In this document: positions 1 through 64,000 of the stretch, one piece after another
Layout of the letters: each line of letters starts with the position of its first letter
Numbering within the stretch: position 1 is the stretch's first letter
Origin: Alphaproteobacteria bacterium
GTDB taxonomy: Bacteria; Pseudomonadota; Alphaproteobacteria; Paracaedibacterales; VGCI01
Direction of reading: 5' to 3'
Assembly: GCA_016870095.1 (NCBI GenBank)
Contig: VGCI01000004.1
Location: forward strand, 62,001-126,000
DNA: 64,000 nt
Notes under the pieces: model-generated
Seen by the model: only the letters and a program-made list of their open reading frames with translations
The model's database searches: none
Told to the model about the DNA's origin: nothing
Made by a program: the position numbers and the translations under genes

Positions 1-199
1 AGAGATATTAAATCTCCTCACTCTACAAGCGGAAAAAGGCAATGCTATTCGTATGATTTGTGCGGGCGGTCATGAAATTCGGATAGTTACGAAAAAACTT
101 CATTGTCATTTAGGTGATATTCACCATCCCTGGCCAACCCGAAAAAAACCGCAACACATTTATCAACATATTGAGCACATGCAAGCGGGGGGAAGATAA
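1..199 (+). CDS. DUF2948 family protein, C-terminal fragment
   Basis: An open frame enters from the left edge (first full codon at base 2) and stops at TAA 197-199, leaving about 65 residues. The piece containing AIRMICAGGHEIRI, then LHCHLGDIHHPWPTR and KKPQH, resembles the end of DUF2948 proteins, which finish with a strand, an L.DLG.PW.TRS.P.H motif and a short tail. In many alphaproteobacteria DUF2948 genes lie a few genes upstream of infA, as here. The function of the family is unknown. The start and most of the protein are outside the window, and the call rests on motif memory, so it is moderately sure. Confidence 0.6.
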   Translation, partial: EILNLLTLQAEKGNAIRMICAGGHEIRIVTKKLHCHLGDIHHPWPTRKKPQHIYQHIEHMQAGGR

Positions 200-291
200 A
201 ATAATGAATGTAACATATACGGTTATGTGTTAAACAATTAATGAAATTACGATTACAATAAAATTATTATTTAGAAGCGAGTCAAAACCGA

Positions 292-510
292 ATGGCAAAA
301 GAAGATTTAATTGAGTTCAATGGAGTCGTTGTAGAACTCCTGCCAAATGCTATGTTTCGTGTTCGCTTGGAAAATGACCATATTATTTTAGCTCATACCT
401 CTGGAAAGATGCGAAAGAATCGTATTCGTGTCCTCGTTGGCGATAAAGTTACGGTCGAAATGACCCCTTATGATCTCACCAAAGGCCGCATCACCTTCCG
501 ACAGAAATAA
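292..510 (+). CDS. infA: Translation initiation factor IF-1
   Basis: This 72-residue protein is the usual IF-1 length and is a single S1/OB-fold domain. It starts [20 protein letters not shown], and contains F.V.LEN.H.I.AH.SGKMRKN.IR and a GDKV.VE..PYDL.KGRI.FR ending, all hallmarks of IF-1. It binds the A site of the 30S subunit during initiation, together with IF-2 and IF-3. The ribonuclease E/G gene begins 27 bases downstream, an arrangement common in alphaproteobacteria, although the maf gene often found between them is missing here. Confidence 0.98.
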
Positions 511-537
511 GATCATCTTTAGGGATGATGATCAAAA

Positions 538-1677
538 ATGCCCATACAACTATTAATTAGCCATGACAAGAATCAACGACGTATTATCTCCTTAAAGGAT
601 GGTCACGTCATCGACGTCGACTTTGAGGACCTTTCCTCAAATGCGCCTATATTTGCTCAGCTGGATCAGATTTTCTGGGGTCGCATCCTTGATACAACCC
701 CAACTCATGCCTTTGTAAAAATAGCTGAAAATGAAGTGGGCCTTCTGCCCTTAGAACATCCTTTTCCTAAACCAAATGAGGGGCAAGCGGTTCTTGTGCA
801 AGTCCGACGAGAGGCTATTCCCGATAAAGGAACTTATCATAAAGGACCCCTGCTTACCCAAAGAATCATTTTGGCAGGTCGTTACTGTTTATTCCATCCC
901 TTCCAAAAAAAGCGGGTTCTTTCGTCAAAACTAAAGGATATTGAGATACGAAATCGCCTTCAAAAACTTATCTCAGCAAATGAACCCATAACACTTCGCG
1001 AGGCGGCTGGAAGCGCTACACCAGAACAAATTCGTGAAGAAATTTGTACTTTAAGGAAGAAATTTCAAGACACGGAAACCCTCCCTGCAAAAGTGCCATC
1101 TTTGCTTTATAATACTCTATCACCTTACCAACGATGGATGCGAGATATGGAACCTTCAGAAGGGAACTTGATTCTTGTAGATCATGATCAAACTCTAGTA
1201 GATATTCGCCATTTCTTAAAAAATTACCGTCCTGATTTGCTCACCCTTACGAAAAAACACAAAGGTTCTCTCCTCAAAGACTTTGAGTTAGAAGACATAT
1301 GGGATTCCCTCTTTCACGAACGTGTTGATTTGCCAACAGGGGGCAACATTGTTATTGAAATGACAACAGCTTGTATTGCTATTGATGTCAATAGGGGAGG
1401 AAGATCAACCTATACCCAACAGGAAACAAACCTCGCGGCCATTCCCATAATCATCCAACACTTAAAGTGGCGTCATTTGGGCGGCAATATTATCATTGAT
1501 TTTATGGGGCTAGAATCAAACTCTCAAAATTGTAAAATGCTGGAGAAACAACTATTACACCAAGCGGCCCTTTACGATTTGTCATTAGATATTTTTGGGT
1601 GGTCAAAGTTGGGGTGGCTAGAAGCTCGATTACCAAAACAACGACGCTCTCTTCCCAATATGACTCAAACTACCTAA
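538..1677 (+). CDS. rng: Ribonuclease E/G family protein (short form)
   Basis: The product is a 379-residue endoribonuclease of the RNase E/G family, which cleaves single-stranded RNA during rRNA maturation and mRNA decay. An S1-like region near residues 35-110 (FWGRILDTTPTHAFVKI) is followed by the catalytic part. The two metal-binding aspartates expected in the DNase I-like subdomain are visible at about D283 (AIDVNRGG) and D321 (IIDFMGLE), with the linking ETNLAA helix. The zinc-link CPxC motif and the long degradosome scaffold of RNase E are absent. The length matches the short alphaproteobacterial form rather than full RNase G. It follows infA closely and is probably co-transcribed. Family is certain; the choice of rng over rne is by size. 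Confidence 0.88.
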   Translation: MPIQLLISHDKNQRRIISLKDGHVIDVDFEDLSSNAPIFAQLDQIFWGRILDTTPTHAFVKIAENEVGLLPLEHPFPKPNEGQAVLVQVRREAIPDKGTYHKGPLLTQRIILAGRYCLFHPFQKKRVLSSKLKDIEIRNRLQKLISANEPITLREAAGSATPEQIREEICTLRKKFQDTETLPAKVPSLLYNTLSPYQRWMRDMEPSEGNLILVDHDQTLVDIRHFLKNYRPDLLTLTKKHKGSLLKDFELEDIWDSLFHERVDLPTGGNIVIEMTTACIAIDVNRGGRSTYTQQETNLAAIPIIIQHLKWRHLGGNIIIDFMGLESNSQNCKMLEKQLLHQAALYDLSLDIFGWSKLGWLEARLPKQRRSLPNMTQTT

Positions 1678-1693
1678 GATTTTACCCCTTGAG

Positions 1694-2974
1694 TCAGGCG
1701 ACTTTGGGCAAAGAATCCTTTAAAGCATTCATCACGTGATCAAGGATATGGGCTTGTATTTGTAAAAGTTGATGAGCCCGAGCAATTTTCTCAGCACGAA
1801 GATTTCCCTCCAAAAAAAGGCGCTCTAGGTTTATTGCTAACTCTTCTTTCGTTGTAATTGAACAAGCAACTTGACTCAAAACGCTACAAATTTCCGTTTG
1901 TTTATGGGTATAGGGACCCCAAATTAATGCACAGTCTAGTAATACGGCCTCAATGGGGTTATGTCCTCCAATAGGCACAAAAGTTCCCCCTAAAAATGCG
2001 ACATGACTTAATCTATAAAAAAGGCCGAGCTCTCCTACCGTATCAACTAAATAAATATCAGTTGAAGGCTTAATCCTTTCTTGACCGGATCGTCTTGCAA
2101 CTTGCAATCCTTTAGCCCTCAATTCTTGAGCAATTTCTTGGCCTCTACGGGGATGGCGTGGAATGATAACCGTAAGGAGTTTGGGCAAAGTGTTTTTGAC
2201 CATATTGTGCACATTTGCAGCAAGAATCTCCTCACCGGAATGGGTACTTGCTGCCACCCAAACCGACCGATCTTTCAAAATAGTCTGCAATTGTTTCAAT
2301 TCACCGAGATCACATGTCAAAGGAGTTGCAGCAAACTTCAAATTACCGCAAACACGAACTTTTGAGGGAGTGGCTCCCAGATCTCTCAGCCGTTTAGCAA
2401 CCGCTTTGGATTGAGCAAGAAGAAGTTCAAAACAGGACAGAAGATAATCAATAGTAGCGGGAACACGCCGCCAAGATTGATAGCTTTTTTCTGACAAGGC
2501 TGCATTAATTAGATAAAGAGGAATTTGTCGATTCTTGCAATTTAAAATGAGATTTGGCCAAAATTCAGATTCCACAAATACAGCAATATCAGGTTGCCAA
2601 TGATCCAAAAATGATTGAATCCACGAGGGCAAATCCAAAGGGCTATATTGATGAATACAGCCGTTCGGTAGGGACTTTGCAATCACTGTTGATGCTGTAA
2701 CTGTTCCCGTAGTCACAAGCGGAGTGATGTGGGGGAATTCTATTCGAATCCGCCGCAGAATGGGTAATAAGGAAACGGCCTCGCCGACACTTGCCCCATG
2801 AAACCACGCCACAACGCCTTTAGGACGGGGCTGAGATGCCTTTCCAAATCGCTCTGCCAACCGTTTAGGGTCTTCCTTCCCTTTCTTCAGTCGGTACCGC
2901 AAATATAATAAGGCTCCTTTTTCGAGAAAGGGCGTCAGGCGCTGATAGAGGACAAGGGGAAAAGGCACCTTCAT
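1694..2974 (-). CDS. waaA: 3-deoxy-D-manno-octulosonic acid (Kdo) transferase
   Basis: This 426-residue GT-B enzyme (family GT30) transfers Kdo from CMP-Kdo to lipid IVA at the inner face of the cytoplasmic membrane, an essential step in lipid A-core synthesis. Visible family features are an N-terminal hydrophobic stretch, the GVVAWFHGASVGE motif near residues 53-65 with the catalytic glutamate, TTGT.T near 88, the IPLYLINAALS region, and the C-terminal FLGGTFVPIGGHNPIEA nucleotide-binding motif. It lies two bases after thyX on the same strand, so the two are probably one transcript. Its presence shows that the organism makes LPS with Kdo, in line with the polysaccharide genes at 34-48 kb. 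Confidence 0.95.
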   Translation of the reverse strand: MKVPFPLVLYQRLTPFLEKGALLYLRYRLKKGKEDPKRLAERFGKASQPRPKGVVAWFHGASVGEAVSLLPILRRIRIEFPHITPLVTTGTVTASTVIAKSLPNGCIHQYSPLDLPSWIQSFLDHWQPDIAVFVESEFWPNLILNCKNRQIPLYLINAALSEKSYQSWRRVPATIDYLLSCFELLLAQSKAVAKRLRDLGATPSKVRVCGNLKFAATPLTCDLGELKQLQTILKDRSVWVAASTHSGEEILAANVHNMVKNTLPKLLTVIIPRHPRRGQEIAQELRAKGLQVARRSGQERIKPSTDIYLVDTVGELGLFYRLSHVAFLGGTFVPIGGHNPIEAVLLDCALIWGPYTHKQTEICSVLSQVACSITTKEELAINLERLFLEGNLRAEKIARAHQLLQIQAHILDHVMNALKDSLPKVA

Positions 2975-2976
2975 TT

Positions 2977-3939
2977 TTATACCTTGTTGACCTGCGGAAG
3001 ACTTAACTCAAGCATTTCATGAAGTTCTCGCCATTCTCGCGGACTCATACCGCTCGAAACTTGGTCCAAATGCTGCCCCTTTAGTAAGGCTTTGACTACG
3101 GCTAATCCTTTTGCAGAGAGCGACGCAGCTCCCATACGGTGATTCATGAAGGCTTCATACGTAATCGGAACCCATTTCTTCAATACCTCTAACATCACAT
3201 CCGCATAGGCCCGAATTTCATATTGAGCATGCGGATCAGCCCGAAGGCTTAAAAAATGCATAAGGTTGTGTAAATCAATTTTCCAATACCACTGAGTATA
3301 AAAATTCACAGGCAGATTCATGCGGGCTAATTCTCTTGCAAGACCCGGAAGAGTAGGGTCCAACACATTACCCGCGCTATCTTCATTCAACATTGTCTCG
3401 TAGTGCTGGTATGCTCGCAAGGCATCTTCACGTAATAAATCGAGGACGCGCGTAGCTTGTTCCCCTTGCAAAATTTCATCTCGGCCTTGACGATTGATTG
3501 TTGACTGAGCTGCCAAATGCTCGGGATTTGGCATATAAAATTCTTTATCCATGATAGAATAACGCGCTGAGTATTCATTTACATTGGCCGTACGGTGGCG
3601 AATCCATTGACGAGCCACAAAAATTGGTAATTTAATATGAAATTTTATCTCACACATCTCAAAAGGCGTAGAATGCCGATGACGCATCAAATAATTGACC
3701 AGCCCTTTGTCTTCATTCACCATTTTGGTGCCTTTTCCATAAGAGACACGAGCAGCTTGAACAATAGCCGAATCATCTCCCATATAGTCAATAACACGGA
3801 CGAATCCGTGATCGAGAACGGGGAGAGGCTCAAAAAGAATGTCTTCTAAAGAAAAAACTGTAGCCCGACGTGTGACAAATTGTTCTTCTTTAAGTTGTTG
3901 AATTTCTTTTATTTTATCTGCTTTTAGCACCGTAGACAT
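2977..3939 (-). CDS. thyX: Flavin-dependent thymidylate synthase
   Basis: The 320-residue product converts dUMP to dTMP using methylene-tetrahydrofolate and FADH2. The diagnostic ThyX motif RHR-x7-SAR is seen at residues 114-126 ([13 protein letters not shown]). [11 protein letters not shown] upstream and [22 protein letters not shown] downstream are also typical. The N-terminus carries about 40 extra residues before the conserved [16 protein letters not shown] block, common in alphaproteobacterial ThyX. It heads a minus-strand pair with waaA and is divergent from the ssrA gene. No thyA was seen in the window. Confidence 0.97.
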
Positions 3940-4028
3940 TTGCCCCTCTTATCAGTTTTTTTTAAAAGTAGGACCAGATTAACGTTAAAACCCTTTTTTT
4001 TCCAGTGAAAACACCCTATTTTATATAT

Positions 4029-4353
4029 TGTGAGGTAACTCACTATGGCGATAAACGATTTATGGAATAAGCGTTTCGGACCCGGGGGCGGTACCCGGCG
4101 CCTCCACCACGTATTATGGGGGTGAAATAGGATCGACGTGCGTAGTAAAGATATGTCTTTTGCCCGGCATTGTACCACCGTTATCGGGCTGATTTAATAG
4201 GTGCAAACAATAATTCTGCATCTCGTGTCGCAGTTAACCTAAACCGTTCAACGGTTGCGGTTACAGCTGCTGCTGCTTAATGTTAGCGAAAGCTAATATA
4301 AAGTGGTAAAAGACTAGCAGTCCGGGGGGCACTGGGCAACAGAAGCCCCCCAC
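4029..4353 (+). ncRNA. ssrA: Circularly permuted two-piece tmRNA
   Basis: The acceptor piece comes first: a hairpin GTGAG/CTCAC at 4030-4043, then a T-arm (stem 4082-4086 with 4094-4098), the acceptor strand CGCCTCC at 4099-4105 and the encoded ACCA ending at 4109. After only eight bases (4110-4117) the coding piece starts with GGGGGTG (4118-4124), which pairs at all seven positions with CGCCTCC, allowing G-U. The conserved GGATCGACG follows, then a pseudoknot-like segment (GCCCG/CGGGC), the tag reading frame at 4203-4280 and a 3' stem GGGGGGC (4324-4330)/GCCCCCC (4345-4351). tmRNA rescues stalled ribosomes and adds a degradation tag. The permuted order is characteristic of alphaproteobacteria. 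The outer ends are estimates. Confidence 0.93.
4203..4280 (+). other. tmRNA tag reading frame (25 residues)
   Basis: The resume codon is probably GCA at 4203, as in other tmRNAs that begin the tag with alanine. The frame encodes a 25-residue tag starting ANNNSASR, with AVNLNRSTVAV in the middle and ending TAAAA before TAA at 4278-4280. The small hydrophobic end suits ClpX recognition, and the polar ANNN start resembles the AND/ANN start bound by SspB in this class. The tag is longer than many (often 8-15 residues). The assignment of the first codon is inferred from family pattern. Confidence 0.85.
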
Positions 4354-4412
4354 TAAATTTATGAAAAGTTTGACCCATGTCATTCTACGTTCAAATTAAG
4401 GAATCAAATACT

Positions 4413-4916
4413 GTGAGTAAAATAACCAAATTTGACTATGAACATCTCGTTCAGGAGAGTTTACGCTCTGTCGTTCGATCCGCCCTTTTGCAAGTAGCCA
4501 AAAACGGCCTACCAGGCAATCATCATTTTTACATCTCCTTTCGGACGGATTATCCCGGTGTAGACTTGCCGGATTATTTGCTTGAACAATATCCCGAAGA
4601 GATTACGATTGTTCTTCAGTACGAATTCTGGGACTTAGAAGTCGAAGATGATTGCTTCTATGTGACATTATGTTTCAATGATATTCATGAACGATTGACC
4701 ATACCTCTTCCTTCAATTGTGAGTTTTGTGGATCCATCCGTGAAATTTGGGTTACAATTTTCCCCAACCATTCACGAAAAAGTCATCCCAGAAAAACTAC
4801 CCGTTCGTGCAAAAACTCATGGGAAATCTAAGAAAGCAAACTCCCAGCAGCCGATGACGGAAAGTGTTCAAGATGGGTCTAATGTTGTCGCGTTAGACGC
4901 GTTTCGAAAAAAATAA
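4413..4916 (+). CDS. sspB: SspB, ClpXP adaptor for ssrA-tagged proteins (alpha type)
   Basis: The product (about 168 residues from this start) is an alphaproteobacterial SspB, which hands ssrA-tagged proteins to ClpXP. It shows the family core: FDYEHLVQESLRSVVRSALL, then GLPGNHHFYISFRTDYPGVDLP, a QYPEEITIVLQYEFWDLEV strand and FVDPSVKFGLQF, followed by a flexible basic linker and a short hydrophobic C-terminal ClpX-binding-type tail (VVALDAFRKK). I prefer GTG at 4413 because AAGGA lies ten bases upstream at 4398-4402 and related proteins begin MSK. An in-frame ATG at 4377 would add 12 unconserved residues and lacks a clear ribosome site. It lies directly after ssrA, and yggS follows without a gap. 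Confidence 0.92.
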   Translation: MSKITKFDYEHLVQESLRSVVRSALLQVAKNGLPGNHHFYISFRTDYPGVDLPDYLLEQYPEEITIVLQYEFWDLEVEDDCFYVTLCFNDIHERLTIPLPSIVSFVDPSVKFGLQFSPTIHEKVIPEKLPVRAKTHGKSKKANSQQPMTESVQDGSNVVALDAFRKK

Positions 4917-5561
4917 TTGAACCTGAACGAAATTCGTAATTCAATATATCAAGCCACTCTCCGTACAGGGCGGTCAGCTGATGCTGTATCTCTTATGGTA
5001 GTCAGCAAAAACCAGCTCCCGGAGGCTATTTACCCCCTTCTTGAAGCGGGACAGCGTTTTTTTGGCGAAGCGCGCGTTCAAGAAACGGCATCAAAATGGT
5101 CGATTTTACGAAAATTATATCTAGACTGTCATGTGCATCTCATCGGCCCTCTACAGACCAATAAAGTTCGCCAAGCTCTTGAACTTTTTGACGCTATAGA
5201 ATCTGTTGATCGCCCGCGTCTGATACTGGAACTTGCGAAGGAATGGTCAAATCCTCATCGCAAAACTCATAAGCTGCTCATTCAAGTTAATACCGGTCAA
5301 GAGCCCCAAAAAAGTGGCGTTTTGATTGATGATTTACCTGACTTAATTCACCTATGTCACCTCCACAACCTACCCGTAACTGGTTTGATGTGTATTCCCC
5401 CGCTTCTTGAAGATCCCACGCTTCATTTTCAAATACTCGCAAATTTAGCAAAGACATATAACTTGCCAGAGTTAAGTATGGGCATGAGTGGCGATTACTC
5501 TCTTGCAATCGCCCATGGCGCAACTTGCGTACGCATCGGTTCGGCTATTTGGAAATCGTGA
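4917..5561 (+). CDS. yggS: YggS/PLPBP family pyridoxal phosphate homeostasis protein
   Basis: A 214-residue single-domain TIM-barrel protein that binds PLP and helps keep B6 vitamers balanced. It is not known to be an enzyme. The PLP lysine is K31 in LMVVSKNQ. Further family motifs are FGEARVQE, HLIGPLQTNK, VNTGQEPQKSG, GLMCIPP and the phosphate-binding MGMSGDYSLAIAHGATCVRIGSAI. The start is a TTG at 4917, immediately after the sspB stop; the next ATG would remove the N-terminal helix before the lysine. Translation is therefore probably coupled to sspB. Confidence 0.92.
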   Translation: MNLNEIRNSIYQATLRTGRSADAVSLMVVSKNQLPEAIYPLLEAGQRFFGEARVQETASKWSILRKLYLDCHVHLIGPLQTNKVRQALELFDAIESVDRPRLILELAKEWSNPHRKTHKLLIQVNTGQEPQKSGVLIDDLPDLIHLCHLHNLPVTGLMCIPPLLEDPTLHFQILANLAKTYNLPELSMGMSGDYSLAIAHGATCVRIGSAIWKS

Positions 5562-5613
5562 CTGCTTATATCGTTTAACTTTTTGTCTCCAATTCACGTT
5601 TTGAATTCACTTT

Positions 5614-5642
5614 ACTAAATGTTACTTTTCGTAAAATTTAGT
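5614..5642. terminator. Imperfect hairpin after yggS
   Basis: ACTAAAT (5614-5620) pairs with ATTTAGT (5636-5642), and TTAC (5622-5625) with GTAA around a TTTTC loop, giving an 11-pair stem with one mismatch. It lies 50 bases after yggS and before the prepilin gene. There is no T-run on the plus strand, so it may be a processing or weak termination signal only. Confidence 0.3.
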
Positions 5643-5727
5643 AACTAAAAAAGAATTTAAAACGTAAAGAATATACTTCCTATGGTTGCAAATATATGAT
5701 ACATCCTGACTAAAAGGAGACGTAGAA

Positions 5728-6501
5728 ATTCACTATAAAGTACCTGGATTTTCTTTGATTGAAATGGCCATAGTCCTTATTATTATGGGCTTAGTGAGTG
5801 GTTTTACCTTTCCTATAATAAAAATCATGATGGACGGGCAGAAGGCCCGAACAACTGCTCTTCATCAAGAGCAAATCCTATATGCTTTAGCCAGTTATGC
5901 GAATAAAAATAATTTTTTGCCTTATGCGGCAAACCCTACGCTCCAAACAGGCGAACAAGACGCATCAAGTCGCTTGCGCCGCGGCATTGTCCCTTTCAAG
6001 AATTTGGGCCTACCAGAATCAATCGCTAAAGATGGTTATCACCACTGGTTTACTTACGTTATTGATGATTTTTATGGGGTACAGCCTGAGCGAGCCACGG
6101 CTCAGTCTATTTTTGAACCCTTGAAAAATCGACTGTGTAAAAATCGTCATTTTTCAGCAGGGCAAACCCCTCTAAAAATTAGAAATGTGCCAGAAAAAAT
6201 TGCTGTAGCCCTCATAAGTCATGGACCTGAGGGAAGGGGATCTTACCCTCATCATTCTTCTCTTCTACCGCAAGGTATAGACGAACGACAAAATAGCACT
6301 TCAGACCAAGAAATTATTGATCAACCTTTACGACAAGATCCGACAAACCCTTTTTCTCATAAAGTTGCGTGGGTTACGGCAAAAAACTTGATGGCCATTT
6401 ATGCGCGGTCACCTTGCCCCCCCCTTAATGACGCTCTTCCCCAATCTAAAGACCCAATTTTTCAAATTCCTCGGGAAGAAAGAAGAGAGGATAACAAATA
6501 A
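5728..6501 (+). CDS. Type II secretion/type IV pilus prepilin-like protein with apparent ATT start
   Basis: The frame carries a textbook class III prepilin signal: a short basic leader HYKVPG followed by FSLIEMAIVLIIMGLVSGF, with cleavage expected after the glycine and the +5 glutamate present. The rest (about 230 residues) is a soluble pseudopilin-like domain I cannot assign to a subfamily. In this frame no ATG, GTG or usable TTG precedes the leader. A TTG at 5755 would start inside the cleavage motif and destroy it. AGGAG at 5715-5719 is well placed for ATT at 5728, a rare initiator. An ATG lost by mutation is the alternative. It is far from the assembly operon at 56-61 kb, which may export or assemble it. 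Confidence 0.75.
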   Translation: MHYKVPGFSLIEMAIVLIIMGLVSGFTFPIIKIMMDGQKARTTALHQEQILYALASYANKNNFLPYAANPTLQTGEQDASSRLRRGIVPFKNLGLPESIAKDGYHHWFTYVIDDFYGVQPERATAQSIFEPLKNRLCKNRHFSAGQTPLKIRNVPEKIAVALISHGPEGRGSYPHHSSLLPQGIDERQNSTSDQEIIDQPLRQDPTNPFSHKVAWVTAKNLMAIYARSPCPPLNDALPQSKDPIFQIPREERREDNK

Positions 6502-6529
6502 TTCTAAGGTAGTTTTACTATTGAATCCG

Positions 6530-7876
6530 TTACTTCAGGCGTTCAATAACTTTTGAATACCCAATGAGAGGTAATAGGTCCTTCATTTCAGGCCCATGAT
6601 CCATCCCCGTAATGGCTTGACGTAGTGGCATAAATAATTCTTTACCTTTACGGCCCGTTAGTTCCTTCAATTGGCCGGTCCAGGAAGCCCATGTCGTTAC
6701 ATCCCAAGGTTCTTTAGGCAAACAATTTAAGGCCTGCAGTAAATAACTACGATCCTCAACAATGGGTGTAATATTCCCCCAGCAAATCGGCTCCCATTGC
6801 GCAGCCTCTGACAGAGTATGCAAATTTCCCCGAATCACATTCCATAAGGTCTCATGAACAGAAGGCGCTATGTCCTTCAGACGTTCTGCCACATTTTCAT
6901 AGGGAGTCATCTGTAAAAGTTTATGGTTGAGCGTATTCAAATCTGCCGGATCAAATCGGGGAGCTGTCCGACTAAAAATAGACAGCGTAAAACTTTGTGC
7001 CAATTCATCAAGTGTCAAGTGAGGCTCAACCGGTAAAGACGTCCCCAAACGCGCAATAAGACTATTAATGGCCATTGACTCAAGACCATTTTCGCGCAAG
7101 GTACCCAACCCCAAGCTTCCTAGCCGCTTGGAAAGAGACGCCCCCTTATCATCTAGTAATAGCGTAAAATGTCCAAAATGGAGACGAGAAATATCTGCAC
7201 CCAGTGCTGAAAATAATTGAATTTGCACCGCAGTGTTTGTGACATGATCTTCCCCACGAATAATATGCGAAATTCCCAAATCGATATCATCCACAACTGA
7301 GGGAAGGGTATATGTATACGTCCCATCCTCTCGTACCAGAACGGGGTCCGTTAAATGACTGCCGTGAAAATCATTTGACCCTCGGATGAGGTCGTCCCAA
7401 TGGATCGCCTCGGGAAGCAGTTGAAATCGCCAGTGAGGCTTACGGCCCTCAGCTTCAAATGCTGCACGTTGATCGGCGGTCAATTTTAAACTTGCTCGAT
7501 CATATATAGGGGGCTCGTGACGCGCTAATTGGCGTTTGCGATTAAAGTCCAATTCTTCAGGTGTTTCATAGCAGGGATAGACTCTCCCCACAGACTTGAG
7601 ATGTTCCATCGCTTGATCATAATGAGAAAATCGATCAGACTGCTTCACAAATCGATCATAGGTTAGTCCCAACCAAGCTAAATCTTCCTCAATAGCTTTT
7701 GCATATTTTGCATCTGATCTTTCTAAATCCGTATCATCCAGACGTAAAAGAAAGGTTGCTTCTTCTCCATTGAGCTTATGATGCCGCGCAAATAGCCAAT
7801 TAATTAGAGCAGCGCGAGCATTCCCAATATGTAGCCATCCTGTAGGACTAGGGGCGAAACGAACACAAATAGCCAT
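6530..7876 (-). CDS. gltX: Glutamyl-tRNA synthetase
   Basis: The 448-residue class I synthetase attaches glutamate to tRNA. The HIGH-like motif is HIGN at residues 16-19 in FAPSPTGWLHIGNAR, and the KMSKS-like motif is SLSKR near residue 250 (GASLSKRLGSL). The VDDIDLGISHIIRGEDHVTNT block is typical of GlxRS. The length and the SLSKRLGS form fit the second gltX paralogue found in many alphaproteobacteria, which can be non-discriminating or act on tRNA-Gln. Which role it has cannot be read from this window. It is convergent with the prepilin gene. Confidence 0.95.
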   Translation of the reverse strand: MAICVRFAPSPTGWLHIGNARAALINWLFARHHKLNGEEATFLLRLDDTDLERSDAKYAKAIEEDLAWLGLTYDRFVKQSDRFSHYDQAMEHLKSVGRVYPCYETPEELDFNRKRQLARHEPPIYDRASLKLTADQRAAFEAEGRKPHWRFQLLPEAIHWDDLIRGSNDFHGSHLTDPVLVREDGTYTYTLPSVVDDIDLGISHIIRGEDHVTNTAVQIQLFSALGADISRLHFGHFTLLLDDKGASLSKRLGSLGLGTLRENGLESMAINSLIARLGTSLPVEPHLTLDELAQSFTLSIFSRTAPRFDPADLNTLNHKLLQMTPYENVAERLKDIAPSVHETLWNVIRGNLHTLSEAAQWEPICWGNITPIVEDRSYLLQALNCLPKEPWDVTTWASWTGQLKELTGRKGKELFMPLRQAITGMDHGPEMKDLLPLIGYSKVIERLK

Positions 7877-7970
7877 AATGAATTAACCATACTTATAAAT
7901 GAGGTATATGTCAGTTTACCTTACTGAATTTTAGGGTCTTTAGGCAAGAAATTGCAGCAGAATAATAGAA

Positions 7971-8633
7971 TTAGATTTTTGAACGTAAACTTTGTTTTGT
8001 AGGTCCGCTGCTAAGACCAAATTTAATCTTTGTTGATCTCTTGCTCTTTTTTGGAATTGGCGTTTGAAAGATTTCTTTTTTTAAAGCCACTGTCTTTAAC
8101 ATTTTGCCCTTCGATGAAGGACCTCGAATTTTACTCCACATACCATACACACGATTTTTATAGCGATTATGGTGGACTGGCGACGGCGAATGATAGAGTT
8201 TAACGGCTCTCTCAAAGGAACCATAACGACGTTCTAAGTTCTTAATCAATTTCGCAGCATGGGCAATATTATTCTCAGGCTCTAACATGGCTTCAATGGA
8301 TTTAAAGTTACGGCGGTGTGATGCATAATGTAGCTGCATGCACCCAACAGAAAAATCAGAGAATCCCTCTTCAACTAATTGCTTAACATATTTCGTGGCG
8401 GCAACTTTGGATGTGAAGATATGGGCGCGTCCATGAGCGTTAATGGCCCACGGTGAAATACCGGATTCAACTTTTGCAATGGCCTTCAATAAATCTTGAG
8501 GAATACCTTTAGCCGCTTCTTGCTGAGAAATAACATCCTTACATGATGTTGCATTTTGACCAGCCTGAATTGGAAATTGGCTAAACGCAACTCCAGCAAT
8601 CAGGATAATAGATAAAAGTGATTTTAACTTCAT
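7971..8633 (-). CDS. Secreted lytic transglycosylase-like protein
   Basis: The product has a signal peptide (MKLKSLLSIILIAGVAFS) followed by an SLT/goose-lysozyme-like domain that would cut peptidoglycan in the periplasm. The catalytic glutamate is in LLKAIAKVESGISPWAIN, followed by FSVGCMQLHYASH and NNIAHAAKLIKNL, matching the ESG, GxMQ and N..A..L motifs of the family. A basic, lysine-rich tail follows. I start at ATG 8633 because it begins the signal peptide and has GGAG about 12 bases upstream. An upstream ATG at 8654 overlaps the end of the Nfu gene and would add seven residues. Single-domain transglycosylases often serve secretion machines, but no direct link is seen here. Confidence 0.85.
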   Translation of the reverse strand: MKLKSLLSIILIAGVAFSQFPIQAGQNATSCKDVISQQEAAKGIPQDLLKAIAKVESGISPWAINAHGRAHIFTSKVAATKYVKQLVEEGFSDFSVGCMQLHYASHRRNFKSIEAMLEPENNIAHAAKLIKNLERRYGSFERAVKLYHSPSPVHHNRYKNRVYGMWSKIRGPSSKGKMLKTVALKKEIFQTPIPKKSKRSTKIKFGLSSGPTKQSLRSKI

Positions 8634-8650
8634 GGGTCTGTAAATCTCCA

Positions 8651-9199
8651 TCAAATGGCCCGAACTTCTTGGACTTCTGGCACATAATGTCGCAACATAT
8701 TTTCAATGCCTGATTTTAAAGTTGCTGTTGAACTGGGGCACCCTGAACAGGCTCCTTGCATTTTTAAATATACGATTCCATCTTCAAATGAGTGAAATAC
8801 AATGTCCCCCCCATCTTGGGCAACGGCGGGGCGGATGCGCGTATCTAACAACTCTCGTATCTGAATCACGAGGGGATCATTACTTGCCTCATAAGGAGTC
8901 GACTCAATTGATATATCTGTTACAACAGGCAAATTAGCAACAAAGTGATCCATCAAAATGCCCAAAATTGACGGCTTTAGTAGATTCCAATCTTGACCTG
9001 TTTCCTTTGTAATCGTCACAAAGTCAGACCCAAAAAAAACCCCTTTAAGACCTTCAGTTTCTAGAAGACGTCGAGCGAGCGGTGAATTGTCACAATGCTG
9101 CCCCTGAATATAGGACGCTGTTCCTTCAGGCATAACTATACACCCAGGTAGAAACTTTAATGTTTCCGGATTGGGTGTTTCTTCTGTCTGAATAAACAC
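8651..9199 (-). CDS. NifU-like iron-sulfur scaffold (Nfu)
   Basis: The product (182 residues) has the usual two-domain Nfu layout: an N-terminal Nfu_N domain (MFIQTEETPNPETLKFLPG) and a C-terminal NifU domain with the cluster-binding CSGC at C151 and C154 in MQGACSGCPSSTATLKSGI. It carries Fe-S clusters to client proteins. Aconitase, encoded at 48.9-51.6 kb, is a typical client in other organisms, but that link is inference. The lytic transglycosylase gene follows on the same strand. Confidence 0.95.
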   Translation of the reverse strand: MFIQTEETPNPETLKFLPGCIVMPEGTASYIQGQHCDNSPLARRLLETEGLKGVFFGSDFVTITKETGQDWNLLKPSILGILMDHFVANLPVVTDISIESTPYEASNDPLVIQIRELLDTRIRPAVAQDGGDIVFHSFEDGIVYLKMQGACSGCPSSTATLKSGIENMLRHYVPEVQEVRAI

Positions 9200-9229
9200 G
9201 AGTCCCCCTTGTTAACCATTTATTAATAT

Positions 9230-9405
9230 TTCTTAATAGTTATTACAAAACGATCATTTTTTCAACCAAAAAAATTTTATTAAGTAAATTTAAAAAATAA
9301 AAATATACTTTAATTTATATTTTTAATTTTTTACTTTTTATATTAATAATAATTAATATCTATCATTTTAACTGATGTGAAGTTTGAAATTTTTAAATAT
9401 AGAAG
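9230..9405. other. Extremely AT-rich intergenic stretch
   Basis: The gap between the Nfu gene and the end of tssG is almost all A and T between about 9283 and 9370, with long runs of T and A. No gene, clear hairpin or promoter pair stands out. It may be a promoter region for the Nfu gene, which reads leftward from 9199, or a site for AT-binding nucleoid proteins. Confidence 0.5.
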
Positions 9406-10461
9406 TTAACAAAATGAAGAAGAACTATTCTTCATTAGAAGTCGCACTTCGGGATCATGGGAGATACCCTTTCCGTTACCCCGCGTTATCCATGTGGTAC
9501 GCCCAAGAACAAATGTATGATTCAAACGTGTTGGCTCAATTTCTTCACGACGTAGCGAAAAAGTCAAATGGACCTCCGATCCTTCACCTATATAGAAATA
9601 GGTTAAATCTCGTAAAGCCATATACTCCTGAGCAGTTTCCTGTTGAAAACGAATGAATTGATTATAGGTTAGAGGAGGAATATGAACAGTAATTCCCGCA
9701 GTCTGATGCCATGAGCGCCTTCCCAGAACTGTCGACTTTCCTAATATGTGATGTTGAGCCGTTTCTCGAACACCAATTCTTGTCCAATCTTTTTCTGGAG
9801 CAACTTGCCAGGCTCCTTGATATTGAGACACCCGAATGGGCATATCAAAATATGACCGAAGTAAGCGCTGTAATCCGATCAAGGATCGGGGACGTTTCCA
9901 AAATGCCGGCGCAAAGGACAAAAGGGATTGATCTGAAACAGCTAAATGATTGCGAATTGAGTCAGATTCAATACCCACTAAGTCCAAGAATGCTTTGCCG
10001 ACGGGAGTTTCGTCTGGTCGGACTTGAGCAATACCCAAAACTATTTTTTTGCGCATACGATGCCAAAAACTCGCCAAGCGATGATTAAAAATATCGAGGA
10101 AATCTTTTAAGCTGGTATCCTTATGACGCAATCGTTCAATCAATAATTCCGTGTAGGGCGTCGGAAGGGGACCTTGAATTCCACCCAATCCAATGAAATT
10201 TACGGATAATACAGGAGGTCTGCTTGTGTCTGAAGGCGACAGGCTTTGTATGTCCGCACCCGATGGAGATAATGTCACGCGCGATTGAATTGAAACCGCT
10301 TCTTTTAAAGGATCAGAACCCTCTCCCAAGGGAATGGCTTCAGGACGCATTTTCTCCAACAAACGAATTGCTTGATGAAAATCAAATTCGTAAGGCGTTT
10401 TTAGAACTTGCTCTTCTAAAGGAGTATTTGTTCTCCGGGTAACGGGTGCCATCTCATCCAC
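9406..10461 (-). CDS. tssG: Type VI secretion baseplate subunit TssG
   Basis: A 351-residue TssG (ImpH/VasB) protein. With TssF, TssE and TssK it forms wedges of the T6SS baseplate on the cytoplasmic side. Family signals are the N-terminal YEFDFHQAIRLLE, the FIGLGGIQGPLPTPYTELL motif, the FLDIFNHRLASFWHRM segment and SLIGLQRLLRSYFDMPIRV. The C-terminal LGRTTWITR resembles the LG.STWL end of the family. The start overlaps the end of tssF by about 46 bases; a second ATG at 10452 would shorten the overlap. Other T6SS genes are absent from the window. Confidence 0.92.
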   Translation of the reverse strand: MDEMAPVTRRTNTPLEEQVLKTPYEFDFHQAIRLLEKMRPEAIPLGEGSDPLKEAVSIQSRVTLSPSGADIQSLSPSDTSRPPVLSVNFIGLGGIQGPLPTPYTELLIERLRHKDTSLKDFLDIFNHRLASFWHRMRKKIVLGIAQVRPDETPVGKAFLDLVGIESDSIRNHLAVSDQSLLSFAPAFWKRPRSLIGLQRLLRSYFDMPIRVSQYQGAWQVAPEKDWTRIGVRETAQHHILGKSTVLGRRSWHQTAGITVHIPPLTYNQFIRFQQETAQEYMALRDLTYFYIGEGSEVHLTFSLRREEIEPTRLNHTFVLGRTTWITRGNGKGISHDPEVRLLMKNSSSSFC

Positions 10462-12293
10462 TCACCTTGACGTCGCGTGCTGTGTAAAACAACTTCAACA
10501 AACGAATTTATAGACACTTGTAAAGCAAAGAAATGTCGCAAAACAGAGCTCATTAAAAAGACACTACTGCCTGCAAGTTCATGCTCATTCATTGTTAAGG
10601 AAACCTCTAAACCGGGAATAAATCCTCGCCACGCTTCCTCACCAATTCGACGAACGGTCGATTTACAAGATAGTTTTTGTAAAGCATCTATTTCACCGTG
10701 ACGATAGATAGATTCTGGCCCCGCATAAAGACGTAGCATTTCTTTTAAGACGTTCAAAGAAGCATCCCCTTGCGTTAAAGAAAGGTGGTTAACGGACAAA
10801 TGAGAAATTAGGCGCCATAAAGTTTCGCCATCTCTTGGAGCATGGACTTGAGAAACGGGTTTACCCAAACAAACAATTTTAGCTATGGGAGCCCTATCCT
10901 CTATTTCCATTAAAGTCCCGGCGGTCATTTGTTCCGCCAAATATCTATTTGTACACAATGTTTCACCATAAATAGTCTGCACTGAAGGGAGAGTGGGGTT
11001 GAAATCCAAATCAACAAAAGTTAAAAACATTTCCGTTCCCGGTATATCTTTTTGCAAAGATGCGCTTCTTCTGCCAATCCAAAATGAGTTGTGCTGTGTC
11101 TCTGAAGTCAGTTTTTCCGTTTTATGATTAAAGGAAAAGTAAGGTTGAAACTCAACGGGATCTGGTTGGTCTTCTAAAGTTGCCATCACTCGATTAATGG
11201 AATAAATTTCCGTCGTTCTCTCCCGACGCGCGTCAGGTGTTAATCGATACTCCGTTTGTCGGTGATCCAGACGGATTGGATCCGTTGTTCGTCGAAATAA
11301 GTTGACCATGGGCGTACATCCCAGTAAGAAATTTCGAGGATGTAACTTTAACTTTCCAATCACTTCAGCATCTTCAATAGCAATAAGTAAATCCATCTCA
11401 TTGCTCGCCCCTTGCGTCGATATATTTTCAACTGAAAAAAACAAGTATTTTTCAGGAAAATGAAAATATTCTTGAATTAATTGATAAGCTGGCTGGGCAT
11501 GACCAGGATGAGGTAAGATCAAGTGATCTTCATCAAATCCTACAGATTGTAAGGAAGGCATCGGTAAATAAGACGCTGTTTTTTGATCAGTGGATACTAA
11601 GACATGTGGATTCGTTTGCGCAAACAAAGCACTATACATTTCAAATGTTAATAGGCGATCCCCGTTCAAATGGAAGGTTAGTCGTTTTAGATCGAGGTCA
11701 GAAAAAAGAAGCCCTTCTTCGGTTTGAAGACGTAAACGTAAATACCAAGGGACCTTGGGACCATATCCTTTAATGTCATAGACATCCCGCGAAACAAAAT
11801 CGACATGAGTGACAGTAATAGGCCACAAGGTAATGTCGTAGGCCGTCCGAAATCGACAGGCAACACCTTCCTCAGCGTAAGTAAATAATAAAGTTTCCTT
11901 GGGAATAGGGAATCCAGTAGTCAGTGTCCCTTTTGTGGCATCTGCTTGAAAATGAGCTATTGCCATGGCGGGAATTGGATTGATCAATTGAGGATAAAGA
12001 ACGCCTAACAGAGCTGATGAAATTTGAGGCAATCGATCATCGATTTCTTGACTCAACCGAGCCGTTAGAAACGCAAAAGATTCAAGAAGTCTTTCCATGT
12101 GAGGATCCGGAGATTCCTCCCAATTCAACCCCAGGCGATGCGCAATCTTTGGGTGCTTATTTGCAAACAATCCCCCCGCTTGACGCAAGTAGGTCAATTC
12201 CCGATGGTAATAGTTTAGAAATGGATCCTGACTCCCTCGAATCACTGTAACGTCCCTAAAGTAAAGTATTTTAATTAAATTATAGACAGACAT
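10416..12293 (-). CDS. tssF: Type VI secretion baseplate subunit TssF
   Basis: A 625-residue TssF (ImpG/VasA). The N-terminus contains the family signature: FLNYYHRELTYLRQAGG, FANKHPKIAHRLGL, PDPHMERLLESFAFLTARL. Later blocks such as HLSVNHLSLTQGDASLNVLKEMLRLY are also typical. TssF dimers pair with TssG in the baseplate wedge. The ATG at 12293 lacks a clear ribosome site and adds residues not usual in the family. GTG at 12245, with AGGGA upstream, would start VIRGSQDPFLNYY and may be the real start. Only tssF and tssG are present here, so the rest of the system must be elsewhere or lost. Confidence 0.92.
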   Translation of the reverse strand: MSVYNLIKILYFRDVTVIRGSQDPFLNYYHRELTYLRQAGGLFANKHPKIAHRLGLNWEESPDPHMERLLESFAFLTARLSQEIDDRLPQISSALLGVLYPQLINPIPAMAIAHFQADATKGTLTTGFPIPKETLLFTYAEEGVACRFRTAYDITLWPITVTHVDFVSRDVYDIKGYGPKVPWYLRLRLQTEEGLLFSDLDLKRLTFHLNGDRLLTFEMYSALFAQTNPHVLVSTDQKTASYLPMPSLQSVGFDEDHLILPHPGHAQPAYQLIQEYFHFPEKYLFFSVENISTQGASNEMDLLIAIEDAEVIGKLKLHPRNFLLGCTPMVNLFRRTTDPIRLDHRQTEYRLTPDARRERTTEIYSINRVMATLEDQPDPVEFQPYFSFNHKTEKLTSETQHNSFWIGRRSASLQKDIPGTEMFLTFVDLDFNPTLPSVQTIYGETLCTNRYLAEQMTAGTLMEIEDRAPIAKIVCLGKPVSQVHAPRDGETLWRLISHLSVNHLSLTQGDASLNVLKEMLRLYAGPESIYRHGEIDALQKLSCKSTVRRIGEEAWRGFIPGLEVSLTMNEHELAGSSVFLMSSVLRHFFALQVSINSFVEVVLHSTRRQGEWMRWHPLPGEQILL

Positions 12294-12428
12294 AGAGCAA
12301 GACAGGAAGAGTCTTTATTTTCATATAAATTTAGAATTTATAAAAGAAGCTACATGAGAAACACATAACTTAATGTAAGGGAAGGGATTGTCTAAAGAAT
12401 TGCTATTTTATATTGTTCACAGCTTCTC

Positions 12429-13115
12429 TTACTTTTTCCACAAACTATTTTTTATAGAGTGAATGAGTTCATTATGTGATTCTAACTCCTCAGATGTGGG
12501 CTCATGAGGACGAGCTTCTTTGTGAGTACGAAGAATGTTCTTTAAATCATCCCGTGTCACAACTTTGGTTTGAAGGGGAGCTCCCGCAAATGTAAACGCT
12601 GTCTGACGTCCTCCCAGAAGTTCTAAATAGACTTTAGCTAATAATTCACAGTCAATTAAAGCACCATGCTTTGTTCGACCTGAAAGGTCAATTTGGAACC
12701 GACGACACAATGCATCTAAACTCGCAGGCGATCCTGGAAATTTTGCGCGAGCAATTTTTAAAGTATCGGTAGCCCGTTGGGGGGGGAAATGAGGATGATT
12801 TAACCGCCCAAATTCAGCATTTAAGAATTTTAAATCAAAAGCAGCATTATGAATAATCAATTGATCATCGCCAACAAAAGATAAAAACTCATCTACAATT
12901 TTAGAAAAAACGGGAAAAGGTTTAAGGAATTCTGTTTTGATGCCACTAATTGCAGACGCTTCGGCGGGGACATCCCGTTCCGGATTTATATAGCTATGGT
13001 ACACACGGCCCGTTGGGAGATAATTAATCAATTCCACACAACCAATTTCGATAATTCGATGGCCTTCCGCAGGATCTAATCCGGTAGTCTCAGTGTCTAA
13101 AACAATTTCACGCAT
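12429..13115 (-). CDS. dnaQ: DNA polymerase III epsilon subunit (3'-5' proofreading exonuclease)
   Basis: A 228-residue DEDDh exonuclease that proofreads for the replicative polymerase. Exo I is VLDTETTGLDP with the two acidic metal ligands. Exo II is IIHNAAFDLKFL. Exo III carries the histidine and aspartate in TKHGALIDCELLAKVYLEL. A short C-terminal tail fits binding to the polymerase alpha subunit. It overlaps coaE by eight bases, and the dnaQ-coaE pair beside rho and hem genes close to the origin is a recurrent alphaproteobacterial arrangement. Confidence 0.95.
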   Translation of the reverse strand: MREIVLDTETTGLDPAEGHRIIEIGCVELINYLPTGRVYHSYINPERDVPAEASAISGIKTEFLKPFPVFSKIVDEFLSFVGDDQLIIHNAAFDLKFLNAEFGRLNHPHFPPQRATDTLKIARAKFPGSPASLDALCRRFQIDLSGRTKHGALIDCELLAKVYLELLGGRQTAFTFAGAPLQTKVVTRDDLKNILRTHKEARPHEPTSEELESHNELIHSIKNSLWKK

Positions 13116-13716
13116 AGTCGGTCCGTTTTAAGGATAAGGCTTCAAGGATGGTTTTTAATTGACGAAAAGTATGTCCTTTAGATAAACCGGATTGAATTTC
13201 AAAAGTCGCTTTAGCTTTCTTTTGAGGCAAAGTCCAATGTCGATTTAAAACATGATTAAGGTTTTCCAAATTTATGCCTGGTCTCTTTTGAAGACGTTGT
13301 TGCTGTATAAATGAGGGAGAATAAATCAAAACAGTGTATGTACATAAAGAGTCCCAACCCACCTCAAATAACAAAGGAACATCCACAACACACCAATGAA
13401 TACCCAGTCGACGCATCTTTTCTAAAAATTCTATCATTTTGGAAAAAGCCCGCTCATGAATGAGATGTTCTAAACTTGTTAAGCACTTTTCATCCTGAAA
13501 AGCCTTAGAGCGCAAAAGGGATCGATCAACTGTCCCCCCCACTATGACATCGGGATATAAATCAGTAATTTCTTGAATAAGCTGCAAGTCCTCCCCTAAC
13601 AAATCCCGAACAGCCTGATCAGCATCCCATACGGGAGCGTTATAAATAAGACGCAAAGCCCGAGTAACTGTAGATTTCCCCATCGCCATCGATCCTGTCA
13701 ATCCCAGCACGATCAT
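13108..13716 (-). CDS. coaE: Dephospho-CoA kinase
   Basis: The enzyme performs the last step of coenzyme A synthesis, phosphorylating dephospho-CoA. The P-loop is GLTGSMAMGKST directly after the start, followed by PVWDADQAVRDLL and the VVDVPLLFEVGWD motif, all typical. I choose ATG 13716 because AAGGAG lies just upstream and the protein then begins MIVLGLTGS as in relatives. The longer frame to 13755 adds 13 residues with no support. It sits between rho and dnaQ on the same strand. Confidence 0.95.
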   Translation of the reverse strand: MIVLGLTGSMAMGKSTVTRALRLIYNAPVWDADQAVRDLLGEDLQLIQEITDLYPDVIVGGTVDRSLLRSKAFQDEKCLTSLEHLIHERAFSKMIEFLEKMRRLGIHWCVVDVPLLFEVGWDSLCTYTVLIYSPSFIQQQRLQKRPGINLENLNHVLNRHWTLPQKKAKATFEIQSGLSKGHTFRQLKTILEALSLKRTDYA

Positions 13717-13811
13717 GAGATCTCCTTTTTCAAAAGGTACGATTTTCCCTAACAAACCTTCTTGAAGACGTCTTTTCTCGTCTCGGTTAAAGCATAAGTC
13801 TTGGATTGACT

Positions 13812-15083
13812 TTACGAATTCATAGACTCAAAAAAGTCTGAATTGCTCTTACTGTATTTCAGCTTATCATGCAAGAATTCCATGGCTTCGACGGTTCCCA
13901 TTGGGTTGAGAATACGACGCAAAACCCACATCTTTGACAGGGATGCTTTGTCAGTAATAAGAAGTTCTTCCTTACGTGTCCCCGACTTCGTAATATCGAT
14001 GGATGGGAAAGTACGCTTATCGGATAACTTACGATCCAAAATAATTTCCGCGTTACCAGTGCCTTTAAATTCTTCAAAGATAACTTCATCCATACGAGAT
14101 CCTGTATCTACCAATGCCGTAGCAATAATAGTCAACGATCCGCCTTCTTCGATGTTACGTGCAGCCCCAAAAAATCTTTTAGGACGTTGCAAGGCATTGG
14201 CATCCACACCACCTGTTAAAACTTTACCTGAAGAGGGAACTACCGTGTTATAAGCCCGCGCAAGTCGTGTAATGGAATCTAGCAAAATGACGACATCACG
14301 CTTTTGTTCAACTAAACGTTTTGCTTTTTCAATGACCATCTCGGCAACCTGCACATGTCGTGAAGCCGGTTCATCAAAGGTTGAAGAAACCACTTCACCC
14401 TTAACAGAGCGAGCCATGTCGGTCACTTCCTCTGGACGTTCATCAATCAATAGAACAATAAGATAAACTTCTGGATGATTAATGGCAACGGAGTGAGCAA
14501 TGTTTTGCAACATGACGGTTTTTCCTGTACGAGGCGGCGCAACGATCAAGGCGCGCTGACCTTTTCCAAGAGGGGAAACAAGATCAATAACACGTTGAGT
14601 AAAATCTTTACCATTTGAGACGTTGCCCTCACCTTCAACTTCAAGAATCAAACGCTTCTCGGGGTAAAGAGGTGTAAGGTTGTCAAAATTAATTCGGTAT
14701 TTAATATTATCCGGGGGTTCAAAATTGATGGTATTAACTTTTAACAAAGCGAAATAACGTTCGCTATCTTTCGGGGCTCGAATTTGCCCCTCAACGGTAT
14801 CCCCTGTCCGCAAACCAAATCTGCGAACTTGGCTCGGTGATACATAAATATCATCGGGCCCTGGAAGATAGTTAGACTCAGGTGACCGTAAAAATCCAAA
14901 ACCATCTTGGAGGATTTCAACGACACCATCTCCAAATATGGCTACATCTTTTTCTGCCAATTTCTTTAATATGGCAAACATTAAATCCTGTTTGCGTAAG
15001 GCGCTGGCGTTTTCAATTTCTAATTCTTCTGCTTGCGCCAATAGCTCTGCGGGCGGTTTGCGCTTAAGTTCCTGTAATTGCAT
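13812..15083 (-). CDS. rho: Transcription termination factor Rho
   Basis: This 423-residue hexameric RNA helicase ends transcription at Rho sites. It has the N-terminal Rho_N helix bundle, the cold-shock-like RNA-binding domain ([22 protein letters not shown]), the Walker A site APPRTGKT near residue 180, Walker [16 protein letters not shown], the Q-loop and the R-loop [19 protein letters not shown]. Length and order are standard. Few strong intrinsic terminators were seen in the window, which fits a reliance on Rho, but that is inference. Confidence 0.98.
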
Positions 15084-15100
15084 GATTTTCCTTGATAAAA

Positions 15101-15544
15101 CTAAAACGGTTTGACAATAACGCTTATGATAATAACAATCAATAAAAGTGTAGGCACCTCATTAATAAGACGGAAAAAGGGATCGGTGCGTGTGCACACC
15201 CCTGTGGCTAGTTGCTTTCGCCAGAAATTTAACAAATGATGAAAAATAACCAGGCCAATAACGCAGGTCAACTTGAGATGAAACCACCCAAATGACCAGA
15301 CATTTTGGACTATAACAAGAAAAATTCCTGATGCCAAGGATAAAAGCATAGAAGGAACCATAATTATCCTATATAAGCGATATTCCATAACCTGAAACAA
15401 TTGTGCTGCTTCCGATTTTGAATCAACATTAACGTGATAGACAAACAATCTAGGAAGATAAAAAAGGCCAGCCATCCACGCAATTATGGCAATGAGATGA
15501 ACGACTTTTATCCATAAATAAAACCCGAGAAGCCAATCATACAT
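15101..15544 (-). CDS. hemJ: Protoporphyrinogen IX oxidase HemJ
   Basis: A 147-residue membrane protein with four hydrophobic helices. It matches HemJ, the haem b-containing oxidase that converts protoporphyrinogen IX to protoporphyrin IX. Conserved features are the N-terminal [25 protein letters not shown] with its histidines and the [14 protein letters not shown] segment. Its place directly between hemH and rho, next to the two other late haem genes, supports the call. The hemH stop is five bases upstream. Confidence 0.92.
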
Positions 15545-15549
15545 AGCGC

Positions 15550-16530
15550 TTACCCTTTATTTAAATTTGATACAACTAACCCCGCAAGCGACTTGATATA
15601 ATCAGAATGAATACCCAAAGTTGGAACTCTTCCATAGAAGGGTACCCCAACAGACTCCGCGAGATACCGATAATCTATATCTAACTCTACAAGGGTTTCA
15701 GAATGTTCAGACACAAAAGCTATGGGCACAACAATAACGGGAACTTTTTCCGCACCAGCACGCTTTAGTTCCTGTTCGGTGGAGGGCTCTAACCATTTTA
15801 AGGGCCCAACTTTGCTTTGATAACATATGACTCCGTCAACAGAGGAAGGTAATTTTTTTAAAATAGACTTCACTGTTTGATGAATTTGAGCTTCGTAAGG
15901 GTCTCCGGCATCAATAACTTTTTGAGGGAGCCCGTGAGCAGAAAACAAAATACGAGGATGACCATAGGCCGATGCTTTTTCGATCCAGGGCCGCAATAAA
16001 TCTGTGTGGGCCTTGATAAAAGAGACCTCATCAGGATAACTGTTAATTTGACATGTGGGGATGCTTAGCCCTTGCCGCTTTGATTCTTTTTCCCATTCCA
16101 GAAAACTCGATCCGGTTGTTGTGATGGAAAATTGAGGATAGAGGGGCAGTAAAATGACTTGTGTTGGTTGAAAAGATTTAACCTTAGCAATAACTTCTGA
16201 AGCGCGGGGGTGCCAATACCTCATAGCCACAAAAACTTCCACCTCTTGATCTGGAATTTTCTTTTTCAGTAGCTGAGCAAGGTGATGAGCTTGAGATTTT
16301 GTATTTAGAAAAAGAGGAGACGCCCCCCCCATTTGCTGATAGATTTTGCGAGCCTTTTTACTGCGCGTTCGAGAAATTATTTCCGCCAAAAGAGGCCGCA
16401 ACGGCCAAGGAAGGGAAATGATGGCGGGGTCAGAAAATAAATTTCGTAAAAAAGGGCGCACAGCCTCAAGGGTGTCGGGGCCCCCTAAGTTCATCAAAAC
16501 AACAGCAAGACGATTCTGGCGGATAGTCAT
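15550..16530 (-). CDS. hemH: Ferrochelatase
   Basis: A 326-residue enzyme that inserts ferrous iron into protoporphyrin IX at the inner membrane. Family motifs are VLMNLGGPDTLEAVRPFLRNLFSDP near the N-terminus, the metal-site histidine in ILFSAHGLPQKVI and the VPIAFVSEHSETLVELD block with the catalytic histidine and glutamate. No C-terminal membrane extension is present. It lies three bases after hemE and just before hemJ, so substrate handover between neighbours is likely encoded in one operon. Confidence 0.97.
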   Translation of the reverse strand: MTIRQNRLAVVLMNLGGPDTLEAVRPFLRNLFSDPAIISLPWPLRPLLAEIISRTRSKKARKIYQQMGGASPLFLNTKSQAHHLAQLLKKKIPDQEVEVFVAMRYWHPRASEVIAKVKSFQPTQVILLPLYPQFSITTTGSSFLEWEKESKRQGLSIPTCQINSYPDEVSFIKAHTDLLRPWIEKASAYGHPRILFSAHGLPQKVIDAGDPYEAQIHQTVKSILKKLPSSVDGVICYQSKVGPLKWLEPSTEQELKRAGAEKVPVIVVPIAFVSEHSETLVELDIDYRYLAESVGVPFYGRVPTLGIHSDYIKSLAGLVVSNLNKG

Positions 16531-16533
16531 TCT

Positions 16534-17562
16534 TTACAACTCTCTTCCCCTAACAAGTTCGACAAGTTCCCTCACGTGATCCACGGGTGTTTGGGGCAAA
16601 ATTCCGTGGCCAAGATTGAAAACAAAAGACGTTCCCTGAAATGCATCCAGCAGCTCGCGTACACTATCTCTCACTTTCTTTCCTCCTTCGACCAAAATTC
16701 CTGGACTTAAGTTTCCCTGAACAGGAGCAATTTTTTGGATCTGATTTTTCATTACCGAAACAGGAACCCCCTCATCAACCCCTAAAGCCAAATAGGGAAA
16801 GTCCTTAACAATCTTTGAATAAATGGGGGAAACACCTCGTCCATAATAGATAATGGGTAGGTTTGGGTAAAGACCCCGGATGCGAGAAATGATGCGACGA
16901 ATGGGATCAACGATCCATTCATCTTGATTTTCAAGAGGGACTGCCTTTGCCCAAGAATCAAAAATTTGTACAGCATCTGCACCAGCTTCAATTTGAGCCA
17001 GGAGAAAAGTTCCAATAGATTCTTCCAATAATGCCATGGTTTGGATAAACAGCGGACTTTGGGTATAGAGATGATTTTTTATTCGATCAAATGTTGCTGA
17101 TTTTCCTCCCTCAAGCATATAGGTAGCAATAGTCCAAGGACTCCCTGAGAAGCCAATTACGGCCTTAGTTGACGGTAAGGACTTGCGAACATTACGAAGA
17201 ATGTTAAGAGGTGTAGATAACGCTTTGAGCAAATCAACATCTTGTGCATTTTCAAAAAATGTTGAGGCGTCAATGGGTTCTAAAATGGGTCCCTTCTTTT
17301 CAACAATATTTACCCTTTGTCCCAATACGTGCGGAATTACAAGGATGTCACTAAATAAAATTGCAGCATCAAAATTGAATCTTTCAATGGGTTGAAGAGT
17401 AATTTTTGTGGCAAGTTCTTCATGAAAACATAATTCCATAAAGCTGGGAACTGTTTCGCGAATGGCTCTGTACTCAGGTAAATATCTTCCTGCTTGACGC
17501 ATGAGCCATATGGGGGGATATAAGTTCACATTCCCCTGAAGGGTATTTATAATCAGATTCAT
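16534..17562 (-). CDS. hemE: Uroporphyrinogen decarboxylase
   Basis: The 342-residue enzyme decarboxylates uroporphyrinogen III to coproporphyrinogen III. Signature one is PPIWLMRQAGRYLPEYR near residues 17-33. The AAILFSDILVIPHVLG block, GFSGSPWTIATYMLEGG and the NLGHGILPQTPVDHV C-terminal motif are also present. It is the first gene of the leftward hem-rho run. In alphaproteobacteria such as Caulobacter and Rickettsia the chromosomal origin lies next to hemE, which is important for reading the next intergenic region. Confidence 0.98.
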   Translation of the reverse strand: MNLIINTLQGNVNLYPPIWLMRQAGRYLPEYRAIRETVPSFMELCFHEELATKITLQPIERFNFDAAILFSDILVIPHVLGQRVNIVEKKGPILEPIDASTFFENAQDVDLLKALSTPLNILRNVRKSLPSTKAVIGFSGSPWTIATYMLEGGKSATFDRIKNHLYTQSPLFIQTMALLEESIGTFLLAQIEAGADAVQIFDSWAKAVPLENQDEWIVDPIRRIISRIRGLYPNLPIIYYGRGVSPIYSKIVKDFPYLALGVDEGVPVSVMKNQIQKIAPVQGNLSPGILVEGGKKVRDSVRELLDAFQGTSFVFNLGHGILPQTPVDHVRELVELVRGREL

Positions 17563-18054
17563 GGTTACTACATAATCACAATTGTATTAATTTATAAAGG
17601 TAGTTGTAGTTGTAGTAGATATATGTGAATTATGGGGATTCAATTCTTTAGGAAAATTGTCCACAGATTCTTTAATTATAAACAGTTCTTCCCTAATTGA
17701 GGGGATAATTCTTTTATCTTATTGGAAGATTTGTAAAATAGTACTTCTCTACCCGGGGATAATTTGGGGGATAAATTTTGGATTTAGTTTCAACAAGAGG
17801 GGTGTGGAAAGATAATCCACAGGTGGTTAACTTTTGTAAAGCCGTCAAAGTTATCCCGACTTATTAGCCGAAAAACGAAATTTAGGTTAGGCTATAAACT
17901 GTTCTTCATTTTGTACAAGAATTCTTTTCGTTTCATTCACAAGTTTATCCACAGCTCTCTTCGGGTAATGGATTAAGGAAGACGAAGAAGTTTTTAAAAC
18001 GATGTTTTTGTAATTTCTTGACACTTATCCTGGTTTCCCTTACTTTTTAAATAC
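17563..18054. other. Putative chromosomal replication origin (oriC)
   Basis: The longest gene-free stretch in the window lies directly upstream of hemE, where Caulobacter and Rickettsia have oriC. It contains TTATCCACA (17945-17953, the consensus DnaA box), TTGTCCACA (17657-17665), TAATCCACA (17813-17821) and weaker forms such as TTATCCCGA (17851-17859) and TGTGGAAAG (17803-17811). GGGGATAATT recurs at 17701-17710 and 17755-17764, with a near copy at 17767-17777, and AT-rich DNA flanks them. Genes to the left read mostly minus and genes to the right mostly plus, as expected for two forks leaving this point. No TTAA-N7-TTAA CtrA site was found. The function is inferred. Confidence 0.75.
18018..18046 (+). 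promoter_or_regulatory. Candidate promoter of znuA
   Basis: A perfect TTGACA (18018-18023) is followed after 17 bases by TACTTT (18041-18046), a weak -10. Transcription would begin near 18053, at the start codon of znuA at 18055, giving a leaderless or nearly leaderless mRNA. No ribosome site precedes that ATG, which fits. The -10 match is only three of six. Confidence 0.4.
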
Positions 18055-18993
18055 ATGCTGAATTATATTTATTTCTTTTTTTCTTTCCTCATTGGATTGT
18101 CTATTGCCACCAAAGCAAGTGTACCGCAGGTTTTGGTTACAATTAAACCTATCCATTCTTTGGTTGCGGGCGTTATGGAGGGGATGAATTCTCCGACGCT
18201 TTTGATGAGTGGGGAGAGCTCTCCCCATACTCAAAATTTAAAACCATCCGAGGTAAGACAAATTAATGCCGCTCAAGTTGTTGTTTGGGTAGGACCTTCT
18301 TATGAGACAGCCTTGCAGCGTGTGATAGAGACACCAAAAGTTGGCCAACGTATCATCACACTTCAAGATAAGCCAGGAATGAAATTATATCCGATGCGAC
18401 AGGGAGGACTGTGGGGAAGTCACGTTCACGGGTCTGAAGAAGATCATTCTTGTGGTCATCAACATAACGACCAAGATTTAGACGGACATCTTTGGCTTGA
18501 TCCTGATAATGCCAAAGCTATTGTTATTGCCATTGCTCAAGAACTAAGTGTGCTTGATCCAAAACATCAGAAAGATTATCACACGAATGCACAAAATGTT
18601 ATCAGTCGGTTAGAAGATTTAGATCAAAATCTGAAGGAAATCTTAATGTCCGTTAAAAACAAACCCTATGTGGTTTATCATGATGGGACACAATATTTCG
18701 ATCGCCATTACAAAACAAGAGCAATAGGTGTGCTTATTGGAGATAGTCATTATGGACTTAATGCTCAACACTTCCTGCAAGTTTCCGAGTATATCCGAGT
18801 GCAAAAAGTGAGTTGTGTTTTTACAGAACCGCAATTTCCGACAGATATTATTAGCTCCCTTATGGAAAAGACGGGTACACGAATAGAAACTTTGGACTAT
18901 TTGGGCGTTGGTTTAGAAGCAGATAGAGATGCTTATTTTGTGATGATGCAAAACCTGGCGAGTGCTTTTTTAAAAGGGCTTTCAGATTCTTGA
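18055..18993 (+). CDS. znuA: Zinc ABC transporter substrate-binding protein
   Basis: A 312-residue periplasmic cluster A-I binding protein that delivers zinc to the ZnuBC importer. A signal peptide (LNYIYFFFSFLIGLSIATKA) is followed by VLVTIKPIHSLVAGVM with the first metal histidine. A His/Asp-rich loop, HVHGSEEDHSCGHQHNDQD at about residues 123-141, precedes DGHLWLDPDNAK. A third histidine site is in KPYVVYHDGTQYF, and the fourth ligand region is VFTEPQFP. The His loop favours zinc over manganese. Its partners znuC and znuB are 3.5 kb downstream, separated by prfB, ubiE and dut. Confidence 0.93.
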   Translation: MLNYIYFFFSFLIGLSIATKASVPQVLVTIKPIHSLVAGVMEGMNSPTLLMSGESSPHTQNLKPSEVRQINAAQVVVWVGPSYETALQRVIETPKVGQRIITLQDKPGMKLYPMRQGGLWGSHVHGSEEDHSCGHQHNDQDLDGHLWLDPDNAKAIVIAIAQELSVLDPKHQKDYHTNAQNVISRLEDLDQNLKEILMSVKNKPYVVYHDGTQYFDRHYKTRAIGVLIGDSHYGLNAQHFLQVSEYIRVQKVSCVFTEPQFPTDIISSLMEKTGTRIETLDYLGVGLEADRDAYFVMMQNLASAFLKGLSDS

Positions 18994-18995
18994 GA

Positions 18996-19268
18996 TTAAC
19001 CGATGGAAATTTCCATATCTTCGTGAGTTGATCCTGATTGGGGCCAAATATTTGTATCTCGATCTTCATCAAACTGGGGGGAATTAAATTTCACATAATC
19101 AACTCTTACTAACAGAAGTTCATCTGGGTTTAACCCCCCCAAATGATCAGTAGGCTTCAAACTTCGCGTAAATCGGCTTCTTACTTTACGACCTAAAGAA
19201 TGAAAAACACCCCCGGTTTCAGATGAAATCTGGTGGGTATAGGATAAAAGATAGGCGCACGCACTCAT
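18996..19268 (-). CDS. Small hypothetical protein
   Basis: A 90-residue product that I do not recognise. The start is supported by AAGGAG about eight bases before the ATG. The first part (SACAYLLSYTHQISSETGG) has a weak hydrophobic stretch. The middle is basic (SLGRKVRSRFTRSLKPTDH), followed by LNPDELLLVRVDYVKFNSPQFDED and an acidic end. It is convergent with znuA, whose stop lies two bases away, and lies downstream of prfB on the same strand. It could be a real small gene or an accessory remnant. Confidence 0.55.
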   Translation of the reverse strand: MSACAYLLSYTHQISSETGGVFHSLGRKVRSRFTRSLKPTDHLGGLNPDELLLVRVDYVKFNSPQFDEDRDTNIWPQSGSTHEDMEISIG

Positions 19269-19348
19269 GGCAAAATCTCCTTATACTTAAGAAAATAGGA
19301 TAAACACTTCCAAAAACAAGCTTTGATGCCAGAAAAATTCTAAAGATT

Positions 19349-20465
19349 TTACTTTTCTTGATCCATCCCCCCAATGCGCATAGCAAGAGCTGCCTCTATA
19401 AAACAATCAATATCTCCATCCAGCACACCCGAAGCATTACCTCGTTCAACGCCTGTACGAGTATCTTTTACCATTTGATAGGGCTGTAAAACATAAGAAC
19501 GAATTTGATGCCCCCAACCGATATCAGTCTTTCCAGCACTTTGAGCGGTTAGTTTTTCTTCTTTCTTTCGCAATTCTAGTTCGTATAATCGGGCTTTTAA
19601 CATCGAATAGGCTTGAGCTCTATTCCGGTGTTGGGAGCGATCATTTTGACATTGGACAACAATGTTAGTCGGAATGTGAGTAATGCGAATGGCGCTTTCT
19701 GTTTTATTGACGTGTTGCCCCCCCGCACCGGAAGCCCGATAGGTATCAATTCGCAAATCCTTATCTTCGATGGCAATATCTATGGAATCATCAATGACAG
19801 GGTAAACCCAAACAGAAGCAAAACTTGTATGACGCCTGGCGTTAGAGTCAAAAGGAGAAATACGAACCAATCGATGAACACCACTTTCTGTTTTTAGCCA
19901 CCCATAGGCCTGATGTCCCATGATTTTTAATGTAATGGACTTTATCCCGGCTTCTTCTCCAGGACTTTCTTCTAAAATTTCTAGCTTATAGCCTTTTGAT
20001 TCTGCCCAACGACTATAAAGGCGAGAGAGCATGGAGGCCCAATCTTGGGCTTCTGTCCCTCCCGCACCAGCATTAATTTCTAAGAAGCAGTCATTCTTAT
20101 CCGCCTCTCCCGATAACAATGTTTCTAACTGGAGGCGCGTTGATATTTTCTCAAGTTTTTCCAGTTGGGTTTCAGCTTCGACGATAATGGCTGTGTCCTC
20201 TTCGGATTCTCCTAAGGCAATGAGCTCCACATTATCTGTTAATTGGGTTTGGAGGTCCTGGATACGATTTATGGACGTTTGTAGGGCGTCGCGCTCTTTA
20301 AGGATCTTTTGCGCCAAAGCTTGATTGTTCCATAAATCTGGATCTTCAGCTTGGGTATTTAAGGATTCGAGTTGGCTTAAGGCTTTGTCCCAGTCAAAGA
20401 TGCCTCCGCAACAATGAAAGACTTTGGTCAATTTGTTTAACGATGGATTCAATTTCTGCTCGCAT
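19349..20465 (-). CDS. prfB: Peptide chain release factor 2, made through a +1 frameshift
   Basis: RF2 releases nascent chains at UGA and UAA. The gene starts at ATG 20465 (MRAEIESIVKQIDQSLSLL) after an AGGAG site, and reads 23 codons to CTT TGA. Shifting +1 at CTTTGAC continues with DWDKALSQLESLN and gives about 371 residues, the family length. The GGQ motif is in SGAGGQHVNKTESA, and the UGA-specific SPF tripeptide is in VRISPFDSNARR. A plain reading frame beginning at 20452 (NPSLNKLTK) is an artefact of not modelling the shift. The gene is transcribed toward the hypothetical protein at 18996. Confidence 0.95.
20393..20412 (-). promoter_or_regulatory. Programmed +1 frameshift site of prfB
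   Basis: On the minus strand the sequence reads CGGAGGCATCTTTGAC. The slippery CTT (20399-20397) is followed by an in-frame TGA (20396-20394), with the next base C, a poor termination context. A Shine-Dalgarno-like GGAGG precedes it and would promote slippage. This is the classic autoregulation: low RF2 slows termination at the UGA and favours the shift, making more RF2. Confidence 0.9.
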
Positions 20466-20556
20466 GGATTGGCTCTCCTATTGTATCTGTTTAATATTAA
20501 GATGTAACCTCAAGCCAGAATAAGTTCAATGCCTCTGATGAGAAAGGGAGAAATAC

Positions 20557-20691
20557 ATGTTTGCTGTTATTTATAAAGGCACTGTTTATCCAAAATCAGA
20601 AGAGACGTATAAGAAACTTTGGTGTCGAATAGAAACATATTTTATTGAGTATGGGGGGGCTTTGAAAAAAGTTTCAAATTTTTATGAATGA
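20557..20691 (+). CDS. 44-residue reading frame, possible truncated ABM-fold monooxygenase
   Basis: ATG 20557 follows a good ribosome site (AAGGGAG). The frame ends TGA at 20689-20691, overlapping the ubiE start by eight bases, so it may couple ubiE translation. The start MFAVIYKGTVYP and KLWCRIETYFIEYGGAL resemble the first half of antibiotic-biosynthesis-monooxygenase-like proteins of about 100 residues. The rest of such a domain is missing. It could be a decayed gene kept as a leader, or a small protein. The family resemblance is from memory and short. Confidence 0.45.
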   Translation: MFAVIYKGTVYPKSEETYKKLWCRIETYFIEYGGALKKVSNFYE

Positions 20692-21430
20692 TGAAACACA
20701 TTTTGGGTTTAAAAAAGTTTCTGAAAATCAGAAAACGGGACTTGTAAAAGATGTTTTTCGCCGGGTAGCTCAAAAGTACGATCTCATGAATGATTTAATG
20801 AGTTTGGGTATTCATAGATTATGGAAGGATCATCTCGTTATGGGGCTTAATTTACCCCAAAATCCTTTTATACTGGATGTAGCCGGAGGAACAGGGGATA
20901 TTGCCTTTCGGATGGCAAAAGCCTATCCCCACCGAAATCCAACCATCATGGTATGTGATCTCACCCCAGAGATGATAGAAATTGGCCGAGATCGGGCGAT
21001 TAATCAAGGAATTGTAAAAGAGATTGAGTGGATTTGTGGCAACGCGGAAAATCTACCCTTGCCCGATAGCTCCGTGGATTTGTATACAATTGCTTATGGT
21101 TTACGAAATGTGACGCGCATCGATGAGGCTTTAAAAGATGCTTTTCGTGTTTTGAAGCCGGGTGGAAAATTTGTGTGCTTAGAATTCAGTCGAGTTAAGG
21201 GTTTTGCCTTGGAGAAGGCGTATGATTTTTACTCATTTCATCTTCTGCCAGTTTTGGGAGAATGGGTTTCTAATGACCGCAAGGCTTACGAGTATTTAGT
21301 CGAGAGTATTCGCCAATTTCCCGAACAAGAAACGTTGGGAGAAATGATGAAATCGGCAGGATTCACAAAACTGAATTGGCAGAATTTGTGCGGTGGGATA
21401 TCGTGCATACATACAGCAATAAAAGAATAA
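20684..21430 (+). CDS. ubiE: Ubiquinone/menaquinone biosynthesis C-methyltransferase
   Basis: A 248-residue SAM-dependent methyltransferase that C-methylates the benzoquinol ring in ubiquinone synthesis. Motif I is FILDVAGGTGDIAFRMA. FRRVAQKYDLMNDLMSLGIHRLWKD near the N-terminus, LYTIAYGLRNVTRIDEAL and the FRVLKPGGKFVCLEFS block are typical of UbiE. An ATG at 20684 begins MNDETHFGFKKV. dut follows after 15 bases, on the same strand. Confidence 0.97.
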   Translation: MNDETHFGFKKVSENQKTGLVKDVFRRVAQKYDLMNDLMSLGIHRLWKDHLVMGLNLPQNPFILDVAGGTGDIAFRMAKAYPHRNPTIMVCDLTPEMIEIGRDRAINQGIVKEIEWICGNAENLPLPDSSVDLYTIAYGLRNVTRIDEALKDAFRVLKPGGKFVCLEFSRVKGFALEKAYDFYSFHLLPVLGEWVSNDRKAYEYLVESIRQFPEQETLGEMMKSAGFTKLNWQNLCGGISCIHTAIKE

Positions 21431-21445
21431 GGGGGAGGCAATAAA

Positions 21446-21931
21446 ATGTCAGCATCTAGTGTATCTAAACCTGAATTAGATGAGAGAGTAAAAGTTGGGT
21501 TGAGTCGTTTACCTCACGGTGCAGATTTACCCTTGCCTGCCTATGGGACACCGTTAAGTGCTGGGTTAGATTTATATGCGGCTGTAGAGGAAAATGTTGT
21601 TTTGAACCCGGGCGAATGGCAAGGGATACCGTCTGGTATTTCTATTGCTCTGCCGCCCGGGTATGAAGCTCAAATTCGATCTCGCTCAGGCCTTGCTTTC
21701 AAAAACGGAGTGGCGGTTTTAAATTCTCCAGGAACAATTGACGCAGACTATCGCGGAGAAATAATTGGTATTATTATAAATCATGGCTTAGAGCCTTTTA
21801 CGATTACTCGAGGGATGCGTTTTGCGCAAATGGTCATTGCTCCCGTCTCCTCCATTACATGGGATGAGCAAAAGACTTTTGATGAAACTCATCGAGGAGA
21901 AGGCCGATTCGGTTCCACAGGGTTAAATTAA
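21446..21931 (+). CDS. dut: Deoxyuridine triphosphatase (dUTPase)
   Basis: A 161-residue trimeric dUTPase that hydrolyses dUTP to dUMP and keeps uracil out of DNA. All five motifs are visible: SAGLDLYAA, RSRSGLAFKNG, NSPGTIDADYRGEI, RFAQMVIAP and the C-terminal RGEGRFGSTG. Its product dUMP feeds ThyX, encoded at 2.9-3.9 kb. A GGGGGAGG ribosome site precedes the start. Confidence 0.97.
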   Translation: MSASSVSKPELDERVKVGLSRLPHGADLPLPAYGTPLSAGLDLYAAVEENVVLNPGEWQGIPSGISIALPPGYEAQIRSRSGLAFKNGVAVLNSPGTIDADYRGEIIGIIINHGLEPFTITRGMRFAQMVIAPVSSITWDEQKTFDETHRGEGRFGSTGLN

Positions 21932-21933
21932 AA

Positions 21934-22416
21934 ATGAAGATTGGTTTTGTATACTTTATAATAATCATGACAATGAGCAATATTCTTGCAGCTCCTGCGC
22001 CTCCCCTAGCTCTGCCACGATTTGCGTCACTTCGCGCAAAAACGGTCAATCTGCACGTGGGTCCTGGTAAAAGCTACCATATAGAATGGATTTTTGTACG
22101 TCCCGGGCTGCCAGTGGAAATTATTGCGGAATTCGATACTTGGCGCCAGATTCGCGATTGGCAAGGTACCCAAGGATGGGTTCACAAAAGTTTACTTTGT
22201 GGGAAAAGAACAGCTGTTATTCAACAAAAACAACGCAAATTATATAAAGATACAGATGAAAACTCCCGTGTGGTTGGCTATCTTGAGCCTGGAGTATTGG
22301 GAGAGGTATTAGAATGCCGTAATGACTGGTGTCGTCTTGATGTTCAAGGCCATCGGGGTTGGATAAAACGTCGATGTATTTGGGGGGTTTATCCTCATGA
22401 AGATAAATTTAAATAG
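21934..22416 (+). CDS. Exported SH3-domain protein
   Basis: The 160-residue product has an N-terminal signal sequence (KIGFVYFIIIMTMSNILA) and two bacterial SH3-type repeats: RAKTVNLHVGPGKSYHIEWIF with GTQGWVHKSLL, then KLYKDTDENSRVVGYLEPG with GHRGWIKRRCIWGV. Such proteins sit in the periplasm and often bind peptidoglycan or are part of envelope enzymes. No catalytic domain is attached. It begins two bases after dut. The general call is firm; the role is unknown. Confidence 0.85.
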   Translation: MKIGFVYFIIIMTMSNILAAPAPPLALPRFASLRAKTVNLHVGPGKSYHIEWIFVRPGLPVEIIAEFDTWRQIRDWQGTQGWVHKSLLCGKRTAVIQQKQRKLYKDTDENSRVVGYLEPGVLGEVLECRNDWCRLDVQGHRGWIKRRCIWGVYPHEDKFK

Positions 22417-22523
22417 GCAATTTCAAATTCTTAAATTTTCTCTCAAGCTTTGAAGATTCTGCTTGCTCTCATTGCAAAGTCGTGATCTAAAACTCAATAG
22501 ATAATTCTTGAAAGTATTCTATA

Positions 22524-23261
22524 ATGAACACACCTCTTATTATTGCTGACCATATATGGGTTCAAGTTCCAACCCCTGGTGGAGTAAAAGTAATCCTAGA
22601 GGATGTATCTCTCTCTTTAATGCCGGGCAAAATTATGACATTGATAGGCCCGAATGGGGCCGGCAAGACAACATTATTGAAAGTTATGTTAAATCTTATT
22701 CCCGTATCAAGAGGGAAATTAACACGTAAATCAGGTCTTAAGATTGGTTATATGCCTCAAAAATTGGATATTAATCCCACTTTGCCGATGACCGTAGAGC
22801 GCCTCTTAAGCTTAGGAACGCCTGAGAGAACCTCCAAAATTCAGTCTCAAATTGATAATTGTTTGAAGGAAGTGGGCGCATTTGCTTTAAAACATAGTCG
22901 CTTAACAGTCTTGTCGGGCGGAGAAATGCAGCGGGTTATGTTGGCTAGGGCATTATTGATTTCTCCAGACTTGTTGGTTTTAGATGAGCCTATGCAAGGA
23001 GTGGATGTATTGGGACAAGAAGAACTTTATCAACTCATAGCCAAAATAAGAGATAATCGGGGATGTTCTGTTTTGCTTGTTTCCCATGATCTTCATTTGG
23101 TTATGGCAGCAAGCGATGAAGTTGTTTGTCTAAATACTCATGTTTGCTGTTCTGGTCATCCAAGTAAAGTTTCTGTGGACCCAAGTTATCAAAAATTATT
23201 CGTGGCTCCCTACAAACATGATCATGATCATCTTCACGCGGGAGGTTGTGTCCATGATTGA
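22524..23261 (+). CDS. znuC: Zinc ABC transporter ATP-binding protein
   Basis: A 245-residue ATPase of the metal-cation ABC family that powers zinc import. Walker A is GPNGAGKTT, the signature is LSGGEMQRVMLARAL, Walker B is LLVLDEPMQGVD and the H-loop is LLVSHDLHLV. The C-terminal tail (HDHDHLHAGGCVHD) is His-rich, common in zinc systems. It overlaps znuB by eight bases. The binding protein znuA is upstream at 18 kb. Confidence 0.94.
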   Translation: MNTPLIIADHIWVQVPTPGGVKVILEDVSLSLMPGKIMTLIGPNGAGKTTLLKVMLNLIPVSRGKLTRKSGLKIGYMPQKLDINPTLPMTVERLLSLGTPERTSKIQSQIDNCLKEVGAFALKHSRLTVLSGGEMQRVMLARALLISPDLLVLDEPMQGVDVLGQEELYQLIAKIRDNRGCSVLLVSHDLHLVMAASDEVVCLNTHVCCSGHPSKVSVDPSYQKLFVAPYKHDHDHLHAGGCVHD

Positions 23262-24048
23262 TTTGTTTTTCAACACCTTAGTTAGCAAAGCCCTTCTGGC
23301 TGGTTTTGGCCTAGCACTCACCACAGGACCGTTAGGATGCTTTTTGGTTTGGCGTCGCATGGCTTTTTTTGGTGATGCTTTAGCGCATTCTTCTTTGCTC
23401 GGCATTGCGTTGGGGATTCTATTGCATATTGATATGAATATTGGCATTGTTGCCGTTTGTTTGCTTTGTGCCACCATCCTTGCAAAAACCCATAGCCGTC
23501 AACATTTAACAGCTGATGCTTGGCTTGGAATTATCTCTTACAGTGCTTTGGCTTTAGGCTTTTTAGCTTTATCAAAAAGTGGGTCAAATGCCGATTTAGA
23601 AAGTTATTTATTTGGTGATATTTTGACTTTGAGATTAAGAGATATCTATTGGATTTATGGATGTGCGGTTTTGGTTGGCCTGTTTTTTATTTGGAAATGG
23701 CGTGAGCTTCTTCTTTTAACTTTAGATGAAGAATTGGCTCAAACCGCTGGTGTTTCCGTTGGCTTTGTGAGGGCAACATTTATGATTATTTTGGCATTCA
23801 CGGTTGCAATAGCCCTTAAAGCTGTGGGTGCCCTTTTAATGCCAGCTCTTCTCATTATGCCGGCAGCTACCGCGGGGCGTTTTGCGCGCAGTCCCGAAAA
23901 AATGGCCTTGATTGCTATGGGAAGTGCTTTTCTCGGCATATCAATAGGTCTTTTAGCCGCAATTTCCTTCAATACACCCTCTGGAGCAACCATTGTGGTT
24001 AGTTGCTTAATTCTCTTCCTGGGATCAATAGCTTGGAGGGGGAATTAG
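23254..24048 (+). CDS. znuB: Zinc ABC transporter permease
   Basis: A permease of about 264 residues with 7-8 hydrophobic helices, of the ABC-3 family. It begins MIDLFFNTLVSKALLAGFGLALTTGPLGCFLVWRRMAFFGDALAHSSLLG, the typical opening. ATG 23254 has GGGAGG at 23240-23245 upstream. The longer frame from 23140 runs through znuC in another phase and is not the gene. KAVGALLMPALLIMPAATAG is the conserved C-terminal coupling region. Confidence 0.94.
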   Translation: MIDLFFNTLVSKALLAGFGLALTTGPLGCFLVWRRMAFFGDALAHSSLLGIALGILLHIDMNIGIVAVCLLCATILAKTHSRQHLTADAWLGIISYSALALGFLALSKSGSNADLESYLFGDILTLRLRDIYWIYGCAVLVGLFFIWKWRELLLLTLDEELAQTAGVSVGFVRATFMIILAFTVAIALKAVGALLMPALLIMPAATAGRFARSPEKMALIAMGSAFLGISIGLLAAISFNTPSGATIVVSCLILFLGSIAWRGN

Positions 24049-24127
24049 GGTTTTTAGCACCCTATTCTCATAAGTGTGGGTGTTACGTGTGGTGTTAATT
24101 AAAAAATAATAAACAATTCTCCGGCAA

Positions 24128-24418
24128 TTATTTTTGTCTAATTTTAATTTTTTGCATTTTTAGCTGACCCTGGCGCGCTTGATAAAGCACAAAAGAAGCA
24201 GAAACAAAAGCACCACCGCCGAACGTAATTGCATATAAAACCAGGCCCTCCTCAGCATTTTTAAGCCAGCCTTTAATATGTAAATAGCCAAAAGCAGCTC
24301 CTAGAATGAACCCCACTAAACTTGTATAAAATAAAGTGCGAGTAATGAAATTCCACCAAGTTTTGGAATTGGGAGGTGAGGATTCATGGGTTTGTTGTTG
24401 AAAGAAGTCATCTGTCAT
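24128..24418 (-). CDS. Small two-helix membrane protein
   Basis: A product of about 96 residues that I do not recognise. After a polar, Gln-rich N-terminus (MTDDFFQQQTHESSPP) there are two hydrophobic segments, FYTSLVGFILGAAFGYL and LYAITFGGGAFVSASFVLY, and a basic tail. I choose ATG 24418, which has GGAG eight bases upstream and overlaps the previous gene by 11 bases. A frame to 24448 exists but is less likely. It pairs with the neighbouring small membrane gene and both may form one complex. Confidence 0.6.
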   Translation of the reverse strand: MTDDFFQQQTHESSPPNSKTWWNFITRTLFYTSLVGFILGAAFGYLHIKGWLKNAEEGLVLYAITFGGGAFVSASFVLYQARQGQLKMQKIKIRQK

Positions 24419-24740
24419 GAGGAGTTCTCCGAGAGGGTAAGAAGGCACGAATCAGACGGAATCGACTGATTAAACGTAAATAAAATTGATAGGTTGTTAA
24501 TGTTAAAATTAGACTTAATATTGTTGTTAAGAAAGCATGCAAGACCAAAGATTCAAAAGGTGGGTAGTTCTCTGGATTCATTATAACAATTGCAAAGAAA
24601 TCTAAGCTTAGCCACATGAAAATGCCAGAAGTTACAACAAAAAGAAACTTACGGCCATACCGCCAGCAACGACGGATGGGGCATTTCCAAAGTTTTGAAA
24701 AAAAATCCGGGTTCATTGAGTCATTCATAAAGTAAACCAT
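24408..24740 (-). CDS. Small membrane protein
   Basis: A product of about 110 residues without a family I recognise. It has a basic N-terminal part (CPIRRCWRYGRKF) and two hydrophobic helices (LFVVTSGIFMWLSLDFFAIVIM and LVLHAFLTTILSLILTLTTY), ending with a basic tail. Start choice is uncertain: ATG 24740, 24728 or 24716 are all in frame. It is the first gene of a two-gene minus-strand unit with the protein ending at 24128, which overlaps it. Confidence 0.55.
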   Translation of the reverse strand: MVYFMNDSMNPDFFSKLWKCPIRRCWRYGRKFLFVVTSGIFMWLSLDFFAIVIMNPENYPPFESLVLHAFLTTILSLILTLTTYQFYLRLISRFRLIRAFLPSRRTPHDR

Positions 24741-25080
24741 TTCCTAATTTATTTGACAGATTACTCTTCAAGTATGCGGCAAAAAAATTAATGAATCGTT
24801 TAAACAGAAAAGTGAATTCAGGTAATTTCTTGAAATTAAATTCATCTTCGTCCCCGGACATTATCGTTTTTATTTTTGAATCCCCTCACGATGCTGTTGC
24901 GACCTTTTGACTTTTTCAACGGACGATGAGGAAAGGGACTTCCTAAATTGGCTCTTGATGATAAATGATCCAAAAAAACATGATATCTCCTTCTATTTTC
25001 GCTGGAAAATGAGGATGACAGACTAGGTAAAAAGAGATAGGGTTTTATAGAAATCCCCGGAAATAAAAAGATAGATAAAA
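24741..25080. other. Gene-free stretch
   Basis: About 340 bases between divergent genes. A minus-strand open frame runs through it (24842-25117) but its serine- and proline-rich product overlaps the carrier gene start and has no credible ribosome site, so I do not call it. No tRNA, strong hairpin or clear promoter pair was found. It probably holds the two divergent promoters. Confidence 0.5.
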
Positions 25081-26481
25081 ATGAGCCTGGTATTTTCTTT
25101 TCCACGGTTAAGTTCAAAGGCTTCCAAAAATTTAATGCTTGGGTGTTTTGTTGGGAACGCTCTGGAATGGTTTGACTTTGCTATTTATGGTTATTTAGCA
25201 GGTATTCTGGCACAACTCTTTTTCCCCAATTTTGATACTTATACTGCGTTATTGTCGAGTTATGGTGTTTTTGCTGCGGCTTTTCTCATGCGGCCTATCG
25301 GTGCTATTTTATTTGGCCATTTTGGGGATAAGTGGGGGCGAAAAAAGGCCTTACTTTGGTCCTTGGCCGGAATGGCAGTTCCTACAGTGATCATGGGGGT
25401 ATTGCCTGTATACAATGATATTGGTATTTTCGCTCCCTTCAGCTTGATTATTTGTCGACTCATCCAAGGGTTGTCTTTAGGCGGTGAATTTAGCGGATCT
25501 GTTTTATTATTAACAGAGCACGCACCGCCTCAACGTAAGGGTTTTTATAGCATATGGGCGGATATGGGAAGTTCTATCGGGATGATTGCTGCGTCCTTGG
25601 CCATCCTTTTGCTTAACTCCTTCCTCACTTTAGATGAGCTCTTATCATGGGGGTGGAGACTTCCCTTTTTAACGAGTTTTTGCTTTGCTATCGGGGGATA
25701 TTTTTTACGTCGACATTTAACTGAGACGCCTGAATTTCTAGCTCAAGATAAAAAACGTCCATCCTCATGGCCTTTGAGCATCATTTTTCAAAAATATAAG
25801 TGGAGATTAACTCTTGCTATCTGCTTCCTGATGGTCAATAGCGCAGGATACTATTTACTGATCGTTTTTATTCCTAATCATAATCTTAACAACTACTCTA
25901 AAATTTATGGATCCGCGACCACCTTGTTTAGTCTTATAATCATGATGCCAGCCATGGTTTGGGGGGCCTTAGTGTCAGACAAGATAGGGCAAGTTCGATG
26001 TTTAATTATGGGATATCTTGGGTGTTTAATTTTTGCCTATCCTCTACTGTATTCTGCCAAGTATGGAACCTTTTTCGAACATTTAATATGTCAGGGGTTA
26101 TTTGCTACGAGTTTGGGCTTTTGTTTTGGTCCTCGCTGCAGTTTTGCAACCCAACTCTTTCCAACGTCGATTCGGTATTCCGCTGTGGGTTTGTCTTATA
26201 ATATTGGAAATGCCATTTTTGGCGGGACCGCTCCCCTGATTTGTGGTCTTATGATCGAGCAAACCGGAACGATAATGGCTCCGGCTATTTATATTATTGG
26301 GGCTTCTTTGTTGTCCATCATATCTGTCATTTTGCTGGATCGAGATTTATCTTACGCTCAGAATGTTGCGCCAAAAGGTTTTCTGGATCAAACTCATACT
26401 CCTGATTACAGAATTCACATGTTACATGGATCGCCTCATCCTCAATCATCTCTTGGATATCTTCGAAAGAAAAAGTTTTAA
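25081..26481 (+). CDS. MFS transporter, metabolite:H+ symporter (ProP-like) family
   Basis: A 466-residue carrier with about twelve membrane helices. The N-terminal GNALEWFDFAIYGYLAGILA and the loop 2-3 motif GHFGDKWGRKKAL, together with RLIQGLSLGGEFSGS, mark the MHS subfamily, which takes up proline, betaine, citrate or similar acids. These carriers are numerous in intracellular alphaproteobacteria. The substrate cannot be told. The last 45 or so residues run antisense across the 3' end of hslO and are not typical of the family, so the natural stop may have been lost. Confidence 0.88.
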   Translation: MSLVFSFPRLSSKASKNLMLGCFVGNALEWFDFAIYGYLAGILAQLFFPNFDTYTALLSSYGVFAAAFLMRPIGAILFGHFGDKWGRKKALLWSLAGMAVPTVIMGVLPVYNDIGIFAPFSLIICRLIQGLSLGGEFSGSVLLLTEHAPPQRKGFYSIWADMGSSIGMIAASLAILLLNSFLTLDELLSWGWRLPFLTSFCFAIGGYFLRRHLTETPEFLAQDKKRPSSWPLSIIFQKYKWRLTLAICFLMVNSAGYYLLIVFIPNHNLNNYSKIYGSATTLFSLIIMMPAMVWGALVSDKIGQVRCLIMGYLGCLIFAYPLLYSAKYGTFFEHLICQGLFATSLGFCFGPRCSFATQLFPTSIRYSAVGLSYNIGNAIFGGTAPLICGLMIEQTGTIMAPAIYIIGASLLSIISVILLDRDLSYAQNVAPKGFLDQTHTPDYRIHMLHGSPHPQSSLGYLRKKKF

Positions 26482-27262
26482 GCATGGCTTCAACTCTATC
26501 CCGAGAGCAGCGACATTTCGCTATAAGATGACGATTTTCAAAGATACGAATTCCATCTTCCCAAAATAATCGAAACAAAAGATCTTGCTCTGTTAAATCA
26601 CCAGAGAGTAATTCTGGGGCTGTAGCTGTTCCTAAGATTGATAAAGATCGCAGCCAGCCATCGTTTTCCCTTTCTATTTCTTCAAAAGATAATCCGGTAC
26701 GTGCGGGTAAGCGTTGAATGATGAGAGCGGCTGCTAAATGATCTGGGGTAGGAGCGTTCTCACTTTTTGAAACGACAACAACCCCCGTTTCTAATTGATC
26801 CGATTGACGAAAGAAATGATGAAGACATTCTGAAAGTGTAGCCCCTTCAAGCTCGACAATACCTTGATAGCGCTCATCAGACTCATTTTGATCAATTGTA
26901 AAGGCTAAATACCCGGCACCAAAAATCGAATGAATTGCTGTTGTAGAAAGGGGTAATTTCAATATCGCTTCTTCATCAAATCGAGCGCAAGCGCGTATGC
27001 CCCCTTCATGCGTAATGTCAACGACCATAAGCCGAAGGGGCCCATTGCCTGTAATTTGTAATGTAAAGACGCCTTCAAATTTAAAAAGATAGGCAAGAGT
27101 AGAGGCGAGGGCAATGAGCTCTTCTAATAAGCGATTTACAAGAGGAGGATATTTATGACGGTCAATGATTTCTTGCAAATTGCCTTTCAAGCGAACCAAA
27201 CGGCCTCGAACAGAAATCTTCTCAAGTTGAAAAGGGAGAACAAAATCAGATTTGGTCTTCAT
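26327..27262 (-). CDS. hslO: Redox-regulated chaperone Hsp33
   Basis: A 311-residue holdase activated by oxidation. The zinc-binding redox switch is present as CRC and CEFC in AKCRCSRDRVEAML and HVTCEFCNQEYEF near the C-terminus. DHLAAALIIQRLPAR and the RLVRLKGNLQEIIDRHKYPP start are typical. The 3' end overlaps the convergent MFS gene by 155 bases, with the whole redox switch inside or next to the overlap. Confidence 0.95.
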   Translation of the reverse strand: MKTKSDFVLPFQLEKISVRGRLVRLKGNLQEIIDRHKYPPLVNRLLEELIALASTLAYLFKFEGVFTLQITGNGPLRLMVVDITHEGGIRACARFDEEAILKLPLSTTAIHSIFGAGYLAFTIDQNESDERYQGIVELEGATLSECLHHFFRQSDQLETGVVVVSKSENAPTPDHLAAALIIQRLPARTGLSFEEIERENDGWLRSLSILGTATAPELLSGDLTEQDLLFRLFWEDGIRIFENRHLIAKCRCSRDRVEAMLKTFSFEDIQEMIEDEAIHVTCEFCNQEYEFDPENLLAQHSERKINLDPAK

Positions 27263-27530
27263 AATAACCCCTTGGATGCGGGTGAGAGTTGGTAAATTAA
27301 GTCAAGTATTACAACACGAGACAAGTGCTTGAAAAGAGATTCTTCTTTTTCAACAAATAAGAGTGAGTCTTGAAAATCCCCTCCCTTTGTATTTTTTTGT
27401 TATATGACAGCGCATTATTTGCTATGACTAGGGATGTTACCACAACCCAATGACGAGTCATAAGTGATGCTAACAAGGATATTCCACAAGAGAATTCCTG
27501 TTTTCAATATCTAATTTTAAGGAAATAACC

Positions 27531-28931
27531 ATGACGAAGTTATGGCGTTTTTTTGTACCCATTCTTATGGGAGTTTGTATTTGGATGATTCCTGTTCCGG
27601 CAGGAATGCATCCCAGGGCTTGGTCCTTATTTGCCATCTTTACATCCACTATTTTAGCTCTGATTTGTCGCCCGCTTCCTTTAGGGGCCGTTTGTTTAAT
27701 TAGCATGGTTACGGCGGTCATAGCTCAGGATATAAGTCTAACTCAAGGCTTAAGTGGCTTTGGTAATCCTGTAATTTGGCTTATTCTTTTAGTATTTTTT
27801 ATTGCTCGTGCATTTGTTAAAACGCATTTGGGAATGCGCATTGCCTACTTTTTTGTGAGGTTGATGGGTAGACATACATTAGGTTTGGGGTATGGCATTG
27901 TGGCAACAGAGCTGTTAATTGCCCCAGTAATCCCCAGCAACGGGGCACGGGCCGGTGGCATTATGTTTCCCATTCTCAAATCAATTGCTGAATCCTTAGA
28001 TAGTCGGGTTGGCGATGGGACAGAACGGCGCGTAGGGGCCTATCTAACTCAAGTTTGTTTTCAGGGAAATTTAATCACAAGCGCAATGTTTTTAACAGCG
28101 ATGGCAGCCAATCCTATGGCCCAGTCTATGGCCAAAGCTGCGGGCATTGAAATTACTTGGGCTAATTGGTTTACGGCTGCAATTGTTCCAGGCATTTTAA
28201 GCATTATCTTGATTCCTCTCCTTTTATATTTCGTCTATCCCCCAGAAGTGAAACATCACCCCAATGCAACAAAATTGGCTCATGAAAAGTTAAAAGAAAT
28301 GGGACCTATGACAGGAAAAGAATGGATTATGGTTGGTGTTTTCATTTTTATGCTTTTCTTTTGGATTGTTGGGTCTCGTTGGAATATTGAACCCACAACT
28401 ACGGCTCTTGTTGGTGTTTGTATGTTACTTTTATCAAATGTACTAACTTGGGAAGACGTATTAAATGAAAAAGAAGCTTGGCATATTTTTGTTTGGTTCG
28501 GCATTTTGGTGACCATGGCCAAATTTTTGCAAGTTCTTGGCTTTGTAGACTGGTTTTCGTTAAGTGTTGGCGGTATGATTAAAGGATATAATTGGGAAAT
28601 TGTCTTTCTGGGCGTTGTCCTTATTTATTTTTATAGCCATTATTTGTTTGCCAGTAATACCGCCCATGTAGGGGCAATGTATGCAGCCTTTTTAGCCGTT
28701 GCCCTTTCAGCAGGAACACCACCTTTGTTGGCTGCACTTGTTCTTGGGTTTTGCTCGAACCTCTTCTCCTCAATGACGCACTACGGTTCAACTTCTAACG
28801 TTGTTCTTTATGGTTCAGGCTATGTGCCTATGGGAACTTGGTGGTCATTAGGGTTGTTGGTTAGTATTGTGAACTTGTTCATATGGTTGGGTATAGGTGG
28901 TCTTTGGTGGAAAGTGTTGGGTTTGTGGTAA
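27531..28931 (+). CDS. DASS family anion transporter (dicarboxylate/2-oxoglutarate type)
   Basis: A 466-residue membrane protein with about 12 hydrophobic segments, of the divalent anion:Na+ symporter (CitT/SODiT1) family. PSNGARAGGIMFPI and the matching C-terminal NLFSSMTHYGSTSNVVLYGSGYVP are the paired substrate- and sodium-binding loops. The similarity is closest to the 2-oxoglutarate/malate translocator type. A host-associated bacterium could use it to take up TCA acids, which would feed aconitase and the rest of the cycle. A ribosome site AAGGAA lies seven bases before the ATG. Confidence 0.88.
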   Translation: MTKLWRFFVPILMGVCIWMIPVPAGMHPRAWSLFAIFTSTILALICRPLPLGAVCLISMVTAVIAQDISLTQGLSGFGNPVIWLILLVFFIARAFVKTHLGMRIAYFFVRLMGRHTLGLGYGIVATELLIAPVIPSNGARAGGIMFPILKSIAESLDSRVGDGTERRVGAYLTQVCFQGNLITSAMFLTAMAANPMAQSMAKAAGIEITWANWFTAAIVPGILSIILIPLLLYFVYPPEVKHHPNATKLAHEKLKEMGPMTGKEWIMVGVFIFMLFFWIVGSRWNIEPTTTALVGVCMLLLSNVLTWEDVLNEKEAWHIFVWFGILVTMAKFLQVLGFVDWFSLSVGGMIKGYNWEIVFLGVVLIYFYSHYLFASNTAHVGAMYAAFLAVALSAGTPPLLAALVLGFCSNLFSSMTHYGSTSNVVLYGSGYVPMGTWWSLGLLVSIVNLFIWLGIGGLWWKVLGLW

Positions 28932-29404
28932 GCGCCTCACCTGGTTCCTTTACATATACTTTAGCCCTAAAAGATTTAATTCTTCTTGCGCGCCCCTTAT
29001 CTCAAGTATTGCGACCGGGAACCGTGGTGGCGTTATGGGGAGACTTGGGTGCCGGGAAGACAACTTTTGCACGGGTATTACTTCAAGCTATTGTTGGAAA
29101 ATCTATCGATGTTCCCAGTCCAACCTTCACCCTTGTCCAAACTTATGATTGTATCCAAGGAGAAGTTTGGCATTGTGACTTGTACCGACTAAAACATGCC
29201 GAGGAGATTTTTGAAATTGGTCTTGAAGATGCTTTTCACCAAGCTATATGCTTGATAGAATGGCCCGAACGTTTAGGGGATTTATTGCCTCGCCATCGCA
29301 TTGATATAGGCTTTAAGATTATCGACGAATCCACAAGAGAAATAACTCTTAATTTAATAGGATCCCATGACGCACTCCGTACCCTGCTTAACACCTCAAC
29401 TTGA
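28883..29404 (+). CDS. tsaE: tRNA threonylcarbamoyladenosine ATPase TsaE
   Basis: TsaE is the ATPase that drives the TsaB-TsaD complex in making t6A37 of tRNA. Walker A is WGDLGAGKTTFAR, followed by VPSPTFTLVQTYD, WHCDLYRLKHAEE and LIEWPERL, the family motifs. The annotated frame (173 residues) overlaps the transporter gene by 49 bases. The conserved part begins near SFTYTLALKDLILLA, and a later GTG start (near 28907 or 28919) may be used. TsaD is encoded at 41-42 kb. Confidence 0.92.
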   Translation: MVGYRWSLVESVGFVVSASPGSFTYTLALKDLILLARPLSQVLRPGTVVALWGDLGAGKTTFARVLLQAIVGKSIDVPSPTFTLVQTYDCIQGEVWHCDLYRLKHAEEIFEIGLEDAFHQAICLIEWPERLGDLLPRHRIDIGFKIIDESTREITLNLIGSHDALRTLLNTST

Positions 29405-30350
29405 AACTCCCGAGCGACACACTCAACGTCAAGCCTTTTTAAAGATCTCGACGCAAAAACTAGTAGCTTTGCCCAGTGATGCATCCAAACGACAATATTT
29501 TCGGTATGAGCAAGGACTTCTCATGGATGCTCCCCCACCTGAGGATGTATCACAATTTATGCGCATAGCAGACTATTTGAGAAGTCTGGGTCTTTCAGCG
29601 CCTGAAATTTTAAATTATGATCTTATCCAAGGGTTTTTGGCTTTAGAAGATTTTGGGGAAGCCACTTACACAAAGCTTTTACAAGCAGGTGAGGATCCCT
29701 ATTCATTGTACGAGTTGGCGGTGGATACACTCATTGCCTTGCACCAACGAGCAGAGACTTGCCCCCCTTTTGTTGGTCCATATAATCTAGAGTCTTTACT
29801 CAGCGAAGTTGCTCTTTATGTAGATTGGTATTTACCTAATTTTTTAGAGAAATCTTTGACTGAAAATGAAAAAAAAGATTATTTTCTTCTTTGGGAAGAG
29901 GTGTTTATAAAGGCTTTAAAGGTGCCCCATTCCCTGGTTTTACGTGACTATCACGTGGATAATTTAATGCGATTAAATGACCGCCCTCGTGCTGCGGCTT
30001 GTGGTCTTCTGGATTTTCAAGATGCTCTTTGGGGTCCTGTTGTTTATGACTTAGTATCTTTGACTGAAGATGCTCGCTTAGACCTAGATCCTGCTCTTAT
30101 AGAGTGCTGTTGGCAAAGATATTTAAGCGCATTTCCAAATGAAGATGGTGAAGTTTTAAGAAACGCGGGCTGTATCTTAAGTGCAGGCCGTCATACAAAA
30201 ATCTTAGGCATTTTTACCCGACTCTCTGTTCGGGATGGTAAATCCCAGTACTTAAAGCACATCCCAAGAGTTAAGAAGTTGTTACAAAGGTGTTTGCAGA
30301 ATCCGGCTCTAGGCTCGTTAAAAAATTGGTTTGAAGGGCAAGGGCTATAA
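29367..30350 (+). CDS. amgK: AmgK-like sugar kinase (aminoglycoside phosphotransferase family)
   Basis: A 327-residue APH-fold kinase. The Brenner-type catalytic loop is LVLRDYHVDNLMR and the metal-binding DFG-like motif is GLLDFQDALWGPVVYDLVSL. Genes directly after tsaE in proteobacteria usually encode AmgK, the anomeric N-acetylmuramate/N-acetylglucosamine kinase of the peptidoglycan recycling bypass, whose partner MurU follows. Here the next gene is a tRNA and no murU is seen, so the function is only inferred. It overlaps tsaE by 38 bases. Confidence 0.78.
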   Translation: MTHSVPCLTPQLETPERHTQRQAFLKISTQKLVALPSDASKRQYFRYEQGLLMDAPPPEDVSQFMRIADYLRSLGLSAPEILNYDLIQGFLALEDFGEATYTKLLQAGEDPYSLYELAVDTLIALHQRAETCPPFVGPYNLESLLSEVALYVDWYLPNFLEKSLTENEKKDYFLLWEEVFIKALKVPHSLVLRDYHVDNLMRLNDRPRAAACGLLDFQDALWGPVVYDLVSLTEDARLDLDPALIECCWQRYLSAFPNEDGEVLRNAGCILSAGRHTKILGIFTRLSVRDGKSQYLKHIPRVKKLLQRCLQNPALGSLKNWFEGQGL

Positions 30351-30427
30351 TGGCGGGAGTGACGGGACTCGAACCCGCGGCCTTCGGCGTGACAGGCCGA
30401 CGCTCTAACCAACTGAGCTACACCCCC
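30351..30427 (-). tRNA. tRNA-Asp (anticodon GTC)
   Basis: On the minus strand a 77-base cloverleaf reads from GGGGGTG (30427-30421) to an encoded CCA. The D-arm is GTAGCTCAGTTGGTTAGAGC, the anticodon arm CGGCCTGTCACGCCG has GTC in the loop, and the T-arm is GCGGGTTCGAGTCCCGT. The acceptor stem pairs GGGGGTG with CACTCCC. It starts right after the amgK stop on the opposite strand. Confidence 0.97.
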
Positions 30428-30452
30428 TTGCTCATAAGACAAGGACTTAATC

Positions 30453-30482
30453 TTGTTAGCGTACTTTAGGACTTTTCGTCAA
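30453..30482 (-). promoter_or_regulatory. Candidate promoter of tRNA-Asp
   Basis: On the minus strand TTGACG (30482-30477) is followed after 17-18 bases by CTAACA/TAACAA near 30459-30453, then the tRNA starts at 30427. The -35 is good (five of six), the -10 poor. Position and strand suit the tRNA gene. Confidence 0.35.
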
Positions 30483-30630
30483 GAAAGAAATGATTTTTAT
30501 GACAAAATCCTCATTTGTCAATAATTTGATAATACATAATCTGATGAAATTTTCCGAAAAGTCACGTTTATGGTAAATTAAAGTTTTGTGTTTTATTATT
30601 GATTTAATGAAATATATTATGGAGATTAAT

Positions 30631-32403
30631 GTGACATCACCTTCAGTGACTAAATTTATCTTAACTTCCCTGAGACCGTTTCGTTGGTGGATTGCACTTC
30701 TCACGGGAATGGTTATCATTTGGGCATTTGAGTTATCTTTATCACCCTATTTGCTAAAAATTATCATTGATCGTCTACCCGGTCTCTCGGTATCTGAGGC
30801 CTATCCAGTTCTGTTAATTCCTGCTTTACTTTATATAACAGTGGGATTCATCAATTCTGTTTCCAATCGCGTGTACGATTACGCGTGGCTCAAAATTAAT
30901 CCGCCTCTCAAACGCCATATCGGCCATATTCTTATGGATCGGATGATGCAACATGCTCATCATATCTTTCAGGATAATTTTTCAGGAAATTTGGGGAATA
31001 AAATAAAAGATGTAATGAGTGGAATTCCAGATTTAATAAATATATTTGTAGACCGATTATTTGCACATATTCTTGCTATTTTAATTGCAATTTGCGTGAT
31101 TGGGACCGTGAATGTCAAGTTTGCAATTATATTATGTTTTTGGGCTTTCATCTTTTTAGGAGCCGCATTAATTCTTTCAAAAAAGGCCACTCACTTAAGT
31201 GATTCTGCAGCTGAAGCTCGTTCCAAAGCTGTTGGCAATATAATAGATATTCTAAGTAATATGATTAACGTTCGACTCTTTACAAACCAAAAGGGTGAAA
31301 GAACCAAGCTGGGTTCTATTTTGGATGAGTATGTAAAGGCTGATCAAGCTCGAGATTGGTTTTTCTTAAAAATTTATGCCTTACAAGGAGGTTCCTTCTT
31401 TATTTACCAAAGCATAAGTCTTTTGTGGTTAATTGAAGGATTTAATCAAGGCATTATTTCATCGGGAGATTTTGTACTCATTTTAATGGTTAATACGGCA
31501 CTCGTTATGAATTTATGGAATTTTTCTAAAGATTTAGGTGTTGCGGCAGAAATAATTGGGAATATAACACAAGGGCTAAATATTGCGCTTGCTCCTTTAT
31601 CAATTCAAGATAAAACGGGAGCCAAAGACCTTGTGGTTCGTAAGGGGGAGATTATCTTTTCACAAGTCCATTTTTGTTATAGAGACTCAGATGCTTTATT
31701 CGAAAATAAGACAGTGACAATTCAACCGGGGCAGAAGATTGGATTGGTGGGCTATTCCGGGGGTGGCAAGACAACCTTTGTTAACCTCATTTTGCGCTTG
31801 TTTGATGTAACCAGTGGTCATATTTTAATTGATGGACAAGATATACAAGAGGTTACGCAAGATTCTTTACGAGCCAACATTGGAATGATTCCTCAAGATC
31901 TTTCTCTATTTCATCGAAGTCTAATGGAAAACATTCGGTATGGGCTTCCAGATGCTACGGATACAGAAGTTTTTAAAGCAGCTAAAAAAGCTTATGCTCA
32001 TCAATTTATAGAAGAGCTTCCCCGAGGGTATAATTCTATTGTTGGAGAACGAGGCGTGAAACTTTCAGGGGGTCAACGCCAACGCATTGCCATTGCGAGA
32101 GTTATTTTGAAAAACGCTCCTATTTTGTTAATGGATGAAGCCACGTCACAACTAGATTCAGTTACAGAGAGCTTTATACAAGATGTTCTGTGGAAATTAA
32201 TGAAAGGCAAAACGTCTATTGTCATTGCTCATCGACTTTCGACTCTTCTCCATATGGATCGTATTTTGGTCTTTGATCGTGGTAAGATTATAGAAGATGG
32301 GACCCACAAGGACTTATTGGCTCAAAAAGGGCATTATAAAACCCTATGGGATACACAAGTGGGTGGATTTTTACCCGAGAAACCAGATCCTGCGGAAAAT
32401 TAG
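30631..32403 (+). CDS. ABC exporter, permease fused to ATPase
   Basis: A half-transporter of about 590 residues: six membrane helices in the first 310 residues and a C-terminal ATPase with Walker A GYSGGGKTTFV, Q-loop MIPQDLSLFHRS, signature LSGGQRQRIAIARV, Walker B ILLMDEATSQLD and H-loop IVIAHRLSTLL. It belongs to the MsbA/multidrug ABC group. I prefer GTG 30631, with GGAG six bases upstream, since the frame to ATG 30586 adds 15 residues without a ribosome site. The substrate is unknown. nadK follows 21 bases downstream. Confidence 0.9.
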   Translation: MTSPSVTKFILTSLRPFRWWIALLTGMVIIWAFELSLSPYLLKIIIDRLPGLSVSEAYPVLLIPALLYITVGFINSVSNRVYDYAWLKINPPLKRHIGHILMDRMMQHAHHIFQDNFSGNLGNKIKDVMSGIPDLINIFVDRLFAHILAILIAICVIGTVNVKFAIILCFWAFIFLGAALILSKKATHLSDSAAEARSKAVGNIIDILSNMINVRLFTNQKGERTKLGSILDEYVKADQARDWFFLKIYALQGGSFFIYQSISLLWLIEGFNQGIISSGDFVLILMVNTALVMNLWNFSKDLGVAAEIIGNITQGLNIALAPLSIQDKTGAKDLVVRKGEIIFSQVHFCYRDSDALFENKTVTIQPGQKIGLVGYSGGGKTTFVNLILRLFDVTSGHILIDGQDIQEVTQDSLRANIGMIPQDLSLFHRSLMENIRYGLPDATDTEVFKAAKKAYAHQFIEELPRGYNSIVGERGVKLSGGQRQRIAIARVILKNAPILLMDEATSQLDSVTESFIQDVLWKLMKGKTSIVIAHRLSTLLHMDRILVFDRGKIIEDGTHKDLLAQKGHYKTLWDTQVGGFLPEKPDPAEN

Positions 32404-32424
32404 ACCTTTTATTTAGGAATAACC

Positions 32425-33183
32425 ATGGAACTTGCCTTTATCGCTGCAACCACACCAGAGGCGCAAAAAGCTAAAGAAACACTCAAAAAATTTTATGCTT
32501 CTACCGAACCAGAAAAGGCAGATGTCATAATTGTTTTAGGTGGTGATGGATTTATGCTCAAGACACTTCACCTTTATCAGTCTTTAGACAAACCTGTTTA
32601 TGGGATGAATTGTGGCAGCGTGGGATTTTTGATGAATACCTTTCAACAATCAAACTTACTTAAACGATTAGCTAAAGCCAATGAAACCATCTTGCATCCA
32701 TTAAAAATGATAGCTACGGATAGTCGAGGGGGAGAAATTACTGCCCACGCAATCAATGAGGTTTCATTACTTCGTCAAAGCGCGCAAGCAGCTAAGATTC
32801 GTATTTCTGTAGATCAGATTGTGCGTTTGGATGCCCTCGTTTGTGATGGAATTTTAATTGCAACGCCTGCAGGGAGTACAGCCTATAATTTATCGGCCCA
32901 TGGGCCTATTATCCCCATGAATGCAAATCTTTTGGCTATGACACCCATTAGTGCTTTCCGTCCTCGACGATGGCGAGGAGCTCTTCTCCCAGATATAGCT
33001 AAGGTAACTTTAGAAATATTAGAAACCAATAAACGACCTGTTAGTGCTTCAGCGGATGATCTTGAAGTCCGGGATGTTCAAAAAGTTGAAGTTTGTCAAG
33101 ATTCTAAAACCCAATATCGTCTTCTGTTTGACCCCGACCATAATTTAGATGAAAGAATTTTGGGTGAACAGTTTTTAGTTTAA
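32425..33183 (+). CDS. nadK: NAD kinase
   Basis: A 252-residue enzyme that phosphorylates NAD to NADP. The GGDG motif is in [15 protein letters not shown], the NE motif in [12 protein letters not shown], and [23 protein letters not shown] is the conserved C-terminal block. The short N-terminus is typical of alphaproteobacterial NadK. Confidence 0.96.
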
Positions 33184-33196
33184 TATCTCTTATAAA

Positions 33197-34093
33197 TTAT
33201 ATCGTCGCTTGATTGATTGCTTTCGCCACTTGAAGGGTAATATCGGGTACGTCACCATGGTCTTCTGCACTCCAAGCACCTGAAAGAACTGTGATGCAAA
33301 AAGCCCATGCCTTTATTTTTTGAGGATCAAAGGGAAGTTCATCGGCCAATATGCTTAACCGTCTACTCACAATCTTTGAAACGGAGTGATTACTTGGAAA
33401 GCAATCGAAGGCGTTACGAATCATGGCGCCTACTTCTGCGGCAGGATCGCCAATATATCCATGCGGATCAATTGTTTTCCAGCCTCCTCGGCAGCTTAAA
33501 ATATTATCATGATGCAAATCTCCATGAAGAAGAACATCATGAGAGCGGTCTGCACAAAGATCTGAAAATAGCTCTTTGGCTTTTGACAAAAGCTTTGGAT
33601 CAAATTTTCCGTCCAATGTGGAAAGAACGATAGGTAATTTTGAAAGATGCCGGAATGTATCTTTCGCACAAGGTTGTGACTGAATATTGCGAATGGTTTC
33701 ACAAATGATCTTTGTGGCCCCATCATCATCTCCTGCTTTGACAAGGGTTTTTAAAGAGTATCCTGGCTCAAGATTTTCTCTTAAAAAGGCATTAAGATCT
33801 TCATCAAATTTATAAAGCTCGGGTATTCCCTTCTTGAGGCAGTTGAGCCATCGCATTTCTGGAATAAGGCTTCCGCCTTTTGGAGCCATCTTGAGAATGG
33901 CGGTTTGAGAGGTTGCATTCATCCTCACTGTTCCGACAAAATTATAGGACAAATTTTCCATGGGACTTATGAGGTGAAAATCCCAAAGTGAAGATAATTG
34001 TTTGATGTAATGAGGTAAATTCTTTAGCCAAGCATCGCCGTCCTCGCCGTAAATGTCCTGGATGTTGGATATAAATTTAGGATTAAATTCCAT
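33197..34093 (-). CDS. Aminoglycoside/hydroxyurea kinase family protein (APH(6)-type)
   Basis: A 298-residue kinase-like protein of the family that includes streptomycin 6-phosphotransferases. The catalytic loop is LLHGDLHHDNIL and the metal-binding block TIDPHGYIGDPAAEVGAMIRN. ETAILKM is replaced by TAILKMAPKGGSLIPE. Family members occur widely without resistance roles, so I would not infer antibiotic resistance. It is convergent with nadK, 13 bases away. Confidence 0.85.
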   Translation of the reverse strand: MEFNPKFISNIQDIYGEDGDAWLKNLPHYIKQLSSLWDFHLISPMENLSYNFVGTVRMNATSQTAILKMAPKGGSLIPEMRWLNCLKKGIPELYKFDEDLNAFLRENLEPGYSLKTLVKAGDDDGATKIICETIRNIQSQPCAKDTFRHLSKLPIVLSTLDGKFDPKLLSKAKELFSDLCADRSHDVLLHGDLHHDNILSCRGGWKTIDPHGYIGDPAAEVGAMIRNAFDCFPSNHSVSKIVSRRLSILADELPFDPQKIKAWAFCITVLSGAWSAEDHGDVPDITLQVAKAINQATI

Positions 34094-34213
34094 AAGATAT
34101 CCTCTATTAGAAATCGAATGAACACTAAATAATTATAACATAAAACATTGATTTTTAACTATAAGAGAATTATTGCTAATTCTACATAACGGTTTTATTC
34201 ACTATTGTGATGT

Positions 34214-34236
34214 AAGACTATTGGCTCAATAGTCTT
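34214..34236. repeat. Perfect 10-base-pair inverted repeat
   Basis: AAGACTATTG (34214-34223) and CAATAGTCTT (34227-34236) flank a three-base loop in the 280-base gap between the end of asnB and the start of the APH(6)-type gene. No T-run follows on either side, so it is not a standard intrinsic terminator. It might be a Rho-assisted stop, an RNA processing site or an operator for the kinase gene. The rest of the gap shows nothing clear. Confidence 0.6.
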
Positions 34237-34375
34237 ATCACTCGAAAAATATCAAAATTTTAAATGTCGAATTTCACCTTTTAGCCCTGCTTCTGGTAAA
34301 ATCTTTAGCTTTAAAATCAATGATATCAAAAGGGTTGTTATTAGCTTTCGGGCCTTGGGAATAATTTAAGAAATT

Positions 34376-36343
34376 TCAAGAATATCCATTGGCTTTTTCT
34401 GGCTTCAGGATGGGTTCATGAAGTTGATTCACATTTTCACGACGCCATGCCTCAAACATGAGAATGGTCCACAAAGGTTCTTTGTGATCTTTATATCCGG
34501 CAAGATGATTTTTCCAAAGTTGACGAATTGGCAACGGATCAAATGTTTCTTTTAAGGTCGATGGGGAGAGAAGATCTTCGGCCCAATCTCGCAGAGAACC
34601 GCGCAACCAAACATCAATAGGTAAGGCAAAACCAGCTTTGGGGCGATCAATCAACTCTTGAGGAACATGCTTATAAAGAAGTTGGCGCAAAGGCCATTTT
34701 CCGGATTTACCTTTAATCTTGAAGGACTGTGGTTGGGCCCAGGCCCATTCGACGACTCGGTGATCTAACAAAGGAACTCGCGCCTCTAAACTAACGGCCA
34801 TACTTGCCCGATCCACCTTAGTTAAAATATCATCTGGCAGATAGGTAATGGTGTCCAGTGCCTGCATTTGGGAGACAAATTCAGAAAGCTGAGGGGAAAA
34901 GCGCGTGATATTTGGTGCATAGTTGTGCGGAATGGCCAGAGAGGGTTCTGGCCAATAACTAATCAAAGAATCATATAAGGCTTCCGGAGATTTGGCTTTT
35001 AAAGATCGTGCCAATTTATGGATTTTGTGCCCCAGTTTTGGAGGCCTCTTTGATGCAGGAATAAGATAACTTAAGAGATCCCAACTCGAGGGTGGAATCA
35101 TCGCTAATAGGTTTGCAAGATCTCCACAAAAGGGTACCCGGGATGATATTTTTTGCAAAGTATTGCCCCACATATATCGCGTGTAACCCCCAAAGATCTC
35201 ATCTCCTCCATCACCTGATAGGGCAACTGTGACAGATTGACGAGCCAGTTGAGAAACAAGAAATGTTGGTATTTGAGACGAATCGGCAAAGGGCTCATCA
35301 TATAAGTGAGGCAATCTTGGGATGACATCAAGGATTCGACGGGGGGTCACGAGTAAGGCTGTATGATCTGTGCCTAAATGTTCGGCTACGGCTCTCGCAT
35401 AAGGGGCTTCATTGTAATCCTTCTCATCAAAACCAATGGTAAATGTTTGAATCGGGCGAGAACTATTTTTTTGAGCAATTGCGGTCACAAGCGAAGAATC
35501 GATACCGCCGGATAGAAAAGTTCCTAAGGGAACATCAGAAATCATACGGCGAGTGACGGCATCATTCAAGAGTAACTCAAGCTCATTTAAAGCTGATTCT
35601 GGCGAATGATCCGGTGTGGCCTTCAGGGATGAAATACCTTTTGTGATAACTTCTTCTAAAGTCCAAAATGGTTTTTGTGTCACGAGGCCATCCGGCGTGC
35701 GGCATAAAATTGTTCCTGGAGGTAGTTTGTGTACTCCTTCATATATGGATAATGGGGAGGGAACATACGCATGCTTAAGGTAAGCGGCAAGAGCTTGATA
35801 ATTCAATTTAGGATGAAAGTCAGGATAGGCTTGTAAAGCTTTGAGTTCAGAACCAAATAAGAATGTTGTTCCCGATTTTCCCCAATAAAGAGGTTTAATT
35901 CCTAAACGATCCCGTACCAAATATAAATTTAATTCTTTTCTATCCCATAAAGCAAAAGCAAACATACCAATAAATTTCTTTACGGCTTCTTCAATACCCC
36001 ATGCCGCAATAGCTTCTAACATCACTTCTGTATCTGAATGTCCTCGAAAAACAACACCCCGTGCCTCTAAGAGAGGGCGGAGTTCTGCATTACTATAGGT
36101 TTCTCCATTATAAACCATGACCCATCTTTCACAGTGAGAAATCATAGGTTGATGCCCGGCGGGGGATAGGTCTTGGATTGCAAGACGGCGGTGACCTAAG
36201 GCTAACCCAGCAGGGCCATCGACCCATGTTCCTTCATCATCAGGACCTCGATAAACAATAGCAGTAGTCATATCGGATACATGGCGCATAAGCGTCATAG
36301 CGTTCGTTAAACCCGGCGTAATAAAACCAGCAATTCCACACAT
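34376..36343 (-). CDS. asnB: Asparagine synthase, glutamine-hydrolysing (first paralogue)
   Basis: A 655-residue two-domain enzyme. Cys2 of MCGIAGF is the glutaminase nucleophile, with RGPDDEGTW and LALGHRRLAIQDLS. The synthetase half shows the PP-loop FLSGGIDSSLV and ALSGDGGDEIFGGYTRY. In polysaccharide clusters such enzymes are thought to amidate uronic acids or related sugars rather than make free asparagine. Its neighbours, a CapD-like protein and an O-antigen ligase, favour that reading. A second copy lies at 46.5-48.4 kb. Confidence 0.92.
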   Translation of the reverse strand: MCGIAGFITPGLTNAMTLMRHVSDMTTAIVYRGPDDEGTWVDGPAGLALGHRRLAIQDLSPAGHQPMISHCERWVMVYNGETYSNAELRPLLEARGVVFRGHSDTEVMLEAIAAWGIEEAVKKFIGMFAFALWDRKELNLYLVRDRLGIKPLYWGKSGTTFLFGSELKALQAYPDFHPKLNYQALAAYLKHAYVPSPLSIYEGVHKLPPGTILCRTPDGLVTQKPFWTLEEVITKGISSLKATPDHSPESALNELELLLNDAVTRRMISDVPLGTFLSGGIDSSLVTAIAQKNSSRPIQTFTIGFDEKDYNEAPYARAVAEHLGTDHTALLVTPRRILDVIPRLPHLYDEPFADSSQIPTFLVSQLARQSVTVALSGDGGDEIFGGYTRYMWGNTLQKISSRVPFCGDLANLLAMIPPSSWDLLSYLIPASKRPPKLGHKIHKLARSLKAKSPEALYDSLISYWPEPSLAIPHNYAPNITRFSPQLSEFVSQMQALDTITYLPDDILTKVDRASMAVSLEARVPLLDHRVVEWAWAQPQSFKIKGKSGKWPLRQLLYKHVPQELIDRPKAGFALPIDVWLRGSLRDWAEDLLSPSTLKETFDPLPIRQLWKNHLAGYKDHKEPLWTILMFEAWRRENVNQLHEPILKPEKANGYS

Positions 36344-36347
36344 TTAT

Positions 36348-38291
36348 TTATCCTGCTAGTTGAAAAAAGTGAGCCGCATCAGCATTCTTTTGATCAATAA
36401 TGACTTTTTCTAACAAAGAAACAATTTTTGCCGTTTGGCCTTTTTCTAACAAATCAGTGAGCTTCGTTAAAAGGTAATCATCTTCAGAACTAATGGGAGG
36501 ATTGGTTAGGCCCATAGTCATGCCCGGTAAAATAGGCTGAAGAAGGTCCGTCCCTTCAAAGGAATTTACAGAAATTGTTTCCCCAGAAAAACTAATTTTG
36601 GCATCGATTTCAGGTATTAGCCCACTGAGAAGAGAAAGAGACCGAATCAGTTCTAGGAATCGGGTTGGTTCACCACCCGTAAGATTAAGAACTTGTCCTT
36701 TTGTTTTTTCGTTAATCAGGGCTTTGACAATTCCTTGTAAAATGGTTTTTGCGGCTTCGTCAGCAGACAGAAGATAGGAAAATGCATCTGGTGAGGGGAG
36801 AGTTATTTTAAGACCTTGGTTTAATTGCTCTGTCCAAAAAGCTGTCTTTGAATCTAGATTGTTCCATATCTCACAACTATTAATCACTAAAAACCGTGTT
36901 GGATTTTTCTTTGTGGAAGTTTTATCAAGGGCTTGAAGCTGTTGAGATATGAGGGTGGTAATGAGTCGGGTTAAACGAGAAGGCGCATTGGCATTTACCA
37001 TGACAAAGAGACAGGCTTCCGTTTTTAGGACATCTTGAGCAAAGTGAAGGGGGCTTAAAATATTTTTTTGAACGGTCATTAGGAGATTATTCGTGACAAG
37101 GTCGGGATCTGTGACACGATCTCCATGAATAATGATTTGGGGATTATGTGTTTTAACAAGTCTTTCTAGAGTCGCACGATCTGTAATAGAGGCTAAGACG
37201 TATTCACAAACAACATCCGGATACAACTGATTAAATTTTATTTTTAGACCCGCAAGAGCCTGTTCGGATGGGTCGACCATGACTAAGTGTTTTGGATAAA
37301 ATCCCACAATGTGATGGGCCAGTTGATTGATAACAGGATCATGTATGCCTGTGATCAAAATACGTGCTGAGTCGATTAATGCCTGAACTTGTTGCCAGTC
37401 AGATCCAATTGAAGACGTTTGAAAATTACCCAGAGCGGCTTTTCCAATTAGATCTTCAATATGGAGTGGGCGTAAAGTGACTTCATGGGTAGCTGGGGAA
37501 ACTTCAAAGCGTAAACTTAGAATTCCTCGTCCTTGAAACTTTAAGAGAATTTGACGCAAGGGCATATAATTTAATGCATCTTGAGAAATCAATAGACGTT
37601 TGGGTTCGCGACCTTCCGTAGAAAGTTTTTGAACGATAGAGACAAAGTCACTAATCATTCCCAAAACAGGAAAGGGAGGAGGCAGATCATCACTTCCTAA
37701 AGGATGATTGAGAAGAATACCTTCCAGATTATAGGGAAATTCAGCTCTGTTGCCTTGAAGTGTCTCATTTTTTCTTAAATATGCGCCGATCTGTTCGTTA
37801 TAACCAATCACAATAACAGGAATTTTTGGGGCAAGTTCTACGGTCGCTGTTTTTATGACTTCTTGCTTCCAAAACGGAGCTAACAGTCGAGGTACCAGAA
37901 GGCCTGTCATAAACAAAAAAGTATTTAAAATGGGGGTTAGGGGAGGTAATTTGCCCATAAGCAGCATGAGAGGGTGATACAGTAAATTGGCTAAAACCGC
38001 ACATCCCAAAATCCCAGGAATTTTTTCTAGGGAAATATAACGATAGGTACCTTGTTTGCTGCGAAGCCAGGAAAATAATGAAAAACTGATAAGGGCAAAC
38101 ACCAGACAATGCTTTAAAATAAAAGACATTTGTAAAGTCTGTATATCTTTGCCAAGTAATATACGTAAGGTGACGTAGAGGCTCAAAAGAGCAACCAAAA
38201 GATCTGAAATAAAAATTACCCACTCAGTTTTGAAATTGCTGGGGATCAATTTCTGACGTTGTAATAATAGTTTATGTAAAAACTCTCTCAT
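36348..38291 (-). CDS. Degenerate CapD/FlaA1-type polysaccharide biosynthesis protein
   Basis: A 647-residue protein with the full layout of membrane-bound nucleotide-sugar dehydratases: about four N-terminal helices, a CoA-binding-like middle domain, LRPLHIEDLIG, then a Rossmann-type half. The parts needed for catalysis are changed. Near residue 310 the expected VTGAGGSIGSE is ITGIHDPVINQ, which lacks the glycine motif. Near 430 the STDKAVNPTNVMGATKR block is replaced by NANAPSRLTRLITTL, so the catalytic lysine is lost. The frame is intact and the overall fold seems kept, so it may be a structural or regulatory pseudoenzyme. Confidence 0.75.
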   Translation of the reverse strand: MREFLHKLLLQRQKLIPSNFKTEWVIFISDLLVALLSLYVTLRILLGKDIQTLQMSFILKHCLVFALISFSLFSWLRSKQGTYRYISLEKIPGILGCAVLANLLYHPLMLLMGKLPPLTPILNTFLFMTGLLVPRLLAPFWKQEVIKTATVELAPKIPVIVIGYNEQIGAYLRKNETLQGNRAEFPYNLEGILLNHPLGSDDLPPPFPVLGMISDFVSIVQKLSTEGREPKRLLISQDALNYMPLRQILLKFQGRGILSLRFEVSPATHEVTLRPLHIEDLIGKAALGNFQTSSIGSDWQQVQALIDSARILITGIHDPVINQLAHHIVGFYPKHLVMVDPSEQALAGLKIKFNQLYPDVVCEYVLASITDRATLERLVKTHNPQIIIHGDRVTDPDLVTNNLLMTVQKNILSPLHFAQDVLKTEACLFVMVNANAPSRLTRLITTLISQQLQALDKTSTKKNPTRFLVINSCEIWNNLDSKTAFWTEQLNQGLKITLPSPDAFSYLLSADEAAKTILQGIVKALINEKTKGQVLNLTGGEPTRFLELIRSLSLLSGLIPEIDAKISFSGETISVNSFEGTDLLQPILPGMTMGLTNPPISSEDDYLLTKLTDLLEKGQTAKIVSLLEKVIIDQKNADAAHFFQLAG

Positions 38292-39522
38292 AGGCCTCCC
38301 TTTTTCTTTTAAATAGGGTTGTTGTTAAACCTATAATAATCCATAGGCCTGAAATCCACCAACTTTGCCAAAACCCTAAGTTTACCCAAACGATTGTAAA
38401 AACTCCTGTAAACAATCCGGCACAAATGGCTTTTTCCGTGACTACCAGGTTGGTTCGATAAATTTGATTGAGAGTGAAGTGTGTCAGAAGTATTGCTAAT
38501 ATCACACCTAAAAACCCAAGTTCTAGCCAAAGTTGGAGGATAGCATTATGAGGATGAAGCGCAAAACGGGGTGATTGCTTTTTCTGAGTAACACCGCGCT
38601 GATCAATGAATGTCCATTCTCGTATCATATGACTCTTTTCGTGGTGCGGCGTGCCATCCATGCCGATGCCTTTCCAAGGATGTTCTAAAATACTTGTAGC
38701 GACTTCATTCCAAATATAAATGCGATCAATATAACTCGAAGAACGGGTGTAAGTATTAATGGTGGGGATATTTTCTTGCTTGAAAACATTTAGACTGATA
38801 ATAGGAAAAAAAATTATAAAGAGAGGAACGCCCAAGCGCATTCCCAGTGAAGTAATCCGAGGGAAAAAGAAGGTGCAACAAAAAGTGCAAATTCCCAAAA
38901 ATAATCCCACAAAAGAGGTATCACAATCAATTTGAAACAAACTCCAAAATAGCAAAAAGAATAAACTGAGAATTAAACCAAATCGTACGGGCTTCGAGTA
39001 CGGTCTTTCCCACATCCAATACAGTGCAGGCCAAGCAGCTAAAGAGATCATTAGAGATCCTTGCGCAAAGGCTTTGGAGGGGGTTTTGCCCCAAAATATT
39101 CGCCAAGGATTACCTAATATTATTTCCGCACTTAACAACAAAAGACCAAAAAATAGTCCCCCTAAAAAGGCTTTAATGAGGCTCTTTTGAGATTCCTCAG
39201 ATAAGCTCAATGAAAGTCGACACCACGCGAGGCCAAAGGTGACTAGGGAGAGAATTTTTAAACTCGCCAGAAAAGAAGCTGTGGGATTTATGGACCATAG
39301 GGATGTTACAAGTCCCCAAACAGGAATCGCGAAAAGAACCATTACCAAGTAGCGAGGTAATACATATAGCCGCTGCTTATAATTATAATAGAGGCCAATC
39401 AGGCCTGCGATAACGATTTCCCAAACAATACTGTGGGGCGCTAAAATGGATAGAGGTATGAATAAGAAGATAATGAAATTCAGAAACCGTTGAGTGACTA
39501 AAGAGAGGATGACGGGTTTCAT
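38272..39522 (-). CDS. O-antigen ligase / polymerase family protein
   Basis: A membrane protein of about 416 residues with ten or more hydrophobic segments. The large periplasmic loop carries the family motif HPHNAILQLWLELGFLG, preceded by HPWKGIGMDGTPHHE. Such proteins join O-antigen to lipid A-core (WaaL) or polymerise it (Wzy); which cannot be decided. ATG 39522 overlaps the stop of the EVE gene as ATGA and has GGGGGA upstream. A longer frame to 39555 is less likely. It overlaps the CapD-like gene by 20 bases. Confidence 0.88.
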   Translation of the reverse strand: MKPVILSLVTQRFLNFIIFLFIPLSILAPHSIVWEIVIAGLIGLYYNYKQRLYVLPRYLVMVLFAIPVWGLVTSLWSINPTASFLASLKILSLVTFGLAWCRLSLSLSEESQKSLIKAFLGGLFFGLLLLSAEIILGNPWRIFWGKTPSKAFAQGSLMISLAAWPALYWMWERPYSKPVRFGLILSLFFLLFWSLFQIDCDTSFVGLFLGICTFCCTFFFPRITSLGMRLGVPLFIIFFPIISLNVFKQENIPTINTYTRSSSYIDRIYIWNEVATSILEHPWKGIGMDGTPHHEKSHMIREWTFIDQRGVTQKKQSPRFALHPHNAILQLWLELGFLGVILAILLTHFTLNQIYRTNLVVTEKAICAGLFTGVFTIVWVNLGFWQSWWISGLWIIIGLTTTLFKRKREAYERVFT

Positions 39523-39929
39523 ACCGTATCCCCCATTTGTAGGATAAGTGTCCAAGCTGGCTTATCAATGGGCATGACTGACAAGCGAGATTGGCGAACA
39601 AGAGATAGGTGAGCCAACCGGGGCTCATTCTTAATGACATCTAGACTTACTGGATTTTTTAAAGCCCTGACGGCTTTAACTTCAACCATTCCAAATCGCC
39701 CGGTTTCGTCGGAAGGATCTGGATGATATGTTCGGATGACTTCAACTATACCTACAATTTGACGATCACTCACCGAATGATAAAAAAAACAGTGATCACC
39801 CATTTTCATGGCCTTTAGATTGTTGGATGCTTGATAATTTCGCACACCATCCCACAAGGTCGTTTTTTTTGTTACTTGATCATTCCAAGACCAGGTAGAG
39901 GGTTCTGTTTTGATCAACCAATACTGCAT
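39519..39929 (-). CDS. EVE domain protein
   Basis: The 136-residue product is a single EVE domain, a PUA-like fold that is known or thought to bind modified nucleobases. It begins MQYWLIKTEPSTWSWNDQV and continues TLWDGVRNYQASNNLKAMKMGD and FFYHSVSDRQIVGI, which are typical. It follows gpsA with one base shared, as in many alphaproteobacteria (tsaD-gpsA-EVE). Confidence 0.92.
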   Translation of the reverse strand: MQYWLIKTEPSTWSWNDQVTKKTTLWDGVRNYQASNNLKAMKMGDHCFFYHSVSDRQIVGIVEVIRTYHPDPSDETGRFGMVEVKAVRALKNPVSLDVIKNEPRLAHLSLVRQSRLSVMPIDKPAWTLILQMGDTV

Positions 39930-40933
39930 TAGAACTCCAATTCCGATTGGTGAGAAAGAATATGATCTACCACTTTATCAAGAGGAATATGATCATAAAG
40001 GAGATTGTATAGAGCTTGGCATAAGGGCATAGGTATGGATAAAGCGCGGGATAATTTATAAACTGCAGCCGTGGTGGGTACGCCTTCAGCAATAAAGGAG
40101 CACTCTTTCAAAATTTTTTCCACATTTGCCCCCTTTTGCCCAAGGGCTAATCCTAGACGCATATTGCGAGATTGTTCGCTTGAACACGTCAATGTTACGT
40201 CTCCCACGGCGGATAGTCCTAAAAATGTATCACTCTTTCCCCCAAGAGCAAGTCCAAGCCGGCGCATTTCCGCAAGGCCTCGTGTAATGAGAGCTGCGGC
40301 TGCATTATTTCCAAATCCTTTTCCACGGACGATTCCACAAGCGATCGCTAAAATATTTTTAACGGCTCCGGCCACTTGAACACCGATGGGATCATCGCTT
40401 ATATAACACCGAAAATGAGGATGACGGAATGCTCCGGCTATCAATTTGGCGATTTTCTCGTTTTCGCAAGCCACAGTAACGGCTGTGGGAAGATTAAGGC
40501 CGACCTCATCTGCAAAAGATGGTCCTGAGAGAACAGCTATGGGATTGGGAAGCAAGTCTTGGCTGACTTTAGATAATAACTGTGGTTCATCCTTATCCCC
40601 CCCCAGCAATATTCCCTTGGAACAAATTACCCACGGTGCGGTCGGGGGAAGATGTTTTTGAACATCAAGGCAGATCTCCCGGATTGTTTGGGCAGGTGTG
40701 ACTTGAAGAACAATATCTGCGTCCCGAAGAGTTTCAAGGTCATGGGTAACTGTAAGAGCTGAGGGAAGAGGAATATTTGGCAGGTAAGTTTGGTTTATAC
40801 GGGTTTTTGAGAGAATAGAAGCTTCTTTTGCTTGACGCGTTATGAGCGTAACATTCTGTTTGTCAGCGCGTAAGGCGGTTAATGCAAGGGCTGTTCCCCA
40901 AGATCCCGCGCCAATAATGTAGATTTTCTTCAT
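39929..40933 (-). CDS. gpsA: Glycerol-3-phosphate dehydrogenase (NAD(P)+)
   Basis: The 334-residue enzyme makes sn-glycerol 3-phosphate for phospholipids. The nucleotide motif is YIIGAGSWGTALA. The catalytic lysine lies in VAGAVKNILAIACGI, and GLSAVGDVTLTCSSEQSRN is the conserved block near the C-terminal half. It is separated from tsaD by 165 bases in which I see no feature. Confidence 0.96.
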   Translation of the reverse strand: MKKIYIIGAGSWGTALALTALRADKQNVTLITRQAKEASILSKTRINQTYLPNIPLPSALTVTHDLETLRDADIVLQVTPAQTIREICLDVQKHLPPTAPWVICSKGILLGGDKDEPQLLSKVSQDLLPNPIAVLSGPSFADEVGLNLPTAVTVACENEKIAKLIAGAFRHPHFRCYISDDPIGVQVAGAVKNILAIACGIVRGKGFGNNAAAALITRGLAEMRRLGLALGGKSDTFLGLSAVGDVTLTCSSEQSRNMRLGLALGQKGANVEKILKECSFIAEGVPTTAAVYKLSRALSIPMPLCQALYNLLYDHIPLDKVVDHILSHQSELEF

Positions 40934-41098
40934 GAAGAACTTATACTATTTTCAGACACTTTGTGCCAGCTTTAATAGCGTCCTGTGCTACCTCTATTTA
41001 TTGAATAATGGATTTTATGATGCCCTGCTTTCTTACAAGTCTTAAGGGAAGGGGAGTGGTAAAGAATATGAGGATAAAAAAGGGAGTAGGCTGAGTCA

Positions 41099-42118
41099 TT
41101 AACTATTTTTAGAAGCACATAAAGGCCAGCGGGGAACGGGGATAAAATTTAATGAGTCTTGTTGACCCAATCGAAGTTTTTCAATCCCAACCCAGGCAAT
41201 CATGGCCGCGTTATCTGTACATAATTCTAAGGGGGGTGCAACAAAGCTGAACCCATGTGCTGTACTTAAGGTAGACAGTCTTAAACGTAAGGCTGCATTA
41301 GCCGCGACACCCCCAGCAACAACAAAATGTTTACAAGGAGCTTGAAGCATTTTAAAAGCGTTTAAGGCGCGTTCTTCTAAACAATCAGCGATAGCTTCTT
41401 GGAAACTGGCGGCTAAATCGGCTTTATCTTGGGGGGATAAGGGTGTGTGTTTCTCAGCAATCATTCGTACGGCAGTTTTAAGACCAGAAAAGGAAAAGTC
41501 GCAACCCTCACGACCCTTTAGGGGGCGCGGTAAGGAAAATCGTTTGCCATTCCCCTTTTGGGCTAACTTTTCTACAGCAGGACCTCCTGGATAGTCTAAT
41601 CCAAAAATACGAGCGACTTTATCAAAGGCCTCCCCAACGGCATCGTCAATTGTTGAGCCTAATAATCGATACTGCCCAACGCCGGTGACTTCTAGAAATT
41701 GACAATGCCCTCCCGAGATTAGAAGAAGTAAAAAGGGAAAGGGTAAATCATGGGTGAGTCGCCCCGTTAATGCGTGGCCTTCTAAATGGTTGACAGCGAT
41801 AAAAGGAAGGTTTTTTGCGGCTGCGATGGCTTTGGCTGTCATAACACCGACAAGGACGCCCCCGATTAATCCGGGCCCCGCAGTTACGGCAATACCATCG
41901 AGGTTATCTAAGGTAACATCGGCATCTTTCAGTGCTTTTTCAATGAGGGGATGGAGATGGTCCAAATGAGCGCGGGCAGCGTTTTCAGGAACTACCCCCC
42001 CATAAGGTTGGTGGCCTGAGATTTGAGATATTAGCGAATTAGAAAGAATGGTTCGATCATCTCGAACAACAGCCGCAGCTGTTTCATCACAACTGGTTTC
42101 GATGCCCAAAACGATCAT
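41099..42118 (-). CDS. tsaD: tRNA threonylcarbamoyltransferase TsaD
   Basis: A 339-residue ASKHA-fold protein that, with TsaB and TsaE, makes t6A37 in ANN-decoding tRNAs. It begins [16 protein letters not shown]. Iron ligands sit in NHLEGH, with [30 protein letters not shown] and [12 protein letters not shown] downstream, all standard. typA is upstream on the same strand. Confidence 0.97.
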
Positions 42119-42136
42119 GGCCCATTCCTTTAAAAT

Positions 42137-43957
42137 TTAACCTTTAGCAGCGCGTTCTGATCTTTTTCGATCGTTAGGATCCAAGACAGCTTTGCGCAAG
42201 CGTATGCTTTTGGGTGTAACTTCCACGCGCTCATCGTCTTGAATATAGGCAATCGCTTGTTCTAAAGTCATAATTTTTGGAGGCGTTAAACGAATAGCCT
42301 CATCTTTTCCGGATGCTCGAACGTTGGTAAGTTGTTTGCCTTTCAGGGGATTCACCTCCAGGTCATTCTCACGGCTATTTTCACCAATGATCATTCCCTG
42401 ATAAACTTGCGTGCCGGGATCCAGAAATAAGATACCTCGATCTTCCAAAGTATTTAATGAATAGGCGGTTGTTTCTCCACTTCCATTACAGATAAGTACC
42501 CCATTTCGGCGACCTTCAATTGAACCTCGAAAGGGTCCGTATTCATGAAAAACTCGGCTCATAATGCCAGTTCCCCGCGTTTCAGTCAGGAATTGTCCGT
42601 GATATCCTATTAATCCTCGAGAGGGCGTAAAGAAAATAATGCGTGTTTTGCCACCACCAGAAGGACGCATATCTTGCATTTCGGATTTGCGGGAATTCAT
42701 ACTCTCTACAACGGTGCCAACAAACTCATCATCCACATCAATTTGAATTTCTTCGATGGGTTCTAGACGATTTCCAGCGTCGTCAGTTTGGTAGAGAACG
42801 CGAGGACGACTAATGGAAAGTTCGAAACCTTCGCGACGCATAGTCTCGATAATAACACCAAGCTGTAATTCACCACGACCTGCGACTTCAAAAGCATCTT
42901 TATCTGCAGTTTCCGTGACACGAATAGCCACGTTTCCTTCTGCTTCTTTTGTTAACCGATCCCTTAACATACGGGAGGTAAGTTTGCTTCCTTCTCTTCC
43001 AGCAAGAGGAGAGTCATTTATAGAAAATGTCATAGCTAAGGTCGGGGGATCAATTGGTTGGCCGGGCAAAGCTTCCGTAACTTCTGGGGCCGCAATAGTT
43101 TCTGCAACCGTTGCTTTTTCTAGTCCCGCTAAGGCAATAATATCTCCAGCTTCTGCTTGCTCAATGGAAATACGTTCAAGTCCCCTAAAGGCAAGTAATT
43201 TATTGATACGTCCTGTTTCTACGATTTGTCCTTCTCGATTGAGAACGCGGACAGGCATATTAATTTTCGCTGTTCCTGAATGAATACGCCCCGTGAGAAC
43301 ACGACCTAAGTAGGAATCATATTCCCGAGTAGTAATCAACATAGAAAAAGGAGCATCTTCTATCGTTTTGGGAGCGTGTACATGGCTAATGATGAGATCA
43401 AATAGAGGGGCAATATCAACACGATCTTGAGTCAAATCTCGAACAGCCCATCCACCACGACCGGAAGCATAGGCTATCGGGAAATCCAATTGGTCATCAT
43501 TGGCATCCAAAGCCATAAAAAGGTCAAAAATTTCTTCTAGTACTTCTTCAGGACGCGCGTCTTGACGATCAATCTTATTGATCACCACAATAGGACGTAA
43601 TCCAAGTTTTAGGGCTTTACTTAATACAAATTTTGTTTGAGGCATAGGGCCCTCAGCGGCATCCACTAGGACAACCACGCCATCTACCATTGACAAAATG
43701 CGCTCAACTTCACCACCAAAGTCCGCGTGGCCCGGCGTATCAACAATGTTAATGCGAACATCTTGCCAAAATAATGAGGTACATTTTGCTAAAATCGTTA
43801 TACCACGCTCGCGTTCTAAGTCGTTGGAATCCATGGCACGCTCAGCCACATTTTGATTGGTTCGAAATGTACCACTTTGCTTCAGCATGGTATCCACAAG
43901 TGTTGTTTTCCCATGGTCAACGTGAGCGATAATGGCAATATTGCGAATTTGAGTCAT
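42137..43957 (-). CDS. typA: GTP-binding protein TypA/BipA
   Basis: A ribosome-binding translational GTPase of about 606 residues. G1 is [13 protein letters not shown]2/G3 include [11 protein letters not shown] and [15 protein letters not shown], and G4 is [15 protein letters not shown]. The C-terminal BipA-specific domain ends with [15 protein letters not shown] 43957 begins [17 protein letters not shown], as in relatives; the frame further upstream to 44032 is not conserved. BipA assists ribosome assembly and stress responses. Confidence 0.96.
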
Positions 43958-44275
43958 TTGAATAAAAGTCCTAAATTTAAAGTATATAAGTATTCTTAAT
44001 CTATATATGGGTGAGCTTGTGGATAAATACAACTCTTTTATCAGGCATTTTTATGTCTGATATTTTTCTGAACATCGGCGAATATTTTCAAGAAAAAAGC
44101 TCTTGCCACGGGAATATAGCAGTCTTTGTGCAAAAAAGGTAGTATAAGTTGGATGGGGGGATAATGTACAGTTGACAAAGTATTTAGCAAAATCGAATTC
44201 TGTCGCAAAACCTCTTGTAATCGTGTAAGAAAGTGCTGAACATTTTTGGAAAAGTTGAAAAATATCTGAGGCGTT
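43958..44275. other. Intergenic region with a single DnaA-box sequence
   Basis: About 318 bases between the divergent typA and glycosyltransferase genes. It contains one perfect TGTGGATAA (44018-44026), the reverse form of the DnaA-box consensus, close to the typA start. A single box can occur by chance or may mark DnaA control of typA. No RNA gene was found. Promoters for both flanking genes are expected here. Confidence 0.4.
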
Positions 44276-45394
44276 ATGGTGAAAAAACAACAAACAAACC
44301 TGTCATCGATATTTATTCTAACCCGTTCTTTAAACGTTGGAGGTGCTGAACGGCAAGTCAGTGTTTTGGCTAAAGCGCTTCATAAAAAAGGCTATAAGGT
44401 TACTATTTGTGTGTTTTATTCTGGAGGCGCTCTGGAAGAAGGCCTGCTGCAATCCGGTGTTTCAATTTATTCCCTTCATAAAAAAGGTCGATGGGATCTT
44501 TTGGGATGGTTTAGTCGCTACTTGAAGGCGATTCGAGTTGTAAATCCTGATGTTGTTTATAGTTTTCTGACCACGTCAAATATTGTCGCAATATTGGGGA
44601 GAGTTTTTGTTTCTAAACCCGTCGTTTGGGGAATTCGGGCTTCAAATATGAAATTTAGTAGCTATGATTGGCTTGCGGGCCTTTCAGCCTGGTTTGAACG
44701 AAAGCTTTCGCGTTATGTGCAGACCATCATTTTTAATTCATGGTTTAGCAGAAATTATCATGAATCCTTAGGCTATTTTTTAAATCATGCAGTTGTCATA
44801 CCCAATGGGATTGATACAGAAACATTTAAAGTTGATTTGAATTCAAGAAAAGCCATCCGTTATCAATTAGGCATACCCGAAGATGCTATGGTGGTTGGCA
44901 TGCTGGCGCGTGTTGATCCCATGAAAGATTATGAGACATATGTGATGGCTTTCAGAGCTTTATGTTCTGAATATAAAAATCTCTATTTTATAGCTGCAGG
45001 TGCGGGGACAGATACAGCACTTTGGTCTTCTGTCTCTCCCCAATTTCTGAGATTAGGCATCTGGAAAGATGTTTGTGGATTACTTAATGCCCTAGATATT
45101 ATGGTGTTATGTTCGGCTTTTGGAGAAGGATTTTCAAACAGTCTAGGTGAAGCTATGGCTTGTGGAATTCCAACTGTTGCTACAGATGTTGGGGATGCGG
45201 CTTTTATTGTTGGTGATCAAGGAGTGATCATTCCCCCCCAAAATCCGCAGGCACTTATTGAAGCGATAAAATTTCAAATGAAACAACTTCCCTCAAAAGA
45301 TGAAATTCGCAATCGTATCCTTGAAAAATTTAGTGTGTCGCAAATGGTAGATCAAACTCTAAAAACTTTAACAGATGCGACGGTATCCTCATGA
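44276..45394 (+). CDS. Glycosyltransferase family 4
   Basis: A 372-residue GT-B enzyme. The N-terminal SLNVGGAERQVSVLAKAL, the middle VIPNGIDTETFK and the C-terminal FGEGFSNSLGEAMACGIPTVATDVGDAAFIV with its E-x7-E donor-site motif mark GT4. It would add a sugar to a lipid-linked oligosaccharide on the cytoplasmic side. The acceptor and donor are unknown. The next gene is a paralogue and overlaps by four bases. Confidence 0.92.
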   Translation: MVKKQQTNLSSIFILTRSLNVGGAERQVSVLAKALHKKGYKVTICVFYSGGALEEGLLQSGVSIYSLHKKGRWDLLGWFSRYLKAIRVVNPDVVYSFLTTSNIVAILGRVFVSKPVVWGIRASNMKFSSYDWLAGLSAWFERKLSRYVQTIIFNSWFSRNYHESLGYFLNHAVVIPNGIDTETFKVDLNSRKAIRYQLGIPEDAMVVGMLARVDPMKDYETYVMAFRALCSEYKNLYFIAAGAGTDTALWSSVSPQFLRLGIWKDVCGLLNALDIMVLCSAFGEGFSNSLGEAMACGIPTVATDVGDAAFIVGDQGVIIPPQNPQALIEAIKFQMKQLPSKDEIRNRILEKFSVSQMVDQTLKTLTDATVSS

Positions 45395-46485
45395 AAATTG
45401 CTCATTTGATTACAGGATTAGGTTTGGGGGGCGCAGAGCAGCAATTAAAAGCCCTGGTGACTGATCCTGAAAAATCTTCTTTAGAGCACGTTGTTATTTC
45501 TTTAAAAGATGAAGGAATTATTGGGAAACAAATTGTTGGTCAGCCGGGCGTCTATCTTTATTGTTTGAATCTCCATAAATCGATAACCGGTTTTTGGCAG
45601 CTTTATAGGATTTTGCGTCGGGAAAAACCAGATGTATTACAAACTTGGCTTTATCATGCAGATTTTTTAGGTCTTTTAATTGGTAGGCTTGCGAGAGTTC
45701 CTCGAATTATTTGGAATATTCGCTGCTCAAATATGGACCTATCTCAATATTCAAAGCAAACAGGACTTATTGTAATGATATTGAAATTTCTTTCTCGGTA
45801 TCCAGATGCTATTGTAACAAATTCTCAAGCAGGAAAGAAATTCCATAAAATTATGGGATATCGTCCAAGACGTTGGGCTCATATTCCCAATGGTATTGAT
45901 ACAGATATTTATTATCCCAATCGATCTGGCAGTCAAAAATTTCGTCAATCTCTTAACATTCCTGAAAACGCCCTTGTGATTGGTATGCTTAGTCGTGTTG
46001 ATCCAATGAAAGATCACTCTACTTTTTTGAAGGCTATGAAAATACTTTCTCAAAAACATGAAAATCTTTACTGTATTTTGGCTGGTAAAGGAACAAAAAC
46101 GGCAACTTGGCCTGTTCTTCCTCCCCGATTGTTAAGATTAGGAATATGGAAAAATGTGCCAGAATTCTTAAATTCCTTGGATATTTTGGTATTATCTTCC
46201 GCTTTTGGTGAAGGGTTCCCGAACGTTGTTGGTGAAGGTATGGCGTGTGAAGTTCCCGTCATCGCAACAAATGTGGGAGATACAGCGATGCTGGTGAATG
46301 CCCCGGCACAAATTATTCCGCCTCGAAATGTTAATAAACTTATTCTTGCCTTGGAGAGATTGCTGACATTATCTCCCCAAGAAAGAAAGGCAATAGGGCA
46401 AGAGAGTCGGGAGCAGATTTTGAATTTTTATAGCCTTTCGGCGATGCGGAAAAGGTATGTTTCATTTTATAAGAGCTTGCATTAA
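45391..46485 (+). CDS. Glycosyltransferase family 4 (tandem paralogue)
   Basis: A 364-residue GT4 enzyme clearly related to its upstream neighbour. Shared blocks include SRVDPMKDHSTFLKAM against ARVDPMKDYETYVMAF, and LRLGIWKNVPEFLNSLDI against LRLGIWKDVCGLLNALDI. The donor-site motif is FGEGFPNVVGEGMACEVPV. A tandem duplication followed by divergence is likely, the two copies acting on successive steps. asnB2 begins 13 bases downstream. Confidence 0.92.
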   Translation: MKIAHLITGLGLGGAEQQLKALVTDPEKSSLEHVVISLKDEGIIGKQIVGQPGVYLYCLNLHKSITGFWQLYRILRREKPDVLQTWLYHADFLGLLIGRLARVPRIIWNIRCSNMDLSQYSKQTGLIVMILKFLSRYPDAIVTNSQAGKKFHKIMGYRPRRWAHIPNGIDTDIYYPNRSGSQKFRQSLNIPENALVIGMLSRVDPMKDHSTFLKAMKILSQKHENLYCILAGKGTKTATWPVLPPRLLRLGIWKNVPEFLNSLDILVLSSAFGEGFPNVVGEGMACEVPVIATNVGDTAMLVNAPAQIIPPRNVNKLILALERLLTLSPQERKAIGQESREQILNFYSLSAMRKRYVSFYKSLH

Positions 46486-46498
46486 TTAAGGAAATTCT

Positions 46499-48436
46499 AT
46501 GTGTGGTATAACGGGATTTTGGTCTTTTTCAGATCATCTATCGGATTTTTCTCTGGATCGCATCGTTCTAGAAATGGCAAATCAGTTAATAAGTCGGGGT
46601 CCTGACTCTCAAGGCGTGTGGATTGATAAAAATGCACAGCTTGCCCTCGGACACCGTCGGCTTTCAATAGTTGATTTATCTGAAGCCGGACATCAACCGA
46701 TGATTTCAGCTTCGGGGCGCTTTATCATAACATATAATGGTGAAGTTTATAATGCATCTGATTTGCGAGAAAATCTTTTAGCAAAAGGATATTTTTTTCG
46801 AGGAACTTCAGATACAGAAGTTATTTTAGCAGCTTGTGAAGCTTACGGAATTGAAAAAGCTACGCAGCAATTAATAGGGATGTTCGCCTTTGCTATATGG
46901 GATGCAAAATATCATAAACTACACTTAATTCGGGATCGTTTGGGAGTTAAACCCTTATACTGGGGATTCAATCAAGAGACATTATTCTTTGGGTCACAAA
47001 TCAAGAGTTTCTCTCCTCATCCCCTATGGCGCCCTGAAATTAATCGGGATACCCTAGCTAATTATTTTAGATTTTCTTATATTCCTGGTCCTTCATCAAT
47101 ATACAAAGGCATTCAAAAATTATCTCCCGGGTGTATCGTAACCATTGAAGGAAAGAATAAGGTAACGGTCACATCTTACTGGAATATGAGCGAGGTCATT
47201 CAACAGGCAAAAGAACAAAAATACAACCGAACTCCTTTAGAGTGGATCGATGAGCTTGATCATCTTTTGAAAGATGCGGTGAAGCGATGTATGGTTTCGG
47301 ATGTGCCGATTGGGGCTTTTCTTTCCGGAGGAATTGACAGCTCAACCGTAGTGGCCTTGATGCAATATCAAAACCCTCAACCGGTTCAAACCTTTAGTAT
47401 TGGATTTGACGAAGTCGGCTATAACGAGGCACCTCATGCGGCGGCTATAGCGCGCCATTTAGGAACTCAGCACCATGAACTGTATTTGAAATCTTCAGAA
47501 GCTTTAGACATTATTCCCACCATTCCGGAGTGGTGTGATGAACCTTTTGCTGATTCTTCGCAAATTCCCACATATCTTGTTTCCCGTTTGGCCCAACGTC
47601 ATTTAAAAGTTTGTTTATCTGGCGATGGGGGAGATGAATTCTTTGGAGGATATGGCAGGTATTTTCAAACAAATCGTCTCTGGAATCGGCTTTCTCCAAT
47701 TCCTTTTAATATACGGAAAATGATAGCCGGGGGAATTCAGGGTTTGTCGCCTGATACATGGAATTTTTTAGGAAATATAATCCCGGGAAAAAGACCTCTT
47801 GTGGGGGATAAGGCTCATAAACTTGCGCGCCTTCTTTCTTGTCCAGACCGGAGGGCTTTCTATCTCAATCTTATGAGTCTGTGGGATGATCCTGAATCTC
47901 TGCTGATAGATAAAAATATCCATTCTCAAGAGGGTCTGCCTCTTCCTTGGCTAACAAATCAAACATATTCCTTAAAAAGTTTTTTTGAAGAAATGCAGTA
48001 CATCGATAGTCTTACCTATTTACCTGACGATATTTTGTCGAAAGTTGATTATGCAAGTATGGCGGTAAGTTTAGAAAGTCGTGTTCCGCTTTTAGATCAT
48101 CGTGTTGTAGAATTTTCTTGGAGAATTCCTCAAGAACTTAAATTTAAACACCCTGAAGGAAAATGGATTTTACGGCAAGTCTTGAAAAAATATGTTCCAG
48201 AATGGCTAACGGAACGTCCTAAAATGGGTTTTGGGATCCCTATTGATCAATGGTTGAGAGAGGCTTTACGGCCATGGGCGGAGGCGCTTCTTTGTGAATC
48301 TTCACTCAAAGACTCAGGTTTAAATCCTGAACCCATTCGTCAACGTTGGGAAGAGCATTTATCTGGAAATCGGAATTGGCACTATTCCTTGTGGCCAGTG
48401 CTAATGTATCAAGCTTGGCGTGAGAATTACATATAA
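46499..48436 (+). CDS. asnB: Asparagine synthase, glutamine-hydrolysing (second paralogue)
   Basis: A 645-residue enzyme with the same layout as the protein ending at 34376. It opens MCGITGF with the nucleophilic cysteine, then RGPDSQGVW and LALGHRRLSIVDLSEAGHQP. The synthetase half has FLSGGIDSSTVV and LSGDGGDEFFGGYGRYF. As the last gene of a glycosyltransferase operon it most probably modifies a sugar of the polysaccharide. A strong hairpin follows the stop. Confidence 0.92.
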   Translation: MCGITGFWSFSDHLSDFSLDRIVLEMANQLISRGPDSQGVWIDKNAQLALGHRRLSIVDLSEAGHQPMISASGRFIITYNGEVYNASDLRENLLAKGYFFRGTSDTEVILAACEAYGIEKATQQLIGMFAFAIWDAKYHKLHLIRDRLGVKPLYWGFNQETLFFGSQIKSFSPHPLWRPEINRDTLANYFRFSYIPGPSSIYKGIQKLSPGCIVTIEGKNKVTVTSYWNMSEVIQQAKEQKYNRTPLEWIDELDHLLKDAVKRCMVSDVPIGAFLSGGIDSSTVVALMQYQNPQPVQTFSIGFDEVGYNEAPHAAAIARHLGTQHHELYLKSSEALDIIPTIPEWCDEPFADSSQIPTYLVSRLAQRHLKVCLSGDGGDEFFGGYGRYFQTNRLWNRLSPIPFNIRKMIAGGIQGLSPDTWNFLGNIIPGKRPLVGDKAHKLARLLSCPDRRAFYLNLMSLWDDPESLLIDKNIHSQEGLPLPWLTNQTYSLKSFFEEMQYIDSLTYLPDDILSKVDYASMAVSLESRVPLLDHRVVEFSWRIPQELKFKHPEGKWILRQVLKKYVPEWLTERPKMGFGIPIDQWLREALRPWAEALLCESSLKDSGLNPEPIRQRWEEHLSGNRNWHYSLWPVLMYQAWRENYI

Positions 48437-48448
48437 AAATATAATAGC

Positions 48449-48490
48449 TTTCATGGTCTCTGGGAGAAGAGACCATGAAAAAGAACCTTT
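48449..48490 (+). terminator. Intrinsic terminator after asnB2
   Basis: TTTCATGGTCTCT (48449-48461) pairs perfectly with AGAGACCATGAAA (48468-48480) around a six-base loop, and a short T-run follows near 48486. It ends the GT4-GT4-asnB2 operon. The stem is symmetric, so it may also work from the other side for the split lipoprotein gene. Confidence 0.8.
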
Positions 48491-48515
48491 TTAAATATAA
48501 GAACTAATTTAGATA

Positions 48516-48839
48516 TCAGTTAATTGTTATTTGGCAGTTTTTTCTGTGGTAGATATCTACCAAATGACTTTTACGATGATCAAGAGCACGCACTGCGTAA
48601 TTTACATTGCTATGAGTCTCTATCAGTGCGGGCCAGAAGAAAACAGCAGCAGCAACGTTTGTACCCGTAACATCTTTTTCAGCTGACAAATCTTTACGTG
48701 CCTTTTCCATTTCTTTAATCTCTGCACCAAGAGCTTGACAAGACATACTCTCATCTCCGATTTATTTTGTTTCCACAACGTCGAGACAAGAACATGCAGA
48801 TAATAAAGCTATAAAAGGAAGTAACAATAATTTTTTCAT
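48516..48839 (-). pseudogene. Lipoprotein gene interrupted by an in-frame TAA
   Basis: The first part, ATG 48839, encodes MKKLLLLPFIALLSAC, a lipoprotein signal with an LSAC lipobox, and ends nine residues later at TAA 48764-48762. Five codons on, in the same frame, a second part starts at ATG 48746 with GGAG upstream: SCQALGAEIKEMEKARKDL, then GTNVAAAVFFWPALIETHSN and a C-terminal NC. This 76-residue part looks like the body of a small lipoprotein family. A single substitution would join the two to about 106 residues. Either it is a fresh pseudogene, or the body is made alone without export, or the stop is read through. Confidence 0.65.
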
Positions 48840-48916
48840 AAATTTCGAGGCTCCAAATAAGTTAAAGTGCCTCAAGCTATAGAGTAAAATAGATATGTTC
48901 TACAGGATATTTATTA

Positions 48917-51619
48917 CTAAACTACTTTCGTCAGACTCCTCAAAACAAACGGTAAAATACCACCATTTTGGAAATAGTTTACCTCATCTTGTGTGTCAAT
49001 ACGACATAGCAAAGTATGGGTTGAAGATTGTCCGGACGGTCGTGTAATGGTACAAGTCACGGTCATTCCAGGTTTTATGTCTGTACTTATATCTGTAATG
49101 TCGATGATTTCTTCACCCGTAAGAGCAAGCGACTTTCGGCTTTCGCCATTCAGAAAGGTTAAGGGGAGGACACCCATTCCTACTAAATTGGAACGATGGA
49201 TACGTTCGAAACTTTCTGCAATAACAGCTTTAACGCCGAGCAATAATGGGCCCTTAGCTGCCCAGTCGCGGGACGAACCAGAACCATATTCTTTTCCAGC
49301 AATCACAACCAAAGGCGTGCCATCCTTTTGATATTTCATAGCTGCACTATAAATGGGGAGAATTTCTGGCTCAATTCCCTTTTCTGTTGAAAAATATTTT
49401 GTAATTCCCCCCGTTGTGCCGGGAAGCATTTCGTTTAATAAACGAATATTGGCAAATGTTCCCCGCATCATGACTTCGTGATTTCCGCGGCGAGCACCAT
49501 AACTATTAAAGTCATTTACAGTTACGCCAAACTGATGAAGGTAATGTCCAGCGGGACCATCTGTTTTTATATTACCGGCTGGAGAAATGTGATCCGTGGT
49601 AATGCTGTCACCTAAAACAGCTAAAATACGAGCACCCTTTACATTAGCAGGCTTGGTCATTTGGGACCCAACATCTTCAAAATAGGGTGGATTTTTAACA
49701 TAAGTGCTTTTTTCTTGCCAATCATAAGTTAAGCTGGCTTTTCCTTGAATTTTTTGCCAGGCAGCATCGCCTTTAAATACATTAGCATAGCGTTTTCTGA
49801 ACATCTCTGGAGTTAAAGAGTGTTGAATGATTTCTTGGATTTCTGCTTCTGTTGGCCAAATATCTTTTAAATAAACAGGTTTACCTTCAGACCCTATTCC
49901 TAAAGGTTCTGTCGTTAAATCTGTTAACAGGGATCCGGCTAACGCATAAGCAACAACCAAGGGGGGTGAGGCTAAATAATTTGCTTTAACATGAGAATTG
50001 ATCCGTCCTTCGAAATTTCGATTTCCTGAAAGAATAGAACAGACGGTTAAGTCATGAGTTTCGATGACCCTAGCAATTTCGGGATGTAAAGGGCCAGAAT
50101 TTCCAATACAGGTTGTACATCCATACCCAACCAAATTAAAACCTAAGGCATCAAAATCTTCAGTGAGCCTTGCATTTTCTAAGTAATCTGAAACAACTTG
50201 AGATCCAGGAGCCAAAGATGTTTTGACCCAGGGTTTGGGTTTTAATCCTTTAGATCTCGCTTTTCGAGCTAGCAATCCCGCACCAATCATTACAAAGGGG
50301 TTGGATGTATTGGTACAACTGGTAATGGCTGCAATAACGATGTCACCATGATTTAAAGAATAGTCCTGACCAGAAATGGGGAAAGATTCATCACTATTTT
50401 TATGTTCTTCTTTTAAAGAGCTCATACATGTGGATTTTGCTTCGGATAACAGGACCTTATCTTGGGGGCGCTTTGGTCCAGCTATAGTGGGGCAAACCGT
50501 GTTTAGGTCTAAAAGAAGAGATTCAGAAAATTGGGGGTCAGGAGTTTTGTCATCACGCCAAAGACCTTGGGCTTTCGCATAAGCTTTAACAAGAGCAATA
50601 CGATGGGGATCGCGACCCGTGAATTCCAAGTAATCAATGGTTTTTTGATCGAAGGGGAAAAAACCACAAGTGGCACCATATTCAGGCGCCATATTGGCTA
50701 CAGTTGCGCGATCGGCGAGACTAAGAGCATCCAACCCTTCCCCATAAAACTCAACAAATTTGCCCACGACACCTTTGGTACGTAAAATGTTTGTTACGGT
50801 AAGAACGAGGTCCGTAGCAGTGGTTCCCTCAGGTAACCTGCCCATTAATTTAAACCCAACCACTTTGGGGATGAGCATCGAAACGGCTTGGCCCAACATG
50901 GCAGCTTCAGCTTCAATTCCACCGACACCCCAGCCCAGAACGGCAAGACTATTGATCATAGTTGTGTGACTATCTGTCCCCACAAGTGTGTCCGGATAAG
51001 CAACCTCTCGGCCGGAAGAATCTGGTGATACCCAAACAACTTGCGCGAGATATTCTAAATTAACCTGATGACAAATTCCCGTTCCCGGTGGTACAACACG
51101 AAAATTCTTAAAGGCTTCTTGTCCCCAGCGTAAAAAGGCATAACGCTCATGATTTCTTTGATACTCAAGGGTTACATTTTTCGAAAATGAATCAGCAGAT
51201 CCAGAAGAATCTGCCATAACGGAATGATCAATAATCAAATCAACAGGGATAAGAGGATTTATTAATGTTGGATCCCCTTTTAAGGCGGTCATAGCATCAC
51301 GCATGGCCGCTAAATCAACGATAGCAGGAACACCTGTAAAATCTTGCATGAGAACACGCGCCGGAATAAAAGCAATTTCCGTAGAATTATGCCCATTATT
51401 AATACTTTGGACAGCTGCATGAATATCTTCTACTTTCACACGCTTTCCATCCTCATGGCGCAATAAATTTTCAATCAAAATTTTCATTGAAAAGGGAAGA
51501 TTTTGTAAACCGTTTAATCCCGCATCTTGAGCAGCAGGTAAACTATAATAGTCATAGGATTTTCCTGAAACTGTGAGGGTTTTTCGTACGTTTAAAGAAT
51601 CGTGTCCGTTTGTTGTCAT
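48917..51619 (-). CDS. acnA: Aconitate hydratase A
   Basis: A 900-residue TCA enzyme that isomerises citrate and isocitrate with a [4Fe-4S] cluster. The cluster cysteines are visible in VIAAITSCTNTSNP and GYGCTTCIGNSGP. The TDHISPAGNI, YGSGSSRDWAAKG and VGTDSHTTMINSLAVLGWGVGGIEAE blocks are typical of the AcnA/IRP group. It stands alone on the minus strand. The Nfu scaffold at 8.7 kb could supply its cluster. Confidence 0.98.
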   Translation of the reverse strand: MTTNGHDSLNVRKTLTVSGKSYDYYSLPAAQDAGLNGLQNLPFSMKILIENLLRHEDGKRVKVEDIHAAVQSINNGHNSTEIAFIPARVLMQDFTGVPAIVDLAAMRDAMTALKGDPTLINPLIPVDLIIDHSVMADSSGSADSFSKNVTLEYQRNHERYAFLRWGQEAFKNFRVVPPGTGICHQVNLEYLAQVVWVSPDSSGREVAYPDTLVGTDSHTTMINSLAVLGWGVGGIEAEAAMLGQAVSMLIPKVVGFKLMGRLPEGTTATDLVLTVTNILRTKGVVGKFVEFYGEGLDALSLADRATVANMAPEYGATCGFFPFDQKTIDYLEFTGRDPHRIALVKAYAKAQGLWRDDKTPDPQFSESLLLDLNTVCPTIAGPKRPQDKVLLSEAKSTCMSSLKEEHKNSDESFPISGQDYSLNHGDIVIAAITSCTNTSNPFVMIGAGLLARKARSKGLKPKPWVKTSLAPGSQVVSDYLENARLTEDFDALGFNLVGYGCTTCIGNSGPLHPEIARVIETHDLTVCSILSGNRNFEGRINSHVKANYLASPPLVVAYALAGSLLTDLTTEPLGIGSEGKPVYLKDIWPTEAEIQEIIQHSLTPEMFRKRYANVFKGDAAWQKIQGKASLTYDWQEKSTYVKNPPYFEDVGSQMTKPANVKGARILAVLGDSITTDHISPAGNIKTDGPAGHYLHQFGVTVNDFNSYGARRGNHEVMMRGTFANIRLLNEMLPGTTGGITKYFSTEKGIEPEILPIYSAAMKYQKDGTPLVVIAGKEYGSGSSRDWAAKGPLLLGVKAVIAESFERIHRSNLVGMGVLPLTFLNGESRKSLALTGEEIIDITDISTDIKPGMTVTCTITRPSGQSSTHTLLCRIDTQDEVNYFQNGGILPFVLRSLTKVV

Positions 51620-51750
51620 AAATTCTACTCTTTATATAAATGACTTTCCTTAACGGTATCGTGATTTGTGGTGAGGTGACAAGATCCGATTGCTCTTGAA
51701 ATTTGAGATCTTAAAGGCGTAGGATAAAGGCCGAAATGGAGTTATTTTTT

Positions 51751-51915
51751 ATGTCCTGTCCTCTTTGTAAAAACCCCAGTAACTCATCTTTTGATCCCTT
51801 TTGCTCAAAATCCTGTAAGAATACAGACCTTCTTCGGTGGTTCAACGAAGATTATAGAATTCCAACAGAAGAAATTCTGGATAACGAAGAAGTTGATGAG
51901 GAAAATGAATCGTAA
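51751..51915 (+). CDS. yacG: DNA gyrase inhibitor / zinc-binding protein YacG
   Basis: A short gene of 54 residues. The protein has the YacG zinc ribbon: SCPLCKNPSN followed by FDPFCSKSCKNTDLLRWFNEDYRIP, four cysteines in the pattern CPxC-x15-CSxxC. The acidic C-terminal tail (about 15 residues) is also usual. YacG binds GyrB and inhibits gyrase in E. coli. ATG 51751 has GGAG nine bases before. An in-frame ATG at 51736 would add five residues. In many alphaproteobacteria yacG follows rng; here it is about 50 kb away. Confidence 0.9.
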   Translation: MSCPLCKNPSNSSFDPFCSKSCKNTDLLRWFNEDYRIPTEEILDNEEVDEENES

Positions 51916-52003
51916 CAACATCTTTCTAGCTTTTTGATCTAGAATCTCTTAAGTTTTAAAGGCAAGTCGAATCCCTTGATACAAAACATGATATGGTTAA
52001 TTT

Positions 52004-53248
52004 ATGAATACGAAAATGAATAATCTCTCTTTGCATCGGTTAACGCCGGTATTGCTCATGTTTGCTGTATTGGCTTTTGAGATGTCTACAGATTTATATC
52101 TTCCCAGTTTACCGGAAATGGGGAAATTTTTTAAGGTTCCCGATGCGGCAGTCCAAAATACGTTAAGTGGCTATTTATTGGGTTTTGCTTTGTTGGGATT
52201 GATTGCTGGTCCCTTGTCAGACAGCATTGGTCGACGCCCTGTTATTTTGGCAAGCATGAGTATATTTGCAGTGGGCAGTATTAGTTGTTGGTTTGCGCCG
52301 ACAATGACAAGTTTAATTGTAGCGCGTTTTGCTCAAGGAATTGGGGCTGGAATGACGATGGTTGTTTCAACTGCCATTCTCAAAGATATTTACGATGAGA
52401 AAAACTTTTCTCGTATTTTATCAACCATGGGTATGGTTATTACTTTATCTCCGATGGTTGCTCCTATTTTCGGCGGGAAAATTGCTGATGTTTGGGGATG
52501 GAAAAGTTGTTTCTTCATCATTGCCGTCGTTGCAACCACCATTTGGATTGCCATTATTGTTTGCCTCAGAGAAAGTTTAAACCCTGAGCATAGAGCTTCT
52601 CAAAAAGCTCGATTTTCCGGGTGGGTTCTTTTTGAAACTTACGGCCAACTTCTTAAGCGTAAAGAGATTGTTACTTTTGCATTGATTTCAGCTATTACCT
52701 ACGGCGGCTTATGGGCATGGATTGTGGAAGCGCCTTTTTATCTGATTAATGAATTGGAGATCAAGAGTGTGGATTATGGATATTACTCGGCTATTGGTCC
52801 GGGGGCTTATATTTTAGGGACATTTCTCAACCGGCGTTGTGTTATTTTTTATGGCATCGAGCGCATGCTTGCTTGGGGATTGTGGTTGATGATTTTAGGA
52901 GCCGGTCTAACTCTTACGGCAACGATTTGTTACCCATCCTCTTTAATTGCCCTCTATATTCCTTTTTCAATTTATGCTGTAGGATTGGCCCCGGTATTTG
53001 CGAATGCAGTTACAAAAGCTGTTGCTGTCATCCCATCTCAGCGAGGTGGGGCCTCGGCTTTATTAAATTCTCTTGAAATGGGCATTTCTGCACTCTGTGC
53101 TTTTGCGGTTAGTTTTTTAAGTAATGGGACTCTTGTCCCTTGTACCCTTATGATGCTTGCCAGTGGAATTATATGTGCATTTATGTTTTTAAGCACGTCT
53201 AAGATTCAAGAAAAGTCAGATACCCTTATTACCCCGTATAGGGGATAA
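52004..53248 (+). CDS. MFS drug-efflux transporter, Bcr/CflA type
   Basis: A 414-residue carrier with 12 predicted helices. The N-terminal EMSTDLYLPSLPEMGKFF, GPLSDSIGRRPVILASM and ARFAQGIGAGMTMVVSTAILKDIYD are hallmarks of the Bcr/CflA group, which exports drugs such as bicyclomycin or chloramphenicol. Bicyclomycin targets Rho, also encoded here, but no substrate can be assigned. The ABC-F gene starts four bases after its stop. Confidence 0.9.
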   Translation: MNTKMNNLSLHRLTPVLLMFAVLAFEMSTDLYLPSLPEMGKFFKVPDAAVQNTLSGYLLGFALLGLIAGPLSDSIGRRPVILASMSIFAVGSISCWFAPTMTSLIVARFAQGIGAGMTMVVSTAILKDIYDEKNFSRILSTMGMVITLSPMVAPIFGGKIADVWGWKSCFFIIAVVATTIWIAIIVCLRESLNPEHRASQKARFSGWVLFETYGQLLKRKEIVTFALISAITYGGLWAWIVEAPFYLINELEIKSVDYGYYSAIGPGAYILGTFLNRRCVIFYGIERMLAWGLWLMILGAGLTLTATICYPSSLIALYIPFSIYAVGLAPVFANAVTKAVAVIPSQRGGASALLNSLEMGISALCAFAVSFLSNGTLVPCTLMMLASGIICAFMFLSTSKIQEKSDTLITPYRG

Positions 53249-53252
53249 CTTT

Positions 53253-55028
53253 ATGGCACAACCCCCTCTTATTTCTTTGCGGGATATTTCTCTGTCTTTT
53301 GGTGGTAAGCCATTATTTGAAGGGTTATTCAATAATATTACCAAAGGGGATAAAACATGCCTCGTTGGGCGCAACGGGTGTGGAAAATCCACCTTTTTAA
53401 AAGTCGTTTGTGGTCAAATGGATTTAGATCAAGGTGAACGATTCGTTCAACCGGGAACAAGATTTTCTTACCTTCCTCAAGATGTTTGGCTTGAGCCCAA
53501 TCAAACACCTAAAGAATTTGTGATGCAATCGGGTTGCGAGCCTTTTGAAGCCGATGAGATTCTTGATCTTTTAAAAATGGATAAAGATCGCTTTATGGAA
53601 GGATTTTCCGGAGGGGAGCGTCGGCGCGTTTCTTTGGCACGAGCTCTTGTTGGAAACCCGGATGTTCTGTTATTAGATGAGCCGACAAACCATCTGGATC
53701 TGCCGACTATTGAATGGTTAGAAGATTTCTTAAATTCATATACAGGTGCCCTCCTCACGATTAGTCATGATCGAACTTTTCTTGAACGAGTATCGAATTC
53801 TTGTCTTTGGTTGGATCGGGGAGTTTTGCATCGTCATAACAAAGGATTCAAAGATTTTGAGCCGTGGTCAGATTATCTTATAGCGGAAGAAGAAAAGCAC
53901 ATAAGTAAGATGAATACAAAGTTGAAAGAAGAACTTCATTGGCTACATCGTGGTGTTACGGCACGTCGGAAACGTAACCAAGGACGACTTCGAGAGCTCA
54001 ATAAGTTGAGAGAGCAAAAACGTGCTATTTTAGCAGGACAAACTGGTAAGCTCAAAATGAGTGGAGCCAATGCTGAAAGTGGAAGTAAATTAGTGATTGA
54101 AGCTCAATCTCTTTTTAAGACTTTAGGAGATAAACCCCTTATTCAAAATTTTTCTACACGGATATTACGGGGTGATAGAATTGGGATTATAGGGCCTAAT
54201 GGTGCGGGTAAAACCACATTGATTCGCATGTTGGCGGGAGTGCTACCCCCAGATTCTGGAAATGTCCGATTGGGAAAAACCATTGATCTGATCTATTTTG
54301 ATCAATTACGTGATGGCTTGAAACCTAACGAAACGCTCTGGCAAAATTTATGTGAGACGGGTGGTGACCATGTTATGGTTCAAGGTCAACCGCGTCATGT
54401 CATGGCTTATCTGAAAGATTTCTTATTTGAAGAAAAACAAGTGCGTTCACCCGTTTCTATTTTGTCTGGGGGTGAAAAAAATCGCCTTGCTCTGGCTAAA
54501 GCGTTAACCCGTCCTGGAAATTTATTGATTTTGGATGAGCCAACCAACGATCTCGATATGGACACTCTTGACCTGTTGATTGAAATGGTGAGCGATTATT
54601 CGGGAACGCTTCTCATTGTTAGCCATGATCGTGACTTTTTAGATAAGTTAACGACATCTATTATTGGCCTGGAAGGAGATGGCATCATTCGTGAATGTGT
54701 CGGTGGGTATCAAGATTATGTGTGTCAATATCCTCCTCAAAAAGCACGGACTAAAGAGATAAAAGAACCCAAAGTACTAACTGAGCGCTCAAAATCCACC
54801 CGACGGTTTACTTACAACGAAAAGCGAGAATATGAAAATTTACCGGCGAAAATGGATCAACTCATGCGTGACATTTCTGACGCTGAAACACGTCTTGAAG
54901 ACCCAGCTTATTATAATAATCATCCTCAAGAATTCATGAAAGTTACAGAAAAATTAACGCAACAAAAAGAAGAATTGACACGTGCGGAAACTCGCTGGTT
55001 AGAGTTGGATGAGCTGATTGATCAGTGA
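53253..55028 (+). CDS. uup: ABC-F family ATPase (Uup-like)
   Basis: A 591-residue soluble protein with two ABC domains: Walker A GRNGCGKSTF and GPNGAGKTTL, signatures FSGGERRRVSLARAL and LSGGEKNRLALAKAL, each followed by LLDEPTNHLD or ILDEPTNDLD. A linker with charged helices (LHRGVTARRKRNQGR) separates them, and a C-terminal coiled coil (about residues 515-590) is present, as in Uup. ABC-F proteins act on ribosomes; Uup also affects transposon excision. The Uup name is likely rather than certain. Confidence 0.88.
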   Translation: MAQPPLISLRDISLSFGGKPLFEGLFNNITKGDKTCLVGRNGCGKSTFLKVVCGQMDLDQGERFVQPGTRFSYLPQDVWLEPNQTPKEFVMQSGCEPFEADEILDLLKMDKDRFMEGFSGGERRRVSLARALVGNPDVLLLDEPTNHLDLPTIEWLEDFLNSYTGALLTISHDRTFLERVSNSCLWLDRGVLHRHNKGFKDFEPWSDYLIAEEEKHISKMNTKLKEELHWLHRGVTARRKRNQGRLRELNKLREQKRAILAGQTGKLKMSGANAESGSKLVIEAQSLFKTLGDKPLIQNFSTRILRGDRIGIIGPNGAGKTTLIRMLAGVLPPDSGNVRLGKTIDLIYFDQLRDGLKPNETLWQNLCETGGDHVMVQGQPRHVMAYLKDFLFEEKQVRSPVSILSGGEKNRLALAKALTRPGNLLILDEPTNDLDMDTLDLLIEMVSDYSGTLLIVSHDRDFLDKLTTSIIGLEGDGIIRECVGGYQDYVCQYPPQKARTKEIKEPKVLTERSKSTRRFTYNEKREYENLPAKMDQLMRDISDAETRLEDPAYYNNHPQEFMKVTEKLTQQKEELTRAETRWLELDELIDQ

Positions 55029-55071
55029 TTAATCAAACCAAAAAAGTTCACGGGTAATATCTCCCTTATCA

Positions 55072-56214
55072 TTAATAGTAATAATTTGCCCCCCCCCTTG
55101 CCCGTTGGGAAGGTGGATATTGTGTTTGGTTTTTTACAGCAACGGGCGGAGCGATATAAAGTTTGTTTAAGATTTCCTTCTTATATTTTTGAGTTTTTAA
55201 CCAAAGAGTTGACAAATACGTTTCTTTCTTATGATCATGAAAATGACCGGCAAAAAGTCCTTTCACGACAGGGCCTTTCCCCAATGGTTTTGTAACGGTA
55301 TTTTCCCAAGCTTTTCGTACACTTAAAGGAATAGTCCAAGCCGAATAGGGGTAGAGTCCTTTGGCTAACCGAGGAGATAGCTCCCGAGCATCTCTTAATC
55401 GTTGTGAGACAACATTATCGTTTGCAAATTCATCAAAACGAATAAGATACGGATCGTCTATGTCGGGAATATGATAAAATAGGTAAGCATATTTTGCTTT
55501 AGATTCTTTTAATCTATCTGATAATTTTTGCACACTTTTGTATTCGAGTGTCTTGGAAATTGGAATTATTCCTTCGTCACAACCACGATAATGATTGACT
55601 GAATTATTATTTTTGAAATAGGAATTATCCCATCCCATAAATACAAAATTTCCTATGACATAAGTACCCGGGGGTGAGGAAGGTTGAACTTGTTGAGAGC
55701 CTTCAAGTCGAAAATCTATAATGGAAATACCTGCAGTTCTCATCTCTGGTTTGTGGTGGAGTTCTTCAATGAACTCACGAAGAAAATTGATGGATGCAGG
55801 GTCTTCATTATAAAGATCATTATTCCCAGGAACGACAAGCCATATTTTAACTTGGGAATTTTTTATTATTTGTGCAATAGAGTCTACGGCTCGACTCCAT
55901 TTTTGCGAATCTTTAATAAGTTTTCCTGTTTTAGGGTCAGTTTTTATCAGCTTTCCCACGCCGATATCCCCACTTAAAAGGATGAAGGCTAAAGCGTTTT
56001 TTGACGTGTCTGTAAGCTTATTTGAAATCTCATTGATTTTTTTGATAGATTTAGAAAAATCGATAGTTGAAATTTTAGCTTCACATTCCCACTTTGTCTC
56101 TTCAAAAATATGAAGATCAGTTATGTGTGCAAAACTTACCTCTCCCCAGCCATTTGTGCTTAAGGGCAATTGTAGCAAACAAACTATAAGTATCTGCCGA
56201 ATTCTCATAATCAT
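55072..56214 (-). CDS. Exported metallophosphoesterase, C-terminus shifted at a G9 tract
   Basis: A 380-residue calcineurin-like phosphoesterase with a signal peptide (MRIRQILIVCLLQLPLSTNGW). Metal ligands are visible in FAHITDLHIF, LLSGDIGVGK, VVPGNNDLY, LFYHIPD and LFAGHFHDH, the order of the family. After QYPPSQRARGG the encoded frame ends abruptly in ANYYY just past nine G residues. One G fewer would continue as GGQIITINDKGDITRELFWF and stop at 55029-55031, next to the ABC-F stop, giving a more normal end. So the tract carries a frameshift, a slippage switch, or a sequence error. The substrate is unknown. Confidence 0.85.
   Translation of the reverse strand: MIMRIRQILIVCLLQLPLSTNGWGEVSFAHITDLHIFEETKWECEAKISTIDFSKSIKKINEISNKLTDTSKNALAFILLSGDIGVGKLIKTDPKTGKLIKDSQKWSRAVDSIAQIIKNSQVKIWLVVPGNNDLYNEDPASINFLREFIEELHHKPEMRTAGISIIDFRLEGSQQVQPSSPPGTYVIGNFVFMGWDNSYFKNNNSVNHYRGCDEGIIPISKTLEYKSVQKLSDRLKESKAKYAYLFYHIPDIDDPYLIRFDEFANDNVVSQRLRDARELSPRLAKGLYPYSAWTIPLSVRKAWENTVTKPLGKGPVVKGLFAGHFHDHKKETYLSTLWLKTQKYKKEILNKLYIAPPVAVKNQTQYPPSQRARGGANYYY
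55089..55097 (-). repeat. G9 homopolymer tract (C9 on plus strand)
   Basis: Nine G residues on the coding strand inside the last codons of the metallophosphoesterase gene. Homopolymers of this length slip during replication and transcription. The eight-G version would restore a longer, more family-like C-terminus. Confidence 0.9.
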
Positions 56215-56429
56215 TCCGAATTAATTTTTTTCCTATCCTTTAATAAAAATGACATGACAGTTATTAACATGGAGTTAGGGATGCGAAGAAAAAAGCACTT
56301 TGATTGCGGCCGCGACAATCTGGCCACTATAGGGAAATGCTGGTGTCTTGTACAATTTTTATGAAATCTCGGAATTAAGGCGGTTGCAGAAGTGCTTATA
56401 GACAAGAAAAATTTATAAAGAGCTTACAA

Positions 56430-56612
56430 ATGGGGCATATTTTACGCAAACAAAAAGAAAAGAATATCAAATTTTTCCAAGATTATCCTCAATCATTGTG
56501 CTCCCCCTTTGAAATCCCACATTCCTTGCCAATTCCTCAAAATCAAGCACCCCAGTCTCTTAAGATAGGTGAGTGGTGGTTGCGCAGAAATGGATTACGC
56601 AAGATCAGTTGA
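56430..56612 (+). pseudogene. N-terminal piece of the GspE/PilB-like ATPase, out of frame with the rest
   Basis: This 60-codon frame begins MGHILRKQKEKNIKFF and reaches QAPQSLKIGE at 56571-56573. LKIGE is the usual opening of the GspE N-terminal domain (LGE-L-L-V-x-x-x-x-IT). The continuation, VAQKWITQDQL, is found in the next frame from 56579. One base added between gag 56571-56573 and gtt 56579 would join the two as KIGE-xx-VAQKWIT. Unshifted, the frame ends in WWLRRNGLRKIS. The N-terminus is therefore split from the ATPase body by a one-base loss or by a sequence error. Confidence 0.6.
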
Positions 56613-58156
56613 CCGTTGCTTTAAAAGAGCAAGTGCGTCGCTCGAAACGGTTGGGAGAGCTGATGGTTGATTTGGGTTTTTTATCAGATAGTCAACTTTT
56701 AACAGCTCTATCGACCCTATCTGGTTTTCCATTTATTTCGCTAGAAAATCAAATTTTAGATTTAACACTGGTTCGCAAGGTTCCCCTCGAAGTGGCATTA
56801 CGTTATCAGGTCTTGTTGTTTCAACAAGATGAGCAAGGGGCTCATTTGGCAATGTCAGATCCTGAAGATTTGTTAGCTCTTGACAAAGTTAGACAGATCC
56901 TTGGGAGGGATGTGCCACTCCTCCCTTATCACTCGACAACTAATAAAATTGCTCAAGCGCGAGAGATTTATTATCCGCAGCCAACTCTAGAGCCCCACGA
57001 AGGGGAAGTAGTTCAGCTGATTCATGACATGATTCTTGAAGCTGTTCGATTAAAGGCCTCAGATATTCATCTTTCTCCAACAGCTCATCAAATAGATGTC
57101 CATTATCGACAAGATGGAATTCTATATGTGGCACACACACTTCATAAAGAAAGATGGTCTGCTATTTCTGTTCGTTTGAAAATTATGGGGGGCCTCGATA
57201 TTGCAGAATCTCGTCGACCCCAAAATGGTCGATTTAGCCTAGTATTTGGGGGACGTGAAATTGATTTTCGATTATCCTGTCACCCAACAATTCATGGGGA
57301 AAATTTGGTATTACGTATTCTTGATAAAACCCAATCTCTACGAGCATTAGATGAGCTCGGATTTGAAAAAAATGACATCAAAATTTTGAAAGAGTTGGTG
57401 CAACGTCCTCAAGGTATGATTCTCTTAAGTGGGCCGACGGGATCTGGCAAAACAACTACGCTTTATGCTCTTCTCAATCATATGGATTCGTTAACAAGAA
57501 ATATTATGACATTAGAAGAGCCTGTTGAGTATTATGTTCCCCATATTCGACAAACAGAAATTCGTGAAGGGGGACCTTTTCGTTTTGGAGAAGGGGTGCG
57601 CTCTCTTCTTCGACAAGATCCAGATGTGATTTTTATTTCCGAAATACGGGATGCGGAAACAGCACAAATGGCATTGCGGGCAGCGATGACTGGGCATTTG
57701 GTTTTGGGGACAATTCATGCAAAAGATTGTTATACAATACCCCAACGTCTTCTTGATCTTGGGGTCTCTTCCTCACTGTTAGAAGGAAACTTAATTGCGG
57801 GCATAGCTCAACGTCTCGTGAGGCGATTGTGTGAGAAATGCTGCTACCCCCAAATTATAACTCGAGAGGACCGTAAACGATTTTCTCTTCCCCGTTCTGT
57901 TAGCCATGTTTATCAAGCTGGAAGTTGTTCCTTCTGCTGTGAAACAGGTTATCTTGGTCGTGAAGCTGTGGTTGAATCTGTTCTTTTTAACGAAGAATTT
58001 TTCACTATTAAATCAGAAAATTCTGTCCACTGTCTTTCAGAGAAGATAAGTAAAAATCAGAAAGTGTCAACGCTCTGGGATCGCGGCATGGAAAAAGTTT
58101 TGGCTGGGAAAACAACGTTTGCAGAAATAGATCGGGTGATAGGAGTTAATATCTAA
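56573..58156 (+). CDS. GspE/PilB-like assembly ATPase
   Basis: A 527-residue AAA-type secretion ATPase that drives pseudopilus or pilus assembly at the inner membrane. After an MshEN-type domain come SDIHLSPTAHQIDVHYRQDG, Walker A GPTGSGKTTTLYALL near residue 290, the Asp box ITLEEPVEY-like MTLEEPVEYYVP, Walker B RQDPDVIFISEIRDAETA and the His box HLVLGTIHAKD. A zinc tetracysteine is present (CEKC and CSFC). The GTG start at 56573 follows directly on an in-frame TGA and has no well-spaced ribosome site, which suggests the true start lies in the split piece upstream. gspF follows with one base shared. Confidence 0.88.
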   Translation: MVVAQKWITQDQLTVALKEQVRRSKRLGELMVDLGFLSDSQLLTALSTLSGFPFISLENQILDLTLVRKVPLEVALRYQVLLFQQDEQGAHLAMSDPEDLLALDKVRQILGRDVPLLPYHSTTNKIAQAREIYYPQPTLEPHEGEVVQLIHDMILEAVRLKASDIHLSPTAHQIDVHYRQDGILYVAHTLHKERWSAISVRLKIMGGLDIAESRRPQNGRFSLVFGGREIDFRLSCHPTIHGENLVLRILDKTQSLRALDELGFEKNDIKILKELVQRPQGMILLSGPTGSGKTTTLYALLNHMDSLTRNIMTLEEPVEYYVPHIRQTEIREGGPFRFGEGVRSLLRQDPDVIFISEIRDAETAQMALRAAMTGHLVLGTIHAKDCYTIPQRLLDLGVSSSLLEGNLIAGIAQRLVRRLCEKCCYPQIITREDRKRFSLPRSVSHVYQAGSCSFCCETGYLGREAVVESVLFNEEFFTIKSENSVHCLSEKISKNQKVSTLWDRGMEKVLAGKTTFAEIDRVIGVNI

Positions 58157-59364
58157 TGCCTTTGTATGCCTATAAAGCCACAGCAACAAATGGAACAAAA
58201 TATTCTGGCTTTCGTTTTGCGGCAACGACAAATGAAATTTATAAATCCCTAAAAGAAGAAGGACTGTTATTAACTGATTGCAAGGAAACCAAAGCAGAGC
58301 GGTTTTTGCCTCGTGTCGCGTCTCGGTATTCTACGGGGATATTTTCTAAGGTTCCAAGAATTCTCCTGATCGATTTCTGCCACCATATGGCTCAATTGGA
58401 TGAAGCGGGGGTGAGAATAGATAGTGCCCTAGAAGATCTTGCTTTATCAACCCCTCATCGAGGATTTCGCTCACTCCTTCATCTAGTTCACAAGGATGTT
58501 CAAGCCGGTATTCCTTTATCTGAAGCGTTAGCAAGACATCCAAAAGTTTTTGATCGAGTCTTTCAAAAATTAATTGCAGCAGCTGAACAAGTTGGTGCGT
58601 ATGCTCCTCAATTTCGTCACTTAGAAAGTCACTTACGTCGACTCGAAGCTATGAGTCATCAAATTCAAAAAGCGATTCGCTCTCCCCTTATCTTGTTTGG
58701 TTTGATGGTTATTCTTCTTTTAATAGTCATCGATTTTGTCATACCGAATATGGCCTCTCTCTTAGCATCTCTTGGATTTAAAGATCTTCCGCTTTCAACG
58801 CGTTTACTTCTTCATATCGCTCCGACTCTTGCTTATATACCGTTATTTCTAATGGCGATGTGTGGGTTGTTTGGTTTGTGTTATGCGCTTCCAAAAGCTC
58901 GGTATTATTTGGGGCGTTTTGCCTTATTTTTCCCCTTATATGGGCCCTTCGCTCTCACGCATTTTTGGCATGTCTTTGGCGTTATGATAGGTGCAGGTGT
59001 TGAGTTGTTGCCTTCTTTGTCTCAAGCTGTGCAAGTCATACGCAATCCCTATTTGCGCGAGAAACTCACCTTTCTATCCGGAGAAATTATTGCAGGGGCT
59101 GGTTTGTCAGATACCTTTTCCACTCAAAAAGAATTCGTTTCTCCTTTAATGGTACGCTTATTAAAACTCAGTGAGCAAACGGGGCGCTCAAAAGAGTTAA
59201 TTCCCCAAGCCGCTTCTCATCACCAAAGTCAGGCATTGCGCAAAATCGAAACGCTGGTTTCTTGGCTCGAGCCCAGCCTTGTCTTGATTATGGGGATTAT
59301 GATGGTGTGGATAGTTTTGGGAATCATTGTTCCTTTTTATGGATTATTTGGAAAGTTGTCATGA
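58156..59364 (+). CDS. GspF/PilC-like inner-membrane assembly protein
   Basis: A 402-residue polytopic protein. It starts MPLYAYKATATNGTKYSGF, as GspF/PilC do, and has two T2SSF domains with three membrane segments (IRSPLILFGLMVILLLIVIDFV, LAYIPLFLMAMCGLFGLCYAL and LVLIMGIMMVWIVLGIIVPFYGLFG). DFCHHMAQLDEAGVRIDSALEDLA and FWHVFGVMIGAGVELLPSL are the paired repeats. It is the platform that the GspE ATPase turns. It overlaps the next gene by four bases. Confidence 0.9.
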   Translation: MPLYAYKATATNGTKYSGFRFAATTNEIYKSLKEEGLLLTDCKETKAERFLPRVASRYSTGIFSKVPRILLIDFCHHMAQLDEAGVRIDSALEDLALSTPHRGFRSLLHLVHKDVQAGIPLSEALARHPKVFDRVFQKLIAAAEQVGAYAPQFRHLESHLRRLEAMSHQIQKAIRSPLILFGLMVILLLIVIDFVIPNMASLLASLGFKDLPLSTRLLLHIAPTLAYIPLFLMAMCGLFGLCYALPKARYYLGRFALFFPLYGPFALTHFWHVFGVMIGAGVELLPSLSQAVQVIRNPYLREKLTFLSGEIIAGAGLSDTFSTQKEFVSPLMVRLLKLSEQTGRSKELIPQAASHHQSQALRKIETLVSWLEPSLVLIMGIMMVWIVLGIIVPFYGLFGKLS

Positions 59365-60467
59365 TTTTTCTGACTCTTGAGGAAAATCAAGTTTTAGAAA
59401 ATGGTCAACCGCTTCAAGATTTTTCTGAATTTTTAAAAAGACTCTCAGCCAATAGCGAAATCACATTAATCTTAAAAACCCATGACGTAACCTATCATAT
59501 TTGTTCCCTCCGCAAGACTGTACCCTTTTTAAAAGCAGCCGAATTCTCCGCAAAGCATTGGGTTGGGGAATGGATATCCTCTAAAAGTCAAACATACATT
59601 GGGGGGGTCCTTCCCACGCCCTTTATGCGTGAAATTATTCAAGAGATTTCTGCATATTCTTTTGCGCTAAAGGGAGTTTATTTATGGGCTGATTTGATCA
59701 GACAATCTTATGGCTCTCTGCCTATTGGGTGGACATTAATAGACCATGAAGGAAGCTTGTTAATTTGCCAAGATGGGGTTTTGCAATTTAGCCGTACATG
59801 TAGTTTGCCTATAGAGCAAGAATTACCTCTAATTTTGAGATATATTAAAAGATTTGGTTATGAAGTTGGTATGCCAATAACCCTCATGAGAGCTTTTGCT
59901 CGGGAAGATGATCTTCCCCTGTTTGTCCAAAAAATCATTCGGTTTCCCCGGGATATTATACCTGAAGGACTGAGTCTTCAAATTCCAGAACTAAGGGAGC
60001 AAAATCGTCTTTACGATTGGCCGCGAAAGATTCAAAAAATAGCCTATTCATTTCTCCTTCTTAATTCGATTGTTATTGCCCTTTTTTGTTTTCAAATTAA
60101 AATTCTTTATGATCAAAAAAATAGTCTCAGTCAAGAGAGGAGCCGTCTAAATGCTAGCGAACTTATAGATGAAAAAAAGTTGGAGGTATTTGCCGCATAT
60201 CGTCAACTGTCAAAAGATCAGGGCAATCCTCTTTCCATCGTGCGACAACTGATACCTCTCTTAAAAGGCCAAGCTGTCGCCACCTATTTTCATTGGACTG
60301 TGGATTCCTTAACTCTTCAATTAGAATTGAATCCTGCGGTTTCTGTTGAACAGTTTTTTCTGACGCTGCGTTCTCAATTTTCGGAGTATCATGTGACATG
60401 GAAAGCGGAAGAAAATGAATCGCTCAAAGGGATTTTGATAATGGAAAAGAGGCTTTATGAGCATTAA
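59361..60467 (+). CDS. GspL/PilM-N-like bitopic protein (divergent)
   Basis: A product of about 368 residues from ATG 59361, which overlaps the gspF stop as ATGA. The longer frame to 59262 is inside gspF and not used. A cytoplasmic part of 220 residues is followed by one membrane helix (KIAYSFLLLNSIVIALFCFQI) and a coiled-coil plus small periplasmic domain with FFLTLRSQFSEYHVTW. That layout is that of GspL, or of PilM and PilN fused. Sequence resemblance is weak, so the call rests on layout and operon position between gspF and a PilO/GspM-like gene. Confidence 0.6.
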   Translation: MIFLTLEENQVLENGQPLQDFSEFLKRLSANSEITLILKTHDVTYHICSLRKTVPFLKAAEFSAKHWVGEWISSKSQTYIGGVLPTPFMREIIQEISAYSFALKGVYLWADLIRQSYGSLPIGWTLIDHEGSLLICQDGVLQFSRTCSLPIEQELPLILRYIKRFGYEVGMPITLMRAFAREDDLPLFVQKIIRFPRDIIPEGLSLQIPELREQNRLYDWPRKIQKIAYSFLLLNSIVIALFCFQIKILYDQKNSLSQERSRLNASELIDEKKLEVFAAYRQLSKDQGNPLSIVRQLIPLLKGQAVATYFHWTVDSLTLQLELNPAVSVEQFFLTLRSQFSEYHVTWKAEENESLKGILIMEKRLYEH

Positions 60468-61026
60468 AGAATTGAGGAACATCATATCGAGAGTTCGAGC
60501 AAAATATGCGCTGGGTGCACTCGGTATGAGCTTTGCACTGATGGGGACTCTTGCTTACTATAAGAATAATCTTTCTTGCCAAACACTACAGCTGAGCCAA
60601 GAGGTGTTAAAGAGGAAACGTCAGGTGATTCGTGAGCAAGAAACGACTGCATTGGTAAAGACCCATCAGGCAGAATTTTCAGCTTTTGAAGCTTGTAGAT
60701 TTGATCAACCATTGACATCTAAAGAGCTTCGAGATTTACATCCCCACAGTTTGGAGTTTGGGTCAACCCCCCTTCTTAATCATTACTCAGCCCATTCAGA
60801 ACTAACGGCTCAAGAAGTTTCTTTTTCATTGATTTGTCTGCGAGACAGAGAAATTTTTGCCCATTTGGATCAGTTGACCACCCGAGGTCCCGGACTTTTT
60901 CTCCTAAAAGATGTTGTCATAAAGCGAGCCGGTCCTGTGAATGAGGAAATGTTGGAGAAAATAGCTTCTGGAAAGTCACAAGCATTATTTGAAGGAAGGA
61001 TTACAACGACATGGATTCATCGATAA
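60457..61026 (+). CDS. GspM/PilO-like bitopic protein (divergent)
   Basis: A 189-residue protein with a short basic N-terminus, one membrane helix (YALGALGMSFALMGTLAYY), a charged coiled coil and a periplasmic domain with two possible beta-alpha-beta units (AQEVSFSLICLRDREIFAHLDQL). Size, topology and its place after the GspL-like gene match GspM or PilO. The direct sequence signal is weak. It overlaps both neighbours by about 10-16 bases, so translation is coupled. Confidence 0.55.
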   Translation: MSIKELRNIISRVRAKYALGALGMSFALMGTLAYYKNNLSCQTLQLSQEVLKRKRQVIREQETTALVKTHQAEFSAFEACRFDQPLTSKELRDLHPHSLEFGSTPLLNHYSAHSELTAQEVSFSLICLRDREIFAHLDQLTTRGPGLFLLKDVVIKRAGPVNEEMLEKIASGKSQALFEGRITTTWIHR

Positions 61027-61400
61027 GGTACTTAGTACTTTACATTGTCTGTTTTGCAACTTATGGATCAGATATATCTCTTATGCTGAGCCCAGCTGAA
61101 GAGGGAGCTCTCATTCGAGCCGAAGAGCAATCTCAAATAAAAGGAGATAATCTTGTAAAAAGTTCTGAAAAATTAAGGCTTGATGGCATTATCTATAGCC
61201 ACCAAAATTCTTGGACAATATGGCTGAATGGTCGCTCTATTAAGCAGGGACAAAAGATCGACGATCTTCGTATTGTGACGGTCACACCAGATACGGTTGA
61301 CTTGGTATGGTGTCCGAAATCCGGTAAGTCTCACAAAATTTCTTTAAGACCAAATGAAGTATTTCAGGTTTCATCATCCTTTTCCTCGTCATTAAAATAA
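61011..61400 (+). CDS. GspC/PilP-like periplasmic protein
   Basis: A 129-residue protein with an N-terminal hydrophobic signal or anchor (YLVLYIVCFATYGSDISLML) and a small beta domain: LRLDGIIYSHQNSWTIWLNG, then KQGQKIDDLRIVTVTPDTVDLVW and KISLRP. This is the shape of the GspC homology region or PilP, the link to the secretin. The last gene of the five-gene run; no secretin gene follows. Weak hairpin at 61454-61475 after it. Confidence 0.6.
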   Translation: MDSSIRYLVLYIVCFATYGSDISLMLSPAEEGALIRAEEQSQIKGDNLVKSSEKLRLDGIIYSHQNSWTIWLNGRSIKQGQKIDDLRIVTVTPDTVDLVWCPKSGKSHKISLRPNEVFQVSSSFSSSLK

Positions 61401-61453
61401 TGAGAAAAATAACTGTTATATAATAAAAAATTGTATCTCGAAAGAATATACGA

Positions 61454-61475
61454 GCTAGTAAACCTACATACTAGC
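61454..61475. terminator. Seven-base-pair hairpin after the assembly operon
   Basis: GCTAGTA (61454-61460) pairs with TACTAGC (61469-61475) around an eight-base loop. There is no T-run, so it may be only a weak or Rho-assisted stop. The rest of the 226-base gap to the antiporter gene is AT-rich and shows no gene. Confidence 0.35.
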
Positions 61476-61626
61476 AATTAAAATAATTTATAAGGTCAAA
61501 TTCACTTTCCTTTTGTAAATAGTTATTAAATTTCAAGGTTTAATTTTTACAGCCAATAATTTTTCATTTTGCGCTTGAACGCGAGTAACTATTCCGTATA
61601 AAGTCTCTTAAGATTATAATAAATTT

Positions 61627-62835
61627 TTGGGGATTCCCTCTTTAGTGCAGTCAACTTACGGTCTTGATAAATGGGTCCTGATTATTTCCCTTCTTCTATT
61701 TCTTGCTATTATTGCAAGCGATCTATCTAAACGACTCAAAATTCCAGCCCCTCTTCTTTTTCTTGTAACAGGTATGTTAGCTGGGTCTGATGGAATTGGG
61801 GGCATTTACTTTGATAATACCCTTATGGCTCAGCATATCGGTATTATTGCTTTGTGTTTTTCTTTGTTCTCTGGCGGCCTTGATACGCAATGGCGGCTTG
61901 TAAAACCCATTTTTTGGCCAGGGTTTGCATTATCTACGTTAGGTGTTCTCGTTTCAACGGGATTGGTTGCACTTTTTGCATTCTACCTTCTTGAATTCAC
62001 TGTATTGGAAGGATTTTTATTGGGTGCAATTGTCTCGGCAACGGATGCAGCTGCAATATTCTCACTTTTCCGGTCTCGACATTTTTTGGTTAAAAGAGAT
62101 TTACGTATGCTGGTAGAGTTTGAGTCTGGAAGTAATGATCCGATGGCCATACTTCTTGTATTTATTATTCTTCAAATCATGCAAAATCCCAAATTTACGG
62201 TTTTCAGCTTAACTACAATGTTCATTACTGAAGTTTTAGGGGGTTTAATAGTTGGGATTTTGGTTGGAAAATGCGCCGTTTTTCTTTTCCGGCGCATGAA
62301 GCTTGAGTATCGCGAACTCTATCCTGTATTTACAATTTCCCTTGTCCTCTTCGCTTACGGTGCTGCAACCATACTGGGAGGTAGTGGATTTCTAGCCACC
62401 TATCTCTTAGGTATTGTCATCTACCAGCAAGAGTTTCATCATAAATATAACATAAAAAAATTCCATGCAGCAATAACCTGGCTTTGTGAAATTAGCATGT
62501 TTCTGGTTTTAGGTCTCTTGGTGTTCCCTACGCAGATGAATGAAATTTTTAATCTCGATTTGGCTTTACCTTTCTTCCTCATATTTTTTGCAAGACCGGC
62601 CAGTGTTTTTGTGGCTCTGGCGTTTTCCAAATATTCTGTCAAAGAAAAATTTCTTATCTCTTGGCTTGGATTACGTGGTGCTGTGCCAATTGTCCTGGCA
62701 ACATTTCCAATGGTAATGGGCATCCCAAAAGCAAATACAATTTTCAATCTCGTCTTCTTTATCGTTCTGATTTCCTTCTTAATCCAAGGAGGGCTAGCTC
62801 CTAACTTTATCAAGCGTTTAAAAATTGGTAATTAG
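61627..62835 (+). CDS. Cation:proton antiporter, NhaP2/CvrA-like, membrane domain only
   Basis: A 402-residue CPA1-type antiporter with about 12 helices. The N-terminal SKRLKIPAPLLFLVTGMLAGSDGIGGIYFDN and ATDAAAIFSLFRS with FESGSNDPMAILLV match K+/H+ antiporters of the NhaP2 group. Usual family members are longer (near 500-600 residues) and carry C-terminal TrkA_C or CorC-type regulatory domains. These are missing here. Start is uncertain: TTG 61627 or GTG 61645, neither with a clear ribosome site. Confidence 0.82.
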   Translation: MGIPSLVQSTYGLDKWVLIISLLLFLAIIASDLSKRLKIPAPLLFLVTGMLAGSDGIGGIYFDNTLMAQHIGIIALCFSLFSGGLDTQWRLVKPIFWPGFALSTLGVLVSTGLVALFAFYLLEFTVLEGFLLGAIVSATDAAAIFSLFRSRHFLVKRDLRMLVEFESGSNDPMAILLVFIILQIMQNPKFTVFSLTTMFITEVLGGLIVGILVGKCAVFLFRRMKLEYRELYPVFTISLVLFAYGAATILGGSGFLATYLLGIVIYQQEFHHKYNIKKFHAAITWLCEISMFLVLGLLVFPTQMNEIFNLDLALPFFLIFFARPASVFVALAFSKYSVKEKFLISWLGLRGAVPIVLATFPMVMGIPKANTIFNLVFFIVLISFLIQGGLAPNFIKRLKIGN

Positions 62836-62928
62836 TCCGTTCTGAAGATATATACGATATCGTGATCATTTCACGAATCATTCTATTTTAATTATATAGG
62901 GCATCCACGAATTTTTTTTGGGGTAATT

Positions 62929-63138
62929 ATGAAATTTCAAAAAATTATAGCACGATTTTTTATGATTATGGGTTTTGGTGCCTTGGCAGGGTGTGCTGTC
63001 AATGAGAATGCTCATCCCTATCATTCATCTTATTATTACGCTGATTCTCCTTATCCTTCAGCTGTATACGATCCTTCTCCTGTCTATCCCTTTTATGGCC
63101 CTCATTATTATCACCCCCATTATCACCATCCCCGCTAG
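62929..63138 (+). CDS. Small His/Tyr/Pro-rich lipoprotein
   Basis: A 69-residue protein. The signal peptide ends in a lipobox, LAGC, at residues 19-22 (FGALAGCAVNE). The mature chain is dominated by Tyr, Pro, Ser and His, with repeated YxSxY elements and a His-rich end (HYYHPHYHHPR). It has no fold I recognise. The histidine end could bind metal; the whole could be a surface or wall spacer. A GGGG ribosome site precedes the ATG. Confidence 0.75.
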   Translation: MKFQKIIARFFMIMGFGALAGCAVNENAHPYHSSYYYADSPYPSAVYDPSPVYPFYGPHYYHPHYHHPR

Positions 63139-63201
63139 AAACTCGTAATGAATCTTTGCTGAATTTACGGTTCTCTCTTTCTTTCCTATCTTAAATCGGA
63201 T

Positions 63202-63792
63202 ATGAATACCTCCATGATATCTATTCTAAAATCGCAATTACGTACAGATTTACTCCAACGACGTGATCAGTATAAAAAAACCCATGATTTAAAAGACACG
63301 GGCAAGGCGATTTTGCAAAGCCTCCTATCTGCACAGATTATGGCTTGCGATGCCATTGTTGGCGGCTATTGGCCCGTTAAGTCAGAAGTGGATGTGCGTT
63401 CTTTGCTGGCTTACTTTTATGAACAAAATCATATTTGTGCGCTTCCGGTTGTACAGGCATCTAAAATGCCCCTTCTATTTCGTCAGTGGGGACCGGGAAA
63501 TTTACTTGTATCGGGCATCTATAACATCTTAACACCTGATGATGATGCTCCTCTGATAATCCCAACAGTATTGTTTGTACCTGTCGTTGGATTTGACTCT
63601 CAAGGGAATCGCCTGGGTCATGGAGAGGGATATTATGATAGAACCTTGGAAAAATTACGCGAAAATCATCCTATAATGGCTGTAGGTATGGCTTTTGATT
63701 GCCAGGAAGTTGACTCTATCCCTCGTGAACGTCATGATCAACCTTTGAATTATATTATTACACCGACGCAAGTTATTGAGATTAAAAGATGA
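63202..63792 (+). CDS. 5-formyltetrahydrofolate cyclo-ligase
   Basis: A 196-residue enzyme that converts 5-formyl-THF to 5,10-methenyl-THF, keeping folate available to ThyX and purine synthesis. The N-terminal [13 protein letters not shown], the [13 protein letters not shown] region and the ATP-binding [25 protein letters not shown] are diagnostic. The stop TGA overlaps the start of the next gene as ATGA. Confidence 0.94.
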
Positions 63793-64000
63793 AAATATTA
63801 TTTTGTGGCGACATTGTGGGGCGCTCTGGTCGTGATATTGTCCAAGAACATATTCCCCGAATTTGTGAGGAACTCGGTATTGATTTTGTTATCGTAAATG
63901 CCGAAAACGCGGCGCATGGTTTTGGCGTTACAAAAGGAATTTGTCAAGATTTATACAAAATTGGCGTAGATGTGATCACTACGGGAAATCACATTTGGGA
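63789..64000 (+). CDS. YmdB-type metallophosphoesterase, N-terminal fragment
   Basis: The frame opens [18 protein letters not shown] and continues [18 protein letters not shown] and [10 protein letters not shown] up to the right edge. GD-x-G, NAEN and GNH are the first metal-binding motifs of TIGR00282-type phosphoesterases (YmdB), which act on cyclic nucleotides. It is translationally coupled to the cyclo-ligase gene, a pairing seen in several alphaproteobacteria. The protein is cut off by the window. Confidence 0.92.

Follow-up and report, generated by a model that had tools for sequence, protein, structure and literature searches.

The window, the whole 64,000-nucleotide stretch of DNA analysed here (part of the 163-kb contig C4), belongs to a protist-dwelling alphaproteobacterium related to Candidatus Finniella, which the NCBI taxonomy places in the Holosporales (Candidatus Paracaedibacteraceae). 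A 492-bp gap separates hemE from a divergently transcribed znuA-like gene, and the features in and around this gap are as follows.

12429-16530, minus strand: dnaQ-like gene, coaE, rho, hemJ (UPF0093) and hemH, a run on the hemE side (Pfam)
16534-17562, minus strand: hemE, uroporphyrinogen decarboxylase (PF01208, E = 4.6e-96)
17563-18054, no strand: intergenic region, almost certainly oriC (DnaA boxes, contig skew extremes, conserved module, relatives)
17571-17598, minus strand: AT-rich stretch beyond the triplets, likely the first DNA unwound (sequence; AT-rich block conserved in relatives)
17580-17677 (C4:79580-79677), minus strand: conserved origin module (profile R1, E = 9.4e-12; second-ranked site genome-wide, 0.04)
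17600-17618, minus strand: array of triplets CTACTACAACTACAACTAC resembling DnaA-trios (on the complementary strand, 3'-GAT-5' in four of the six; putative function after PMC8287927)
17624-17632, minus strand: weak DnaA box TAATTCACA, separated from the triplets by 5 bp; position conserved in relatives
17633-17641, minus strand: abutting degenerate DnaA-box-like site GAATCCCCA, three mismatches (TAATCCCCA or GTATCCACA in relatives)
17657-17665, plus strand: DnaA box TTGTCCACA, one mismatch, about -100 (-103) from hemE; position conserved
17700-17708, minus strand: putative low-affinity DnaA-box-like site TTATCCCCT (first GGGGATAA repeat)
17754-17762, minus strand: putative low-affinity DnaA-box-like site TTATCCCCG (second GGGGATAA repeat)
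17766-17774, minus strand: putative low-affinity DnaA-box-like site TTATCCCCC (third GGGGATAA repeat)
17813-17821, plus strand: DnaA box TAATCCACA, one mismatch, about -259 from hemE
17851-17859, plus strand: weak DnaA box TTATCCCGA (similar GGATAACTT in two same-genus relatives)
17945-17953, plus strand: consensus DnaA box TTATCCACA, about -391 from hemE; position conserved
18055-18993, plus strand: znuA-like gene, periplasmic zinc-binding protein, on the other flank (PF01297, E = 2.4e-55)

The first-pass annotation had described a flip in gene direction at this gap. On the left the flip is clear, with hemE, hemH, hemJ, rho, coaE and the dnaQ-like gene all on the minus strand, but on the right it is only a tendency, since a release-factor gene (19349-20452) and a large part of the 33-44 kb region are minus-strand exceptions. 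The AT content of the interval (67.5%) is above the background of about 59% in the window, and a search for parS found none within the window. The window also carries an alphaproteobacterial (permuted) tmRNA gene (3990-4354, plus strand; Rfam RF01849, 236.7 bits), the type VI secretion genes tssG and tssF near the proposed origin (9406-12293, minus strand), and two asparagine-synthase-like genes with glutamine amidotransferase domains (34376-36343 and 46499-48436), which lie ~10 kb apart near polysaccharide genes.

The proposal of an origin had been based in part on one exact DnaA box, two boxes with one mismatch and three GGGGATAA repeats. All of these were recovered, the boxes at 17945, 17657 and 17813 (each on the plus strand) and the repeats at 17701, 17755 and 17767. 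We read the repeats from their sequence as TTATCCCC on the minus strand, i.e. as low-affinity DnaA-box-like sites. Since GGGGATAA is over-represented across the whole window (12 occurrences versus 2.7 expected), only its clustering in the interval is special. The three boxes with at most one mismatch compare with a shuffle mean of 0.22 (at least three in 1 of 300 shuffles), and the 12 boxes with at most two mismatches compare with a mean of 2.2 (equalled in none of 300). Genome-wide there are 591 sites with at most one mismatch across 1.8 Mb, so a three-box cluster is uncommon yet by itself not decisive. A better cluster near another gene had been named as one observation that would refute the proposal; across the ~40% of the genome that was sampled, three boxes did not occur together in any other 300-bp stretch. 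The presence of only a single consensus box does count against an oriC.

A skew minimum had also been expected here. Indeed, the cumulative GC skew of the contig reaches its minimum at window position 15840 and the AT skew its maximum at 17239, both within 2 kb of the interval. No comparable minus-to-plus V was seen in the other contigs sampled (10-kb samples, ~40% of the genome; the assembly has 15 contigs with masked stretches, and parts of C3, C5, C6 and C15 are N). On C5, which was sampled more fully, the skew rises nearly throughout. The first part of that contig (C5:1-40000; L096, L252, L253) has an unusually strong positive GC skew (~+0.17 in the first 10 kb), long plus-strand frames and a contig end, and is possibly an acquired element. 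The 20-kb flanks of the module or origin site were examined in ten relatives, and a minus-to-plus sign flip was found in nine, including the f8 genomes G023 and G031; in the tenth (G009) the skew rises from +0.022 to +0.139 with no sign change. The near-complete genome G019 likewise switches skew across the hemE site.

Comparison with about 40 relatives served to place the likely DNA-opening element. In the 600 bp upstream of hemE, families f1, f5, f6 and f7 carry 4-13 boxes with at most one mismatch (three in this genome), and in several families boxes recur at distances from hemE near -390, -240 and -100 (here -391, -259 and -103). Families f3 and f8 and the examined f2 genome have none or one box upstream of hemE. 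The last 135 bp, when aligned, contain a TGTGGATAA-type box, tandem ATCCCCAT/ATTCACA-like sites, a run of CTA triplets and an AT-rich end. The same-genus relative G001 (L020, L160) has boxes upstream of hemE but not the CTA triplet run, and therefore the module is variable in detail; longer triplet runs occur in some relatives, e.g. G025.

From 16 relatives, with this genome held out, we built a profile (R1) of this module, which gave one strong site in the genome, at 17580-17677. A second match, at C5:94302, was rejected as an origin because there is no skew V there. Upstream of hemE, R1 also matches loci of Rhodospirillales, Micavibrio and Ehrlichia, more weakly. In three families hemE is not the neighbour of the module, which was found between aroE and mipZ in f8 (L157, L168), between aroE and a Bax1-I gene in f3 (L162), and beside a TauE-like gene in f2 (L161). 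Some of these matches are much weaker than others (E about 1e-5 in f8 genomes G023, G027, G031 and G010, versus a best of 1.8e-13 in G016).

These displaced copies bear on whether the conserved elements are simply a divergent hemE/znuA promoter or regulatory region, with the skew change following gene direction only. The conserved block does lie within 120 bp of hemE and probably holds the hemE promoter, and gene direction also switches at the interval. However, the same block sits beside mipZ, Bax1-I or TauE-like genes in f8, f3 and f2, both f8 genomes tested (G023, G031) show a skew flip across it, the far-side flanking gene varies among relatives, and the sites themselves are DnaA boxes. 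We therefore consider a promoter-only explanation very improbable; the module was observed to track the origin in relatives, not the hemE promoter.

Searches of the genome for dnaA (PF00308, PF08299) returned no match in an assembly with some masked stretches, and dnaA is present in the same-genus relatives G002 and G003. A concatenated gyrB, dnaN, dnaA, mlaA and atpA query gave only one GyrB-like match and two weak matches in the genome. The GyrB-like match, on C5 (659 aa, 43% identical to the GyrB of relatives), is better read as ParE. We do not claim a loss of dnaA, since the other genes of its block (gyrB, dnaN, mlaA and atpA) were likewise not seen and the assembly is partly N. Because any cell needs gyrB and dnaN, we treat the missing dnaA as a masking or assembly gap. 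Separately, a weak match to the DnaA query at C3:192501-192929 (L060) lies within a frame of 236 aa that may encode an Hda/HdaA-like regulator.

The masked parts of C3, C5, C6 and C15, together with the unseen gyrB-recF-dnaN-dnaA block of same-genus relatives, would leave room for a true origin elsewhere, e.g. near dnaA in sequence that is masked or missing, with the interval acting as a DnaA-titrating or secondary box cluster. This is even less probable than the promoter explanation, because the skew switches at the interval, as it does in relatives at the homologous site, and because the held-out R1 match at the interval is unique. Among those relatives is the near-complete G019, in which hemE and dnaA would be about 340 kb apart, provided that its 2.47-Mb contig is closed. 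Box counts alone would be weak evidence, but independent tests agree: the skew, the held-out profile, the recurrent boxes and the module found off hemE in other families. Therefore, the earlier proposal of an oriC beside hemE is upheld, and we are highly confident that 17563-18054 is a DnaA-dependent chromosomal oriC.

The opening element of this oriC probably adjoins hemE, where the arrangement resembles the basal unwinding system of DnaA boxes, spacer and DnaA-trios (PMC8287927). On the hemE strand the triplets read CTA CTA CAA CTA CAA CTA, opposite 3'-GAT GAT GTT GAT GTT GAT-5', and their in-frame CTA count of four was reached in 0.05% of shuffles. In the DnaA-trio system a DnaA box is expected within 16 bp of the triplets; here the sites at 5 and 14 bp are box-like, with two and three mismatches, respectively. 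By the published search rule a trio array has three contiguous middle-A (NAN) triplets, although deviant trios are allowed for (PMC8287927). Here there are two contiguous middle-A triplets before GTT interruptions, and so the array falls outside strict DnaA-trio membership. Tandem box-like sites, a spacer of 5 bp (14 bp when counted to the outer box), triplets of GAT type and AT-rich DNA are thus shared with the basal system, whereas the two-triplet run followed by GTT and the weakness of the adjacent boxes differ from it; opening at the present array is a prediction.

From this layout we infer an order of events for replication at 17563-18054. DnaA would bind the consensus box at 17945 and the near-consensus boxes at 17813 and 17657, and then spread in the direction of hemE over the low-affinity TTATCCCC-type sites. 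Starting at the tandem weak boxes (17624-17641), it would load onto the adjoining triplets of GAT type (17600-17618), and the AT-rich DNA at 17571-17598 would be opened. The helicase would be loaded there, after which forks would depart bidirectionally.

A limited literature search turned up no mapped origin for the genera of this group, and one may exist elsewhere in the literature. A precise, testable origin is now proposed for this obligate-symbiont group, and the comparison suggests a short module as an origin marker even where neighbouring genes have changed.

The annotation had found no CtrA sites, and we likewise found none with at most one mismatch in the interval. The genome does encode a CtrA protein (C1:304533, 399 bits versus a cut-off of 350), and the lack of sites extends across the order: in 17 origin regions a count of motifs, as distinct from a binding assay, gave 14 CtrA sites with at most one mismatch versus about 17 expected from shuffles. 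CtrA control of replication in these bacteria thus becomes a testable question. Tentatively, and at somewhat less than even odds, we suggest that the origin core in this order is a ~100-bp box/triplet module kept while flanking genes (hemE, aroE, mipZ, znuA and others) were swapped, that CtrA, though kept, does not control the origin directly, and that the genus of the window may have a deviant triplet array.

Among known systems, hemE-linked origins are described for Caulobacter crescentus (Cori), Rickettsia, Wolbachia, Ehrlichia and Anaplasma (PMC1914354), and the hemE flank reported earlier for this locus fits that group. In contrast to Cori, the interval has no CtrA site (at most one mismatch) and no IHF site at strict consensus, despite an encoded ctrA. 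CtrA sites are not obligatory in the group, being absent from the origins of Ehrlichia ruminantium and one Wolbachia strain (PMC1914354). The other flank, COG1806 or COG1253, is variable in the group, with a phage protein in Neorickettsia (PMC1914354), and here it is the znuA-like gene. In common with hemE-linked origins (PMC1914354), the interval lies between genes and beside hemE, has a higher AT content than the genome, carries DnaA boxes and is placed at a skew shift. An oriC beside hemE is ordinary as a kind; new here are the reading of the GGGGATAA repeats as low-affinity DnaA boxes, the chance-level number of CtrA sites despite an encoded CtrA, and the likely opening site next to hemE.
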